From positions 1-43,069 of IMG/VR virus record IMGVR_UViG_3300048597_000669: DNA of 43,069 nt. One strand, written 5' to 3'. Shown here piece after piece: positions 1 to 43,069 of this stretch. Source of the stretch: a virus. The position numbers were made by a program, and so were the translations under genes. Position 1 is the stretch's first letter. The number at the start of each line of letters is the position of its first letter. Below the pieces are notes generated by a model. That model saw nothing but the letters and a program-made list of their open reading frames with translations. It was not told the DNA's origin and made no database searches.

Positions 1-1083
1 CTAACTGACCAGCTTCAGATCCGCCTTCGAACGAAGCGCACGACCGCCGGCGCCGTCGATGCTCATCATTGAGCCAAGACCAAAGACCAGGCTCTCGATC
101 TCCTTGGCCGGCAGAGACAACTGTGAAGCAATCTCAGTTTTCGTCACGCGGTCTTCCAATAGGGCCCTGAACACCTGCGGCCAAACCGCCGAGGCATCGG
201 GCTCGACTGGCGCCGGCTCGATGGTCCGATACCCCCGCTCCTGGATCTGGATACAGAAACTGCGGTACTCCCAATCGGTCGTCAGTTTGAGACTATGGCA
301 TCGCCGATTCAAAGCTGCGACTGACACGCGCCACCGAGCCTTGGCTTCGACCAGGTCAGCCAGTCGTAGCACCCGCGGAATGGTCGCGATAACGTCTGCC
401 GCCGGCATGAGGAATGCTGATGCAAACCGGTCGGCCTCGATTTCGGCTCGCCGGCCTTGCGGCCCACCGTGGCGATGAAGCACTAGGTGGCCCAGCTCAT
501 GCGCTGCATCAAACCGCTGGCGCTCAGCCGATTTGCGCCGGTTGAGAAATGCGTATGGCTTGTTTCGGCGCCAGAGCGAAAAAGCATCCAGGTTCGAAGT
601 ATCTTCGGCGAGCGAAAACGTCCGGACCCCTTTGGACTCGAGCAGGTGCAGCATGTTGCTGACGGGACGCTCCCCGATCTGCCAGAGCTCGCGCAGAGTC
701 CGTGCTGCGATTTCGGGCGTCTCCCGCGACAAGTCCTCGAGGTCATGGTCCGGAAGTGCAAACCGGTCTTCAATCCAATCGCTGAACATGAACCCGATCG
801 ATCCGGCCGCAAGTGCAGATTCGCGCTCAGCAGCCGTCATAGACGTCAACGACCGAAAGCTCGCGGAATCGGCCGAGGCTTCGTCGAATTCCTCCCCGAA
901 GAAGAAGGGCTCCGGAAAGCCGGTAACAGACGCAATGCGCGCTACCTCGCCCTCGGCGGGCACCCTTTCCCCCTCCTCATACCTGTTGATCGTACGGGGA
1001 TGGATTTTGAGGGCCTCGGCAAATGCCTTCTTGTTCAAGCCGAGCCTGCGTCTTGCCAGACTAAGACGCTTTCCATTGAACAT
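1..1083 (-). CDS. HTH (XRE) - ImmA/IrrE metallopeptidase
   Basis: Two-domain protein of about 360 residues. Residues 1-60 form an XRE-type helix-turn-helix; the C-terminal half is an ImmA/IrrE zinc peptidase with HELGH at about 196-200 and a following Glu in the EADRFASAFLMP stretch near 217, so the metal site looks intact. Relatives cleave repressors or regulators, often in mobile elements and toxin-antitoxin or stress modules. The ATG at 1083 overlaps the stop of the upstream gene (TGATG); a GTG at 1086 is an alternative start. The tight coupling implies one mRNA with the 222-residue partner. The substrate is not evident; the partner or a prophage repressor are both possible. Family assignment is firm, the role is inference. 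Confidence 0.88.
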   Translation of the reverse strand: MFNGKRLSLARRRLGLNKKAFAEALKIHPRTINRYEEGERVPAEGEVARIASVTGFPEPFFFGEEFDEASADSASFRSLTSMTAAERESALAAGSIGFMFSDWIEDRFALPDHDLEDLSRETPEIAARTLRELWQIGERPVSNMLHLLESKGVRTFSLAEDTSNLDAFSLWRRNKPYAFLNRRKSAERQRFDAAHELGHLVLHRHGGPQGRRAEIEADRFASAFLMPAADVIATIPRVLRLADLVEAKARWRVSVAALNRRCHSLKLTTDWEYRSFCIQIQERGYRTIEPAPVEPDASAVWPQVFRALLEDRVTKTEIASQLSLPAKEIESLVFGLGSMMSIDGAGGRALRSKADLKLVS

Positions 1084-1751
1084 CACTGCTTCCGCCTGAC
1101 CTCGACGCGGAACTCGGGGCCCTTGTCTTCCGGCCGCGCCGGCACCACCCGAGCGCCCCAGCCATCATCACTGCCGATGAGAACGATCCGCTCCCGCCAC
1201 CCGGTGAAGTACCCATTTTCGATTTCGGTCGGCAGCGAAAGCTCCGCCCTGATCTCAGTGTCGGCAACATAAAGGCCGAGGTACCAAGTCTCGAATCCCG
1301 GAACGGAGATGGCAGCAGCATCCATGATCGCGAAGGGGAACTTCAACTGGTTGATATTGGCAGCCTGCCTGCTGTGAGACCCCTTTGGCGATTTATTGGT
1401 CGGGTCGACGGCAAGGTTGCCCGTATTGTGGTCCAGGTTGGCCACGGCAATCCGGATGCCCGAAGCGCGATTGATGATGGTCGAGAAGTTCGCCGTGTCG
1501 TCGGGCTCCCAGCCTTGGGGGCAAAACTCCATCCGCAGCTGCTCGACCGCAGAAGCCCAAACGCGAAACCCCGGGGCCGTGGGCGGCGAGAAGCCGGTGC
1601 AGCTGTTGAAAGCAGAGACCGCTGACTTGACGGCGGATACAAGCCCTTCGCGGGTCAAGCCACCAAGGCCATCGAGGCGGTTGTCGACTTCATGCTTCTT
1701 GTGGATGATCGCGCGCAAGAGCTGCTCCTCGGTCCGATTCTTCGACCTCAT
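1083..1751 (-). CDS. unknown partner protein of the ImmA/IrrE peptidase
   Basis: A 222-residue soluble protein that I do not recognise. It has a charged helical N-terminus, a central Gly/Pro-poor region with WEPDD, and a C-terminal half that looks beta-rich, with Trp/Tyr clusters around the WYLGLY segment. No signal peptide or membrane segment is seen. Its stop overlaps the start of the ImmA/IrrE gene, so the two are translationally coupled. Base composition here is more AT-rich than in the structural genes, consistent with a separately acquired cassette. It could be a toxin, a sensor or an inhibitor handled by the peptidase; the sequence does not decide which. Confidence 0.7.
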   Translation of the reverse strand: MRSKNRTEEQLLRAIIHKKHEVDNRLDGLGGLTREGLVSAVKSAVSAFNSCTGFSPPTAPGFRVWASAVEQLRMEFCPQGWEPDDTANFSTIINRASGIRIAVANLDHNTGNLAVDPTNKSPKGSHSRQAANINQLKFPFAIMDAAAISVPGFETWYLGLYVADTEIRAELSLPTEIENGYFTGWRERIVLIGSDDGWGARVVPARPEDKGPEFRVEVRRKQ

Positions 1752-1797
1752 TTGTGATTTAAAAAAGTGACCGGGTCAAGCCCCGCTTTATGTCTCG

Positions 1798-2128
1798 CAC
1801 GTCGACCGCCAGCGCCATGGTGATGGGCCTGACCCAGATCGGATCGGACAACAGAGCCTCGCGCGGGTCGCCGACGCTGAGCGGCATGTTGTCATAGCTG
1901 CCCGAGCTCGCGACCGTACCCGAGGGGCTGTCCCAAGCCACGACGCCATAATGGCCGCCGGCCTCATAGTGTGCGCGACCGTCGCGACAGCTGGCCGGCC
2001 GGGGATCGGCAACCGCAAAAGCGCCGTTGCCCGTACCGCTCTCCGAGATCACCGTTCCCGCAGCCTCGTCCATTGCGGTAACCCGGTACTTGCCGCGCCC
2101 TTCGTTCGTGCCGCTGGTGCGGGGGGCG
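1798..2128 (-). pseudogene. decayed C-terminal fragment of a C5 DNA methyltransferase
   Basis: Read on the minus strand this stretch closely matches the target-recognition repeats and the last residues of the cytosine methyltransferase at 35448-37400, but with many base substitutions. Shared landmarks include TSGTNEGRGKYRVTAMDE, NGAFAVADPRPAS, YDNMPLSVGDPREA and ITMALAVDV. Compared with the intact gene, roughly 90 codons between the last VxDPR repeat and the C-terminus are missing, removed in frame. The N-terminal catalytic domain is absent, so it cannot be a working enzyme. The divergence argues for a remnant of a related methyltransferase rather than a fresh duplication. The gap 1752-2352 holds nothing else beyond this and the short fragment at 2132. 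Confidence 0.8.
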
Positions 2129-2131
2129 GTG

Positions 2132-2263
2132 GTGGCTGCGAAGTTGCCACACGAGTCGGACAAGGCGTTCGAAGCGCTGGCAGCTGGGATAGTAGAGCAA
2201 CTTCGCCTGAGCGGCTGGAACATCACTGCCCCGCCGCCACCGCCGCCCGATGTAGGAATGTGA
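2132..2263 (+). pseudogene. possible gene remnant or very small ORF
   Basis: Immediately beyond the methyltransferase remnant, the plus strand reads 43 codons that look protein-like (AAKLPHESDKAFEALAAG, then GIVEQLRLSGWNI, then a proline run) and end in TGA. GTG codons at 2129 or 2132 could start it, but there is no clear ribosome binding site. The amphipathic helical composition suggests the 3' part of a gene truncated at the junction near 2128. It may equally be a chance frame. Confidence 0.25.
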
Positions 2264-2352
2264 GACTGGCCTGTGGACAGTTAGACATATCCCCTTCCGA
2301 AAGATCCCAATGCTGGCATGCTCGTCGCCGGGGCTGATTCGGAGTGCAGTGG

Positions 2353-2799
2353 ATGTTCATTGAAGACGTAACCAACGTTGCGATTGCCGCCGACGAGGTC
2401 GCGACAATCGATAGTTTCGATCGGTTTTTGCCGTCCGCCAAGGACACCAATATCTCGGTGATGCTTCGGAGCGGCAAGCGAACTCTAGTCTCGAATTTTC
2501 AAGCTCGCCGCCTTGCCGCTGGCATCAAGTCGATGATCCCATGCGAACCAGGCACCGTGCTTCTGCATATTGTCGACGGGGACGACGGTAGAAAAGACGT
2601 GGCTCCGCCAATTCGCTGCATCGCCTGGGGCCTGACGTACTTCGGCGATATCGTTCCGATTACCGTCAGCGGCCCCTTCGATGGCTGCCCTGATCAGGAA
2701 TATGCGATCCGGCATCCGAACGGTGCTGTCGATTATCCAGAGGTGGAGAGCTTCGCAAACGAGCAGGAATTTCTGCTCTCGCTCAAGCGTGCCGGCTAA
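2353..2799 (+). CDS. hypothetical protein
   Basis: A 148-residue protein without a recognised family. I chose the ATG at 2353 because GGAG at 2341-2344 sits 8 bases upstream; an in-frame GTG at 2344 lies inside that site. The sequence is soluble and acidic, with a predicted beta-rich middle and Cys residues in CEPG, RCIAWG and DGCPD. It stands alone on the plus strand between the methyltransferase remnant and the end of the late operon, and has lower GC than the phage structural genes. Probably an accessory gene of the element. Confidence 0.6.
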   Translation: MFIEDVTNVAIAADEVATIDSFDRFLPSAKDTNISVMLRSGKRTLVSNFQARRLAAGIKSMIPCEPGTVLLHIVDGDDGRKDVAPPIRCIAWGLTYFGDIVPITVSGPFDGCPDQEYAIRHPNGAVDYPEVESFANEQEFLLSLKRAG

Positions 2800-2937
2800 C
2801 CCCCCCTCCAAAATTTGCTCTCAGTGAAATTGGAACTTCGCGGGGGGTCTCCAGCCCCTTCGGCCAATGTTTTGACCCTCCCCCCCCACCCTCGACGAGC
2901 CTCGCCAGCTGCCCAACGCTGGCGCCCAGACGCAAGA

Positions 2938-2971
2938 AAGGGCGGCGATGGCCTGAGCCACCGCCGCCCTT
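2938..2971 (-). terminator. rho-independent terminator of the late operon
   Basis: A 15-base arm at 2938-2952 pairs with 2957-2971 around a 4-base loop, with a single mismatch, and on the minus strand it is followed by TTTCTT. It lies 40 bases past the stop of the Rz-like gene and matches the expected end of the leftward late transcript. Confidence 0.8.
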
Positions 2972-3010
2972 GTGTCTCGCGTCCTGCGCGAATGTCAGCC
3001 GCCTCGAGCG

Positions 3011-3562
3011 TCACCCATCAGGGCGAGGCCACGCCGCCTCCTGCGCCTTCGCCCAGGCAATCCACGCATCGTCCTTAGCTATGGCCCGGTCGGCGGCTTC
3101 TGCGGCGGCTGCGGCAACGTCGAAAGATACCCACCCCTGGGCCGCGCAATCGGCTGCATCAGCGCCGGCGGCGGCGCCGGGAACTCCAGCTGCTGCACCA
3201 CCGCGGGACTTGCTCTCAGCGGCGCGGTGCGCGGCCCAGCGCATCCGCAGATCGTCATAGCTGCGAGCGAGATCGTCATTACGAGCTTCAAGCGCATCGG
3301 TCGTCCTTTCATTGATGGCCTCAACCCTGGCCGTGGTCCTGGCGACCAGCTTGCGCTGCTGCTCGGCAGCAATGTCCTGGGCCTCGCGGAAGGCGGCCGT
3401 GTCGGCGGCCGCTTGCTCCTGCTTGGCGGTCATGATGACCTCGGCGATCCTCCGCTCGTGCCAGGCGTGCCCTATCCACAGCGCCAGCCCGATGGCCAGG
3501 ACATACCAGACCTCGCGCGGCAGCCGCCTCAGCGCCTCCCAGATCCCGGCAAGAACCGCCAT
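3011..3562 (-). CDS. Rz-like inner-membrane spanin
   Basis: A 183-residue protein with one N-terminal membrane segment (about residues 17-33, VWYVLAIGLALWIGHAW), a long charged coiled-coil stretch (about 40-110) and an Ala/Gly-rich C-terminus, as in phage i-spanins that fuse the inner and outer membranes at the last step of lysis. Start ATG is preceded by GGGAGGT five bases upstream. It directly follows the holin gene and contains an outer-membrane lipoprotein gene in another frame, the classic Rz/Rz1 arrangement. Sequence similarity to named families is low; the call rests on architecture and position. Confidence 0.75.
   Translation of the reverse strand: MAVLAGIWEALRRLPREVWYVLAIGLALWIGHAWHERRIAEVIMTAKQEQAAADTAAFREAQDIAAEQQRKLVARTTARVEAINERTTDALEARNDDLARSYDDLRMRWAAHRAAESKSRGGAAAGVPGAAAGADAADCAAQGWVSFDVAAAAAEAADRAIAKDDAWIAWAKAQEAAWPRPDG
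3079..3297 (-). CDS. Rz1-like lipoprotein (o-spanin) nested inside Rz
   Basis: Encoded entirely inside the Rz-like gene in another frame. The 72-residue product begins MRLKLVMTISLAAMTICGC, a lipoprotein signal with Cys as the probable lipid-attachment residue (preceded by Ile-Cys-Gly), followed by a short proline-rich mature part, typical of Rz1 outer-membrane spanins. The ATG at 3297 has AAAGGA upstream with good spacing. Partner is the inner-membrane spanin encoded around it. Its size, lipobox and proline content fit the family; the -2 Cys in the lipobox is slightly atypical. Confidence 0.75.
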   Translation of the reverse strand: MRLKLVMTISLAAMTICGCAGPRTAPLRASPAVVQQLEFPAPPPALMQPIARPRGGYLSTLPQPPQKPPTGP

Positions 3563-3565
3563 GAT

Positions 3566-3856
3566 CTACCTCCCATCCTCGAACGGCCGCTCGGAGCCAA
3601 AGCCGCCCCCAAAGCCATAGCCGCCGCCACCACCACTGCCGGCGGCCACCTTCTCGATCGCCTTGACCTTGCCCCACTCCCGGATGGCATAGAGCGTCGC
3701 CACAAACGTCAGCGAGGTCGCCATCTGCACATCGGACAGCGGCCTGCCGATGAACGGCCCGACATAGAGCGCATAGGGCGCAGCCGGCAGACAGAGCAGC
3801 GTCAGCACAGGCCGCCACCACTCCTGCAGGCCGTCGCGGATCTGCGCGCCCGTCAT
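3566..3856 (-). CDS. putative holin
   Basis: A 96-residue protein with two hydrophobic segments (about residues 14-32 and 41-60), a short charged linker and a C-terminal tail that is first basic (EWGKVKAIEK) and then very glycine-rich. Start is the ATG at 3856, which overlaps the stop of the DUF6527 gene (ATGA). It lies between the muramidase and the spanin genes, so a pore-forming holin that releases the endolysin is the likely role. Holins are poorly conserved, so the evidence is topology plus context. Confidence 0.65.
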   Translation of the reverse strand: MTGAQIRDGLQEWWRPVLTLLCLPAAPYALYVGPFIGRPLSDVQMATSLTFVATLYAIREWGKVKAIEKVAAGSGGGGGYGFGGGFGSERPFEDGR

Positions 3857-4242
3857 TCGTACCGGCCTTCGGGCCAGGGCGGGATCGGCACTTTCTGGCC
3901 GACCAGCGCATGGGTGCAGTCGCCCAAGAACTCGATGATGCCGCCGCGGACAAAGGTGTGGCACAGCACGCAGCCAGAGCCGCCCCATTCGGCCTTTTCG
4001 GCGTCCGACCAGTTGCAGAACTCGCAGTCAGCGGCCGACCCGCCAACCTTGGTGTAATGGCCCGACCTTACGAGCAGCGAGGGTTCGAACGTCGGGCGGT
4101 CGACATCGCCGTCCCAGCCCCATGCCTTGCCCGGCTCGCGCGTCGCGGCGACGGGGATCTGATGAAAGTCGTCGCACCCAGGGCACCAAAAGGCCACCCG
4201 ACCGGGCGAGTACTCGCGCAGGACCGCCGAGAGCGCTTTCAT
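3853..4242 (-). CDS. DUF6527 family phage protein
   Basis: A 129-residue protein carrying the hallmark pieces of DUF6527: an N-terminal FWCPGCDDFH, a central WGWDGDVDRPTFEPSLLV, and a C-terminal CHTFVRGG...GDCTHAL. The Cys and His residues probably bind zinc. The family is common in phage lysis regions and is sometimes mislabelled ammonia monooxygenase; its function is unknown. The gene is coupled by 4-base overlaps to both the muramidase upstream and the holin downstream. Confidence 0.85.
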   Translation of the reverse strand: MKALSAVLREYSPGRVAFWCPGCDDFHQIPVAATREPGKAWGWDGDVDRPTFEPSLLVRSGHYTKVGGSAADCEFCNWSDAEKAEWGGSGCVLCHTFVRGGIIEFLGDCTHALVGQKVPIPPWPEGRYE

Positions 4243-4787
4243 GCTACCCTCTTGTCCAGCCAGCCCCAGACGAACGCTTCGTTCGCCTGCCGGCCCTCGG
4301 CGAGCTCGATGTAGCGCGCACCCTGCAGCGCATTGAGCGCCTTGAGCACAATCCGCTCGGCCGCCGCCTTTCCGCGCAGCTTCATCGCCGCGCGCAGCGC
4401 CGCCACCGTGCCCGGCCCGACAACACCGTCGACGGCAATGTCGCCCCAGTCCCGGCCGTGTCGGTTGAGCGCATTCAGCGTCCGCTGCAGGAACCGCGCT
4501 GCCACCGCCGGGCCCATGTTGACACCTGTGTCAACGAGCTCGGCCGCAATCGCCGGCGAAAGCGGAATAATGCCATGGAATCCCGGCGCCTCGACATAGC
4601 GCCGGCGATATATGTCGCGCGCCACCGCCTGCGGCATCGACCGCATCGGCCCGCCATATCCGGCCGCCCTGGCCGTGGCGATCGTGATCCCCCAGTTGGT
4701 CTCGCCGCCACGATCGGCCGGATGGTTCGAATATCCGCCCTCGACGCGCAGGATCTCCTCGATGATGTCGTCGACCAGCAAGCTCAT
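4239..4787 (-). CDS. endolysin, GH108 N-acetylmuramidase
   Basis: A 182-residue lysozyme that cleaves the peptidoglycan glycan strand at the end of infection. The N-terminal half has the GH108 signature, EGGY with the predicted catalytic Glu at residue 16, then GGETNWGIT at about 27-35; the C-terminal half matches the small peptidoglycan-binding domain usual in this family (VDGVVGPGTVAAL near 120-132). No signal peptide is seen, so export should depend on the adjacent holin. Full length for the family. Stop and start overlaps tie it to its neighbours. Confidence 0.92.
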   Translation of the reverse strand: MSLLVDDIIEEILRVEGGYSNHPADRGGETNWGITIATARAAGYGGPMRSMPQAVARDIYRRRYVEAPGFHGIIPLSPAIAAELVDTGVNMGPAVAARFLQRTLNALNRHGRDWGDIAVDGVVGPGTVAALRAAMKLRGKAAAERIVLKALNALQGARYIELAEGRQANEAFVWGWLDKRVA

Positions 4788-5038
4788 GACGGCTCCGCCT
4801 GCGTCTCCCGGCGCACCGCGCCGACGCAGCTCTCGCAGGTCCAGTCGTGCGCAAACTCTGGCCGCTCGCGCGTGTCATAGATGCAGAAATAGGGCCGCGG
4901 CACCTTGCACTGCTGGCACGCGATCAGCGTGTCGCCGGCGGGCTCCACGAGCAGCGGCGCGAGCTGGTCGAGCACCTCCCAGACCCCGCCCTCGGGCACC
5001 ATTTGCTCGAGGTTGGTCGGCACTTCAAAGGTCGTCAT
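4784..5038 (-). CDS. small cysteine-rich protein, putative zinc ribbon
   Basis: An 84-residue hypothetical protein with two Cys pairs, CQQC at about 41-44 and CESC at about 68-71, spaced as in a zinc ribbon. It sits between the tail-tip downstream gene and the muramidase with a 4-base overlap to the latter. No specific family is recognised; function unknown. Confidence 0.65.
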   Translation of the reverse strand: MTTFEVPTNLEQMVPEGGVWEVLDQLAPLLVEPAGDTLIACQQCKVPRPYFCIYDTRERPEFAHDWTCESCVGAVRRETQAEPS

Positions 5039-5041
5039 GCT

Positions 5042-5368
5042 TCACCCGTTCGATGGCGTGATGCGGAGCGGCAGGGACTGCGCGATCGCGGTCTCGGTCG
5101 GCGATGTGCCGTCGACCTGCCAGGTGACCGAAGGGAAGCCGGTGAGATAATCGGTCGCGGCCGAACCGCCGAAGCCAACGCGCACCACCCGGAATTCATT
5201 GCCGCCGGTGTCGCCGATCGTGCTCGGGCACTTGAAATCGAGCGTCCGGTCGAACGTCTCGGTGCCGGCGGCGTCCAATGTCGGCGTGATGGTCTTGACG
5301 CCCAGGGACTGCCAAAGGCCGCCGACCAGGGCAAAGCCCTCGAACTTGATGAAGCCCCGCGTTGCCAC
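5042..5368 (-). CDS. phage structural protein of unknown role
   Basis: A 108-residue, beta-rich protein with many Thr, Gly and Val residues and no membrane segment. It begins at a GTG just 3 bases after the tail-tip gene's stop. Position after the tail-tip gene and composition suggest a tail-associated or fibre-accessory protein. No named domain was recognised. Confidence 0.65.
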   Translation of the reverse strand: MATRGFIKFEGFALVGGLWQSLGVKTITPTLDAAGTETFDRTLDFKCPSTIGDTGGNEFRVVRVGFGGSAATDYLTGFPSVTWQVDGTSPTETAIAQSLPLRITPSNG

Positions 5369-5371
5369 CGC

Positions 5372-8215
5372 TTACGGCTCCTTCACATTGTCGCCGCCGC
5401 CGCCGCCGGCACCGCCATTGTTGGCCGTGTAAAGCCGGTCGAACTGGCCCTGCACCCGAAAGGCATAGCTGCCGTCGCGGGCGTCGCGGCTGTCGTTCTT
5501 GCTGGACTGGTACTCAACGCCGGTGGTGATCACCGAGCCCGATCCGCTGGTCAGCGTCGCCGGCGTGCCGCCGCTCGTGCGCTTTTTTAGCCGCACGGTC
5601 GCGCCGCTGGCGGTCAGATTGTCGAGGCGCAGCGAATAGGTCTCGCCGGACGAAAGCGCCGGCAGGTTCGAAATGTCGAAGTTATACCCAGGCGTGCGCG
5701 CCAGCGCCCAGCTCAGCACCTGGCCGTCGCTCACCTGCAAATCGAACGGCTGGGCTCCGGCCAGCACCGGCGTGCCGCCGGCCTGCAGGATGGTGCCGCC
5801 AGAAATGATGCCGGCCGACCAGTTGGTCGACGTCGCATCGGCGCCGCGCTGCATCGGCGACAGCCGGAACTTGGTGAAATCGAAATTGCCGGTCGGGTTG
5901 GAAAGGTCCGCCTGCACCTTGCAGCTATAGGCGTTCGACGGCACGTTGAACTGATAGCTGCTCTCGGCCCAGCTCGTGCCCGCCGGCACCTCGACAACGC
6001 CCGAAGAGGTGATGAACGCCCCCGCCCGGTCGTAGAAATAGAGGTTCATGTTGCAAAAGCTGATCGTCGCGCCGCTGCTCTTGCGAGACTGCCAGGACAG
6101 GTAAAGCCGGGTCGATCCGTTGGTCAGATAGCTCTGGCTGGCGAACGACCGCCCGCCGGCATAGGTGCCCACCCGGATGAATGCCGGCGCCGGGTCGCTC
6201 GTGGTGCCCGCCACCCGCGCGCCGCCAAAGGTGTAATTCCAGCCCCTCGAATCGGCGAACGCCAGATCCGGGTTGGTCAGCATGTTCTCGCCCAGCGTCG
6301 CGCCATCCGCCGGCCGGCCGTCGCCATCGACGCCATTCCAGGGCACGCCGACATTCGCGGTCGTCACCGGGCCAAGGATCCGGCGCGGGCCGGCAAAGAC
6401 GCCCAGGCGGTACGAAATCGCCACCTCGTAATCCGTCGCCGGCAGCACCGCCTTGATCTCGACGCGCGTCAGATCGGCCGCGCCGCTGCCGCCCTGGATC
6501 CAGCCCACATCGTCGGCCTGCCCGGAAACCCATTTGCGATATTCGACGAAAACGCCCTCGGCGACGCTGTCGCCGATGCTGCCCGTCACTACCAACGCCG
6601 GCGTGACCGAATTGCCGCTCGACAGGCTCGTGGCGCTGATCGACCAGTCGCCCGCCTCCGGCTGGTCGGCCACCGGCGGGCCGGTAACGCTCGGCGTCGC
6701 CGGCGCAACGCCGGTCTGTCCCAACGCAAAGGCATGCTTGCCGTTGGTCTCGCTGTTGCCGGTCAGCGTTACGACGCCGGCGCCGGTGTCGATCGAGCGG
6801 TTGCGGATGATGATCGGCTGGGCATTCAGCCCGACCTCCGGCAGGTTGACCGCGACGCAGTCGCCGGGCTTGTAGCCCATCCACCGCGGTTTGCAGGGCA
6901 GCGAGACGGGCCCAAACTCACGGCCGTTCTCGATGTCATAGCGGGCGAGCTGCACCGCCTGGGTGAGTTGCTGGACCAGCGAATAGGTGATCTCGCGCGT
7001 GCGCAGGCCGCCATCGAGCGTGGCATAGCTCGAAACCTGCACCGGGCTGGCGCTGATGACCTCCCAGTTGTTGGCCTCGCTGCGGAAGCGCGGCACCACG
7101 GCATTGATGCGGCTCCGGCGCGATTGCGTCGCCGCCACCGTCGCCTCGCCTACCACATCGTCCACCGTGATGGTGTCGAGCACCGTGCGCGGCGTGGAAA
7201 CGAGGCACGAGATCTGCGCGCCCAGGTGGATCGGCTCACCGCCGCCCGCCTGCAGCAGCGCCTTCATGACCCCCCATTTGTCGTCGGCGCTGGTGATCTG
7301 CCCGCCGACCTTCCAGCCATTGGCGTCGGCGACGTTGGCGCCTTCGACAAAGGCCGGCACATCGATGCCAGAGATCGGCATGCCGATGCCGATCACGCGC
7401 TGGCCGTTCTGGTACCGGCCCAGCGCAAAGGTCAGCGCATGCAGGTAGGGGTTTTCGGAATAGACATAGGTCGCTTCATTGAGCGCGCGGCAGCTGCCCG
7501 ATCCGCCCGGATAGGTGCTGTCGAGCCGCGGGTCATAAACCTTGACGCCGCGGATGACCCAGCCCGGCTGGGGCACGCCCTGCGGGAAGAACTTGCCCTT
7601 GGGATCGTATTTCAACGTCCACAACGCCGCCGCCATCCCCGACAGCTTGCTCGAGGCCGACCAGCCCGGCGGATAGGCGCCGCCCGGCACCACCCTCAGC
7701 GCCGCCGATTCCGGGGATGCCCCCAGCTGCTGCGTCTGCATCATGTAGCCGTTGAAATAGCCGACGGCATTGCCGCTGCTGAAAGCCACGACCGAGCCGT
7801 CGACCCGGAACTCCTCGATTGCATCGATCGGCCCGGCACCCGAAAGCACCGCCACGAAGCTCTGGAAGTTGGGCACGTCGCTGGCGAGATTGTTGAACGA
7901 GACGCGGTGGACGATGTACCCGCCGATCAGCGTTCGCCCGACGACATACGGTATCGGCGCCTGTGGATCGGCCTTGAACTTGGTCGCCAGCCCGCCCAGC
8001 GCTGGCGCGGCCGCCTTTTCGGTCAATGTCGCGGCGACAGACAGCGCCGCCGCCGCCACCGTCGCTACGCTGGCGATCGTTGCCGCCGCCGATGAAACCA
8101 CCGCCGCAGACAGGCCGGTGCCCAACAGCCCGGCGCCGGCCGCCGCGCCGACGCCCGTCGCAATCAGCGCCACCGCGCCCACAATGACCGCCGCGGTGCG
8201 CAGAACTTTCGACAT
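5372..8215 (-). CDS. tail tip / host-specificity protein (lambda J-like)
   Basis: A 947-residue protein and the last large gene of the tail module. It starts with an Ala-rich hydrophobic region (about residues 5-75), followed by the PQAPIPYVVGRTLIGGYIVH stretch typical of phage central tail hubs, a long beta-rich body with a fibronectin-like segment near residues 520-620, and a carbohydrate-binding-like beta-sandwich region around 640-800. The extreme C-terminus is a glycine tract then DNVKEP. It should form the tail tip and contact the receptor. Order tape measure, two hub proteins, peptidase, this gene mirrors the lambda H-M-L-K-J order. Start overlaps the upstream stop. Confidence 0.85.
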   Translation of the reverse strand: MSKVLRTAAVIVGAVALIATGVGAAAGAGLLGTGLSAAVVSSAAATIASVATVAAAALSVAATLTEKAAAPALGGLATKFKADPQAPIPYVVGRTLIGGYIVHRVSFNNLASDVPNFQSFVAVLSGAGPIDAIEEFRVDGSVVAFSSGNAVGYFNGYMMQTQQLGASPESAALRVVPGGAYPPGWSASSKLSGMAAALWTLKYDPKGKFFPQGVPQPGWVIRGVKVYDPRLDSTYPGGSGSCRALNEATYVYSENPYLHALTFALGRYQNGQRVIGIGMPISGIDVPAFVEGANVADANGWKVGGQITSADDKWGVMKALLQAGGGEPIHLGAQISCLVSTPRTVLDTITVDDVVGEATVAATQSRRSRINAVVPRFRSEANNWEVISASPVQVSSYATLDGGLRTREITYSLVQQLTQAVQLARYDIENGREFGPVSLPCKPRWMGYKPGDCVAVNLPEVGLNAQPIIIRNRSIDTGAGVVTLTGNSETNGKHAFALGQTGVAPATPSVTGPPVADQPEAGDWSISATSLSSGNSVTPALVVTGSIGDSVAEGVFVEYRKWVSGQADDVGWIQGGSGAADLTRVEIKAVLPATDYEVAISYRLGVFAGPRRILGPVTTANVGVPWNGVDGDGRPADGATLGENMLTNPDLAFADSRGWNYTFGGARVAGTTSDPAPAFIRVGTYAGGRSFASQSYLTNGSTRLYLSWQSRKSSGATISFCNMNLYFYDRAGAFITSSGVVEVPAGTSWAESSYQFNVPSNAYSCKVQADLSNPTGNFDFTKFRLSPMQRGADATSTNWSAGIISGGTILQAGGTPVLAGAQPFDLQVSDGQVLSWALARTPGYNFDISNLPALSSGETYSLRLDNLTASGATVRLKKRTSGGTPATLTSGSGSVITTGVEYQSSKNDSRDARDGSYAFRVQGQFDRLYTANNGGAGGGGGDNVKEP

Positions 8216-8643
8216 CAGAACACCGACCAGGCGGCGACAAAGGCCGTCGGCTGCAGCACGGTCGCCCCTTCGGCATCCGGGTGCCAGCCCAGCACCCGGC
8301 CATTGCCGAGCGCGATGGCCAGCGCGCCCAGATCATCCTCCGCCGGCAATGCAAGGATATCACCCACCACCGCAGAAGCCGGCGGGATCCGCAGCAGGCC
8401 ATGCTTGTCCAGCGCGTCGGCCAGGCTTTCAAAGCCGGCGCGGATCAGCGCCCGGCGCGCGGTCAGCGGCGAACGATAGGTTCCGGCCTTGCCGATCTTC
8501 AGTCGCACCTTGAGCTGGCGCAGGTGAAAGGCCGCCATGCGCGCGCAATCGGCGCTGCCCAGCACAAACGGCTGGCCCTTCCAGTGATCGAGCGTGGCCT
8601 GCGCCGCGGCGACGCGGCGCACCATGACCGGTTGCGCTTTCAT
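8215..8643 (-). CDS. DUF6950 / NlpC-P60-like tail peptidase
   Basis: A 142-residue protein with an LGSADCARMAAFHL motif (Cys near residue 33), the nucleophile region of the DUF6950 branch of NlpC/P60-like proteins, and a likely His in the C-terminal GWHPD segment. It occupies the place of lambda gpK, a tail-assembly peptidase that may open peptidoglycan during DNA entry. ATGA and TGATG overlaps couple it to both neighbours. Confidence 0.8.
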   Translation of the reverse strand: MKAQPVMVRRVAAAQATLDHWKGQPFVLGSADCARMAAFHLRQLKVRLKIGKAGTYRSPLTARRALIRAGFESLADALDKHGLLRIPPASAVVGDILALPAEDDLGALAIALGNGRVLGWHPDAEGATVLQPTAFVAAWSVF

Positions 8644-9413
8644 TTCTCGAATACCTTGCCAGTGCCGGTTTCGCCGCGGCCGCCGCCGGCACCGCCGGAG
8701 CCGGACGAGCCCGCGCCGCCCACCGCCGCGCCCGATCCAGTGAGCTGGCTGGCGGTCGCGCGGGCGATCGATGTCACCAGCCCCGACAGGCCAAAGCCGC
8801 CGCCGGTCAGGCTGCTGCCCGGCTGCACCGTGCCCGGCGGCGGCTGGGTGCCCCAGTAAATCGTCTGTTCGACGCCCGAGACGTTGGAAAGCCCCAGCTC
8901 GCCCGGCCAGACCGACTGGTGAAAGCCATCGGACAGCCGCAGCCCCTCGTCGCCGGCGAAAAGCCGCTCGCTGATCGAGGTAACCTCATATTCGACCGAG
9001 CGGCCATCGCTGCCCGATCGCAGGGTCGGCACATCGACTTCGCCGATGAACAGCAACACCGGGTCGGGGATGACCTGGCCGGTGTCGAGGTTCCACGACC
9101 CTGCATAGATATTGACCAGGCTGCCCTGCATCGCCGCCGCTGCCAGCGTCGCCGCGGCGGTGTCGTTGGGCGGCAGCAGGGTGATGTTGACCGAAGGCGC
9201 CTCGTCGCTGGCGCCGTCAGCGATCTCGCTGACCGCCGCCAGCACGCCAAAGCTCGGATCATCGCCCAGGAAGCTGCCGCCGGCGAACGCCAGCTCGCCG
9301 CTGCCGTCGAGCAGCCGCAGGGTGTAGCCGGGCAGCGCAATCGATACCGCCCCGAAGATCGGCGCCCGATCGGCGGAGAGCGCGGCGTCGAGGCCGGTCG
9401 AGAGCGACGTCAC
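8640..9413 (-). CDS. tail hub protein (lambda L-like position)
   Basis: A 257-residue beta-rich protein. The true start is the GTG at 9413 that overlaps the previous stop (GTGA) behind GAGGAAG; the frame is open further upstream but that part is antisense-like noise. The body has repeated aliphatic-Gly patterns as in baseplate hub and distal tail proteins, and the C-terminus is a flexible Gly/Ser-rich tail. By position it corresponds to lambda gpL, but no Cys cluster for an iron-sulphur site was seen. Probably joins tail tube to tip. Confidence 0.75.
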   Translation of the reverse strand: MTSLSTGLDAALSADRAPIFGAVSIALPGYTLRLLDGSGELAFAGGSFLGDDPSFGVLAAVSEIADGASDEAPSVNITLLPPNDTAAATLAAAAMQGSLVNIYAGSWNLDTGQVIPDPVLLFIGEVDVPTLRSGSDGRSVEYEVTSISERLFAGDEGLRLSDGFHQSVWPGELGLSNVSGVEQTIYWGTQPPPGTVQPGSSLTGGGFGLSGLVTSIARATASQLTGSGAAVGGAGSSGSGGAGGGRGETGTGKVFEK

Positions 9414-10006
9414 CCCACTTCCTCGATTCGGAAGCTCAGCGGGATCCAGCTGTGCAGCGCGTGCTGCCAGTTGAGCGGCTCGGTCAGATCGCCCTCGATC
9501 ACCGGCGCGGCAATCTCCACGGCCGCGCCGTCCACTGTTGCGCGCGGCAGCGGCGGCCAGATGGTCAAGGTGCCGGCGCCGGAGCCGTTGAGCGTCGTCG
9601 CCTGCGTGGCCTGCCGCAGATAGCGGCGGCTGCCGATGGTGACGGAAACGAACTGCCCGGCCCGCACCACATAGCCGGCGGCGCCGGAACGGATCGCCAG
9701 CGTCGTGCCGAGCTGGCCGGCGCCGTTGACGACCGGCGAACCCGGCGAGCCGATCACCAGCCCCGGCTGCGGCCAGGGATAGGACGCACCCTGCCGGCGG
9801 CCGAGCAGCAGCGGCACCTCGAGCGACAGAAAGGCCGGCCCCTCGAGCGTCGGCCGCACCTGCACCGAAAGCGCCCAATGCGAGCCCAGCCGTTGCAGCG
9901 TCTGCCGCACCCCGCCGCCCGGCGGGGTCAGGCGGACGTCGTTATCGATGAACTCAGGCACAGCGGTCTGAAAGCCGACGTTTGTCGGGATCGGCACCAC
10001 AGCCAT
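9410..10006 (-). CDS. distal tail protein (lambda M-like position)
   Basis: A 198-residue beta-rich protein following the tape measure gene, with a TGATG overlap at its start. It contains VRQTLQRLGSHWALSVQV and LTEPLNWQHALHSWIPLSF, patterns found in phage minor tail or distal tail proteins. It is expected to sit at the end of the tail tube next to the tape measure. The exact family is uncertain. Confidence 0.75.
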   Translation of the reverse strand: MAVVPIPTNVGFQTAVPEFIDNDVRLTPPGGGVRQTLQRLGSHWALSVQVRPTLEGPAFLSLEVPLLLGRRQGASYPWPQPGLVIGSPGSPVVNGAGQLGTTLAIRSGAAGYVVRAGQFVSVTIGSRRYLRQATQATTLNGSGAGTLTIWPPLPRATVDGAAVEIAAPVIEGDLTEPLNWQHALHSWIPLSFRIEEVG

Positions 10007-11844
10007 CAGCCAAGCCTCCGCTGCGCGCGACGGGCTTGATTGGCGGCGGCCATCTGCGCCCCGCCCACCGCTCCGGCCTGCGCCGCGCGGCCAGACATCA
10101 GCTGCATGTCGCGGTAAAGCTGCTCGGTCACCACCGCCCCGCGCAGATCGAAATTCTGGACGAGCCCGCCGCCGCCGCCGCCTGTCAGGTATTTGGCGGC
10201 AGTTATGTTGCCGGTACCGCTTGGCACGAACAACTCCGGCCCCCGCTCTCCGACAAGGAACGCCCTGCCCGGCCCCACCGGCCCGCCAGTGGCGCGCGCG
10301 CCACCGAAAAGCGCCGTCAACCCCCCGACCAGACTGCCGCCCGTGCCGACGCCGAGAAAGTCCATGATCTGGCTCTGGATCAGCGCCGCTGCGATGCGCT
10401 GCAGCGTGTTGATGGCAATGTCGCCCAGGTTCTCGAAGTTGAACGCCGCCTCGGTCAGCCCATCGGCCAGCGTCGCGCCGACGAAATCCGCTTCGCCGCG
10501 CGCCCGGTCCATTTGTTCCGTGAAATCCGGTACCTTCTGGATCAAAGCATCCAGGCCATCGGTCTTCAGCGCATCGGCCAGCGCTTCGCCTGTCGTCTTC
10601 GCCTGCCCGGTGATATCATCGAGGACCTTGATGGCATCCTTGCCGGCGGTGACGAAGCTCGGCCCTGCACGCGGCGAGGCCAGCGCCTTGCTCAGCTCGC
10701 CTTGCAGGTCATAGGGCGTCGGCCCCTTGCGCTCGCGCTTGGCCCGCTCCTCGGGGTCTTTGACGTCGCCGCCGGACGAAGCGGGGTCCGCCGCACCCTG
10801 AATTGGCGTGCCCACCATGTCCTTGATGAAACGCAGGACGCCGCCGCGCTCGATGGTCCCTTCCTTGTCGAGCTCCTGCGCATAAAGCCGAGCGGGAATG
10901 TTCTTTACGAACCCGAGTAACCCCGGCTCGGCCTGACGCTCAACTTCCCGCAGCCCCGCGATATAGTCCATCGTCCGAGTGAAGCCCTTGCCACCGGCAC
11001 TGGCGACGGCCACGAACGCCTCTGCGAGCCTGAAAAAGGCATCAGCATTGTCGGCGATGAGGCCGGCCATCTGCGCCGAGAAGACCAGCTTGATATCCTC
11101 GGCCTTGTTGCCGAACTCATCGAGGTTCTTGATCTGAGCCGGCGAGAGGGTCAGCCCCAGCCTCTCGGCGGCTGCTGCCACATCGTTGATGCCACTGGCG
11201 CCCTGCCGCAGAAACGGCAGCAGCGCATCGCCGCTGGAGCCCAACAGTTTCACGGCTGCAGCTGACTGCCGCGCTGGATCGGGCAGCTTTGCAATGCCGT
11301 CGAACACTTCGGGGAGCAAACGCTCGAACGGCTTCAGATTGCCATTGGCATCCTTTATCGAAACGCCGATCTCGTCGAACGCTGCGCGGGCCGTCTTGTT
11401 GCCGTTGGCGGCCTTGCCGGTGGTCTGGACGAACTTTTCCAGCGCGGCGTCGGCCTGGCTGACCTCAACTCCCACCTTGCTGGCGCCGAGGCGAAAGACC
11501 TGCAGCTGGTCTGTGCTGATGCCCAGCGCCTCGGCCGTGTTCTTGATCGACGAAGCCGCGTCCACCGCCGATCGGGTGATGTCGACAAAAGTGCTCGGCA
11601 GGCGGGCCAGCAGGCTGCCGGCGAAACTGCCAATGCCGGACCCGAGCAACGTGCCAAGAAAGCTGCCGCTTTCCTTGATGCTGCGGTTGGCTTTGGCAAA
11701 CGATGCTTCGATCCGGGCGAGCCGCTGGTCAACCTCGGTCGTCGTTTGCCCGAGCGCCCCGACCAGCGCCTTGAGCTCGGCGCGTGCAATCTCCGTGTCG
11801 GCCTGGAACGAAAGAAGCAGCGTCTTCGTCGTCTCCCGAGACAT
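10006..11844 (-). CDS. tail tape measure protein
   Basis: A 612-residue protein, mostly helical, that sets tail length and leaves with the DNA. Coiled-coil stretches fill the N-terminal third; the C-terminus has the motif GGPVGPGRAFLVGERGPELFVP, a hallmark of tape measure proteins. It is at the short end of the family range, which predicts a short siphovirus tail. GGGGAG lies just before the ATG. Upstream are the chaperone and tube genes, downstream the tail-tip genes, as expected. Confidence 0.92.
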   Translation of the reverse strand: MSRETTKTLLLSFQADTEIARAELKALVGALGQTTTEVDQRLARIEASFAKANRSIKESGSFLGTLLGSGIGSFAGSLLARLPSTFVDITRSAVDAASSIKNTAEALGISTDQLQVFRLGASKVGVEVSQADAALEKFVQTTGKAANGNKTARAAFDEIGVSIKDANGNLKPFERLLPEVFDGIAKLPDPARQSAAAVKLLGSSGDALLPFLRQGASGINDVAAAAERLGLTLSPAQIKNLDEFGNKAEDIKLVFSAQMAGLIADNADAFFRLAEAFVAVASAGGKGFTRTMDYIAGLREVERQAEPGLLGFVKNIPARLYAQELDKEGTIERGGVLRFIKDMVGTPIQGAADPASSGGDVKDPEERAKRERKGPTPYDLQGELSKALASPRAGPSFVTAGKDAIKVLDDITGQAKTTGEALADALKTDGLDALIQKVPDFTEQMDRARGEADFVGATLADGLTEAAFNFENLGDIAINTLQRIAAALIQSQIMDFLGVGTGGSLVGGLTALFGGARATGGPVGPGRAFLVGERGPELFVPSGTGNITAAKYLTGGGGGGLVQNFDLRGAVVTEQLYRDMQLMSGRAAQAGAVGGAQMAAANQARRAQRRLG

Positions 11845-11915
11845 GGACTCCCCTTCTTTTTCTATGGCAGATGCACAGGCGGCCGATGTGTCGACGCCAG
11901 CAGCAGGAGCTTCTC

Positions 11916-12146
11916 GTGCACTTCTTCACACGACTGGTTTGGGTTTTCGCTATGCTTGCCAACGTGATCGCCGGTTGGCTGACGCTTTCAGCATTCTACA
12001 AGATCGGGACTGCGACTGCTCTTGGTGCCGAAGAGGGCACACAGGCAATTACGATAGGCTTGGTCAGCGTAGTCTTTGCCATCGGCTTCGCCGTCATTGC
12101 GACATGCTTCGCCTGGTCATTCGAACGCGCGAGCAGCCGCGATTAA
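11916..12146 (+). CDS. small two-span membrane protein, probable moron
   Basis: A 76-residue protein with two hydrophobic segments (about residues 5-24 and 45-66) and a short charged C-terminus. I chose the GTG at 11916 because AGGAG at 11905-11909 precedes it by six bases; upstream in-frame codons are not hydrophobic and look non-coding. It runs against the late operon, between the tape measure and the homing endonuclease, and its 3' end overlaps the latter by 4 bases. The lower GC and opposite strand suit a separately expressed accessory gene, for example superinfection exclusion, but that is only a guess. Confidence 0.6.
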   Translation: MHFFTRLVWVFAMLANVIAGWLTLSAFYKIGTATALGAEEGTQAITIGLVSVVFAIGFAVIATCFAWSFERASSRD

Positions 12147-12694
12147 CCCAGATGCTTCCATGCCTTTCGGCTTCGAATGAGCTTTACAGTCTGGGTTGAG
12201 ACGCCATAGCGCTCCGCAAGCGCAGCAACGCAACCCCAGTATTTGGGCGCATCCCTGATTGCCATCGCCTCTGCTTCAGACAGCACGTGCAATTTGTGCT
12301 CGACTCCAACCCTTCGCCGGCCATGGGCGGTAGTATCCGCAGAATTCTCCGTGGGCGTCGCCCACCGAAGGTTTGATGCCCGGTTGTTGCTCGGATCGCC
12401 GTCGTTATGCGCTACCCAGAAGCCTCCGGGTCTGGGTCCATGAAACGCCTCGCAGACCAGACTATGGACGGTTCGAGGCGTGGCCTTGTTGTGCCTGGAC
12501 AGGAGGACGCTCCGATAGCCACACCAGGTAAGCTGACCTGTCAGAATGATTTCCCGGATAGTCTTGGTGCGGGCGGTCCCATCATTGCGGCGATAGGTAA
12601 CGACCCGCGCGAGCGACTTGACCGAGCCCAATGAGGAGACCTCGTAATATCCCTCGTACCCTGCGACCGACCGCCACTCCTCAATCTCGCTCAT
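12143..12694 (-). CDS. HNH homing endonuclease with NUMOD4 domain
   Basis: A 183-residue free-standing endonuclease. Residues 1-30 match NUMOD4 (EEWRSVAGYEGYYEVSSLG), residues about 75-120 an HNH_3 domain (VCEAFHGP, VAHNDGDPSNNRASNLRW), and the C-terminus has a helix-turn-helix-like DNA contact region (ALAERYGVSTQTVKLI). Such genes spread themselves by cutting unoccupied sites. The ATG overlaps the previous stop, so it is translated from the late mRNA. Its insertion separates the chaperone region from the tape measure gene. Confidence 0.9.
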   Translation of the reverse strand: MSEIEEWRSVAGYEGYYEVSSLGSVKSLARVVTYRRNDGTARTKTIREIILTGQLTWCGYRSVLLSRHNKATPRTVHSLVCEAFHGPRPGGFWVAHNDGDPSNNRASNLRWATPTENSADTTAHGRRRVGVEHKLHVLSEAEAMAIRDAPKYWGCVAALAERYGVSTQTVKLIRSRKAWKHLG

Positions 12695-12990
12695 GAAACC
12701 AGCGCCGCCAGCTCGTCGGCGATAGCATCAGCAACGCCGCTGTCGATAAGATCGCTACCGATCTCGCGAAAGTGATTGTTCACCGTCCGCATTTTGATGA
12801 CGAGCGCCGCCAGATCCGGTGCAGGCGTCGAGACCAAGACGTCGATGGCGAGATCGCCGATCTGGACGAGCTCCCACAGCTTGTCCTCCTTTTCGGCTGG
12901 GCAGGCCTCGATAGCGGCTCGACAGCGCTTGTAGTGCTTGAGCGCAACCTTGAACGGGACGCCATAGCGGGTAGTATATTTCACAGCCAT
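12691..12990 (-). CDS. hypothetical phage protein between chaperone and tape measure
   Basis: A 99-residue soluble protein rich in charged helices. AGGAGA lies seven bases before the ATG. No family was recognised. It has no membrane segment or Cys motif. Position between tail genes suggests late expression, perhaps an accessory to the endonuclease or to tail assembly. Confidence 0.6.
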   Translation of the reverse strand: MAVKYTTRYGVPFKVALKHYKRCRAAIEACPAEKEDKLWELVQIGDLAIDVLVSTPAPDLAALVIKMRTVNNHFREIGSDLIDSGVADAIADELAALVS

Positions 12991-13055
12991 TATCGTCTCC
13001 TGGACAGACGGTTGCGGTTAGGGCCGGGGCGGTGCGTCAACACCGCTCCGGCCTG

Positions 13056-13103
13056 TTGCATGTAATGACATGCAAGATTGCACCATGTCAATACATGATG
13101 TAT
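13056..13103. promoter_or_regulatory. two palindromes, candidate operator of the ribbon-helix-helix gene
   Basis: A perfect inverted repeat, TTGCATGT-aatg-ACATGCAA, fills 13056-13075, and a second one, ATACAT-g-ATGTAT, fills 13091-13103. Both are AT-rich for this genome, share the core ACAT/ATGT, and end 10 bases before the ATG of the ribbon-helix-helix gene. Autoregulation by that protein is the simplest reading. Confidence 0.6.
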
Positions 13104-13112
13104 CAGCAACAC

Positions 13113-13259
13113 ATGGCTTTAAAGAATGATCGCCCGTTTCAGATGCGCGTCAGCGACGACTGGCTGCGCACGATTGACGACTGGCGCCGCCAGCAGCCCG
13201 ACCTGCCCTCGCGCGCCGAAGCGATCCGCCGGCTGGTCGACAAGGCCCTCAAGACCTAG
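13113..13259 (+). CDS. ribbon-helix-helix DNA-binding protein
   Basis: A 48-residue protein with the pattern of a CopG/Arc-type fold: a short basic strand (PFQMRVSDDWL), then two helices (IDDWRRQQ, SRAEAIRRLVDKAL). Start is the ATG at 13113, after two palindromic sites; longer in-frame starts pass through those sites. It is encoded against the late operon, and its last 11 bases overlap the frameshift extension of the tail chaperone on the other strand. It may control its own promoter or other phage genes; no toxin partner is adjacent. Confidence 0.75.
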   Translation: MALKNDRPFQMRVSDDWLRTIDDWRRQQPDLPSRAEAIRRLVDKALKT

Positions 13260-13440
13260 CTTCGCGCTCCCTCGCTATCCGCGCTGCCTGCCGTTCGTTG
13301 AATTCGACCGCAGCGTACATGTCGCTCGGCGTGGCTTTCCAGAATTCGCTCGGCTGCCACCCCAGCCCGCCAATGCAGGTCGATTGCTGCTGTCTTAGCC
13401 GACCCCGTTCGTCGGGCTCTTCGTCGGGATCGGCTTCGGA
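13249..13440 (-). CDS. -1 frameshift extension of the tail assembly chaperone
   Basis: Open -1 frame of 63 codons reached after the slippery heptamer at 13440-13446; it runs past the chaperone's own stop to a TGA at 13251-13249. The product contains GLGWQPSEFWKATPSDMYAA, which resembles the small chaperone encoded after gp10 in gene transfer agents (TIGR02216 type). It has no start codon of its own with a ribosome site at the beginning, so expression as a fusion of about 211 residues, like lambda gpGT, is the natural explanation. Confidence 0.8.
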   Translation of the reverse strand, partial: SEADPDEEPDERGRLRQQQSTCIGGLGWQPSEFWKATPSDMYAAVEFNERQAARIAREREARS

Positions 13441-13883
13441 AAACCCGAGGCGGTGTAGCCCCCCGTGACGGCCAGTTGGAGCAGCGGCAGCAGCTGCAGC
13501 GCCGTCACCTGGGCGACGCCGCCGATCTCGGCATAGACCAGCTCGGCCGCCCGCTCCGGCCGCATCCGCGCAAGCGCCTCGTTACCGTCGTGCCGGGCAT
13601 GAGCGCGGATGCACGCCGCCACGATGATCCCCACATCAGCAAGGCGCAGCCGCCCCTCGCTTGCCAGCAGCATCAGCTCGTAGAGCGTCTTGCCAGTGGC
13701 AGTTTCGATCTCGCCAATCGCCTGAAAGCTGGCGCGAAGCGGGTATGTTACCCCTTCGAGCTCAACCGCGATCTCGCCGGCCAGGGCATTGATCGCCCCA
13801 ACCGGCGCTTCGGTCTGTGCAGCCGCCGTCGCGGTGTCGCCCTCCTCGCCCGCAAAGCGGTCGTTTTGCTCGGCGTTGCCCAT
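13395..13883 (-). CDS. tail assembly chaperone (GTA gp10-like, lambda G-like)
   Basis: A 162-residue protein with the GTA-gp10-type core LAGEIAVELEGVTYPLRASF followed by IGEIETATGKTLYELM. Start is the ATG at 13883, overlapping the tail tube stop (TGATG). It should coat the tape measure protein during tail assembly. The frame-0 tail after residue 148 is a short proline-rich stretch, and at that point GGGTTTT allows ribosomes to enter the -1 frame to make the longer form. Confidence 0.82.
   Translation of the reverse strand: MGNAEQNDRFAGEEGDTATAAAQTEAPVGAINALAGEIAVELEGVTYPLRASFQAIGEIETATGKTLYELMLLASEGRLRLADVGIIVAACIRAHARHDGNEALARMRPERAAELVYAEIGGVAQVTALQLLPLLQLAVTGGYTASGFPKPIPTKSPTNGVG
13440..13446 (-). 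other. -1 ribosomal frameshift slippery heptamer GGGTTTT
   Basis: On the minus strand the chaperone frame reads G-GGT-TTT, a perfect X-XXY-YYZ heptamer with codons GGT at 13445-13443 and TTT at 13442-13440. A one-base slip back gives GGG-TTT pairing and continues into the 63-codon open frame. Lambda G/GT uses the comparable GGGAAAG in the same gene position. Confidence 0.8.
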
Positions 13884-14311
13884 CAGGTGGTGCGATCGAT
13901 GGTCGGCGCCGCGGCCAGGCCGAAGGTCAGCGAGACCGACAGCACGCCATTCTTCGGAGCCGTCTTCGACTTGTTGAGCACATACATCGAGCATTCGAAC
14001 TGGACGTCCGTGGTGCCGTTGCCGGCGAGGCCGCCCTTGCGGATCTGATAGACCTCGGCGGTCTTCGAGGTGAACAGGCTCTCGACATACTCATACCCGT
14101 TGACGTCGGGCAGATCGGGCGTGACTTCGAGCGTGATCTGCATCGAGGTGACGCCCGGGCCTTCGGTGCCGTAACCGCCGGTCGTCTTGTCCGACAGATC
14201 GATCGTCGCGGTCGAGCCGCTGTGGCCAAGGTTCTGCTGCCCGAGGACGGGATAGAAGACACCCGAGCGGCGAACCCAGAGCAACATGTCATTCGTGAAG
14301 CGTTTGGCCAT
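13883..14311 (-). CDS. major tail tube protein
   Basis: A 142-residue beta-rich protein directly upstream of the tail chaperone. It begins MAKRFTNDMLLWVRRSG and contains VTSMQITLEVTPDLPDVNGYEYVESLF, patterns of TP901-1/GTA-type tail tube proteins. It should form the stacked hexamers of the tail tube. The following start overlaps its stop. Confidence 0.85.
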   Translation of the reverse strand: MAKRFTNDMLLWVRRSGVFYPVLGQQNLGHSGSTATIDLSDKTTGGYGTEGPGVTSMQITLEVTPDLPDVNGYEYVESLFTSKTAEVYQIRKGGLAGNGTTDVQFECSMYVLNKSKTAPKNGVLSVSLTFGLAAAPTIDRTT

Positions 14312-14350
14312 GCGGGCCTCCTGTCAGTTGGCGGGAAGAAACGGCGGCGA

Positions 14351-14848
14351 TCAGCTGCCGATGATGATGATGTCGTAAGTTGCCGCGGCGCCGGCGGCGT
14401 TGGCGATCTTGAGCAGATCGGCGGTGGTGGCGGTGACCGCATAGCCGGCGGCGCTGTCGGTCAGCTTGGCGAAGATTTCACCCGGCTGCAGCGTGAAGCT
14501 CTGCGTCGCCGCGCCAAAAATGGTGGCGAGGCCGTTGGTGACGTTGCCGACGGTGAGGTCGGTCGTATTGGCGGCGCGCGCATAGATGATCAGGCCTTTG
14601 ATCTTGGTCAGCGCCAGCGCCTGGCCGAAGCTGTCGAACAGCGTCGTGCCGTTGAGGTCGAGGCTCTCCGTCGCGCCCGAGGCGAGCGTGCGGCTGGCCG
14701 AATAGAAAACGCTGGCCTGGCCGGCGCCGGCGCCATCGGCAAACGCCTTGGCGAGGTTGATGGCGAGCACCGAGGCCGGGGATTCCAGCCCGGCGGGCTT
14801 GTCGTAACGGCCGGCGATTTCCACCGAGGCGGTGAGTGCAAGGGTCAT
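14351..14848 (-). CDS. virion structural protein (beta-sandwich)
   Basis: A 165-residue protein, mostly beta strands with an unusually regular Thr/Ala/Gly composition. The C-terminal part (GYAVTATTADLLKIANAAG, then TYDIIIIG) is a pattern I recognise from minor capsid and tail proteins of many siphoviruses. AAGGA precedes the ATG. It lies between the tail completion and tail tube genes, so it is probably on the tail or the neck. No enzymatic motif is visible. Confidence 0.7.
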   Translation of the reverse strand: MTLALTASVEIAGRYDKPAGLESPASVLAINLAKAFADGAGAGQASVFYSASRTLASGATESLDLNGTTLFDSFGQALALTKIKGLIIYARAANTTDLTVGNVTNGLATIFGAATQSFTLQPGEIFAKLTDSAAGYAVTATTADLLKIANAAGAAATYDIIIIGS

Positions 14849-14872
14849 AGGATATCCTTTCGGGAGGCGGGG

Positions 14873-15271
14873 TTATTTCGCGCCGCAGAAGACGCGGAAT
14901 CGCTGCAGCCGGACATTGATCGGCCCGCCCACCGCATCCGGGTTGGCGTCGTCGTCCTCGGCAATCAGAGCCGGCTTGGAAAAATCGACGGTGGCGGAAG
15001 CCAGCACCGCCCCGTCGAGCCGCTCTTCCACGGCGTCGGAAATCGCATCCATCGCCGCCGGGCTCTGCCCTTGCGTCGCGCTTTCGATGCCGACCAGGTA
15101 CCAGCCGTCGCGGCTGGTCTTGTCGGCCTTCTCCTCGAGCACGACCTGGCCGATGACGATCACCGGATAGCGAAGGTTCGCCGGCGGCGAGGAGTATGGC
15201 GGCGCCGGCAGCTCCGGCCCCTCGATCAGCTTGGCATAGATGGCGGCGCGCAGGGCGCGATGGAAACTCAT
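14873..15271 (-). CDS. tail completion/terminator protein, DUF3168
   Basis: A 132-residue protein beginning SFHRALRAAIYAKL, with YPVIVIGQ and a C-terminal strand LQRFRVFCG, as in DUF3168 tail terminators (GTA gp8, HK97 gp10 neighbours). It caps the tail tube before it joins the head. It overlaps its upstream neighbour by 4 bases (ATGA), in the standard connector-completion-tube order. Confidence 0.8.
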   Translation of the reverse strand: MSFHRALRAAIYAKLIEGPELPAPPYSSPPANLRYPVIVIGQVVLEEKADKTSRDGWYLVGIESATQGQSPAAMDAISDAVEERLDGAVLASATVDFSKPALIAEDDDANPDAVGGPINVRLQRFRVFCGAK

Positions 15272-15846
15272 GAGAGGTTATCCCACCAAAGGGCGACCAG
15301 CATTTTTCTGTATGCGCGGTCCAGCATCGGGCCGCCTGCCTCGCGCGCCCATTCGCGGACCCGGCCGAAGGTCACGTCGTAGCGTGTCGGCAGGATGGGC
15401 TTGATCCGCGATGTGTAGGGCAAGGATTCCCCGCGCGTCAGCCCGAACCGGCCGGGCCGCCATTTGGTGCCCTGTCGCTTGATTGGCCGGGTGCGGGTGC
15501 GCTTCAGGCCTCTGCCTATATCCAGAATAAAGCCGTAGAAGCCGTCGCTGGCGGCTTGAGATGTCAGCAGCCCAACCGAGAGCCTGCGTTCGGGCTCATT
15601 GATTTGGCTCGATATCAGTGATCGCACACCGCCGGCCGGACGCCTGCCTGCACCATAGCTTCGGAAGCGCTCGGGCCGGGCGCCTTTTCGGGTCGGCACC
15701 CCGGCTTTCGCACGCGCCAGCAGCTGCGGCTCGAACGCGCGCAGCTCCTCAATCAGCCCGGCGACGAAGCGCGGTTCAATGCTGTCGAGCAGTATCTTGA
15801 CCTTGGCAAAGGCAATAGTCGTACTGATCCGCTCGGGGCTCGTCAC
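15268..15846 (-). CDS. HK97 gp10-like tail completion protein
   Basis: A 192-residue basic protein. The GTG at 15846 overlaps the stop of the head-closure gene (GTGA) and is preferred over a TTG at 15864. The N-terminal helical part (IEELRAFEPQLLARAKAGVPTRKG) and the RPxxFGLTRG and TRYDVTFGRVREWA segments fit the HK97 gp10 family that links head connector and tail. Position between head closure and DUF3168 supports the call. Confidence 0.75.
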   Translation of the reverse strand: MTSPERISTTIAFAKVKILLDSIEPRFVAGLIEELRAFEPQLLARAKAGVPTRKGARPERFRSYGAGRRPAGGVRSLISSQINEPERRLSVGLLTSQAASDGFYGFILDIGRGLKRTRTRPIKRQGTKWRPGRFGLTRGESLPYTSRIKPILPTRYDVTFGRVREWAREAGGPMLDRAYRKMLVALWWDNLS

Positions 15847-16160
15847 AGAGCCACCGCCTCGCAAAGCAGCGTCATGATCATCCGGCCCGGATCAGGCAGC
15901 ACGTTGCGGATGTTCAGCACCTGGCTGCCCCAGACCAGCCGCTGGCCGGTTGCCACCTCGCGCCGGCGGATCCGCACGCGATAACGGGTGACCCCGGTCA
16001 GGATAGCCGTGTCGGCCTCCTCGTCGCCGCCCAAGGCGATGACCTCGGCGCGCAGCTGGGCGACGTCGGTCCAGCCGCCGGTCTGCCCGCCGCTGCCATC
16101 GTCGACGGCCGGCGGGTTCTGCAGTGTTACCCGCTCGCGCAGGCGCCCCGCGTTGATCAC
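15843..16160 (-). CDS. head closure / head-tail adaptor protein
   Basis: A 105-residue protein beginning INAGRLRERVTLQNP, the usual opening of SPP1 gp16-like head closure proteins, followed by GGWTDVAQLRAEVIALGGDEE and RYRVRIRRRE. It seals the portal after packaging. It uses a GTG start that overlaps the stop of the tiny membrane-protein gene upstream (GTGA). Confidence 0.88.
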   Translation of the reverse strand: MINAGRLRERVTLQNPPAVDDGSGGQTGGWTDVAQLRAEVIALGGDEEADTAILTGVTRYRVRIRRREVATGQRLVWGSQVLNIRNVLPDPGRMIMTLLCEAVAL

Positions 16161-16282
16161 AGGCCGCGCACGCGCGCGAACTCGAGCGCCATGCCGATGA
16201 TGATCGCCAGGGCAAACAGGAACGCCGGGCCACCACCGGGCCCGGGCGGGCCCATGAAGGCCACCGGTACCGCTTCCAACAT
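16157..16282 (-). CDS. 41-residue membrane peptide
   Basis: A very short gene with a Gly/Pro-rich N-terminal half and one membrane segment (about residues 20-36, AFLFALAIIIGMALEFA). The start overlaps the stop of the upstream gene (TGATG) and its stop overlaps the GTG of the head closure gene, so it fits exactly into the coupled operon. Function unknown; a second holin or antiholin-like role is possible but unsupported. Confidence 0.55.
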   Translation of the reverse strand: MLEAVPVAFMGPPGPGGGPAFLFALAIIIGMALEFARVRGL

Positions 16283-16503
16283 CAGGACTTCTCCCGCTCT
16301 TTCGTTCTCCGCAGCAGCTCGTCGATGCCCGATTTCATCTGGATCAGGGCGTCATGGTCGATGCGCTGCGTCTCCTCGAGCTTGTCGAGCCGCGTCGTCT
16401 GGGTTGCGTTGACCTCGACCTGCACCGCCGCCTGCCAGACGAGGCCGAGCAGCGCGATGATGACACTGGCTCCGGCCAGCAGATCCTTGAGCGAAAGCTG
16501 CAT
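16282..16503 (-). CDS. membrane-anchored coiled-coil protein
   Basis: A 73-residue protein with an N-terminal membrane segment (about residues 7-27, LLAGASVIIALLGLVWQAAV) followed by a charged coiled coil. GAGGGG precedes the ATG at 16503; the open frame upstream of it is antisense noise to the connector gene. It resembles small membrane-associated phage proteins of the holin-accessory type, but no family is assigned. Confidence 0.6.
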   Translation of the reverse strand: MQLSLKDLLAGASVIIALLGLVWQAAVQVEVNATQTTRLDKLEETQRIDHDALIQMKSGIDELLRRTKEREKS

Positions 16504-16513
16504 CCCCCGCCCC

Positions 16514-17098
16514 TCAGCCAATGAGGCGCCAGCGCCAGGGCCGCACCATCTCTGCAATCTCGGCCGGCAGCTTGCCCAGCACCGTCCGCCCGTCGCCGAT
16601 TCCATCGCGGTTGGCGTAAAGGAATGCCGCCAGCATCATGACGCCGGCCACCACCGGCTCCGGCACCGTCTCCCAGCCGGCGGTGGCGTCCAGCGTGATC
16701 ACCGGATCATCGCCCAACGTCGGCCAGCTGGTGCCGGCCTTCGGCCGCACGCGCATGACACCGCCCTGCGTCTGCCGCGCCACAAAGTCGGTCCATGCCA
16801 CCGGCGTCCCGGCCGGGGCGGTAAAGCTGATGGAATCGACGCTCTCCACCGGCATCAGCAACTCGATCGAGGTGCCGGTCATCCAGTCCGGCCAGGCCTC
16901 GAACGTCGCCCGCACCGTCTGGCGGCCGATCACCCGGCCCAGCCATTCCTCCATCCAGTGCCGCGCCGCGATCAGGAAACCACGCAGCAGCGCGTCATCC
17001 CCAACATCGCCGCCCTCGATGTTCAAATGCGCGCGCAGCTGGTCGAGCGTGACGACCTCGATCTCCGGCTGGCCCAGCGGCCTCGGCAGCACGCGCAT
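16514..17098 (-). CDS. head-tail connector protein (HK97 gp6-like)
   Basis: A 194-residue protein with VTLDQLRAHLNIEGGDVGDDALLRGFLIAAR near the N-terminus, the QLRG/gp6-like connector signature, and a helical C-terminus (VAGVMMLAAFLYANRDGI). It forms the adaptor ring below the portal. It starts at a TGATG overlap with the Ig-like protein gene. Confidence 0.87.
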   Translation of the reverse strand: MRVLPRPLGQPEIEVVTLDQLRAHLNIEGGDVGDDALLRGFLIAARHWMEEWLGRVIGRQTVRATFEAWPDWMTGTSIELLMPVESVDSISFTAPAGTPVAWTDFVARQTQGGVMRVRPKAGTSWPTLGDDPVITLDATAGWETVPEPVVAGVMMLAAFLYANRDGIGDGRTVLGKLPAEIAEMVRPWRWRLIG

Positions 17099-17469
17099 CA
17101 GCGATCCCTCACGGTGATGACAAAGTCGCGCTGGAACGTGCGCGGCTCGAGGCCATCGCTGGCCCAGCTGATCGACACCGGCACGTCTCTGCCCCAGCCA
17201 TCCCAGCTGGGCTCGGCGCGCCTGGCCGGGTCCACGGCAAGCCAGAAGACGATCGTGCGGCCGTCGCCGGCGACGCGGGGCAGCGTGTCGGGATCCTCGA
17301 CAACCTGCAGGCCCAGCGCCTCTGCCTCGGCCGACAGCGCAACAACAACGCCGCTGGCCGCAACGGTCTCGCCGTCCTCGAGCAGCGCGCCGACGTCGAC
17401 GCCGAAATCCAGCCGCTCCTCCGGGTCCGGGTGATAGTCCCAGCTCTGGGCATCGCGGGGCACTGGCAT
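17098..17469 (-). CDS. Ig-like minor structural protein
   Basis: A 123-residue beta-rich protein. The opening DPEERLDFGVDVGALLEDGETV and the closing RTFQRDFVITVRDR match a widespread phage family with an Ig-like fold found beside connector or capsid genes. Probably a virion surface or neck protein. It is separated from the large fibre-like gene by one base. Confidence 0.7.
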   Translation of the reverse strand: MPVPRDAQSWDYHPDPEERLDFGVDVGALLEDGETVAASGVVVALSAEAEALGLQVVEDPDTLPRVAGDGRTIVFWLAVDPARRAEPSWDGWGRDVPVSISWASDGLEPRTFQRDFVITVRDR

Positions 17470-17470
17470 G

Positions 17471-20194
17471 CTATGTCCCCCTGACGATGATCACGCGCGC
17501 CGCCGGCGGCACATCCGGGAAGCCGCCTGCAACGATCAGCCCGGCCGCCGCGGCCGAGAAGCCGATCGAGACACTGGCCGGCGCCAGCGTGAGGCTGGCG
17601 ATGATGACGCTGGCGCTGACCGCTGCGTCGATCTGCAGGCCGGCGCCGGCAAGCCCGGCAACGCCCTGCAGGCCGCCGGCGGCAACCGCCACGGCAAGCC
17701 CAAGATTGGCCGGCGCCAGGCTGGGCGTCGCCGCCAGCACCGCCGCCTCCAGCACCAGCCCGATATTGACCGTTGCCGGCTCCATGGTGATCGCCCCGGA
17801 TTCGATGGCACCCGAGGCGCCGCCGCTCAGACGCGCGCCATTCAGAAAGTCCCGGTCGCTGTTGCCCCGCTGGACCCGGCCGAGCAGCGGCGAGCCCGGC
17901 TGCGGCGTGTAATCGCCGCCGCCCAGGTCGCTGCCATTTTCCGAGGCGTCGTTGGCATAGAGCGGGCTGCCGGGCGTGGCGAAGGGCGACTGCAGGCCGC
18001 GCAAGCCGACAAAGCCCGAGCCGCCGTCACGCCGGAAGTTGACGCTGCCCGATCGGCTGAAATCGACATGCGCTTCCATGCCGACGCCGAAGTGCACCGA
18101 CCAGGCGCCGATGCAGGCAGGCCGGTAACCGGCCTTCAGGCTTTCGGGCAGACCGGCGGCGTTGCGGATCGAGACGACGGTCGGGTCGCTGAAATCGTCA
18201 TGCTTCGAGGCATTGCGATCGGTGGCGTTGTTGGCATGCCGGATGCGGACGGTGATGTTGGTCTGGCTGTTGACGTCGGAAAGCGTCGCCGGCACCGGGT
18301 CGCTGTAGAAGCCGTTATATCCGCCGCCGACGATGGTGTTGCCCTCGATGATGATCGTATCCATCACCACCCAGGTGCTCTCGCCATAGGTCCACATCGT
18401 GTCGGAGGTTTTCGACACGCCGGCGGTGCCGCTGATCCGCTCGTAGATGTTGTTCAAGATGAGGTGGCGGCGATGGCGCGCCGTCTGTGGCGAGACGCCG
18501 GAAATCGCCGCTGGCGCCGGCGTTGCCGACCAGCCCGTCCAACGGATCGACCGCATGTCGTTATAGGCGAGGACCGTGTCCTCGAGGCCGCCGAGCGTCG
18601 CGGTCTGCGGCACATGGCCGAAGCCTTCGATGGTGTTCGCGCTGGTGAAGCCGTCCTCGGCCTTGCCGATCCAGCGGTTCTTGACCATGCACAGGCCGGT
18701 ACCGCGGCGCGACATTTCGCAGGCGCGCAGCAGGCCGACAAAGCGGTTGGCGCCGCCCATGGTATAGCCGGCCCGCCACATCTTCGTCTTGGTCATCGAC
18801 ACGTTGAAGGTGCCGCCGCTGGCCGCCGTGCTGCCCACCGGGAAGGTGGTGGCGGCCTCGCTGCCGCTCTTGCCGCGGATCTCGACGTTGTCGAACCACA
18901 TGCGCAAGATCGTCGAGCCGCCCAGCACGCCGGTGCCCGAGCGGATGGTGAGATCCTTGAACAGGATCCTCGTCACCCGCAGGTTTGGCGTCGTGCCCGC
19001 CGTCTCCAGAATGCAGTTGGCGCGCGGGTCGCTGTCTTCCGGGTCGCCGATGACCCGCACCGGGATCTCCAGCGAGGTGATGGTGGTGGAGATCGACGTG
19101 CTGCCGGGGTTGGCATGCACGCCCGCCGCCAGCACCGCATAGGCGCCGTCGGCGGCGCGGCTGGCCGCCGCCTGGCCGTTGGCCGCAGCCAGCGTGCGGT
19201 TGACCAGGCCGATGGCAGCGATGGCCGTCGTCAGATTGACCGGCCGCGAGGCCGCTGCGACCGCCTTGGCGCCGGCGAGCGTGGTGGCGACCATCGCAGC
19301 GCTGGCAGTCGCGGTGCCGTTGACCGGATCGATGAAGGTCCACAGCTGGCCGTATCGCGTGCCGTCCGGGTCATATCCGATGACGGCAGGCGCTTCGGCA
19401 TTGAGGCTGAAGCCATCCGACCGGATGTTGGTCAGCAGCTTGGTGCCGGCCGGATCGGTCGAGCGCATCGCGCCCAGCCACGGATAGACTTCACCATCGA
19501 TGCGCAGCAGGCCCGCCGTCAGCGCCGGCGAGGCGGCTGGGTCGAACTCGACCGTGTAGCAGCGCAGATTGTCGCCATAGCTGTTGTCGGTGGCCAGCGT
19601 GGTGGCCCAGATCGTCTTGACGGTGGCGCCATCGGTGGCGGTGAACTTGACGCCCGCAACAGGCTCAAAGCCCACAGGGTGAACGCTGCCGACGATCATC
19701 GAGGCGCGGAACGCGCCACTGGCGGTCTGATAGGGCGGCAGCACCCAACGGAAGACCGGCGCCGGCGGCGCGATCGCCGAATTGTTGGTAACCGAAATCC
19801 CCGAGGCGGCGCCCTCGCCGGCGCGCCAGCCGGCCAGCACAGCGAGCGTCAGCCCGGTATCGCCGGTGTAAACCTCTTCCGACAGCGCAATGCGAACCTT
19901 GATCAGCCCGCCGCCCAGGTCGGTCTCGTCGAGGAGATCGACGGTCGGGTCGAGCGGATCAACCGGCTTGCGCAGCGCGCGCATGCCGACAAGCGACCGC
20001 GCCAGGCTGCCGGCCACTGCCTCGCCGCCGGACTTGACGAAGCCGGGCGAAGACAGCGCCAGAACGACCTTGGGCGACGCATCCGGGCTGAGCGGATAGG
20101 CGTCGAAGTCGGTAGCGGGCGAGGTCAGCGAGCCGGCAATGGTGAGTGCAAGCACCCAGCCGCCGGCTTCGACCTCCGCCGCGGTAATCGCCAT
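17471..20194 (-). CDS. large beta-helix fibre-like protein
   Basis: A 907-residue protein. Residues 1-340 look like beta-sandwich modules; about 350-730 have the short-strand, Asn/Gly-rich pattern of a right-handed parallel beta-helix (pectate-lyase-like: NNIYERISG, IIIEGNTIVGGGYNGFYSD, ILFKDLTIRSGTG), and about 780-907 is a hydrophobic, Ala/Val-rich repeat region with units resembling PAxVxIGLxxxA. Such proteins are tailspikes or carbohydrate-binding fibres. Here the gene is placed in the head-connector cluster, not with the tail-tip genes, so it may decorate the head. No catalytic residues can be assigned by eye. Confidence 0.75.
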   Translation of the reverse strand: MAITAAEVEAGGWVLALTIAGSLTSPATDFDAYPLSPDASPKVVLALSSPGFVKSGGEAVAGSLARSLVGMRALRKPVDPLDPTVDLLDETDLGGGLIKVRIALSEEVYTGDTGLTLAVLAGWRAGEGAASGISVTNNSAIAPPAPVFRWVLPPYQTASGAFRASMIVGSVHPVGFEPVAGVKFTATDGATVKTIWATTLATDNSYGDNLRCYTVEFDPAASPALTAGLLRIDGEVYPWLGAMRSTDPAGTKLLTNIRSDGFSLNAEAPAVIGYDPDGTRYGQLWTFIDPVNGTATASAAMVATTLAGAKAVAAASRPVNLTTAIAAIGLVNRTLAAANGQAAASRAADGAYAVLAAGVHANPGSTSISTTITSLEIPVRVIGDPEDSDPRANCILETAGTTPNLRVTRILFKDLTIRSGTGVLGGSTILRMWFDNVEIRGKSGSEAATTFPVGSTAASGGTFNVSMTKTKMWRAGYTMGGANRFVGLLRACEMSRRGTGLCMVKNRWIGKAEDGFTSANTIEGFGHVPQTATLGGLEDTVLAYNDMRSIRWTGWSATPAPAAISGVSPQTARHRRHLILNNIYERISGTAGVSKTSDTMWTYGESTWVVMDTIIIEGNTIVGGGYNGFYSDPVPATLSDVNSQTNITVRIRHANNATDRNASKHDDFSDPTVVSIRNAAGLPESLKAGYRPACIGAWSVHFGVGMEAHVDFSRSGSVNFRRDGGSGFVGLRGLQSPFATPGSPLYANDASENGSDLGGGDYTPQPGSPLLGRVQRGNSDRDFLNGARLSGGASGAIESGAITMEPATVNIGLVLEAAVLAATPSLAPANLGLAVAVAAGGLQGVAGLAGAGLQIDAAVSASVIIASLTLAPASVSIGFSAAAAGLIVAGGFPDVPPAARVIIVRGT

Positions 20195-20201
20195 GTCGGC
20201 G

Positions 20202-20567
20202 TCAGCTCAGCGGGCCGATGGTGACGTCAAAGGCCTGGCTGTTGATCGGCTGGCCGTTGTTGCTCGTCTGCGCCGGCGCCGTCGTCACCAGCAGCAGCGC
20301 CGAGCCGGTGCACAGCGCGATGTGATCGGTGTTCTGGCTCGCGGTCGCGGTGCCGCTCTGCGCCGCCACGGTCAGCTTGCGGCTGCCCGCCACGCCGCCG
20401 TCGGCCTTGGCGAAATCGCCGGCGTCGATCGTGATGGCATTGGCCGACTTCTTGGTGATGGCATCGGCGCGGCTCGTCGGCTGGCCGTTGCAGAAATACA
20501 TTTCGGTCGCCGCAGCGATCGCATCGAGCGGGGCATCAAGCACCGCGGTGGCAATGGACTTGGCCAT
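20202..20567 (-). CDS. small capsid-region structural protein
   Basis: A 121-residue Ala/Thr-rich protein with GAGGA before its ATG. It is beta-rich, has two Cys residues, and lies between the terminator at 20591 and the large fibre-like gene. Composition resembles head-fibre or decoration proteins. No family recognised. Confidence 0.6.
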   Translation of the reverse strand: MAKSIATAVLDAPLDAIAAATEMYFCNGQPTSRADAITKKSANAITIDAGDFAKADGGVAGSRKLTVAAQSGTATASQNTDHIALCTGSALLLVTTAPAQTSNNGQPINSQAFDVTIGPLS

Positions 20568-20590
20568 TCTGGATCCTCAGGCTTGCCAGG

Positions 20591-20620
20591 AAAAAGGGCC
20601 GCGCCAGCTGGCGCGACCCT
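20591..20620 (-). terminator. intra-operon rho-independent terminator
   Basis: Arms 20595-20605 and 20610-20620 pair around the loop AGCT with one mismatch; on the minus strand the stem is followed by five T residues. It sits between the decoration-like gene and the fibre genes, so it should lower transcription of the genes downstream relative to the capsid genes. Confidence 0.75.
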
Positions 20621-20643
20621 CTCTTGCTTTCCCGGTGGGTTGA

Positions 20644-21084
20644 TCAGGCCGCCGGCGAATTCGCCGGGTGACCCAGGACGGCCTTGGTACCGACCAGCGT
20701 GCCGGTGGAATGGGTGCCACCGAAAACCGGCGTCAGGCGCACATAGCGCTTGTCGCCGACATAGCCGTACTCGGTCGTCGAGGCAGCCGCCTTCGCCGAG
20801 GTATAGGCCTCGACGATGCCGTTGGTGATGGCCGGCTCCGTGCCAGCGGCACCGCGGACGCTGCCGGTCGTGACGTTGGTCCAGGTGGAGCCGTCGTCCG
20901 ATTCCGTCATCGTCCATTCGATCTTGTTGGTGCCGGTGAAGGTGATGCCGCCGGCGCCGGTGTCGACGGCAAAGGTCACCGATTCATAGCCGCGGCGGTC
21001 AACGGTAACGGCCGACGGAGTGGCCGTCAGAACGGCCGGGAAATGCGGGGACGAGATCGCCACCCGCGAAACGAGATCGCGCAT
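20644..21084 (-). CDS. putative capsid decoration protein
   Basis: A 146-residue beta-rich protein just downstream of the major capsid gene. Start at the ATG 21084 behind GGAGAG; a further in-frame ATG upstream overlaps that site. It contains GYESVTFAVDTGAGGITF and RYVRLTPVF, common in small beta-sandwich virion proteins encoded after HK97 capsids. Head decoration is the likely role. Confidence 0.65.
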   Translation of the reverse strand: MRDLVSRVAISSPHFPAVLTATPSAVTVDRRGYESVTFAVDTGAGGITFTGTNKIEWTMTESDDGSTWTNVTTGSVRGAAGTEPAITNGIVEAYTSAKAAASTTEYGYVGDKRYVRLTPVFGGTHSTGTLVGTKAVLGHPANSPAA

Positions 21085-21153
21085 TGTGCTCTCCAATGTT
21101 GGAAGGGGTTGAGGACGGGCGGTTCCGCCAGGGCGTTTCCGTCAATCCCGGTT

Positions 21154-21179
21154 GCCGGCGGCGGTCCCCCGCCGCCGGC
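21154..21179 (-). other. stem-loop just after the capsid gene
   Basis: An 11-bp perfect GC stem (21154-21164 with 21169-21179, loop of 4) begins about 10 bases past the capsid stop. There is no T tract, so it is more likely an mRNA stability or processing hairpin than a terminator. Confidence 0.6.
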
Positions 21180-21188
21180 TGGGCCAGC

Positions 21189-22445
21189 TTACGAGGTGGC
21201 GATCTTGAGGGTCTTGATCGCTTCGAAGTTGGTGATGGCGCCGCCGACGCGACGGGTGGTGTAGAAAAACACCACGCCGTTGGTCTTGTACGGGTTGCGC
21301 AGGGTGCGCATCCCGATCCGCTCGACGATCGTGTAGGCCTCCCGGAAATCACCGAAGGCGATCGGGAAAGCGTCGGCGGCAACGCTCGGCATATAGTCCG
21401 AGAACGCCACCGGCTTGCCAAGCAGGGTCGACGGCTTGTCGACCGCGATCGAGGGCTGCCACAGGAAGTTGCCCTGGCCATCCTTGAACTTGCGCACGGT
21501 GCCGGCCGTGAGGTCGCTCATGAGGAAGCTGCCGTTGGCGCGGTAACCGGCCCTCAGCGCGTGGTAGAGATCAACGAGGCAGTCCGCCGGCGAGGCCGAG
21601 GACGAGGCCGCGATGAAGCTGCTGGCATTGCCGGACACGACGTAACCGACCTTGCCCCAGGCATAGCTGCCGTTGGCCACCATCTGATAGCCGAGGATCC
21701 CGCGCGGCTTCTTGACGCCGTCACCGATGATGAAGGCCTCGCCCTCCTTTTCGGCAAAGCTGATCGCCAGCTCGTCACCGTACCAGGCTTCGACATCGAC
21801 GAACGCATCGTCGAGCAGCTGCTGGTTGGCGGCGGGCTCGGCATAAAGCTCACCCGGGGTGATCTCGATCTCCGCCAGGGTCGGCGTGCCGGTTTCGCTG
21901 CGCGTTTCACGCTCGCCGGTCCAGCTGGCCGCGGCGCCGCCGAGGCTCTTGTACTTCTTGTAGCTCTCGGTCGAGATAGCCATGACCGAGGCCATGCCGC
22001 GCATCGCAACGGTGGCCGACAGCACGCGGGTCACCGCAGTGTCGACGGTCGGCGTGACCAGGAAGCCGCCATCGGGCTCGCTGTAGGTCGCGCCGCGCGC
22101 CTGGGGCTTGTCGCCGCGCGCCATGAACGCCTTGAAGGCGTCGCGGTGCTCCTTGGCTTCCGGGGTTTCGCCCGGCTGGCCGCCGCCGCCGCCCAGCCGC
22201 AGCGCCGCGATGGCCTGCGCCTGCGCGTCCAGCGACGCCTGCAGATCGGTGATCACGCCGTCCAGCCGGTTGACCTTTTCGGCATCCGGCAGCTTGGCGT
22301 TGATCTCGGTCTTGTACTCGGCAAAGGCCTTCTGCAGCTCGGCGAGCACGGCCTTGGGGTCGGAAGCGTCGCCACGGATGGCGCCGATGATGCCGCGCGG
22401 ACGCGCGAGCGGGGCCGCCGGAACGGCGAAGATACGGGGCTTCAT
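21189..22445 (-). CDS. major capsid protein, HK97 family
   Basis: A 418-residue protein with an N-terminal helical delta/scaffold region (about residues 20-110, ending at a GGGGG linker) and a C-terminal HK97 fold starting near GGFLVTPTVDTAV. Further family landmarks are WTGERETRSETGTPTLAEIEITPGELYA and GILGY. AAGGAGA lies before the ATG. It is expected to be cleaved by the adjacent ClpP-like protease during prohead maturation and to build the icosahedral shell. Confidence 0.95.
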   Translation of the reverse strand: MKPRIFAVPAAPLARPRGIIGAIRGDASDPKAVLAELQKAFAEYKTEINAKLPDAEKVNRLDGVITDLQASLDAQAQAIAALRLGGGGGQPGETPEAKEHRDAFKAFMARGDKPQARGATYSEPDGGFLVTPTVDTAVTRVLSATVAMRGMASVMAISTESYKKYKSLGGAAASWTGERETRSETGTPTLAEIEITPGELYAEPAANQQLLDDAFVDVEAWYGDELAISFAEKEGEAFIIGDGVKKPRGILGYQMVANGSYAWGKVGYVVSGNASSFIAASSSASPADCLVDLYHALRAGYRANGSFLMSDLTAGTVRKFKDGQGNFLWQPSIAVDKPSTLLGKPVAFSDYMPSVAADAFPIAFGDFREAYTIVERIGMRTLRNPYKTNGVVFFYTTRRVGGAITNFEAIKTLKIATS

Positions 22446-22481
22446 GTTGGTCTCCTTGGGTTGCGGCGCTGCGCCTCGGCG

Positions 22482-23396
22482 TCAGGCCCGCAGGGTTGCC
22501 AGAAGGCTGTGAGCGGCAGCGATTGCCCCCGCGTCCCAGCCGCTCTCGTCGGCAGCGCCTGGCGTGCCGGTTTCCAAGGCAGCGTCGCGCGTGCCCCGAA
22601 GCTCGTTAATGTCGATACCCTTGATCTTGGCGATATGGGCGCGCGCCTGGCTGCGGCTCATGCCGCCTGACACCAGCACCCGTTCAACCGCCCGCACCTC
22701 GTTCAGCGCGGCCGCCTTGGCCGTCACCGCCGGATCCTCGACCACCGCATCGGCCGGCAGCAGTGCGTCGGCAAAGCCGCGCTCAATGGCCTGGGTGCCG
22801 TTCATGTAGGTCTCGGCGTCCAGCCAGGTGGCGCATTCGGCCTCGGTCTGGCCGCTGCGCGCGGCATAAAGCCCGGCGCAGGCGGCGTCGAAGGGTTCCA
22901 GCGTGTCGGCGGTCTTGCGCAGGTCGTGGCGGTTGCCGACCGCCAGCACCCAGCAATTGTGGATCATGATGAACGATGCGGTGCCGATCATGATCTCGTC
23001 GCCGGCCATGGCGATGATGCTGGCGGCCGAGGCGGCGATGCCGAGGATCTTGACGGTGATCGGCTGCGGATGGTCGCGCAGCAGATTGTAGATCGCCAGC
23101 CCTTCGAACATGTCGCCGCCGGGGCTGTTGATCTGCACCTCGATCGGGCGCGGGCCGATGGCGCGCAGCTGGGCCGCGATGCTCTTGGCCGTCACCCCGC
23201 CGCCGGTCCACCAGTCGTAACCGATGTCCTCGAAAATGGTGATGACGTTGTCGCCCTTTTCCAGCGCGCGGATGCCGGCGCGCCAGCCTTCGCGGGCGTC
23301 ATCCGGCGCAAAGCACTCGACGCCGGCCGGGCGCTGCAGATTGATCGGCGCCGGGCGCGTGCGCGCCATCACGCGGGGCATGAACTTGTCACGCAT
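22482..23396 (-). CDS. ClpP-like prohead maturation protease
   Basis: A 304-residue protein of the ClpP-related head maturation protease family. It has VQINSPGGDMFEGLAIYN (about 87-104), the nucleophile Ser in GIAASAAS (Ser near 123) and the His in MIHN (near 146). The ATG at 23396 overlaps the portal gene by 8 bases and has GGAG upstream; an ATG at 23411 is less well placed. The C-terminal extension after residue 200 may act as scaffold or substrate-binding region. It processes the capsid delta domain. Confidence 0.92.
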   Translation of the reverse strand: MRDKFMPRVMARTRPAPINLQRPAGVECFAPDDAREGWRAGIRALEKGDNVITIFEDIGYDWWTGGGVTAKSIAAQLRAIGPRPIEVQINSPGGDMFEGLAIYNLLRDHPQPITVKILGIAASAASIIAMAGDEIMIGTASFIMIHNCWVLAVGNRHDLRKTADTLEPFDAACAGLYAARSGQTEAECATWLDAETYMNGTQAIERGFADALLPADAVVEDPAVTAKAAALNEVRAVERVLVSGGMSRSQARAHIAKIKGIDINELRGTRDAALETGTPGAADESGWDAGAIAAAHSLLATLRA

Positions 23397-24669
23397 TAGC
23401 GGGGTCTCCATCCGGGGAAGCTGCTGGATCGGCGAAGGGGTCGCCGGCGTTGGTGCGCTGGGCGTTGCCGCCCACGAAGGGGTTGGCACCCTCGTCATCG
23501 GGCAGCGGGCCCATGTCCTCGAGCGCGCGGATCTCGTCGGGCGTCATGATCGCCCACTGGCGGGCGACGGCATAAGCAGAGTAGCGGGTGCGGATGTCGC
23601 CGCGCACCAGCGCGCCGCGGTTGAATCGGGCGTAGAGATTGGGCTCGTTCTCGGCGATCAGGTCGCGCGCGATGGTCTGCTCCCAAGTCGTCAGCCAGTC
23701 CTCAAGCGTGAAGGCGACGAAATTCTGGGAACGCTGTTCAAAGCCGCTGGCCGTCGGCGCTTTTGCGCCGCTGGAATCGCCGGCCATTTCCGGCGGGACG
23801 CCGAAATACATGAAGACCTCGGCGCGGTTGGCCGCAAGCGCCTCGATGAACTGCGCATCGGCCATCGTCAGGCCCATGCGCTCGTACTTCATGCCTTCCT
23901 CGAGGATCAGTACCTTGCCGTCGCGATCGCCGCCGGCGCGGAAGGCCTCGAAACTCTCGCCAATCCGCTCCCGAGCCTCGGTGCCGAGCTCGTTCGGGTG
24001 GGTAAGCGTGCCCGACATGCGGGCGCCGTTCGAGTAAACGGCGCGGGCATGCCCCTGCATCTCGAGCGCCTGGCCCATGGTTTCGCGTGCAAAATGTAGC
24101 GGCGAGACACCTTTCACGCCATCAATCGAATGGCCGACGAGGTGGAACACATCCGCCTGCTGAAGCGTCACCTGGGCGCCGCGCTTAGTCGTGTAGTGAT
24201 AGACGAGGCTGAAATCGTCCTTCTGCTCGACGCGGACCCGGTCGGGCATCATCGGGATCAGCCCCGACACCCGGTTGCCGCTGCGCACCTTTATCGCATA
24301 GCCGTTGCCGCGCAGCAGCAAATGTGATTGCAGCTGGCGCTTGAACTGCGCCGGCGTCTGCCAGCTATTGGGCCGGCGCGTCAGCACCTTCCACAGCGGA
24401 TGCTCGCTGGCATCCAGCCGCATATCCCCGTCGCGCCGCTTCACCGCCAGCGGCAGCGTCGCCACTGCCCCGGCAATCAGCGTGATCGACCGATAGGCCG
24501 CCGCAACCTTCATCGCCTGCTCGGGGCCAACAGGGCCTACCGCGCCATCCCCGCGCAGCATCGCGGCGATCTCCGTGGCATCGCCGGCGGTGCTATAGGT
24601 GACCGAGGCGCGAGGCCCGCCCGCCGACTGCTTTGCCGCGCGCCGGATCTCGAAGCCCAGGATCCTCAT
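23389..24669 (-). CDS. portal protein, HK97 family
   Basis: A 426-residue portal protein. Start is the ATG at 24669, which overlaps the terminase stop; the open frame upstream of it is antisense noise. Family landmarks are AYRSITLIAGAVATLPLAV, HPLWKVLTRRPNSWQT, LLLRGNGYAIKV, and FGVPPEMAG. It forms the dodecameric channel for DNA packaging. The C-terminal tail is acidic and Pro/Asp-rich. Confidence 0.94.
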   Translation of the reverse strand: MRILGFEIRRAAKQSAGGPRASVTYSTAGDATEIAAMLRGDGAVGPVGPEQAMKVAAAYRSITLIAGAVATLPLAVKRRDGDMRLDASEHPLWKVLTRRPNSWQTPAQFKRQLQSHLLLRGNGYAIKVRSGNRVSGLIPMMPDRVRVEQKDDFSLVYHYTTKRGAQVTLQQADVFHLVGHSIDGVKGVSPLHFARETMGQALEMQGHARAVYSNGARMSGTLTHPNELGTEARERIGESFEAFRAGGDRDGKVLILEEGMKYERMGLTMADAQFIEALAANRAEVFMYFGVPPEMAGDSSGAKAPTASGFEQRSQNFVAFTLEDWLTTWEQTIARDLIAENEPNLYARFNRGALVRGDIRTRYSAYAVARQWAIMTPDEIRALEDMGPLPDDEGANPFVGGNAQRTNAGDPFADPAASPDGDPANA

Positions 24670-26501
24670 AGCGTGATGATCCCTCTCTTCTCGTAAACCG
24701 ACGTTCGCGGCTTCGGCGTCTTCATCGCCGCAGCGCCGGCAGCCATGGCGAGCGTGACAAGCCCGTCGATGCGGCCGCGCGAGCGGCTCTTGTCGAAGGC
24801 CCGGTTGCCGGCGAAATCCGAAATCGGCGCTGCGTTGGAGGCGCAGGCGGTAGTGATCGGGTTGGCGTCGATGACGATCGTGCCCAGCCGCAGCCGGTCC
24901 TCGAGCTCCTCGACGCTGATCGGCATGCTCAGCTGCTGCTTTTCGCTGAAAGAGATCCGCAGCCCCTGGCCATGCGGCACGAGCATCAACCCCTGCCCCG
25001 GCTTTTCCTTGTCGCCGCGGAATTTCCAAACCGCGAAGCCGACCCGATCGCAGGCCTCGATGAAGCTCGCCATCTTGGCGACGTCATAGGCAAGGAACTG
25101 GACCAGCTGCTCGTCGAAGATCCGCGCCACTTCCAGCGCGATGAAATCCTTTGTGATGCTGGCGCCAGGCACGACATTCAGGAAGCCTTGGTCGCGCCAA
25201 AGCTCGTATGGCATCTGGTCCTTGCGCGCGCGCTCGTCGAGATTGGCCTCGCACGTCCAGTACCAGGTCTTGGTGACCAGCCGGGTCATTTCATGGCCTT
25301 CGGCCGTCATGCCGATCGGCACCGCCCACGCCGCCGTCAGCGCGGTCAGATCGTGCTTGTCGGACAGGTCGAGGCTCAGCCAGCAGGGGCAGTTGACCAG
25401 CGCCTTCTCGTCGACCAGCGCCTGGGCATTCTCCCAAAGCGTCGGGTCGTCGAGCCAGAAGTCCACGGCACCCGTCGGGATCCCGAAATAGAGGCGCTTC
25501 ACCCGGTTGGCCTCGCTCGGATTGACCCGAGCCTTCGAAACCTCGCGCCGGACATTCTCCTTGGGGAACGTAACCCCCAGCGCCGGCATCGACTTACGCC
25601 AGACGCCCTCGGTATCGAACACCGTCTCCCGATCGGCGATATCGACCCGCGTAATATAGACCATCAGGCTGTCGTTGAAATCGAGGCCCTTGACGACGCG
25701 CTGGGCGCGCTCGCTGTAAAACGTCCCCACCCCTTGCGTCTGCGCCGGCGTGTTCGAACAGGCGATCAGCAGGCCGCCGCGCGGGTTCTTGGCCAGCGCC
25801 GCCTGGTGCATATCGATCAGCGCCACGGTGTGGAGCTCGTGAACCTCGTCGACGAAAACCACGTCGGGCCGCGGACCGCTGAGCTGCGTCGCCTTGCCCG
25901 ACATGGTCTTGAAAACGCCGCCGCTTGCCAGGTGCTCAACCGTATGGCTGGCGGCCCCCATGCCGCGAACCTTGAACTTGCCCTCGCTCTCGAGCGTGAC
26001 GCCATCATCCTCGCCCGGCATCGTCGCCCGCACCATCGCCGCGGCATCGCCGAGCGTGATCAGCGCCTGCTCGTCCTTGGGCCCGGTGACGATGGCCTGG
26101 GCGCGCTTGCGCCCCAGCCCACCGATGGCGATCAGCCCGGTGGCAGCCATCCAGGGCGACTTGCCCTGCCCCTTGGCGGTCTCGATGTACGCCTCGTCGA
26201 AGCGCCAGCGGGTGTTGCCCTCGGGATCCGTCTTGAACCAGCCGAACAGCGAGCCGGTGACGAACATCATCCAGTCGAGCAGATCGAAAGGCTCGCCGGC
26301 GCGCGGGCCGTCGGTAATCGTGAAATTGGCCGGATAGGCCGCGATCATCGCCTCGGCCTCCGCCGGCCGCCATTCCAGGCCGCGGGCGGCGCCATTCTCG
26401 ATATCGTCCAGGTGCCGGCGGCAGGCCGCGAGCTCAAGCTCGCCCGCAACCAGCTCGCCGGCGACGATGGCCCGCGCAAAGGCGGTGGTGCGATCGGTCA
26501 T
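24666..26501 (-). CDS. terL: terminase large subunit
   Basis: A 611-residue packaging motor of the Terminase_1 type. ATPase motifs: Walker A ETAKGQGKS at about 107-115, Walker B VVFVDEV at about 223-229. The C-terminal RNase H-like nuclease begins with LSLDLSDKHDLTAL. It cuts concatemeric DNA and pumps it through the portal. It lies 13 bases after the small subunit and overlaps the portal start. Full length. Confidence 0.95.
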   Translation of the reverse strand: MTDRTTAFARAIVAGELVAGELELAACRRHLDDIENGAARGLEWRPAEAEAMIAAYPANFTITDGPRAGEPFDLLDWMMFVTGSLFGWFKTDPEGNTRWRFDEAYIETAKGQGKSPWMAATGLIAIGGLGRKRAQAIVTGPKDEQALITLGDAAAMVRATMPGEDDGVTLESEGKFKVRGMGAASHTVEHLASGGVFKTMSGKATQLSGPRPDVVFVDEVHELHTVALIDMHQAALAKNPRGGLLIACSNTPAQTQGVGTFYSERAQRVVKGLDFNDSLMVYITRVDIADRETVFDTEGVWRKSMPALGVTFPKENVRREVSKARVNPSEANRVKRLYFGIPTGAVDFWLDDPTLWENAQALVDEKALVNCPCWLSLDLSDKHDLTALTAAWAVPIGMTAEGHEMTRLVTKTWYWTCEANLDERARKDQMPYELWRDQGFLNVVPGASITKDFIALEVARIFDEQLVQFLAYDVAKMASFIEACDRVGFAVWKFRGDKEKPGQGLMLVPHGQGLRISFSEKQQLSMPISVEELEDRLRLGTIVIDANPITTACASNAAPISDFAGNRAFDKSRSRGRIDGLVTLAMAAGAAAMKTPKPRTSVYEKRGIITL

Positions 26502-26514
26502 CAGGCCCCCGGCG

Positions 26515-26904
26515 TCAAAGGATCACGCCAGTGCCGCCGCCGCGCCGCTTTGGCTTGCCGCCGCCGTGCCTGGGCGTCAGCTGCAGCTCCTTGTCGAGCC
26601 GCATCAGGGTTGCCGCCGCCCGGTTGGCAATCGCCAGATAGGGGTTGTGCTGTGGCACGCCGGTGCGCGGCGCCGGCACCATCGGGCCATGCTCCGCGAC
26701 ATGCGCCTCGGCCAGTCGCATCCGGGCATAGGTGATCGCGTAAAGCTCGATCGCCGTCGCCGCCTCGCGCAGGTCGACGCCGCGATTGTCGAGCAGCCGC
26801 GCCAGCTCCTGCCACTTGTCACTGGCCAGCGCCGCGGTCTCAACGCCCCAGCCGGTCTCCGACGTCGCCCAGCTGGGCTCCGGGATGGCAATCTCGCTCG
26901 GCAT
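26515..26904 (-). CDS. terS: terminase small subunit, P27 family
   Basis: A 129-residue protein with the P27-type C-terminal signature PQHNPYLAIANRAAATLMRLDKELQLTP and a helical centre (LREAATAIELYAITYARMRLAEA). It recognises the packaging site and delivers it to the large subunit. The C-terminus is a basic Gly/Arg/Lys tail. Position directly before the large subunit confirms the call. Confidence 0.92.
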   Translation of the reverse strand: MPSEIAIPEPSWATSETGWGVETAALASDKWQELARLLDNRGVDLREAATAIELYAITYARMRLAEAHVAEHGPMVPAPRTGVPQHNPYLAIANRAAATLMRLDKELQLTPRHGGGKPKRRGGGTGVIL

Positions 26905-26907
26905 CGG

Positions 26908-27594
26908 TCACCACCATTGCTTGACGCTCGCCGCCGCTGCCGCCCAGCCTGGCATCGAGGGTTGCCCGCCGATCGCCAGCACGTCGACCGCCTTGTCATG
27001 GCTGACCCTGGCCACGGGCAACGGTGGCGAGCTGCGCCAGATCTCGGCCTCGATTCCAGCCATGACCTCGAACGCACCGTCGCCATCGGAGACGTCGAAC
27101 TGCTCGAACCGCGGGTTGAAATTGAGGTTCATCGAGCCGCGCGCGACCAGCCGCCAGCCACTCTCCGACGCAATGGTCAGGATCTTGGCGTGCGTCTTGG
27201 CGACCCGCAGGCATTCGACACCGAACCGATGCTGCATCTCAGCCAGCAGCGGCTGATCCCGCCGCGCCGCGCTATAATCCATGACCATGCGCAGCTGGCT
27301 GATCCGGCTATCCCGCATGAAGGCCGTGAAGGCCTCGATCTCATAGGCCGCGATGCACCAGGTCCACACCGAGACCCGCGCCGGCCCGGCCTTGTCGAGC
27401 AGCGCCGAGGCGATATCGATCATCGAAAACTGACCCTTGGTCAGTCCAAACACATGCCCGCCCCGCTCAAGCCCAGCCAGCGCCTCGCTGGCGAGCCCCA
27501 GCGTCACCGCTGCCGTCGATTGCCGCTGCGCCAGCGCCTTGGCCACCGCAGGGCTGCGCAGCACCCGCTGCGCCCCCGGGTTGAGCGCCTTCAC
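26908..27594 (-). CDS. single-motif phospholipase D-like protein
   Basis: A 228-residue protein with one HKD-type motif: His-Ala-Lys followed by GSMNLN (THAKILTI at about 138-145, then ARGSMNLNFNP), the arrangement seen in PLD-superfamily nucleases. One motif per chain implies an active dimer. The GTG start overlaps the adenine methylase stop. It sits between the methylase and the terminase genes, so a role in DNA processing during packaging, or in defence against other phages, is plausible but unproven. Confidence 0.75.
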   Translation of the reverse strand: MKALNPGAQRVLRSPAVAKALAQRQSTAAVTLGLASEALAGLERGGHVFGLTKGQFSMIDIASALLDKAGPARVSVWTWCIAAYEIEAFTAFMRDSRISQLRMVMDYSAARRDQPLLAEMQHRFGVECLRVAKTHAKILTIASESGWRLVARGSMNLNFNPRFEQFDVSDGDGAFEVMAGIEAEIWRSSPPLPVARVSHDKAVDVLAIGGQPSMPGWAAAAASVKQWW

Positions 27595-28397
27595 GATGCA
27601 ACCCGCGGCCCCGAAATAATCAGCTCGCGTGCCTCGGTCGGCTTGCCGCTGAGGCGATAGGTCAGGCCGACAGGTTCAGTGACGAAGTCCTGGAAAAGCT
27701 CGCGCACTTCCGGCCGGTCGTTGATCGACAGGATGAACCGGCCCTGCAGCTGGCCGAGCTGGTCGGCCATCCGCGCGAAATCCTCGCGGGCGAAGACGCC
27801 GGCGCCGTAGTCGCCCTCGTTCTGCCAGTATGGCGGATCGAGATAGAACAGCGTGCCAGGGCTGTCGTACCGCCGGATGAACTGGTCAAAGGGCAGCCGC
27901 TCGATCGTCACGCCGGCGAGCCGGTCGTGAACGTCCTCGAGCATCGGCACCAGCTTTGTCAGGTCAAAGCGGCTTGGCGCCACCATGGCGAAGTTGCGGC
28001 CGACGACCTTTCCGCCGAACGCCGTGCGCTGCAGATACAGAAACCGCGCAGCGCGCTCGAGATCAGTCAGCGTGTCGGCATCGACCTTCATCAGTCGCTC
28101 GAACTCGGCACGCGAGGAAAGCTGCCAGCGCAGCATGTCCAGGAACGCCTGATAATGCCGCTGCAGGATCCGGAACAGCGTCGCAACGTCGGCCGAGATA
28201 TCGTTGATGACCTCGACCTTCGGACGGCGGTCGCGGCGCAGAAATACGCCGCCCATGCCGACGAAGGGCTCGGCGTAAAGACTATGCGGCGTGGCGTTGA
28301 TCTTATCGACCAGCCGACCCGAAAGGACGCGCTTGCCGCCGACATAAGGCGCCACCGGTCGCACCGGTTTGACCCCAACTAGGGTTGGACTCTCCAT
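27591..28397 (-). CDS. D12-class adenine-N6 DNA methyltransferase
   Basis: A 268-residue Dam-like enzyme that transfers a methyl group from AdoMet to adenine in DNA. Motifs: APYVGGKR near the N-terminus, AdoMet loop FVGMGGVFL (about 45-53), catalytic LDPPYW (about 184-189). All look intact. No restriction enzyme is next to it; it probably protects phage DNA. The region 28398-28535 upstream is non-coding and holds a palindrome. Confidence 0.92.
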   Translation of the reverse strand: MESPTLVGVKPVRPVAPYVGGKRVLSGRLVDKINATPHSLYAEPFVGMGGVFLRRDRRPKVEVINDISADVATLFRILQRHYQAFLDMLRWQLSSRAEFERLMKVDADTLTDLERAARFLYLQRTAFGGKVVGRNFAMVAPSRFDLTKLVPMLEDVHDRLAGVTIERLPFDQFIRRYDSPGTLFYLDPPYWQNEGDYGAGVFAREDFARMADQLGQLQGRFILSINDRPEVRELFQDFVTEPVGLTYRLSGKPTEARELIISGPRVAS

Positions 28398-28445
28398 GAA
28401 TGGTTACCGATCATCGTCCCGCCCGAATCGGGTGCGGGGACTAAA

Positions 28446-28461
28446 GGCTGCGCGCGCAGCC
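28446..28461 (-). other. GC-rich palindrome between HNH and methylase genes
   Basis: GGCTGCGC followed directly by GCGCAGCC forms a perfect 16-base palindrome in the 138-base non-coding gap, followed on the minus strand by TTTAG. It could be a weak terminator or a regulator of methylase expression. A second smaller inverted repeat, GGGGTG/CACCCC, lies a few tens of bases upstream. Confidence 0.35.
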
Positions 28462-28535
28462 CAAGGTGCAGGTGACCGCCTGCGGCTCGGGGTGTTCGCG
28501 CACCCCTGCCCCCCGCTCTTTTTCGCGGGGAATGT

Positions 28536-29357
28536 TCAAAGCGTCTTCCGCCGATTCCACGGATGCGCCGGGTCCAGCGGGCGGCCATCGACGCCGGCGC
28601 CCGGCGGCTTTTCCGGCCGATTGCGCTGGGCGCCGCGGGCGTCATGGCATGGCTGGCAAAGGCTCCGGTGATTGGCCGGATCGCCCCAGAGCTTGAAATT
28701 CATCTCGCCAGCGGCGTCGCGGAATGGCTCGATGTGATCGAGCACCGTCGCCGGCACCTTCACCTGGCGCTCTTCCCAGCAGAACCGGCACCACGGCTCT
28801 TTCGCCAGCTGCTTGTCGCGCATCAGCCGGTGCTTGCCGTTGTACCCGCGCTTGGCGGCGCTCGGCCGCTGCGCCGGTACCATCGGACGGTCTTCGGGCT
28901 CGGCGGCCTCGGCATACCAGCGGTGCACCCAGCGGGCGGCTACGCCCTCGGCCTCCGCACCGATCAGCGCCTCGGCCCGGCCCGGGTCGAGCAGCACGAC
29001 CTCCGCCCCCAGGCGCTCAGCCCAAAATTGCCGCTGCCATCGCCGCGGCGCCTGTTCGATCAGGACCGCGCTCACGATGCCGGCCGCCTCGATTGCGCGC
29101 GGGCTGGCCAGATCGGCGAGCTTCTCGTTGCGCAATGTCAGCGCCTGGCGGATCCAGTCGCCCGGCTGCCCGCCGGAAATCTCCCGGATGATCGCCACCT
29201 TGTCGATGACCACGCAGCCGGGCTGGCGCAGCGCTATCGCTGCCGCCCGCTGTGCCGCGCCATTGCCGGCCGGGCCAACAAGCACCGTCACAGGCACGAG
29301 CGCCCGTTTCAGCCCCGCCGGATAGGCAGCGGCCGGATGATCGACGATATCGCTCAC
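28536..29357 (-). CDS. P-loop-like domain fused to HNH endonuclease
   Basis: A 273-residue protein with two parts. Residues about 20-165 resemble a P-loop kinase or ATPase found on phage HNH proteins, with VTVLVGPAGNGAAQ where a Walker A would be (the Lys-Ser/Thr is replaced) and VVLLDPGRAEAL. Residues about 180-273 are an HNH nuclease: CRFC, LDHIEPFRD, NHRSLCQPCHDARG. HNH proteins beside the terminase help nick DNA for packaging in several siphoviruses. GTG start overlaps the preceding stop. The N-terminal domain may have lost ATP hydrolysis. Confidence 0.85.
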   Translation of the reverse strand: MSDIVDHPAAAYPAGLKRALVPVTVLVGPAGNGAAQRAAAIALRQPGCVVIDKVAIIREISGGQPGDWIRQALTLRNEKLADLASPRAIEAAGIVSAVLIEQAPRRWQRQFWAERLGAEVVLLDPGRAEALIGAEAEGVAARWVHRWYAEAAEPEDRPMVPAQRPSAAKRGYNGKHRLMRDKQLAKEPWCRFCWEERQVKVPATVLDHIEPFRDAAGEMNFKLWGDPANHRSLCQPCHDARGAQRNRPEKPPGAGVDGRPLDPAHPWNRRKTL

Positions 29358-29566
29358 GAGCCGTCCGGCCAGTCGATCGGCGGCCCGCGCTCGTCACGCT
29401 CCAGCTCGATCCGGAATCGCTCGGCCTCGGCCTCGTCCGGCACGATCACCAGCTCGTCAGGATCCGGCGTCGGCGCGCCCTCCATCTCCGCCCGCTCAAG
29501 CAGCGCGACGTTATCTTCGCCGTAGAGCGCGACCAGCGTCGCGCGCATTGTCGGATGAAGCGCCAT
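29354..29566 (-). CDS. small acidic hypothetical protein
   Basis: A 70-residue acidic protein with GGAGG before the ATG. No family recognised. The N-terminal half is helical and the C-terminal half rich in Glu, Asp and Pro. It is coupled to the HNH gene and belongs to the start of the late operon. Confidence 0.65.
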   Translation of the reverse strand: MALHPTMRATLVALYGEDNVALLERAEMEGAPTPDPDELVIVPDEAEAERFRIELERDERGPPIDWPDGS

Positions 29567-29578
29567 GGCTGCCTCCGC

Positions 29579-29758
29579 TCAAAGCCCGTCCGCTTCCAGC
29601 GCCAGCGCCAGCCGGCGCGCCGACCGCGCCGCGTCGTCCTTGGCCTCGTGCCAAAGGTCGGGATCGCTGCGCAGCTGGGCAATCTTGTTGATCAGGTCGG
29701 CAACCTCGTGCGCGCGCTGGGCATAGGTACGGCGCGGCGGCTCTGCAGGCGGTGGCAT
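29579..29758 (-). CDS. 59-residue hypothetical protein, first late gene
   Basis: A short gene with a strong ribosome site (GGGAGG, 4 bases before the ATG). The product is Pro-rich at the start and then helical and charged (VADLINKIAQLRSDPDLWHEAK). It is the first gene after the 130-base gap that separates the late operon from the DUF6456-like gene. Function unknown. Confidence 0.65.
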   Translation of the reverse strand: MPPPAEPPRRTYAQRAHEVADLINKIAQLRSDPDLWHEAKDDAARSARRLALALEADGL

Positions 29759-29845
29759 GGCACCTCCCGAACAGGTCGAGGATTTACGTGGACCATTCGG
29801 AACCGCGGCATAGGCGCAGTCCCCGAACTCGCATTTCCTTTAGCA

Positions 29846-29861
29846 GCGACTGTACAGTCGC
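29846..29861. promoter_or_regulatory. perfect palindrome at the head of the late operon
   Basis: GCGACTGT followed directly by ACAGTCGC, a perfect 16-base palindrome, in the gap 29759-29891. On the minus strand TTGCGC lies just upstream and TAAAGG 17 bases later, so the palindrome would fall between a weak -35 and -10. Candidate binding site for a late-gene regulator. Confidence 0.5.
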
Positions 29862-29891
29862 GCAACAGGTTGTGACATATCCGCCACGGCG

Positions 29892-30545
29892 TCAGAACCG
29901 ATAATAGATCGCCAGGTGGGTTGCCGCGATCCTGACATAGAAAGACACGAAGCGAGCGGCAAAAGCGCCGCCGGCACTTCGAAAATCATCGTCGCGCTGA
30001 ACGATTTCCTCCGCCGCCAGATCGTGCAGGACCATGGCATCGAACACCTCGACCAATCCCTGCTGCAGCTGCGCGCGTGCGTCGCGCCAGCGATTCCAGG
30101 CGTCGATCTGAGCCGCGCTGTCAGGCCCCGGAACGCCGCCGGTGCTGCTCCGACCGCCGCCGAAGCCGTCATATCGGCCAATTATGCTGCGCTGAAAGCC
30201 CGCGCGCTCCCAATCCTCCCGATACCGGGTCGCGGCACGGTGCTGGCGCTCGTCGATCAACCCACGCGCGAACCAGCGGTCGATCGGCGCGGCGGTGACA
30301 TTCTTCAGCGCATGGCGCCCGCGCGCCACCCCCGGCTCCTTGATCAGCACCCGCTCATAGACGTTGCGCTTCTGCTGCTCGGGCGTCGGCAGCCCGGCCT
30401 CGATCGCGGCTATCTTGCGCTCGCGCGCCTGGCGCTGGCGGAGCCGGGCGGCCGCGCGCTGGACCTCGCTTGCCGTCACTGGCAGCTCGTCGACAATCGA
30501 CATAGCGGCGGCGCTTGAATGTCCCCGTCGCCGACGCCGCCCCAT
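29892..30545 (-). CDS. DUF6456-like protein, candidate late-gene regulator
   Basis: A 217-residue basic protein. Its middle, APIDRWFARGLIDERQHRAATRYREDWERAGF, then a Gly-rich loop and a helical end (LVEVFDAMVLHDLAAEEI), follows the DUF6456 pattern of alphaproteobacterial regulators. The ATG at 30545 has GGAG with good spacing and gives an Arg-rich N-terminus; a second ATG at 30503 lacks a site. It is the last leftward gene before the late operon, the place of lambda Q, so a role in switching on late genes is likely but inferred. Confidence 0.65.
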   Translation of the reverse strand: MGRRRRRGHSSAAAMSIVDELPVTASEVQRAAARLRQRQARERKIAAIEAGLPTPEQQKRNVYERVLIKEPGVARGRHALKNVTAAPIDRWFARGLIDERQHRAATRYREDWERAGFQRSIIGRYDGFGGGRSSTGGVPGPDSAAQIDAWNRWRDARAQLQQGLVEVFDAMVLHDLAAEEIVQRDDDFRSAGGAFAARFVSFYVRIAATHLAIYYRF

Positions 30546-30665
30546 TCCTGTCTCCTCGCCTGCGTTGAACTATCGAAAGTGGTGCATTTTCGCAACACGC
30601 CGACCCGGCGCCGCTCGTCGGAATGGTTCTTTTGCCGCGCGCTCCGGCGTCAATGTTCTGGTAAG

Positions 30666-31034
30666 ATGCCGGTCATGTTCGCCGCGCCCCCGCCCGACAT
30701 TCCCGCCGCTTTCGTCTGCGAGGCACCGCGCGCCATCGATGGCGACACCATCGCCTGCGCCGGGATCGAAACCCGCGTCCGCCTGCTCGGGATCGATGCC
30801 CCCGAAATGCCCGGCCACTGCCAGAAGCACCGCGTCTGCACCCCCGGCGACGGTGCCGCCGCCCAGCGCGCGCTCGCCGAGCTGATGACGCGCGGCATCG
30901 TCTGGGTGCGCCCGGAAGCCTTCGACCGCTTCGGCCGGATCCTCGCGCGCGTTGAGGCCGGCAGCGCCGACCTCTCCTGCGCGATGATCGAAGCCCAAGC
31001 CGCCGTCCCCCGCTACAGCCCGATCAGCTGCTGA
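30666..31034 (+). CDS. thermonuclease-like (SNase family) protein
   Basis: A 122-residue protein with the staphylococcal-nuclease landmarks AIDGDTIAC, VRLLGIDAPEMPG and RFGRILARVEA, covering the Ca-binding Asp and catalytic Arg/Glu region. Start ATG at 30666 or 30675; no clear ribosome site. No convincing signal peptide. It is the only plus-strand gene inside the leftward region and its 3' end overlaps the convergent small secreted-protein gene by 11 bases, so it looks like an independently inserted gene. Confidence 0.8.
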   Translation: MPVMFAAPPPDIPAAFVCEAPRAIDGDTIACAGIETRVRLLGIDAPEMPGHCQKHRVCTPGDGAAAQRALAELMTRGIVWVRPEAFDRFGRILARVEAGSADLSCAMIEAQAAVPRYSPISC

Positions 31035-31290
31035 CTGGCGCCAAAGCCGCCCAGCGCGCGATCCGATCGCGCTTGGCAGCCAGATGCTCGGCGACCGTCA
31101 TGCCATAATCGGGGTGACCGCGTCCGAGGTTCGCACGAGCCACTCCTGGCAGCGTCCTGCCCCGGCTTCGAACCACGCGCTTCTTGGGCGCGGGCGCCTC
31201 CTCGGCAGCGACGACCGACGCGCTGACGCCAACGCTGGCAATCATCCCTGCCAGAAGCGCGACAGATGCTCCTCGTCCAAGCAGGCGCAT
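31024..31290 (-). CDS. small secreted protein
   Basis: An 88-residue protein with a signal peptide (MRLLGRGASVALLAGMIASV, cleavage probably after SVVAAEE's Ala-Ala) and a basic mature part with PDYGMTVAEHLAAKRDRIARW. Its ATG overlaps the stop of the replication gene. Periplasmic location expected; function unknown. Confidence 0.65.
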   Translation of the reverse strand: MRLLGRGASVALLAGMIASVGVSASVVAAEEAPAPKKRVVRSRGRTLPGVARANLGRGHPDYGMTVAEHLAAKRDRIARWAALAPVSS

Positions 31291-32297
31291 CAAACGCTCT
31301 CCCTCACCGTGATCTTCACCGGGCCGCCGGCGGCGCTGCGCAGGTCGGCCGCGAACTGGCTGGCGACGTAATCGGCGTGGAAGGCCGAGGGCGCGAGCGC
31401 CAGCAGCTCGCCGCCACCCTCTTCGAACTGCAGCCGGTCGATCCATGCGACGCTGGTCTTGGCGCCCAGCCGCTGCCGCAGCGCCGCCCGGATCGCCTGT
31501 ATACGCGGCGGCTCGTCGATCATCTTGTTGTCAGCAACAAATTGATCCGGCGCGTCACGCTCTGCAGGCCGCCCGAATTCGCCATCCAGCAGTCGGGTGA
31601 ACAGCCGCAACCCCGCGGCATGGCCCAGCTCGAACACGGCGTCGAAGGTGCAGAACAGGTCCCCCTGCCCGGCAATCGCGCCCTTTCGCCGGAAGCCGCC
31701 GGCCGCAACGCCGCGCTCAACCGTGTCGATCGTCATCAGCACCTGGCCGAGGCCGACCGCAGCCAGCTTGTTGGCCACCGCCACCCGCCGCGCCGCATCC
31801 CGCGTCACCGGCCCCGGCAGCCCCGCCCGCGTCGTCCAGGCGTCCCAGGCCTCGAAGACCTGGTCGACGGGATCTGCCGATCCCTTTTTCTCGGCTACCG
31901 GCTCGCGCGCGCGCTCGCGTGGTGAGATGGTTACTGGTTCTTCTATATATATAGACCCCCTGACAGGTTGGCAGGGGGGGTCTGACACTGTGACAGCCCC
32001 CTCTGACACGGCGGCATCCGCCGCGGGCGTGCCGAAGAACGGGTGAACGAGTGTGGCAAAGGGCGCCCCAGGCGCGGTTTCTTCGCGGGTGATGTGCCCG
32101 GCATCGGTCAGGATGACATAGGCCCGGTGGATCGTCCGGCGCGACAGGCCAGTGCGGGAAGAAATCTCGGCCGTGGTCAGCGATGATCGCCCGCCCCGCG
32201 AATCCCGGGCCTCATCGGCCAGCACGGTCAGCACCTGGCGCGCCATCGGCGGCAGGCCCTTCACCCGGTGGACGGCGCGAAGCAGCGCGTTGCTCAA
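31290..32297 (-). CDS. replication initiator-like protein (winged helix + DnaA_N-like)
   Basis: A 335-residue protein. Residues about 1-75 are a winged-helix DNA-binding domain (LTTAEISSRTGLSRRTIHRAYVILTDAGHI); a low-complexity linker follows; the last 60 residues (ALRQRLGAKTSVAWIDRL and ELLALAPSAFHADYVASQFAADL) look like the DnaA N-terminal domain that binds the replicative helicase. This arrangement is common in phage initiators. I chose the TTG at 32297, overlapping the upstream stop (TTGA); the frame upstream is noise. The linker-coding DNA holds an origin-like sequence. Confidence 0.78.
   Translation of the reverse strand: MSNALLRAVHRVKGLPPMARQVLTVLADEARDSRGGRSSLTTAEISSRTGLSRRTIHRAYVILTDAGHITREETAPGAPFATLVHPFFGTPAADAAVSEGAVTVSDPPCQPVRGSIYIEEPVTISPRERAREPVAEKKGSADPVDQVFEAWDAWTTRAGLPGPVTRDAARRVAVANKLAAVGLGQVLMTIDTVERGVAAGGFRRKGAIAGQGDLFCTFDAVFELGHAAGLRLFTRLLDGEFGRPAERDAPDQFVADNKMIDEPPRIQAIRAALRQRLGAKTSVAWIDRLQFEEGGGELLALAPSAFHADYVASQFAADLRSAAGGPVKITVRESV
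31943..32008. other. candidate replication origin inside the initiator gene
   Basis: An AT island with the 12-base palindrome CTATATATATAG (31943-31954) is followed by repeated TGACA elements: CTGACA at 31960, 31982 and 32003 and GTGACA at 31990. The first three-way spacing is 21-22 bases, about two helix turns. A CCCCCTG/CAGGGGG inverted repeat lies between. Lambda ori likewise lies in the linker of gene O. Confidence 0.5.
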
Positions 32298-32758
32298 GAC
32301 TGTCGAGCCTCCGCCAGTGCGCGGTTGAGCATGTCGGACACCTTGCCGAGCTCGAGGATCTCCGGCGCGGCGGCCAGCAGCTCTTGCCGATCGACAACCC
32401 CGTCGCCGGCGGCGGCGTCGATCAGCTTCAACAGCGCGGCGGTCAGCACCCGCGGGGCGTGCGCCACACATCCGGGCTGCACCACCGCCGTCGAGCGCAT
32501 GCCGGCGTTGAAGAGCAGCGGGTCGAGGAAACGCGCCCCCCACTGGTTGCCGGCGCGGATAAAGGAATAGGCGCTGATGTCGGCATTGCCCTTCCGGGCT
32601 TCTTCGGCGCGGTCTTTCGACTTGCCTATCACGTCGCCGATATCGCGGTCGTGCAGGCCATCCTCGAACTTGATCCGCTCGAGCGTGTCGGCCTGTGTCC
32701 TGAGGTGCAAAGACACGCCCGGCATGGCCGCGATTCGGTGGATTTGCCCCCGGGTCAT
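32294..32758 (-). CDS. hypothetical early protein
   Basis: A 154-residue soluble protein of unrecognised family, second upstream of the initiator. The N-terminus is basic and helical, with a KSKDRAEEARKG stretch; the C-terminus is a helical, acidic domain (LAAAPEILELGKVSDMLNRAL). Its stop overlaps the TTG start of the initiator gene. A regulatory or replication-accessory function is likely from context only. Confidence 0.65.
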   Translation of the reverse strand: MTRGQIHRIAAMPGVSLHLRTQADTLERIKFEDGLHDRDIGDVIGKSKDRAEEARKGNADISAYSFIRAGNQWGARFLDPLLFNAGMRSTAVVQPGCVAHAPRVLTAALLKLIDAAAGDGVVDRQELLAAAPEILELGKVSDMLNRALAEARQS

Positions 32759-32789
32759 CGGCGAGCCTCAGGCCATGAACAATCCAGCA

Positions 32790-33005
32790 TCAGGGCAGCT
32801 TGTCGAGCTCGCCGCAGTCGCCGAAGCGACCAAAGGGTGGCGTATCCGCCACTGGCTTGCCGATATCGAGCATGACGCCGTCCGGCTTGAGGGTGACGCC
32901 CTGCCCGCGCGGCGGCGGCTCGGCACCGAATTGCCGATCGATCTCGTCCCGGATCATCTGCTGAATGATCTCGCGCTGTTCGGGCGAAAAGTCCCAGGCC
33001 GTCAT
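32790..33005 (-). CDS. small hypothetical early protein
   Basis: A 71-residue protein with a helical charged N-terminus (SPEQREIIQQMIRDEIDRQF) and a Pro/Gly-rich C-terminus. ATG at 33005 overlaps the Cro-like stop (ATGA), so it is the second gene of the leftward early operon. Function unknown. Confidence 0.65.
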   Translation of the reverse strand: MTAWDFSPEQREIIQQMIRDEIDRQFGAEPPPRGQGVTLKPDGVMLDIGKPVADTPPFGRFGDCGELDKLP

Positions 33006-33220
33006 GCGGCGGCCTTGTTCGCTCGCGCCGCCATGACGGCCGGGCAGATCGCAGCGGCGTCGATCTCGCCCTTGCTGAAGGTTTCGAGCTTCAGCGCGAC
33101 CTGCTGCGAGCACGGCTCGCCATTCTCAATCTGTGAGAGATAGCCCTTGGTGACGCCAATTTCCTTTCCAAGCGCCTCGAGCGTCATCCCTCGGGATTGC
33201 CTGAATGATCGAATATCCAT
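33002..33220 (-). CDS. Cro-like HTH regulator
   Basis: A 72-residue XRE-type helix-turn-helix protein (MTLEALGKEIGVTKGYLSQIENGEP). The ATG at 33220 lies directly at the predicted transcription start of the leftward promoter, so the mRNA is probably leaderless; no ribosome site is visible. Longer in-frame starts run into the operator. First gene of the leftward early operon and divergent from the repressor candidate, the position of lambda cro. Confidence 0.85.
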   Translation of the reverse strand: MDIRSFRQSRGMTLEALGKEIGVTKGYLSQIENGEPCSQQVALKLETFSKGEIDAAAICPAVMAARANKAAA

Positions 33221-33227
33221 GTCGCGC

Positions 33228-33255
33228 AGTTTAGATAATCTAAACATCGTGTCAA
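33228..33255 (-). promoter_or_regulatory. leftward early promoter with overlapping operator
   Basis: On the minus strand TTGACA (33255-33250), a 16-base spacer, then TAAACT (33233-33228). The 17-bp perfect palindrome GTTTAGAT-A-ATCTAAAC at 33229-33245 covers the -10. A bound repressor would block it. The TSS is expected within a base or two of the Cro-like ATG. Confidence 0.8.
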
Positions 33256-33314
33256 CCGATGTCGTTTGGACCTGTCGTGACGACGCCCTGCGTTCGTTCC
33301 GATATTCTACACCA

Positions 33315-33659
33315 ATGGCCAAGCCGATAAACGATTGGTTCCTCAGGGACTGGGCAAAGATGCTCGGCAAGCGCCAGGTGGATTTCGTCCGCGACCTCGG
33401 CTGGAACAAGTCAAAGGCCAACCTCGTATGGCACAACGCGCAGGCTTATAACCGAGAGACCATCAACGAGGTCTCCCAGTATCTGCAGATTGCACCCTAT
33501 GAACTGCTGCTCCATCCTGATGACGCGATGGCCATTCGTCAGTTGCGAATTTCCGCAAGACAGATAGCCAGAGTGCAGTTGGCGGCAGAGCCTGCCGTCG
33601 AATGGGCAGCAGAGCAGCCGATCGATATTGCGGAGATCAAAGGCCGATGGCGAAAGTAA
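33315..33659 (+). CDS. prophage repressor candidate, HTH protein
   Basis: A 114-residue protein with an HTH-like N-terminus (WAKMLGKRQVDFVRDLGWNKSKANLVWHNAQAYNRETINEVSQYLQI) of a type common in alphaproteobacterial prophages. No peptidase or dimer domain of the lambda CI type is visible, so induction would not follow the RecA-cleavage route. Start ATG at 33315 lacks an obvious ribosome site. Divergent from the Cro-like gene and co-directional with the FxLYD membrane protein, which fits expression in the lysogen. Confidence 0.7.
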   Translation: MAKPINDWFLRDWAKMLGKRQVDFVRDLGWNKSKANLVWHNAQAYNRETINEVSQYLQIAPYELLLHPDDAMAIRQLRISARQIARVQLAAEPAVEWAAEQPIDIAEIKGRWRK

Positions 33660-34207
33660 GCTGCCCGCGCTGCGCCGAGAAGATCCAGGGCGAAGCGCTT
33701 GTTTGCCGCCACTGTGGTCATGAGCTGACGCCCGACGAACTCGATGCGCGCGCTGCAAAAGCGAAAATTGACAGCTGGGTGAAGATCGGGATTGGAGCCG
33801 TCCTTCTGGTGGGTGTTGTCAAATGCTCCATGACGGAGGTGCCCGCCAGCAATTCTGCGGCCTCGTCACTCTCGTCCAGCAATAGCCTGGACTATTCGGC
33901 GCCGGCCGTCCGCAAGGAGGCCCGGCTCGATAAATTCTCTTGGGAGGCATACGGCGACACATATTGCCACGCCAACGCCAAGGTGACGAACACAAGCACC
34001 GATTCGCTGCCGTATGTCCGCATCGCTCTCCAATTCTTCAAGAACGGAAAATTGGTCGGATCCGACAAGTCCTATCTCGACGTAACCGATCTGGGCCCAG
34101 GCCAAACATCAACGTGGAGCGCGATGTACGAATGCCCCGGCCGAACGGCCGAGGTTGAAATTACCGCCACCTCGCGCGGTGACGCTGTGATACTATCCGA
34201 CCCCTGA
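33647..34207 (+). CDS. zinc-ribbon, membrane-anchored FxLYD protein
   Basis: A 186-residue protein: an N-terminal double-Cys zinc ribbon (CPRC at about 6-9, CRHCGHEL near 20), one membrane span (about 42-57, WVKIGIGAVLLVGVV), a Ser-rich linker and an FxLYD-type beta-sandwich (AKVTNTSTDSLPYVRIALQFF, then DLGPGQTSTWSA). The ATG overlaps the repressor-candidate gene, so both are likely made in the lysogen. Lysogenic conversion, for instance a change of the cell envelope, is possible. The region has lower GC than its neighbours. Confidence 0.75.
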   Translation: MAKVSCPRCAEKIQGEALVCRHCGHELTPDELDARAAKAKIDSWVKIGIGAVLLVGVVKCSMTEVPASNSAASSLSSSNSLDYSAPAVRKEARLDKFSWEAYGDTYCHANAKVTNTSTDSLPYVRIALQFFKNGKLVGSDKSYLDVTDLGPGQTSTWSAMYECPGRTAEVEITATSRGDAVILSDP

Positions 34208-34230
34208 CAGGCCAGCAGCGCAAAACCGAA

Positions 34231-34282
34231 GTTTAGCACGACTAAACTTTTTCCTTGACGAGCGGTTTAGCTAATCTAAACT
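34231..34282 (+). promoter_or_regulatory. rightward early promoter with two operators
   Basis: TTGACG (34255-34260), a 16-base spacer, TAAACT (34277-34282). One operator, GTTTAGCT-A-ATCTAAAC, at 34265-34281 overlaps the -10; a second, GTTTAGCA-C-GACTAAAC, at 34231-34247 lies upstream of the -35, 34 bases away. Same architecture as the leftward promoter. It would drive the plus-strand early operon to the integrase. Confidence 0.82.
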
Positions 34283-34348
34283 GCCCTCTCGACGCCGCCG
34301 ACTCCCCGGCTTTTCCGGGCAGGCCCGCGCGGCGCGGGAGATTGAGCC

Positions 34349-34774
34349 ATGGGGCTCAACGCACAACAGATCGCCTGGCGCGATATCGTCGACGCGGCCC
34401 GCCCTGCGCCGCCTCCCTTCTTCCTCCATGCCCGGCAGCTTACCCCCGCTGACCGGCAGCCTGGCCCCGGCGCGGTGCTTCCCGTCCGCCTCCCCAGGTC
34501 CCCCCACGCGCGCCATGCCGGGGTGGCGCCCCTTCATTCGGATCAGGACGGGCCTTGGGCTTTCCTTTTCCGCCCCTGCAGCTGCTGCGGCCGGCCGGTC
34601 CCGCTCGAGCGCTGGCACGATGGCCAGCCCGGATGCGACGAATGCAACCGTGTCGAAGCCGAGCGCCGCGCCGAATGGCGCCTGCGCATCGGCCTCGGCC
34701 TTGCCCTGGGCGCGACGATCGCCGTTGCCGGGCTTGGCTGGGCGTCGCTGTTTCGCTGGCTGGGGTGGTGGTGA
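34349..34774 (+). CDS. hypothetical protein with Cys cluster and C-terminal membrane span
   Basis: A 141-residue protein, first gene of the rightward early operon. A GGGAG site is 8 bases before the ATG. The N-terminal half is Pro-rich and looks unstructured; CSCCGRPV and CDEC (about 82-100) could bind zinc; the C-terminus has a hydrophobic span (LGLALGATIAVAGLGWASLF). Function unknown. A shorter product starting later cannot be excluded. Confidence 0.55.
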   Translation: MGLNAQQIAWRDIVDAARPAPPPFFLHARQLTPADRQPGPGAVLPVRLPRSPHARHAGVAPLHSDQDGPWAFLFRPCSCCGRPVPLERWHDGQPGCDECNRVEAERRAEWRLRIGLGLALGATIAVAGLGWASLFRWLGWW

Positions 34775-34980
34775 TGAACCGCCGCACCGCCCCGGCCGCC
34801 CGCCGCCACCGCGGCATGCTGGTCGCTCCCCCTGCCCGGCCGATCGAGCCGCTGGCGCCCTATGTCGACCGCAGCGAGTGGCAGGCCCCGGTCAACGCCC
34901 GTTTCTGGGTGCTGCTCTGGCTGGGCATGCTGGCGCTGACCGCACTGGGCGTCGCGCTCACCATCGGGTGGCGGCCGTGA
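34774..34980 (+). CDS. small single-span membrane protein
   Basis: A 68-residue protein beginning at the TGATG overlap with the previous gene. Basic N-terminus and one membrane segment near the C-terminus (about 45-64, WVLLWLGMLALTALGVAL). Function unknown. Confidence 0.6.
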   Translation: MNRRTAPAARRHRGMLVAPPARPIEPLAPYVDRSEWQAPVNARFWVLLWLGMLALTALGVALTIGWRP

Positions 34981-35213
34981 TCGCCCGCTTGCTCGCGCGG
35001 CTCCGCGGCCCGGCGACAGAGCGCGTGCTGTTTCAGCCGCCGCCAGAGCTATCCGAAGCCGGCCGCCGGCTCTCTGCAGAAGCAGCCGCCCGCCGCCGCG
35101 CCGATGCCCAGCTGCGCCGCAAAGATCGCTCGGCCTGGGTGAAGGCGCACTGCGCCCAGATCCTCGCCAGCATGAACCCCAGCCCCGAACAGCAGGACCT
35201 TTTCCATGAGTGA
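34977..35213 (+). CDS. small basic hypothetical protein
   Basis: A 78-residue Arg/Ala-rich protein starting at a GTG that overlaps the previous stop (GTGA). Helical and basic in the middle ([22 protein letters not shown]). Its end overlaps the GapR start by 8 bases. No family recognised. Confidence 0.6.
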
Positions 35214-35448
35214 CAACATCAGCGCCGAGCAGCTGCGCCAGTTCATCGAGCGGATCGAAACGCTCGAGGAGGAAAAGAAGGGCATCAGCGACGATATCCG
35301 CGACGTCTATGCCGAGGCCAAGGGCACCGGCTTTGACCCGAAGATCATGCGGCAGATCGTGAAGCTGCGGAAAATGGAGGCCAGCGCGCGGCAGGAAGCC
35401 GAGGCGTTGCTCGATATCTACAAGTTCGCGCTCGGGCTGGTCGACTGA
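35206..35448 (+). CDS. gapR: GapR-family (DUF2312) DNA-binding protein
   Basis: An 80-residue protein with the full DUF2312/GapR pattern: [43 protein letters not shown] and [17 protein letters not shown]. In Caulobacter GapR forms a clamp on overtwisted DNA ahead of polymerases and helps gyrase and topoisomerase IV. Full length. In a phage it may ease replication or transcription of its own genome, or compete with the host copy. It directly precedes the cytosine methyltransferase (stop/start overlap). Confidence 0.93.
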
Positions 35449-37400
35449 TGAAGATCGAGACGCGGGAAATCCGCCACTTCCACCTGTTCTGCGGCCTCGG
35501 TGGCGGCGCGGCCGGCTTCAACCGCGGGAGCGCCCGCGTGGGCAACATGCAGGCGCGCTTTCGCTGCATCGGCGGCATCGATGTCGATCCGGCCGGCATC
35601 CGAGACTTTGAGCATCTCGCTGGCGTGCCCGGCACGGTCATGGATCTGTTCGACCGCGAGCAGTACACGGCCTTCCACGGCCGCGAGCCGGGCCCGGGCT
35701 GGCGCGAGACCACGACGGCCGACATTCACCGCGCCGCCGGGTTCGAGACGCCCCACATCGTGTTCCTCTCGGCGCCCTGCAAAGGCTTTTCAGGCTTGCT
35801 CGCCGAGAAGCAGAGCGGCACGGCCAAGTACCAAGCGCTCAACGGGCTGACGCTGCGCGGGGTGTTCCTGACGCTCGAGGCCTTCAAGGACGACCCGGTC
35901 GAGCTCTACATCTTCGAGAACGTCCCGCGCATCATGACCCGCGGGCGAAAGCTCCTTGATCGCATCGTCGCGCTGTTCAACGCCTATGGCTATGCGGTTG
36001 CCGAGACCACTCACGACTGCGGAGAGATCGGCGGGCTGGCGCAAAGCCGCAAGCGCTTCCTGCTCGTCGCCCGCCACCGCGCCAAGGTGCCGCCCTATCT
36101 CTACGAGCCAATGCGCCTGCCGCTGCGTGGAGTCGGCGAGATCCTCGGCAAGCTGCCGATGCCCGGCGATGTTGCAGCTGCCGGGCCGATGCACCGCGTT
36201 CCGGCGCTGCAATGGAAGACATGGGTGCGCCTGGCATTTGTCGAGGCCGGCAAGGACTGGCGATCGCTCAACGCGCTGCGCGTCGGCGATGACGGAAACT
36301 TGTTGGACTTCGGGATTGCCAGGGAGTGGCGCGGGCCGCTCGGCGTCAATGCTTGGCAGTATCCTTGCGGCACGATTGCAGGCCGGTCCGGCGTCTACAA
36401 TGGCGATTTCTCAGTCGCGGACCCCCGATACGAAGCCGGCGGCGAATATGGGCAGCTGGGCGTACAGCCTTGGGACGAGGCGGCCAGCACCGTGCGGCAT
36501 GTAAAATCCCCTATTCAGGGGAGGTTCTCGGTTGCAGACCCGCGCGGCGGTCCCGACCCGGACATGCTGCACGGCAAGTATCGAGTTGAAGACTGGAGTG
36601 CGCCCGCCCGAGCAGTGATCGCTGGCACAGATAACGGCGCCTTTGCAGTTTCTGACCCCCGCCACCACGGCCCAGCCAAGCACTGCAACGAATTCCGCAT
36701 CGTGCCTTGGACGTCGCACGGAGGCGCCGTCACCAGTGCGCATGGCAGCGGGCAAGGCGTTGCCGACCCCCGCACCAGCGGCACGAACGAGGGCAGGGGG
36801 AAGTACCGGGTCACCGCCATGGACGAGACTGCCGGTACGGTCATCTCGGAGAGCGGCACAGGCAATGGCGCCTTCGCGGTTGCAGATCCTCGGCCGGCCA
36901 GCTGGCGCGACGGCCGGCAGCATTACGAGGCCGGCGGTCATTATGGCGTCGTCGCGTGGGACAGCCCCTCGGGCACGGTCGCGAGCTCGGGAAGCTATGA
37001 CAACATGCCGCTCAGTGTCGGCGACCCGCGCGAGGCCCAGTTGTCCGAAGCAATCGGACAAATGCCGGCACCGGCCGACAGGCTCGTCTGCCGCATCGAG
37101 GCGCTCGACGGCACGTGGCACCGGCCCTTCACCACGCTTGAGCTGGCGGCGCTGCAATCGCTGTTCGACCCCGACCAGCTGTTCAGCCTTGACGGCATCA
37201 GCGACAGCGCCTGGCGGGAACGCATCGGCAACGCCGTGCCGCGCGACGCCGCCGCCGCCATCGCGTCGACCATGGGCCGCACGCTGCTGCTGGCATGGGC
37301 GGGCGGGAGCTTCCTGCTATCAGCCGATCCTATCTGGGTGCAGCCCATCACTATGGCGCTCGCGGTCGATGTGCCGGCGCGCATCGAGGAGGCCGCCTGA
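35448..37400 (+). CDS. C5 cytosine DNA methyltransferase with repeated recognition domain
   Basis: A 650-residue enzyme that methylates cytosine C5 in DNA. Motif I FCGLGGGAAGF (about 14-24), catalytic Cys in APCKGFSG (Cys111), ENV (157-159), QSRKR (199-203), and GNAVP in the C-terminal motif near 607. Between motif VIII and the last motifs lies a region of about 300 residues, holding six VxDPR repeats (about 323, 362, 401, 438, 478, 524) each with a YGV-W-TV core, in place of a normal-size recognition domain. Longer than most phage C5 enzymes. No cognate restriction enzyme nearby. A diverged fragment of a relative lies at 1798-2128. Confidence 0.92.
   Translation: MKIETREIRHFHLFCGLGGGAAGFNRGSARVGNMQARFRCIGGIDVDPAGIRDFEHLAGVPGTVMDLFDREQYTAFHGREPGPGWRETTTADIHRAAGFETPHIVFLSAPCKGFSGLLAEKQSGTAKYQALNGLTLRGVFLTLEAFKDDPVELYIFENVPRIMTRGRKLLDRIVALFNAYGYAVAETTHDCGEIGGLAQSRKRFLLVARHRAKVPPYLYEPMRLPLRGVGEILGKLPMPGDVAAAGPMHRVPALQWKTWVRLAFVEAGKDWRSLNALRVGDDGNLLDFGIAREWRGPLGVNAWQYPCGTIAGRSGVYNGDFSVADPRYEAGGEYGQLGVQPWDEAASTVRHVKSPIQGRFSVADPRGGPDPDMLHGKYRVEDWSAPARAVIAGTDNGAFAVSDPRHHGPAKHCNEFRIVPWTSHGGAVTSAHGSGQGVADPRTSGTNEGRGKYRVTAMDETAGTVISESGTGNGAFAVADPRPASWRDGRQHYEAGGHYGVVAWDSPSGTVASSGSYDNMPLSVGDPREAQLSEAIGQMPAPADRLVCRIEALDGTWHRPFTTLELAALQSLFDPDQLFSLDGISDSAWRERIGNAVPRDAAAAIASTMGRTLLLAWAGGSFLLSADPIWVQPITMALAVDVPARIEEAA
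36408..37031 (+). repeat. six tandem repeats of about 39 codons in the methyltransferase
   Basis: The motif (F)(S/A)V(A/S/G)DPR recurs at intervals of 39, 39, 37, 40 and 46 residues. The copies are diverged in DNA but keep the pattern NGxFxVADPR, a variable stretch, then YxVxxW and a TV. Copy number or copy exchange could alter sequence recognition. Confidence 0.8.
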
Positions 37401-37663
37401 TGGACGCGCCCACCGCCCCTGTCACCGTGCCTTTCCTGGCCACGCTCGACCCGGAGACTGTCGACCTGGTGAAGTCGTTCGGCATCGCGCATGCCACCGG
37501 CTGCGGCAAGGGTTGCTGCCGACCCATGGTGACCGTCGCGCTGGGCGTGAACAGCGAGCTGGCGCGGCCGGTCGTGCTGCTGCTGGACGTCGACATCGCC
37601 GAGCAGTTTGCCGCGATGCTCGAGCGCCAGATCCGGCTCGCCCGCGGGGAGAAGGTGAATTGA
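37400..37663 (+). CDS. hypothetical protein with Cys-rich centre
   Basis: An 87-residue protein starting at the TGATG overlap with the methyltransferase. A cluster CGKGCC near residue 36-41 might bind metal. The rest is alternating strand/helix. No family recognised. Confidence 0.6.
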   Translation: MDAPTAPVTVPFLATLDPETVDLVKSFGIAHATGCGKGCCRPMVTVALGVNSELARPVVLLLDVDIAEQFAAMLERQIRLARGEKVN

Positions 37664-37881
37664 CCGACAAGCTCACCTATGCCGACCTCGATCGGCCCGA
37701 CTTTCCCAAGCTCGTCTCCGAAAAGCAGGAGGCCGCATACCTTGCCGATCTGGCGAAGGTATCGGTCACCCTTTCGGCCTGGGCCCGTAATCGGTTTGCC
37801 GAGGGCTTTACGATCACTGCGGTGCAGGACTGTCTGAAAGTCGCGGTACACCGCGCGAAGACCAACAGGCTAAAGCCGTGA
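37660..37881 (+). CDS. small hypothetical protein
   Basis: A 73-residue helical protein using a TTG start that overlaps the previous stop (TTGA), behind GAGAAGG. The C-terminal half is basic (VQDCLKVAVHRAKTNRLKP). Longer upstream in-frame sequence is antisense-like to the methyltransferase and rejected. Function unknown. Confidence 0.55.
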   Translation: MTDKLTYADLDRPDFPKLVSEKQEAAYLADLAKVSVTLSAWARNRFAEGFTITAVQDCLKVAVHRAKTNRLKP

Positions 37882-38528
37882 ACTGGCCCTTCCCCGGCCT
37901 GATGCCGCTGCGTTACGGCGTGATCCTCGCCGATCCGCCCTGGCGGTATGAGACGTACAGCGAGGCCGGGCGCGGCCGCAGCCCCGATGGCGCGCCCGCA
38001 ACGAACCCCGACGGCCGGCAGGGCGCGCCGGTGCGCCACTATCCGACCATGACGCTGCCGCAGCTGCAGGCGCTGCCGGTGCTGCACCTGGCCGACCAGA
38101 ATTGCGTGCTGCTGATGTGGGCCATCGATTCCATGCTGCCCGAGGCGATCGAGCTCGGCCGCCGCTGGGGCTTCACCTTCAAGACGGTCGGTTTCTACTG
38201 GGCCAAGGAACGCCGGGATCCCCGGCCGCGCGGCCGCGACCTGCCGCCCGCGCACCGCCAGTTTCCGCTCGGCATGGGCCATTGGACCCGAGGCAACCCC
38301 GAACAGTGCCTGCTCTTCACGCTGGGCGCGCCGCAGCGGCTGTCCGCCAGCGTCCGTAAGCTGATCGTCGCCCCCCGCCGCGAGCACAGCCGCAAGCCCG
38401 ATGAGCAGTACGCCGCGATCGAGGCCCTCGCCCCCGGCCCCTACGCCGAGCTCTTCGCCCGTCAGCAGCGCCCAGGCTGGGACTGCTGGGGCAACCAGGT
38501 CGACCGCTTTCAACAGGAGGCAGCATGA
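37878..38528 (+). CDS. MT-A70 family adenine-N6 methyltransferase
   Basis: A 216-residue enzyme with ILADPPWRYETYS (DPPW catalytic motif near 19-22), a CVLLMWAIDSMLPEAIEL segment and the C-terminal CWGNQVD of the MT-A70 branch. It should methylate adenine N6 in DNA. GTG start overlaps the previous stop (GTGA). Together with the C5 and D12 enzymes it makes three DNA methyltransferases in this element. Confidence 0.9.
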   Translation: MNWPFPGLMPLRYGVILADPPWRYETYSEAGRGRSPDGAPATNPDGRQGAPVRHYPTMTLPQLQALPVLHLADQNCVLLMWAIDSMLPEAIELGRRWGFTFKTVGFYWAKERRDPRPRGRDLPPAHRQFPLGMGHWTRGNPEQCLLFTLGAPQRLSASVRKLIVAPRREHSRKPDEQYAAIEALAPGPYAELFARQQRPGWDCWGNQVDRFQQEAA

Positions 38529-38722
38529 TCAGCCCCACAATCAAAACCGTGAGGAACGAGGACTGCGAGCGGCGCCGGCAATGGACTGGGCTGTCGCCAT
38601 CCTATCGCCCGCCGCACCCGCAAGACCGGATTGACCGCTGGAAAGCCGCCGCGACGTTTCTGTCGCTGACGCTGCTCGCCGGCGCGATCATCGCCGGGAT
38701 CGCCGGGAGGGCCGGGCTTTGA
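38525..38722 (+). CDS. small membrane protein
   Basis: A 65-residue protein with a basic N-terminal half and one C-terminal membrane segment (about 44-62, ATFLSLTLLAGAIIAGIAG). ATGA overlap with the previous gene. Function unknown. Confidence 0.6.
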   Translation: MISPTIKTVRNEDCERRRQWTGLSPSYRPPHPQDRIDRWKAAATFLSLTLLAGAIIAGIAGRAGL

Positions 38723-38979
38723 GACCGACACCAATCAACGACGCCCACAAGGCGTTTGCGCAGGCTGTTGTGGCATTGGCGCGCGAGCATGGCGTTACCA
38801 TGGTTCGCGGCGACTTCCACGGCGGCCATGGGGCCTTCCGTGGCGCGACGCCTCGACCGCTCGACGAAAACTGCACCCAAATCGCCTTCACATGGGTGCG
38901 AGGGCGGCATGGCGATAAGTCGCGAATTTCGCTGACTGCCAGTGCACACGACCAAGTCGACGAACGGTTGCCCGAATGA
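38719..38979 (+). CDS. hypothetical protein
   Basis: An 86-residue protein using a TTG start that overlaps the previous stop. It is compact, with a His/Gly-rich loop (DFHGGHGAFRG) and a beta-rich C-terminus. No family recognised. Confidence 0.6.
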   Translation: MRPTPINDAHKAFAQAVVALAREHGVTMVRGDFHGGHGAFRGATPRPLDENCTQIAFTWVRGRHGDKSRISLTASAHDQVDERLPE

Positions 38980-39218
38980 GCCACAAACCCCGCTCACCAG
39001 GCGGCGAGACCGACATGCGCATCGGCGTGTCGAAGGCCGAGCACCGGCTGCTCGATGCCATCAACTCACTGCGCAACGCCGGCGAACCGCACCAGACGTT
39101 CGAGGAGATCGCCGAGCAATGGCTTGGAGTCGAGGGCCAGATGCTGGATCCGCAGCGGATGCTGGAACTGGCCGCACGTGTCGTGCTGGCGACCGAGAAG
39201 CTGGACGCCGGCGCATGA
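38976..39218 (+). CDS. hypothetical protein
   Basis: An 80-residue helical protein; the middle (HRLLDAINSLRNAGEPHQTFEEIAEQWLGV) has two helices of DNA-binding type spacing but no assigned fold. ATGA overlap with its neighbours on both sides. Confidence 0.6.
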   Translation: MSHKPRSPGGETDMRIGVSKAEHRLLDAINSLRNAGEPHQTFEEIAEQWLGVEGQMLDPQRMLELAARVVLATEKLDAGA

Positions 39219-39406
39219 TCCGCGACCTTCCCCCCGCTGCGCTCGAGGCGCTCGAGCAGCTGCGCGCCAACGAACCCGCCTGGCGCCGCAAGACCGTCGA
39301 TCAGCTCGCCGCCGAGCTCGAGCATGCCAGCATCATGCCCGACAACAGCAAGGCCGATTACACCCGCGCCGCCGCCCTGGCGCTCCACCTGGCCGGGAGG
39401 GTCTGA
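39215..39406 (+). CDS. small helical hypothetical protein
   Basis: A 63-residue acidic helical protein starting at the ATGA overlap with the previous gene. The upstream part of its frame is antisense-like and not included. Function unknown. Confidence 0.6.
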   Translation: MIRDLPPAALEALEQLRANEPAWRRKTVDQLAAELEHASIMPDNSKADYTRAAALALHLAGRV

Positions 39407-40332
39407 TGGCCGACAACACCAAGATCGAATGGACCGATGCGACCTGGAACCCGCTGCGCGGCTGCACGCGGGTCAGCGAGGGATGCCGCAACTGCTATGC
39501 CGAGGGTGTGGCGGCACGGTTTAGCGGGCCAGGGCAAGCCTATGAAGGACTGGCAAAGCGCACTCGCGGCGGGCCGCGCTGGACTGGCAAGGTCGCGTTC
39601 GCTGGCGAACAGACGCTGCTACAGCCGCTGCGCTGGCGCCGGCCGCGCCAGATCTTCGTCAACTCCATGTCCGACCTGTTTCACGAGGCTGTGCCCGACG
39701 AACTGATCGACCGCATTTTCGCGGTGATGGCGCTGGCACCGCAGCACACATTCCAGGTGCTGACCAAGCGGCCGGAGCGGATGCGGGTCTACCTGAACGT
39801 GCCCGAGCGAGTTGGAAAATGGCTTAACGCCATGGATGCGCTGGACGAGCGAGGTTCCAACGCTTTTACCTCTTTCCCCCTGCCCAACGTCTGGCTGGGC
39901 ACCAGCGTCGAGGACAAATACGTCGCGCTCGTTCGCGGCGCCGCGCTAAAAGCCTGCCCCGCGGCCGTCCGCTTCTGGTCAGCCGAGCCGCTGCTCGGTG
40001 ATCTTGGCTACCTTTCGCACGCGATCATGCCGGACTGGATCATCGCCGGCGGCGAAAGCGGCCCGCGCGCGAGGCCGATGCACCCGGACTGGGTGCGCGA
40101 CCTTCGCGATCGATGCGCCGCCGCCGGCGTGCCCTTCTTCTTCAAGCAATGGGGAGAGTGGGTGCCGCTGCGGAGTTTCGATGGCGGCTTCTGGCCGACC
40201 GACACCGGCGGCTGCATTCGGCTGACACCGGAGGGTGAGCGCCGCGACTGGGGCTATCCAATGCAGCGCGTCGGCAAGAAACACACGGGCCGGCTGCTCG
40301 GCGGCATCGAACACAACGGGATGCCAGCATGA
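39406..40332 (+). CDS. DUF5131 (phage Gp37/Gp68) radical-SAM-like protein
   Basis: A 308-residue protein of the Gp37/Gp68 family. It opens IEWTDATWNPLRGCTRVSEGCRNCYAE, where three Cys (C-x6-C-x2-C) could hold an iron-sulphur cluster, then FVNSMSDLFHEAVP, TKRPERM, WLGTSVED, SAEPLLGDL and GGESGPRARPM. Distant similarity to radical SAM enzymes suggests nucleotide or DNA chemistry; the reaction is not known. The frame upstream of 39406 is noise. It is linked to the ASCH gene by a 4-base overlap. Confidence 0.92.
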   Translation: MADNTKIEWTDATWNPLRGCTRVSEGCRNCYAEGVAARFSGPGQAYEGLAKRTRGGPRWTGKVAFAGEQTLLQPLRWRRPRQIFVNSMSDLFHEAVPDELIDRIFAVMALAPQHTFQVLTKRPERMRVYLNVPERVGKWLNAMDALDERGSNAFTSFPLPNVWLGTSVEDKYVALVRGAALKACPAAVRFWSAEPLLGDLGYLSHAIMPDWIIAGGESGPRARPMHPDWVRDLRDRCAAAGVPFFFKQWGEWVPLRSFDGGFWPTDTGGCIRLTPEGERRDWGYPMQRVGKKHTGRLLGGIEHNGMPA

Positions 40333-40820
40333 AGGCCCTCACCGTCTGGCAGCCCTGGGCGTCTCTGATCATCATCGGCGCCAAGCCCTATGAATTCCGG
40401 GGCTGGCAACCCCCGCGTTGGCTGATCGGCCAGCGCCTGGCGATCCACGCCGCGGCGCGCAAGATCGACTGGCGCGAGGTTCAACAGCTGGTGCGGCTGC
40501 TCGAGGCCGGAGGCCGATATGCTGCACACACCTGCCTCAAGGCCGAAGCGCTGCCGTTTCTCCGCGCTGCGATGGAGGATCCGGCATTGCTGCCGCTCGC
40601 TGTTGGGCTTGGCACGGCGACGGTCGGCGCGCCGCGTCTTGGAACCGAGATCGCCCGCGAATTCGGCGCGACGATGGTCAATGACAGCACTCGCGACGAA
40701 CATGCCAACTGGGGCTGGCCAATGCTCGAGATCGAGCGTTGGGAGCGGCCATTTCCGATGCGAGGGGCGCAGGGCCTGTGGAACTGGCCCGAGGCCGAGA
40801 GTATGGCGGAGATGGCATGA
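40329..40820 (+). CDS. ASCH domain protein
   Basis: A 163-residue protein with the ASCH landmarks ALTVWQPWASLIIIGAKPYEFRGW near the start and LEIERWERPFPMRGAQGLWNW near the end. ASCH proteins bind nucleic acids or modified nucleosides. ATGA overlap with DUF5131 upstream and DUF4326 downstream. Confidence 0.9.
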   Translation: MKALTVWQPWASLIIIGAKPYEFRGWQPPRWLIGQRLAIHAAARKIDWREVQQLVRLLEAGGRYAAHTCLKAEALPFLRAAMEDPALLPLAVGLGTATVGAPRLGTEIAREFGATMVNDSTRDEHANWGWPMLEIERWERPFPMRGAQGLWNWPEAESMAEMA

Positions 40821-41179
40821 TCTATCGCCCGATCCGCATCCAGCTGCGTCGCACCAAGGGCTGGCGCATGCCGGAGAACACCGTGAAGGTCGACCGCAGC
40901 ACCCGCTTCGGCAACTTCTTCCGCGTCGGCGAGCCGGTCGACGTCGAGATGCTGCGCCGCTGGGGCTATAACCCCGCCAGCGTCCCGTTTCTCGATCACC
41001 ACTGCGTCGATGCCGCCGAGGCCGTCCACCGCTTCGGCGACAAGCTGTCCTTTGATCGCGATAAGCATCCGATGCTCCGTGAGCAGCTGGGCGGCAAGAA
41101 CCTTGCCTGCTGGTGCGCGCTTGATCAGCCCTGCCACGCCGACGTGCTGCTCGAGCTGGCGAACCGAGACGCCCCATGA
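40817..41179 (+). CDS. DUF4326 protein
   Basis: A 120-residue protein with the DUF4326 pattern: IQLRRTKGWRMPENTVKVDR, TRFGNFFRVG, and the closing GGKNLACWCALDQPCHADVLLELAN with its conserved Cys and His. Function unknown; often found with ASCH and Gp37/Gp68 in phages. ATGA overlaps on both sides. Confidence 0.9.
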   Translation: MIYRPIRIQLRRTKGWRMPENTVKVDRSTRFGNFFRVGEPVDVEMLRRWGYNPASVPFLDHHCVDAAEAVHRFGDKLSFDRDKHPMLREQLGGKNLACWCALDQPCHADVLLELANRDAP

Positions 41180-41436
41180 AGCCGCCCCGGCCAGAACTCA
41201 TCAAGCTCGCTCAAGCCATGGCCGTTGCGGCGGCAATCGAGGACGCTTGCGCCGACGGCCAGCATATCGACGACCGGACGATCCGCGATCTGAGAGGTTT
41301 GGACACCCGCCCGGAGGAAAAGGGTGGCCGGCGGCTCCGCGTGCCCGGTGAGGCCTTGGGATTTACGTCCGAAACGCGGCCGGCCGAAGCGGATACTGCC
41401 CCGCCCGCCGGGCCGACGCAAGACCGGCTGCTATGA
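41176..41436 (+). CDS. hypothetical protein
   Basis: An 86-residue protein; N-terminal helix (LIKLAQAMAVAAAIEDACADG), Pro-rich C-terminus. Coupled by ATGA overlaps to DUF4326 and the next gene. No family recognised. Confidence 0.6.
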   Translation: MKPPRPELIKLAQAMAVAAAIEDACADGQHIDDRTIRDLRGLDTRPEEKGGRRLRVPGEALGFTSETRPAEADTAPPAGPTQDRLL

Positions 41437-41936
41437 CCCCCACGCCCTTCCACGACATCGCCACCCGCGCTCGCGCGGCGGCCGTGAAGGGTGTGCGCCT
41501 GCATCTCGATCTTGAACATGCGCGCGCCATCGCGCAGCATCCCCGCGTCATGGCCCTGCTGGCCGAGCTCGCAGCCGAGGAAACAGCCGCTCTATGCCGC
41601 GCCGCCCCGACGACAGACAGCCCAGCCTTACCCTTGTTCGAGGAAAGCCCGCCCCTGTCAGCGACGCCGCCCGCGCCGCCGCCGCCCGCCGCTGCCGCAT
41701 CGGCCCGCCCGGCGAGGAGCTCTGGCTCGAATGGCGCGTCGATCGACAGCAGTACGCCGTCGCCTGGTACGATCGAGCCGCTCGTACCCGCCGCCGCCAG
41801 TCGATTGGCATCGGAGCAGGCCCGGGAAACGATCCGCCACGCGAGGCTCACGAAGCGCTTGCGGCACACTTTGCCGCCCGAACCCGTCCGGCCGCAGCGC
41901 AGCCCCCCGCCGAGGTTGGTCTCTCAACCGTCCTGA
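41433..41936 (+). CDS. hypothetical protein overlapping the integrase start
   Basis: A 167-codon frame. The first 55 residues (helical, VKGVRLHLDLEHARAIAQHP) look real and follow an ATGA overlap. The last two thirds, Pro/Ala/Ser-rich, lie out of frame inside the integrase gene and may be largely unselected. Either a real dual-coding stretch exists or the integrase start is later than annotated. Confidence 0.5.
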   Translation: MTPTPFHDIATRARAAAVKGVRLHLDLEHARAIAQHPRVMALLAELAAEETAALCRAAPTTDSPALPLFEESPPLSATPPAPPPPAAAASARPARSSGSNGASIDSSTPSPGTIEPLVPAAASRLASEQARETIRHARLTKRLRHTLPPEPVRPQRSPPPRLVSQPS

Positions 41937-43069
41937 CGCGGTATCTCAAAGAGCACTGCCAGGGCGGCGATGGCGGCCGCGGCATCGCAGCGCCAGAGCG
42001 CCAAGCCTATTCGGTGCTGGCGATCGAGCAGTACCTCGAGCACCGCCGCAAGCGCGGCGCCGGCGACAAGCTCGTCTCAATCGCCGATCTGGGCCGTGAG
42101 TTCCTCGCCGACTTCGCCCGCTATCGTCGTGCCGAAGGCCGGTCGGACGCCACGATCAAGCACGACATCGGCACCCTGAAAGCGGCGGTGCGCTGGGCCG
42201 CCGACGGCGAGATCATCGCCAGCATGCCGCACCTGCCCCAGCTGCGCGGCCGCGACACGCTCAAGACCCGCGGGCGCAAGCTCGCCTACAACCTCCCCCA
42301 GATCGCGGCGATCCTCGAGGCGGCCTGGGCCGAGCCCCGCCGGCACCACGTCCATTTGTTCGTCATCGCTATGCTGGCAAGCCACGCACGCACCGAGGCG
42401 ATCCTGCAGTGCAACCTCGACGTCCAGTATGCCGACGGCGTGATCGACTGGCTGGGCCTCGGCGAGCAGACCAAGAAGCGCCGCAGCATGACGCCGGTCG
42501 GCCCCACGCTGGCCAGCTGGATCGACGACCGCAAGGGCAAGCTTATCCAGTACCGCGTTTTGAAGGCCGAGCGGCATTGGTCGACGCCCGGCGTGCCCGA
42601 GTACGAGGAGCGCCACACCCATGACATCGATCGCGCCTTCGAATCGGCGGTGATCGCCGCCGGCCTCGCCCATCCCTCGCTCAGCCTCGCGCTGCCGCGC
42701 CTTGGCGATGACGGCCAGCAGCTGACCCGCGTCGTCAAGGATCCGGGCAAGCAAGGGCGCGGCCAGGCCCGCGAGGAGCCGGTCTGGATGGCGCTGGGCA
42801 GCCCCAACACCTTCCGCCACACCGTTCACACCCAGCTGCGCCGCATCGGCGTGCCCAGGGCGCAGATCGACGCTGCGTCAGGCCACCGGGATCCTGGCAC
42901 CGGCGGCCACTATGATCACCTCGATGCAATCCACGATTTGAGGGACTTCACCGCCGGGGTTGAGCAGCTTTTCGCCGAGCTCGCGCTGCTGACGAAAGTG
43001 CACTTGCGGTCCCACTGCGGTCCCAAAGTCATCGACCTCGCCGCGCGGAGGGCCACCGGGAATGGCTAA
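41594..43069 (+). CDS. int: tyrosine recombinase (phage integrase)
   Basis: A 491-residue integrase for site-specific insertion and excision. An N-terminal arm-type region (about 1-100), a core-binding domain (about 110-215, ERQAYSVLAIEQYLEHRRKR) and a C-terminal catalytic domain: Arg266 in SHARTEAI, SPNTFRHTV at about 403-411, GHRDPGTGGHYDH with His431 and Tyr440. The position usually holding the first box II His is Asn405, while Arg408 is present. The gene ends at the window edge. It is translated from the rightward early operon; the first part overlaps the preceding frame. Confidence 0.92.
   Translation: MPRRPDDRQPSLTLVRGKPAPVSDAARAAAARRCRIGPPGEELWLEWRVDRQQYAVAWYDRAARTRRRQSIGIGAGPGNDPPREAHEALAAHFAARTRPAAAQPPAEVGLSTVLTRYLKEHCQGGDGGRGIAAPERQAYSVLAIEQYLEHRRKRGAGDKLVSIADLGREFLADFARYRRAEGRSDATIKHDIGTLKAAVRWAADGEIIASMPHLPQLRGRDTLKTRGRKLAYNLPQIAAILEAAWAEPRRHHVHLFVIAMLASHARTEAILQCNLDVQYADGVIDWLGLGEQTKKRRSMTPVGPTLASWIDDRKGKLIQYRVLKAERHWSTPGVPEYEERHTHDIDRAFESAVIAAGLAHPSLSLALPRLGDDGQQLTRVVKDPGKQGRGQAREEPVWMALGSPNTFRHTVHTQLRRIGVPRAQIDAASGHRDPGTGGHYDHLDAIHDLRDFTAGVEQLFAELALLTKVHLRSHCGPKVIDLAARRATGNG

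Follow-up and report, generated by a model that had tools for sequence, protein, structure and literature searches.

The window, the whole 43,069-bp stretch of viral DNA analysed here, is a virus record with genes for a large terminase subunit and an integrase. It carries a 17-bp palindrome at two early promoters on either side of a gene for a helix-turn-helix (HTH) protein. The locus raises the question of whether it is the lysogeny switch of a temperate phage, and which of the two neighbouring HTH proteins reads the palindromes.

Operators, promoters and regulator genes of the window

The palindrome GTTTAG-N5-CTAAAC occurs in exactly three copies in the 43,069 bp, at positions 33229-33245, 34231-34247 and 34265-34281. 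It was absent from all 100 dinucleotide-preserving shuffles of the window, and the best other place matched at most nine of the 12 arm bases scored. Stoperator-like sites scattered over the genome were rejected because no other place in the window exceeded 9/12. A scan of positions 32700-35300 (2.6 kb) for sigma-70 promoters returned exactly two, compared to 0.3 expected. The leftward, PR-like early promoter is TTGACA-N16-TAAACT on the reverse strand, from 33255 to 33228, with the −35 element at 33255-33250 and the −10 element at 33233-33228. It is covered by operator 1, which is OR1-like (GTTTAG ATAAT CTAAAC, 33229-33245). The rightward, PL-like early promoter is TTGACG-N16-TAAACT on the forward strand (34255-34282), and is covered by operator 3, the proximal OL-like site (GTTTAG CTAAT CTAAAC, 34265-34281). 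Operators 1 and 3 each overlap the promoter spacer and five bases of the −10 element, and the −10 bases at both early promoters are part of promoter and palindrome alike. Operator 2, the distal OL-like site (GTTTAG CACGA CTAAAC, 34231-34247), is centred approximately 50 bp upstream of the predicted rightward start. All three operators are exact matches.

These results reproduce, exactly to the base, the three operator copies claimed in an earlier, sequence-only reading of the window, as well as its two promoters with an operator over each −10 element and its two-gene unit between them, which consists of the 114-residue HTH gene and a 186-residue gene. The inventory of that reading held for the early promoters but lacked the promoter of the repressor gene, the predicted leaderless starts and a weak additional operator, as well as the weaker OR2- and OR3-like sites of relatives and the variable passenger slot, all of which are described below. 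The weak additional site is OR3-like (GTTCCGATATTCTACAC, 33296-33312), matches nine of the 12 arm bases, and is positioned over the −10 element of the predicted repressor promoter, 67 bp from operator 1. No convincing OR2-like site was found in the window, where the best place matches 5/12; therefore, autoactivation of the repressor is not supported for the window. That place, the one at which relatives carry an OR2-like site, contains a lone half-site GTTTGG (33264-33281), 35 bp from operator 1, which is possibly a decayed operator.

The 114-residue protein (33315-33659, forward strand) is the candidate for a cI-like repressor. By itself, it matches a protein family only weakly (HTH_26, E 0.03). 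Nevertheless, the N-terminal part of its AlphaFold model has the HTH fold of lambda-repressor-like proteins, with a recognition helix formed by residues 32-39 and a long helix by residues 68-91, and its Foldseek neighbours include 1lmb, 2cro and 1adr (probability about 1, E 0.02-0.06). A LexA-like self-cleavage or oligomerisation domain was not found in the C-terminal part, and residues 92-114 are modelled at low confidence. Because this domain is absent, we do not class the protein as lambda CI but only as working like one. SOS-type self-cleavage is therefore unlikely, and induction needs another route. Homologs of the protein in phages Pam1 and Mae-JY04 are annotated as CI repressors. The CI role of the window protein is predicted from its position, its fold and the covariation described below.

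The leftward promoter drives an operon that begins with a 72-residue protein in the cro position (33002-33220, reverse strand). The protein matches HTH_3 (PF01381) above the gathering cut-off (40.9 bits compared to 23, E 2e-10), and its recognition helix comprises residues 25-32. Its assignment to YdaS (PF15943) was not supported by Pfam, which gave no match to this family; the cro-slot protein of one relative, L010, reaches 18.3 bits for this family, below the gathering cut-off of 30. The ATG of the next open reading frame (ORF) in the list, encoding 71 residues (32790-33005, reverse strand), overlaps the stop codon of the cro-like gene. It is followed by a 154-residue protein in the cII position (32294-32758, reverse strand; phrog_16695), which weakly resembles Pam1 gp49, annotated as CII (27% over 82 residues). 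On this similarity it is a candidate CII, an identity that we leave open. The operon also includes a replication-initiator-like gene (31290-32543, reverse strand; PHROG replication initiation protein, E 2e-6); these coordinates are those of the listed ORF, and the true start is probably further in.

Conserved layout and predicted leaderless starts in related phages

Homologs of the 114-residue protein were taken from viral contigs, genomes and phage records. The genomes include Sphingomonadaceae, Novosphingobium, Sphingopyxis and Caulobacteraceae, and homologs are rare in whole genomes (4/399 of one order and 1/249 of another). A single-sequence search of viral contigs with the 72-residue protein found no relatives; a four-row profile of it did find relatives there. 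Once identical domains were removed, 84 distinct loci were left, and in 82 of them a gene of the 72-residue HTH type is located beside the repressor gene on the opposite strand. The first three relatives had the same layout with other operator letters: GTTTGG, GTTCGG and a GTTTCAC form. The family operator was searched for as GTTxyz-N5-z'y'x'AAC with xyz free, requiring one site to the left of the repressor gene and others to the right. This search found the same arrangement in 63 of the 84 loci at a score of at least 9, compared to 0 of 252 block-shuffled controls. The other 21 loci did not reach this score, some of them because of an early contig end.

The shared order is one operator over the leftward cro-like promoter, the cI-like gene, followed in part of the loci by a passenger gene, and two operators at the rightward promoter. 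The left operator is in the same place in 60 of the 62 scored relatives. The triplets xyz include TAG, TGG, TGC, TCA, TCC, CGG, CGC, CAC, CAA, CCA, CGA and CTA. The two right operators are 34 bp apart in 24 loci, 35 bp in 31 and 36 bp in seven (62 pairs; spacings of 32-38 bp were allowed in the search). In many loci, both promoters have the TTGA of their −35 element starting some 10-12 bp ahead of the operator. When the match to each locus's own operator was averaged to the right of the left operator, further peaks appeared at +35/36 and +69. Sites matching at least nine of 12 bases occur at the OR2-like place (+34 to +37) in 34 of the 62 loci and at the OR3-like place (+67 to +70) in 21, compared to a background of 0.24%.

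The relatives also reveal a promoter for the repressor gene. Upstream of its start codon, they share a weak −35 element, AACGAC at about −36 to −31, and TATAAT at −12 to −7; 26 of 29 strong −10 hexamers begin exactly at −12 from the start codon. The corresponding PRM-like maintenance promoter predicted in the window consists of ACGACG (33280-33285) and TATTCT (33303-33308), separated by 17 bp, on the forward strand, and its transcript is predicted to start at the A of the ATG at 33315. In about 51 of 60 relatives, the start codon of the cro-like gene is positioned 8-12 nt beyond the operator; in half of the loci the distance is 9 nt. Transcription is therefore predicted to start at this start codon. 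In the window, the leftward mRNA would begin on or next to the ATG at 33220, and thus be leaderless. From these distances we infer that the mRNAs of both regulators are leaderless.

The cro slot is occupied by at least three distinct HTH subfamilies, of the HTH_3, PSRPLAIHIF and SKGRLSQL types, with the operator class and the predicted leaderless start kept (window-type loci compared with L060, L062, L070, L102-L104, L112, L113 and L121). This suggests that cro was swapped under a fixed operator. Two phages with recorded cyanobacterial hosts, Mae-JY04 (L061, Microcystis) and Pam1 (L062, Pseudanabaena), share the switch with prophages found in Sphingomonadaceae and Caulobacteraceae. This means either that the module crosses phyla or that the cyanophage-labelled phages in truth infect co-cultured alphaproteobacteria.

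Covariation of operators with recognition helices

In 62 loci, each alignment column was scored for its mutual information with the operator letters, and a single top column emerged for each protein. For both position 4 of the operator and the whole triplet, it is that of L37 in the 114-residue protein and that of Q30 in the 72-residue protein. The excess of mutual information at position 4 is 0.60 and 0.70 bits in the two families, respectively, compared to column medians of 0.06 and 0.08. In the structure models, each of the two residues is the sixth of its recognition helix.

The column ranking is free of residue classes, which were picked after looking at the data for the following counts. 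In the 114-residue family, the residue is hydrophobic in 29 of 35 loci with T at position 4, and in 2 of 27 without it. In the 72-residue family, Asp or Glu is present in 21 of 27 loci with C at position 4, and in 0 of 35 without it. None of 1,000 runs in which traits were simulated independently on each protein's tree reached the observed association. The association holds with the other protein fixed in one class (p 2e-4 and 1e-3), as well as in loci that were added once the pattern was known (p 1e-5 and 7e-8); when each 60%-identity cluster contributes a single locus per base, the p values weaken to 0.02 and 0.013. The pairing of a hydrophobic residue with T fits the methyl-reading physics of phage repressors. 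Lysine 46 of the 933W repressor, also a sixth helix residue, has been placed by modelling next to the thymine methyl of operator position 4, and the reading of methyl groups by aliphatic side-chain atoms has been described as common among phage repressors (PMC3317979). Since position 4 covaries with the same helix residue in both proteins, we predict that the two recognise a common set of sites. The repressor and the Cro-like protein would thus share their operators, as lambda CI and Cro do.

Alternative explanations have to be weighed against this prediction. Adjacent genes travel together, so that the covariation of one protein could be an indirect correlation inherited via linkage, and only the other HTH protein, for example the 72-residue one as an autoregulator, would bind the operators. 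The clearer HTH family match of the 72-residue protein is in line with such an arrangement. However, the residue of each protein predicts position 4 within the stratum of the other, which weakens linkage as the sole cause, and the peaks of the two proteins coincide in structural position. Linkage is also not strict, as clearly different cro-slot proteins accompany the same operator letters. We therefore consider a single operator-binding protein improbable.

It is less probable still that the module is an accessory regulator, belonging to a toxin-antitoxin system, a modification system with a control protein or a defence cassette, and not the main lysogeny switch. Antitoxins and controller proteins, too, belong to the XRE proteins and have palindromic operators. 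Several of them are among the PDB matches, a C5 methylase is encoded 1.2 kb into the rightward operon, and one cro-slot protein weakly resembles YdaS. Nevertheless, the sites sit over two divergent operons with replication genes in one direction and the integrase in the other, the arrangement persists with very different passenger genes or with none, and the homologs in Pam1 and Mae-JY04 bear the annotation of CI repressors. The shared −10 bases might also suggest that the palindromes arose by chance, or are generic promoter-proximal repeats without a regulator. Chance palindromes were rejected statistically, as neither the window shuffles nor the locus controls reached the observed level, and the two operator arms vary together from phage to phage, and along with the protein residues. 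We give this last explanation practically no weight.

Proposed switch and its relatives

The earlier reading held that the matched promoters define the immunity system of the phage. The conserved layout and the covariation support the claim that the two early promoters are a matched, repressible pair within a phage immunity region; "predict" is a more fitting word than "define". We consider it very probable that a temperate phage has its immunity region here, with the same kind of wiring as in lambda. Based on the observed positions, conservation, promoter geometry and covariation, we infer the binding, dimerisation and cooperativity of the regulators, the leaderlessness of their mRNAs, and which protein favours which site. 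The 114-residue protein would be the CI-type lysogenic repressor and bind as a dimer to the GTTTAG-N5-CTAAAC operators. In the lysogen, it would shut the leftward promoter, which serves the cro-like, cII-position and replication genes, as well as the rightward promoter, which serves the methylase, GapR-like and integrase genes. The 72-residue protein would be Cro, made first, from the leaderless leftward mRNA; bound to the same operators, it would limit its own promoter and oppose the repressor. The weak maintenance promoter would produce the repressor and the passenger from an mRNA that begins at the repressor start codon. The spacing of 34-36 bp is probably kept so that neighbouring dimers can cooperate.

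The immunity region of lambda (OR-PR-cro, PRM-cI-rex, OL-PL) has the same topology, with divergent cro and cI, a passenger after cI, early promoters on both sides, and operators over early promoter elements. The operators of lambda are 23-24 bp apart, whereas those of the family studied here are separated by 34-36 bp, approximately one helical turn more, which is compatible with cooperative contact on one face of the DNA. Lambda has three operators on each side; in the window, by contrast, the cro side carries a single strong operator and the far side carries two. The repressor of about 114 residues lacks the C-terminal cleavage and cooperativity domain of lambda CI. The cI mRNA of lambda is leaderless (PMC8630535); in the window, the cro-like mRNA is predicted to be leaderless as well.

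Phage Pam1 contains a homologous repressor and the same gene order in gp47-gp49, which were compared with CI, Cro and CII on the basis of structure predictions (PMC9382816). The passages of that paper found here do not mention operators. The Pam1 locus has GTTCGC-type operators, with one left and two right sites; unlike in the window, its Cro-slot protein is of another subfamily, and the operator letters differ. The PaaR2/YdaS switch of CP-933P from E. coli O157:H7 has a short repressor (tagged mass 15 kDa) with a leaderless mRNA, a small Cro-like protein that opposes the repressor, and intergenic operators (PMC8630535). It resembles the window in these features, namely the short repressor with a leaderless mRNA and the small Cro-like opponent, but differs in having a toxin-antitoxin pair in the repressor operon and two divergent promoters in a 97-bp gap. 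In the telomere phage PY54, both cI and cro mRNAs were found by RACE to be leaderless (PMC4488713), as is predicted for the window. However, the Cro of PY54 has one binding site and is not believed to repress its own synthesis, and the proteins and operators of PY54 are different. A search of the open literature, which misses most subscription journals, found no prior description of the operators reported here. The architecture is known, and the operator family, the spacing, the shared covariation and the predicted doubly leaderless arrangement make it a variant.

We lean towards the view that these loci represent a widespread switch family, present in phages of alphaproteobacteria and in freshwater phages labelled as cyanophages. 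Its two different HTH proteins and the 17-bp operators that they share would co-evolve by a readable code that links half-site position 4 to residue 6 of both recognition helices. The family would be further characterised by a phasing of about 35 bp, by the absence of a self-cleavage domain from the repressor, and by mRNAs that are leaderless for both regulators. Lysogeny switches outside the phages of enteric and Gram-positive bacteria are little studied, and here the sequence alone yields operators, three promoters and specificity residues for about 60 phages. If the code is true, it allows immunity groups to be predicted from sequence, and the resulting groups of superinfection immunity can be tested. 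The short repressor poses the question of the route of prophage induction. The parallel change at the same helix position of two site-sharing proteins provides a natural experiment on how repressor, Cro and operators can change without loss of control.

The passenger of the window is a 186-residue protein (33647-34207, forward strand) in a rex-like slot, whose gene overlaps the repressor gene by 13 nt. It contains a zinc ribbon, one hydrophobic helix that would anchor it in the membrane, and an FxLYD domain. The slot holds unrelated small genes in about two thirds of the loci, often with membrane- or lipoprotein-like starts, and is empty in about one third. The gap between the repressor gene and the right operator ranges from none, with the operator overlapping the end of the gene, to more than 2 kb. 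The slot resembles the rex position of lambda, and may contain exclusion or defence genes, which makes it a place to seek those for superinfection exclusion.

The rightward early operon begins with an ORF of 141 residues without an assigned function (34349-34774, forward strand), and encodes a GapR-like DNA-binding protein early on (35206-35448, forward strand; PF10073, E 2e-35). GapR is an alphaproteobacterial chromosome protein, and the gene therefore hints at an alphaproteobacterial host. A similar GapR-like ORF follows the right operators in relative L004. Farther into the operon are the C5 DNA methylase, a DUF5131 (Gp37-Gp68 family) protein near the integrase (39055-40332, forward strand; E 2e-93), and the integrase itself at the contig end. 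Phage Mae-JY04 contains a Gp37Gp68 protein in a place comparable to that of the DUF5131 protein.
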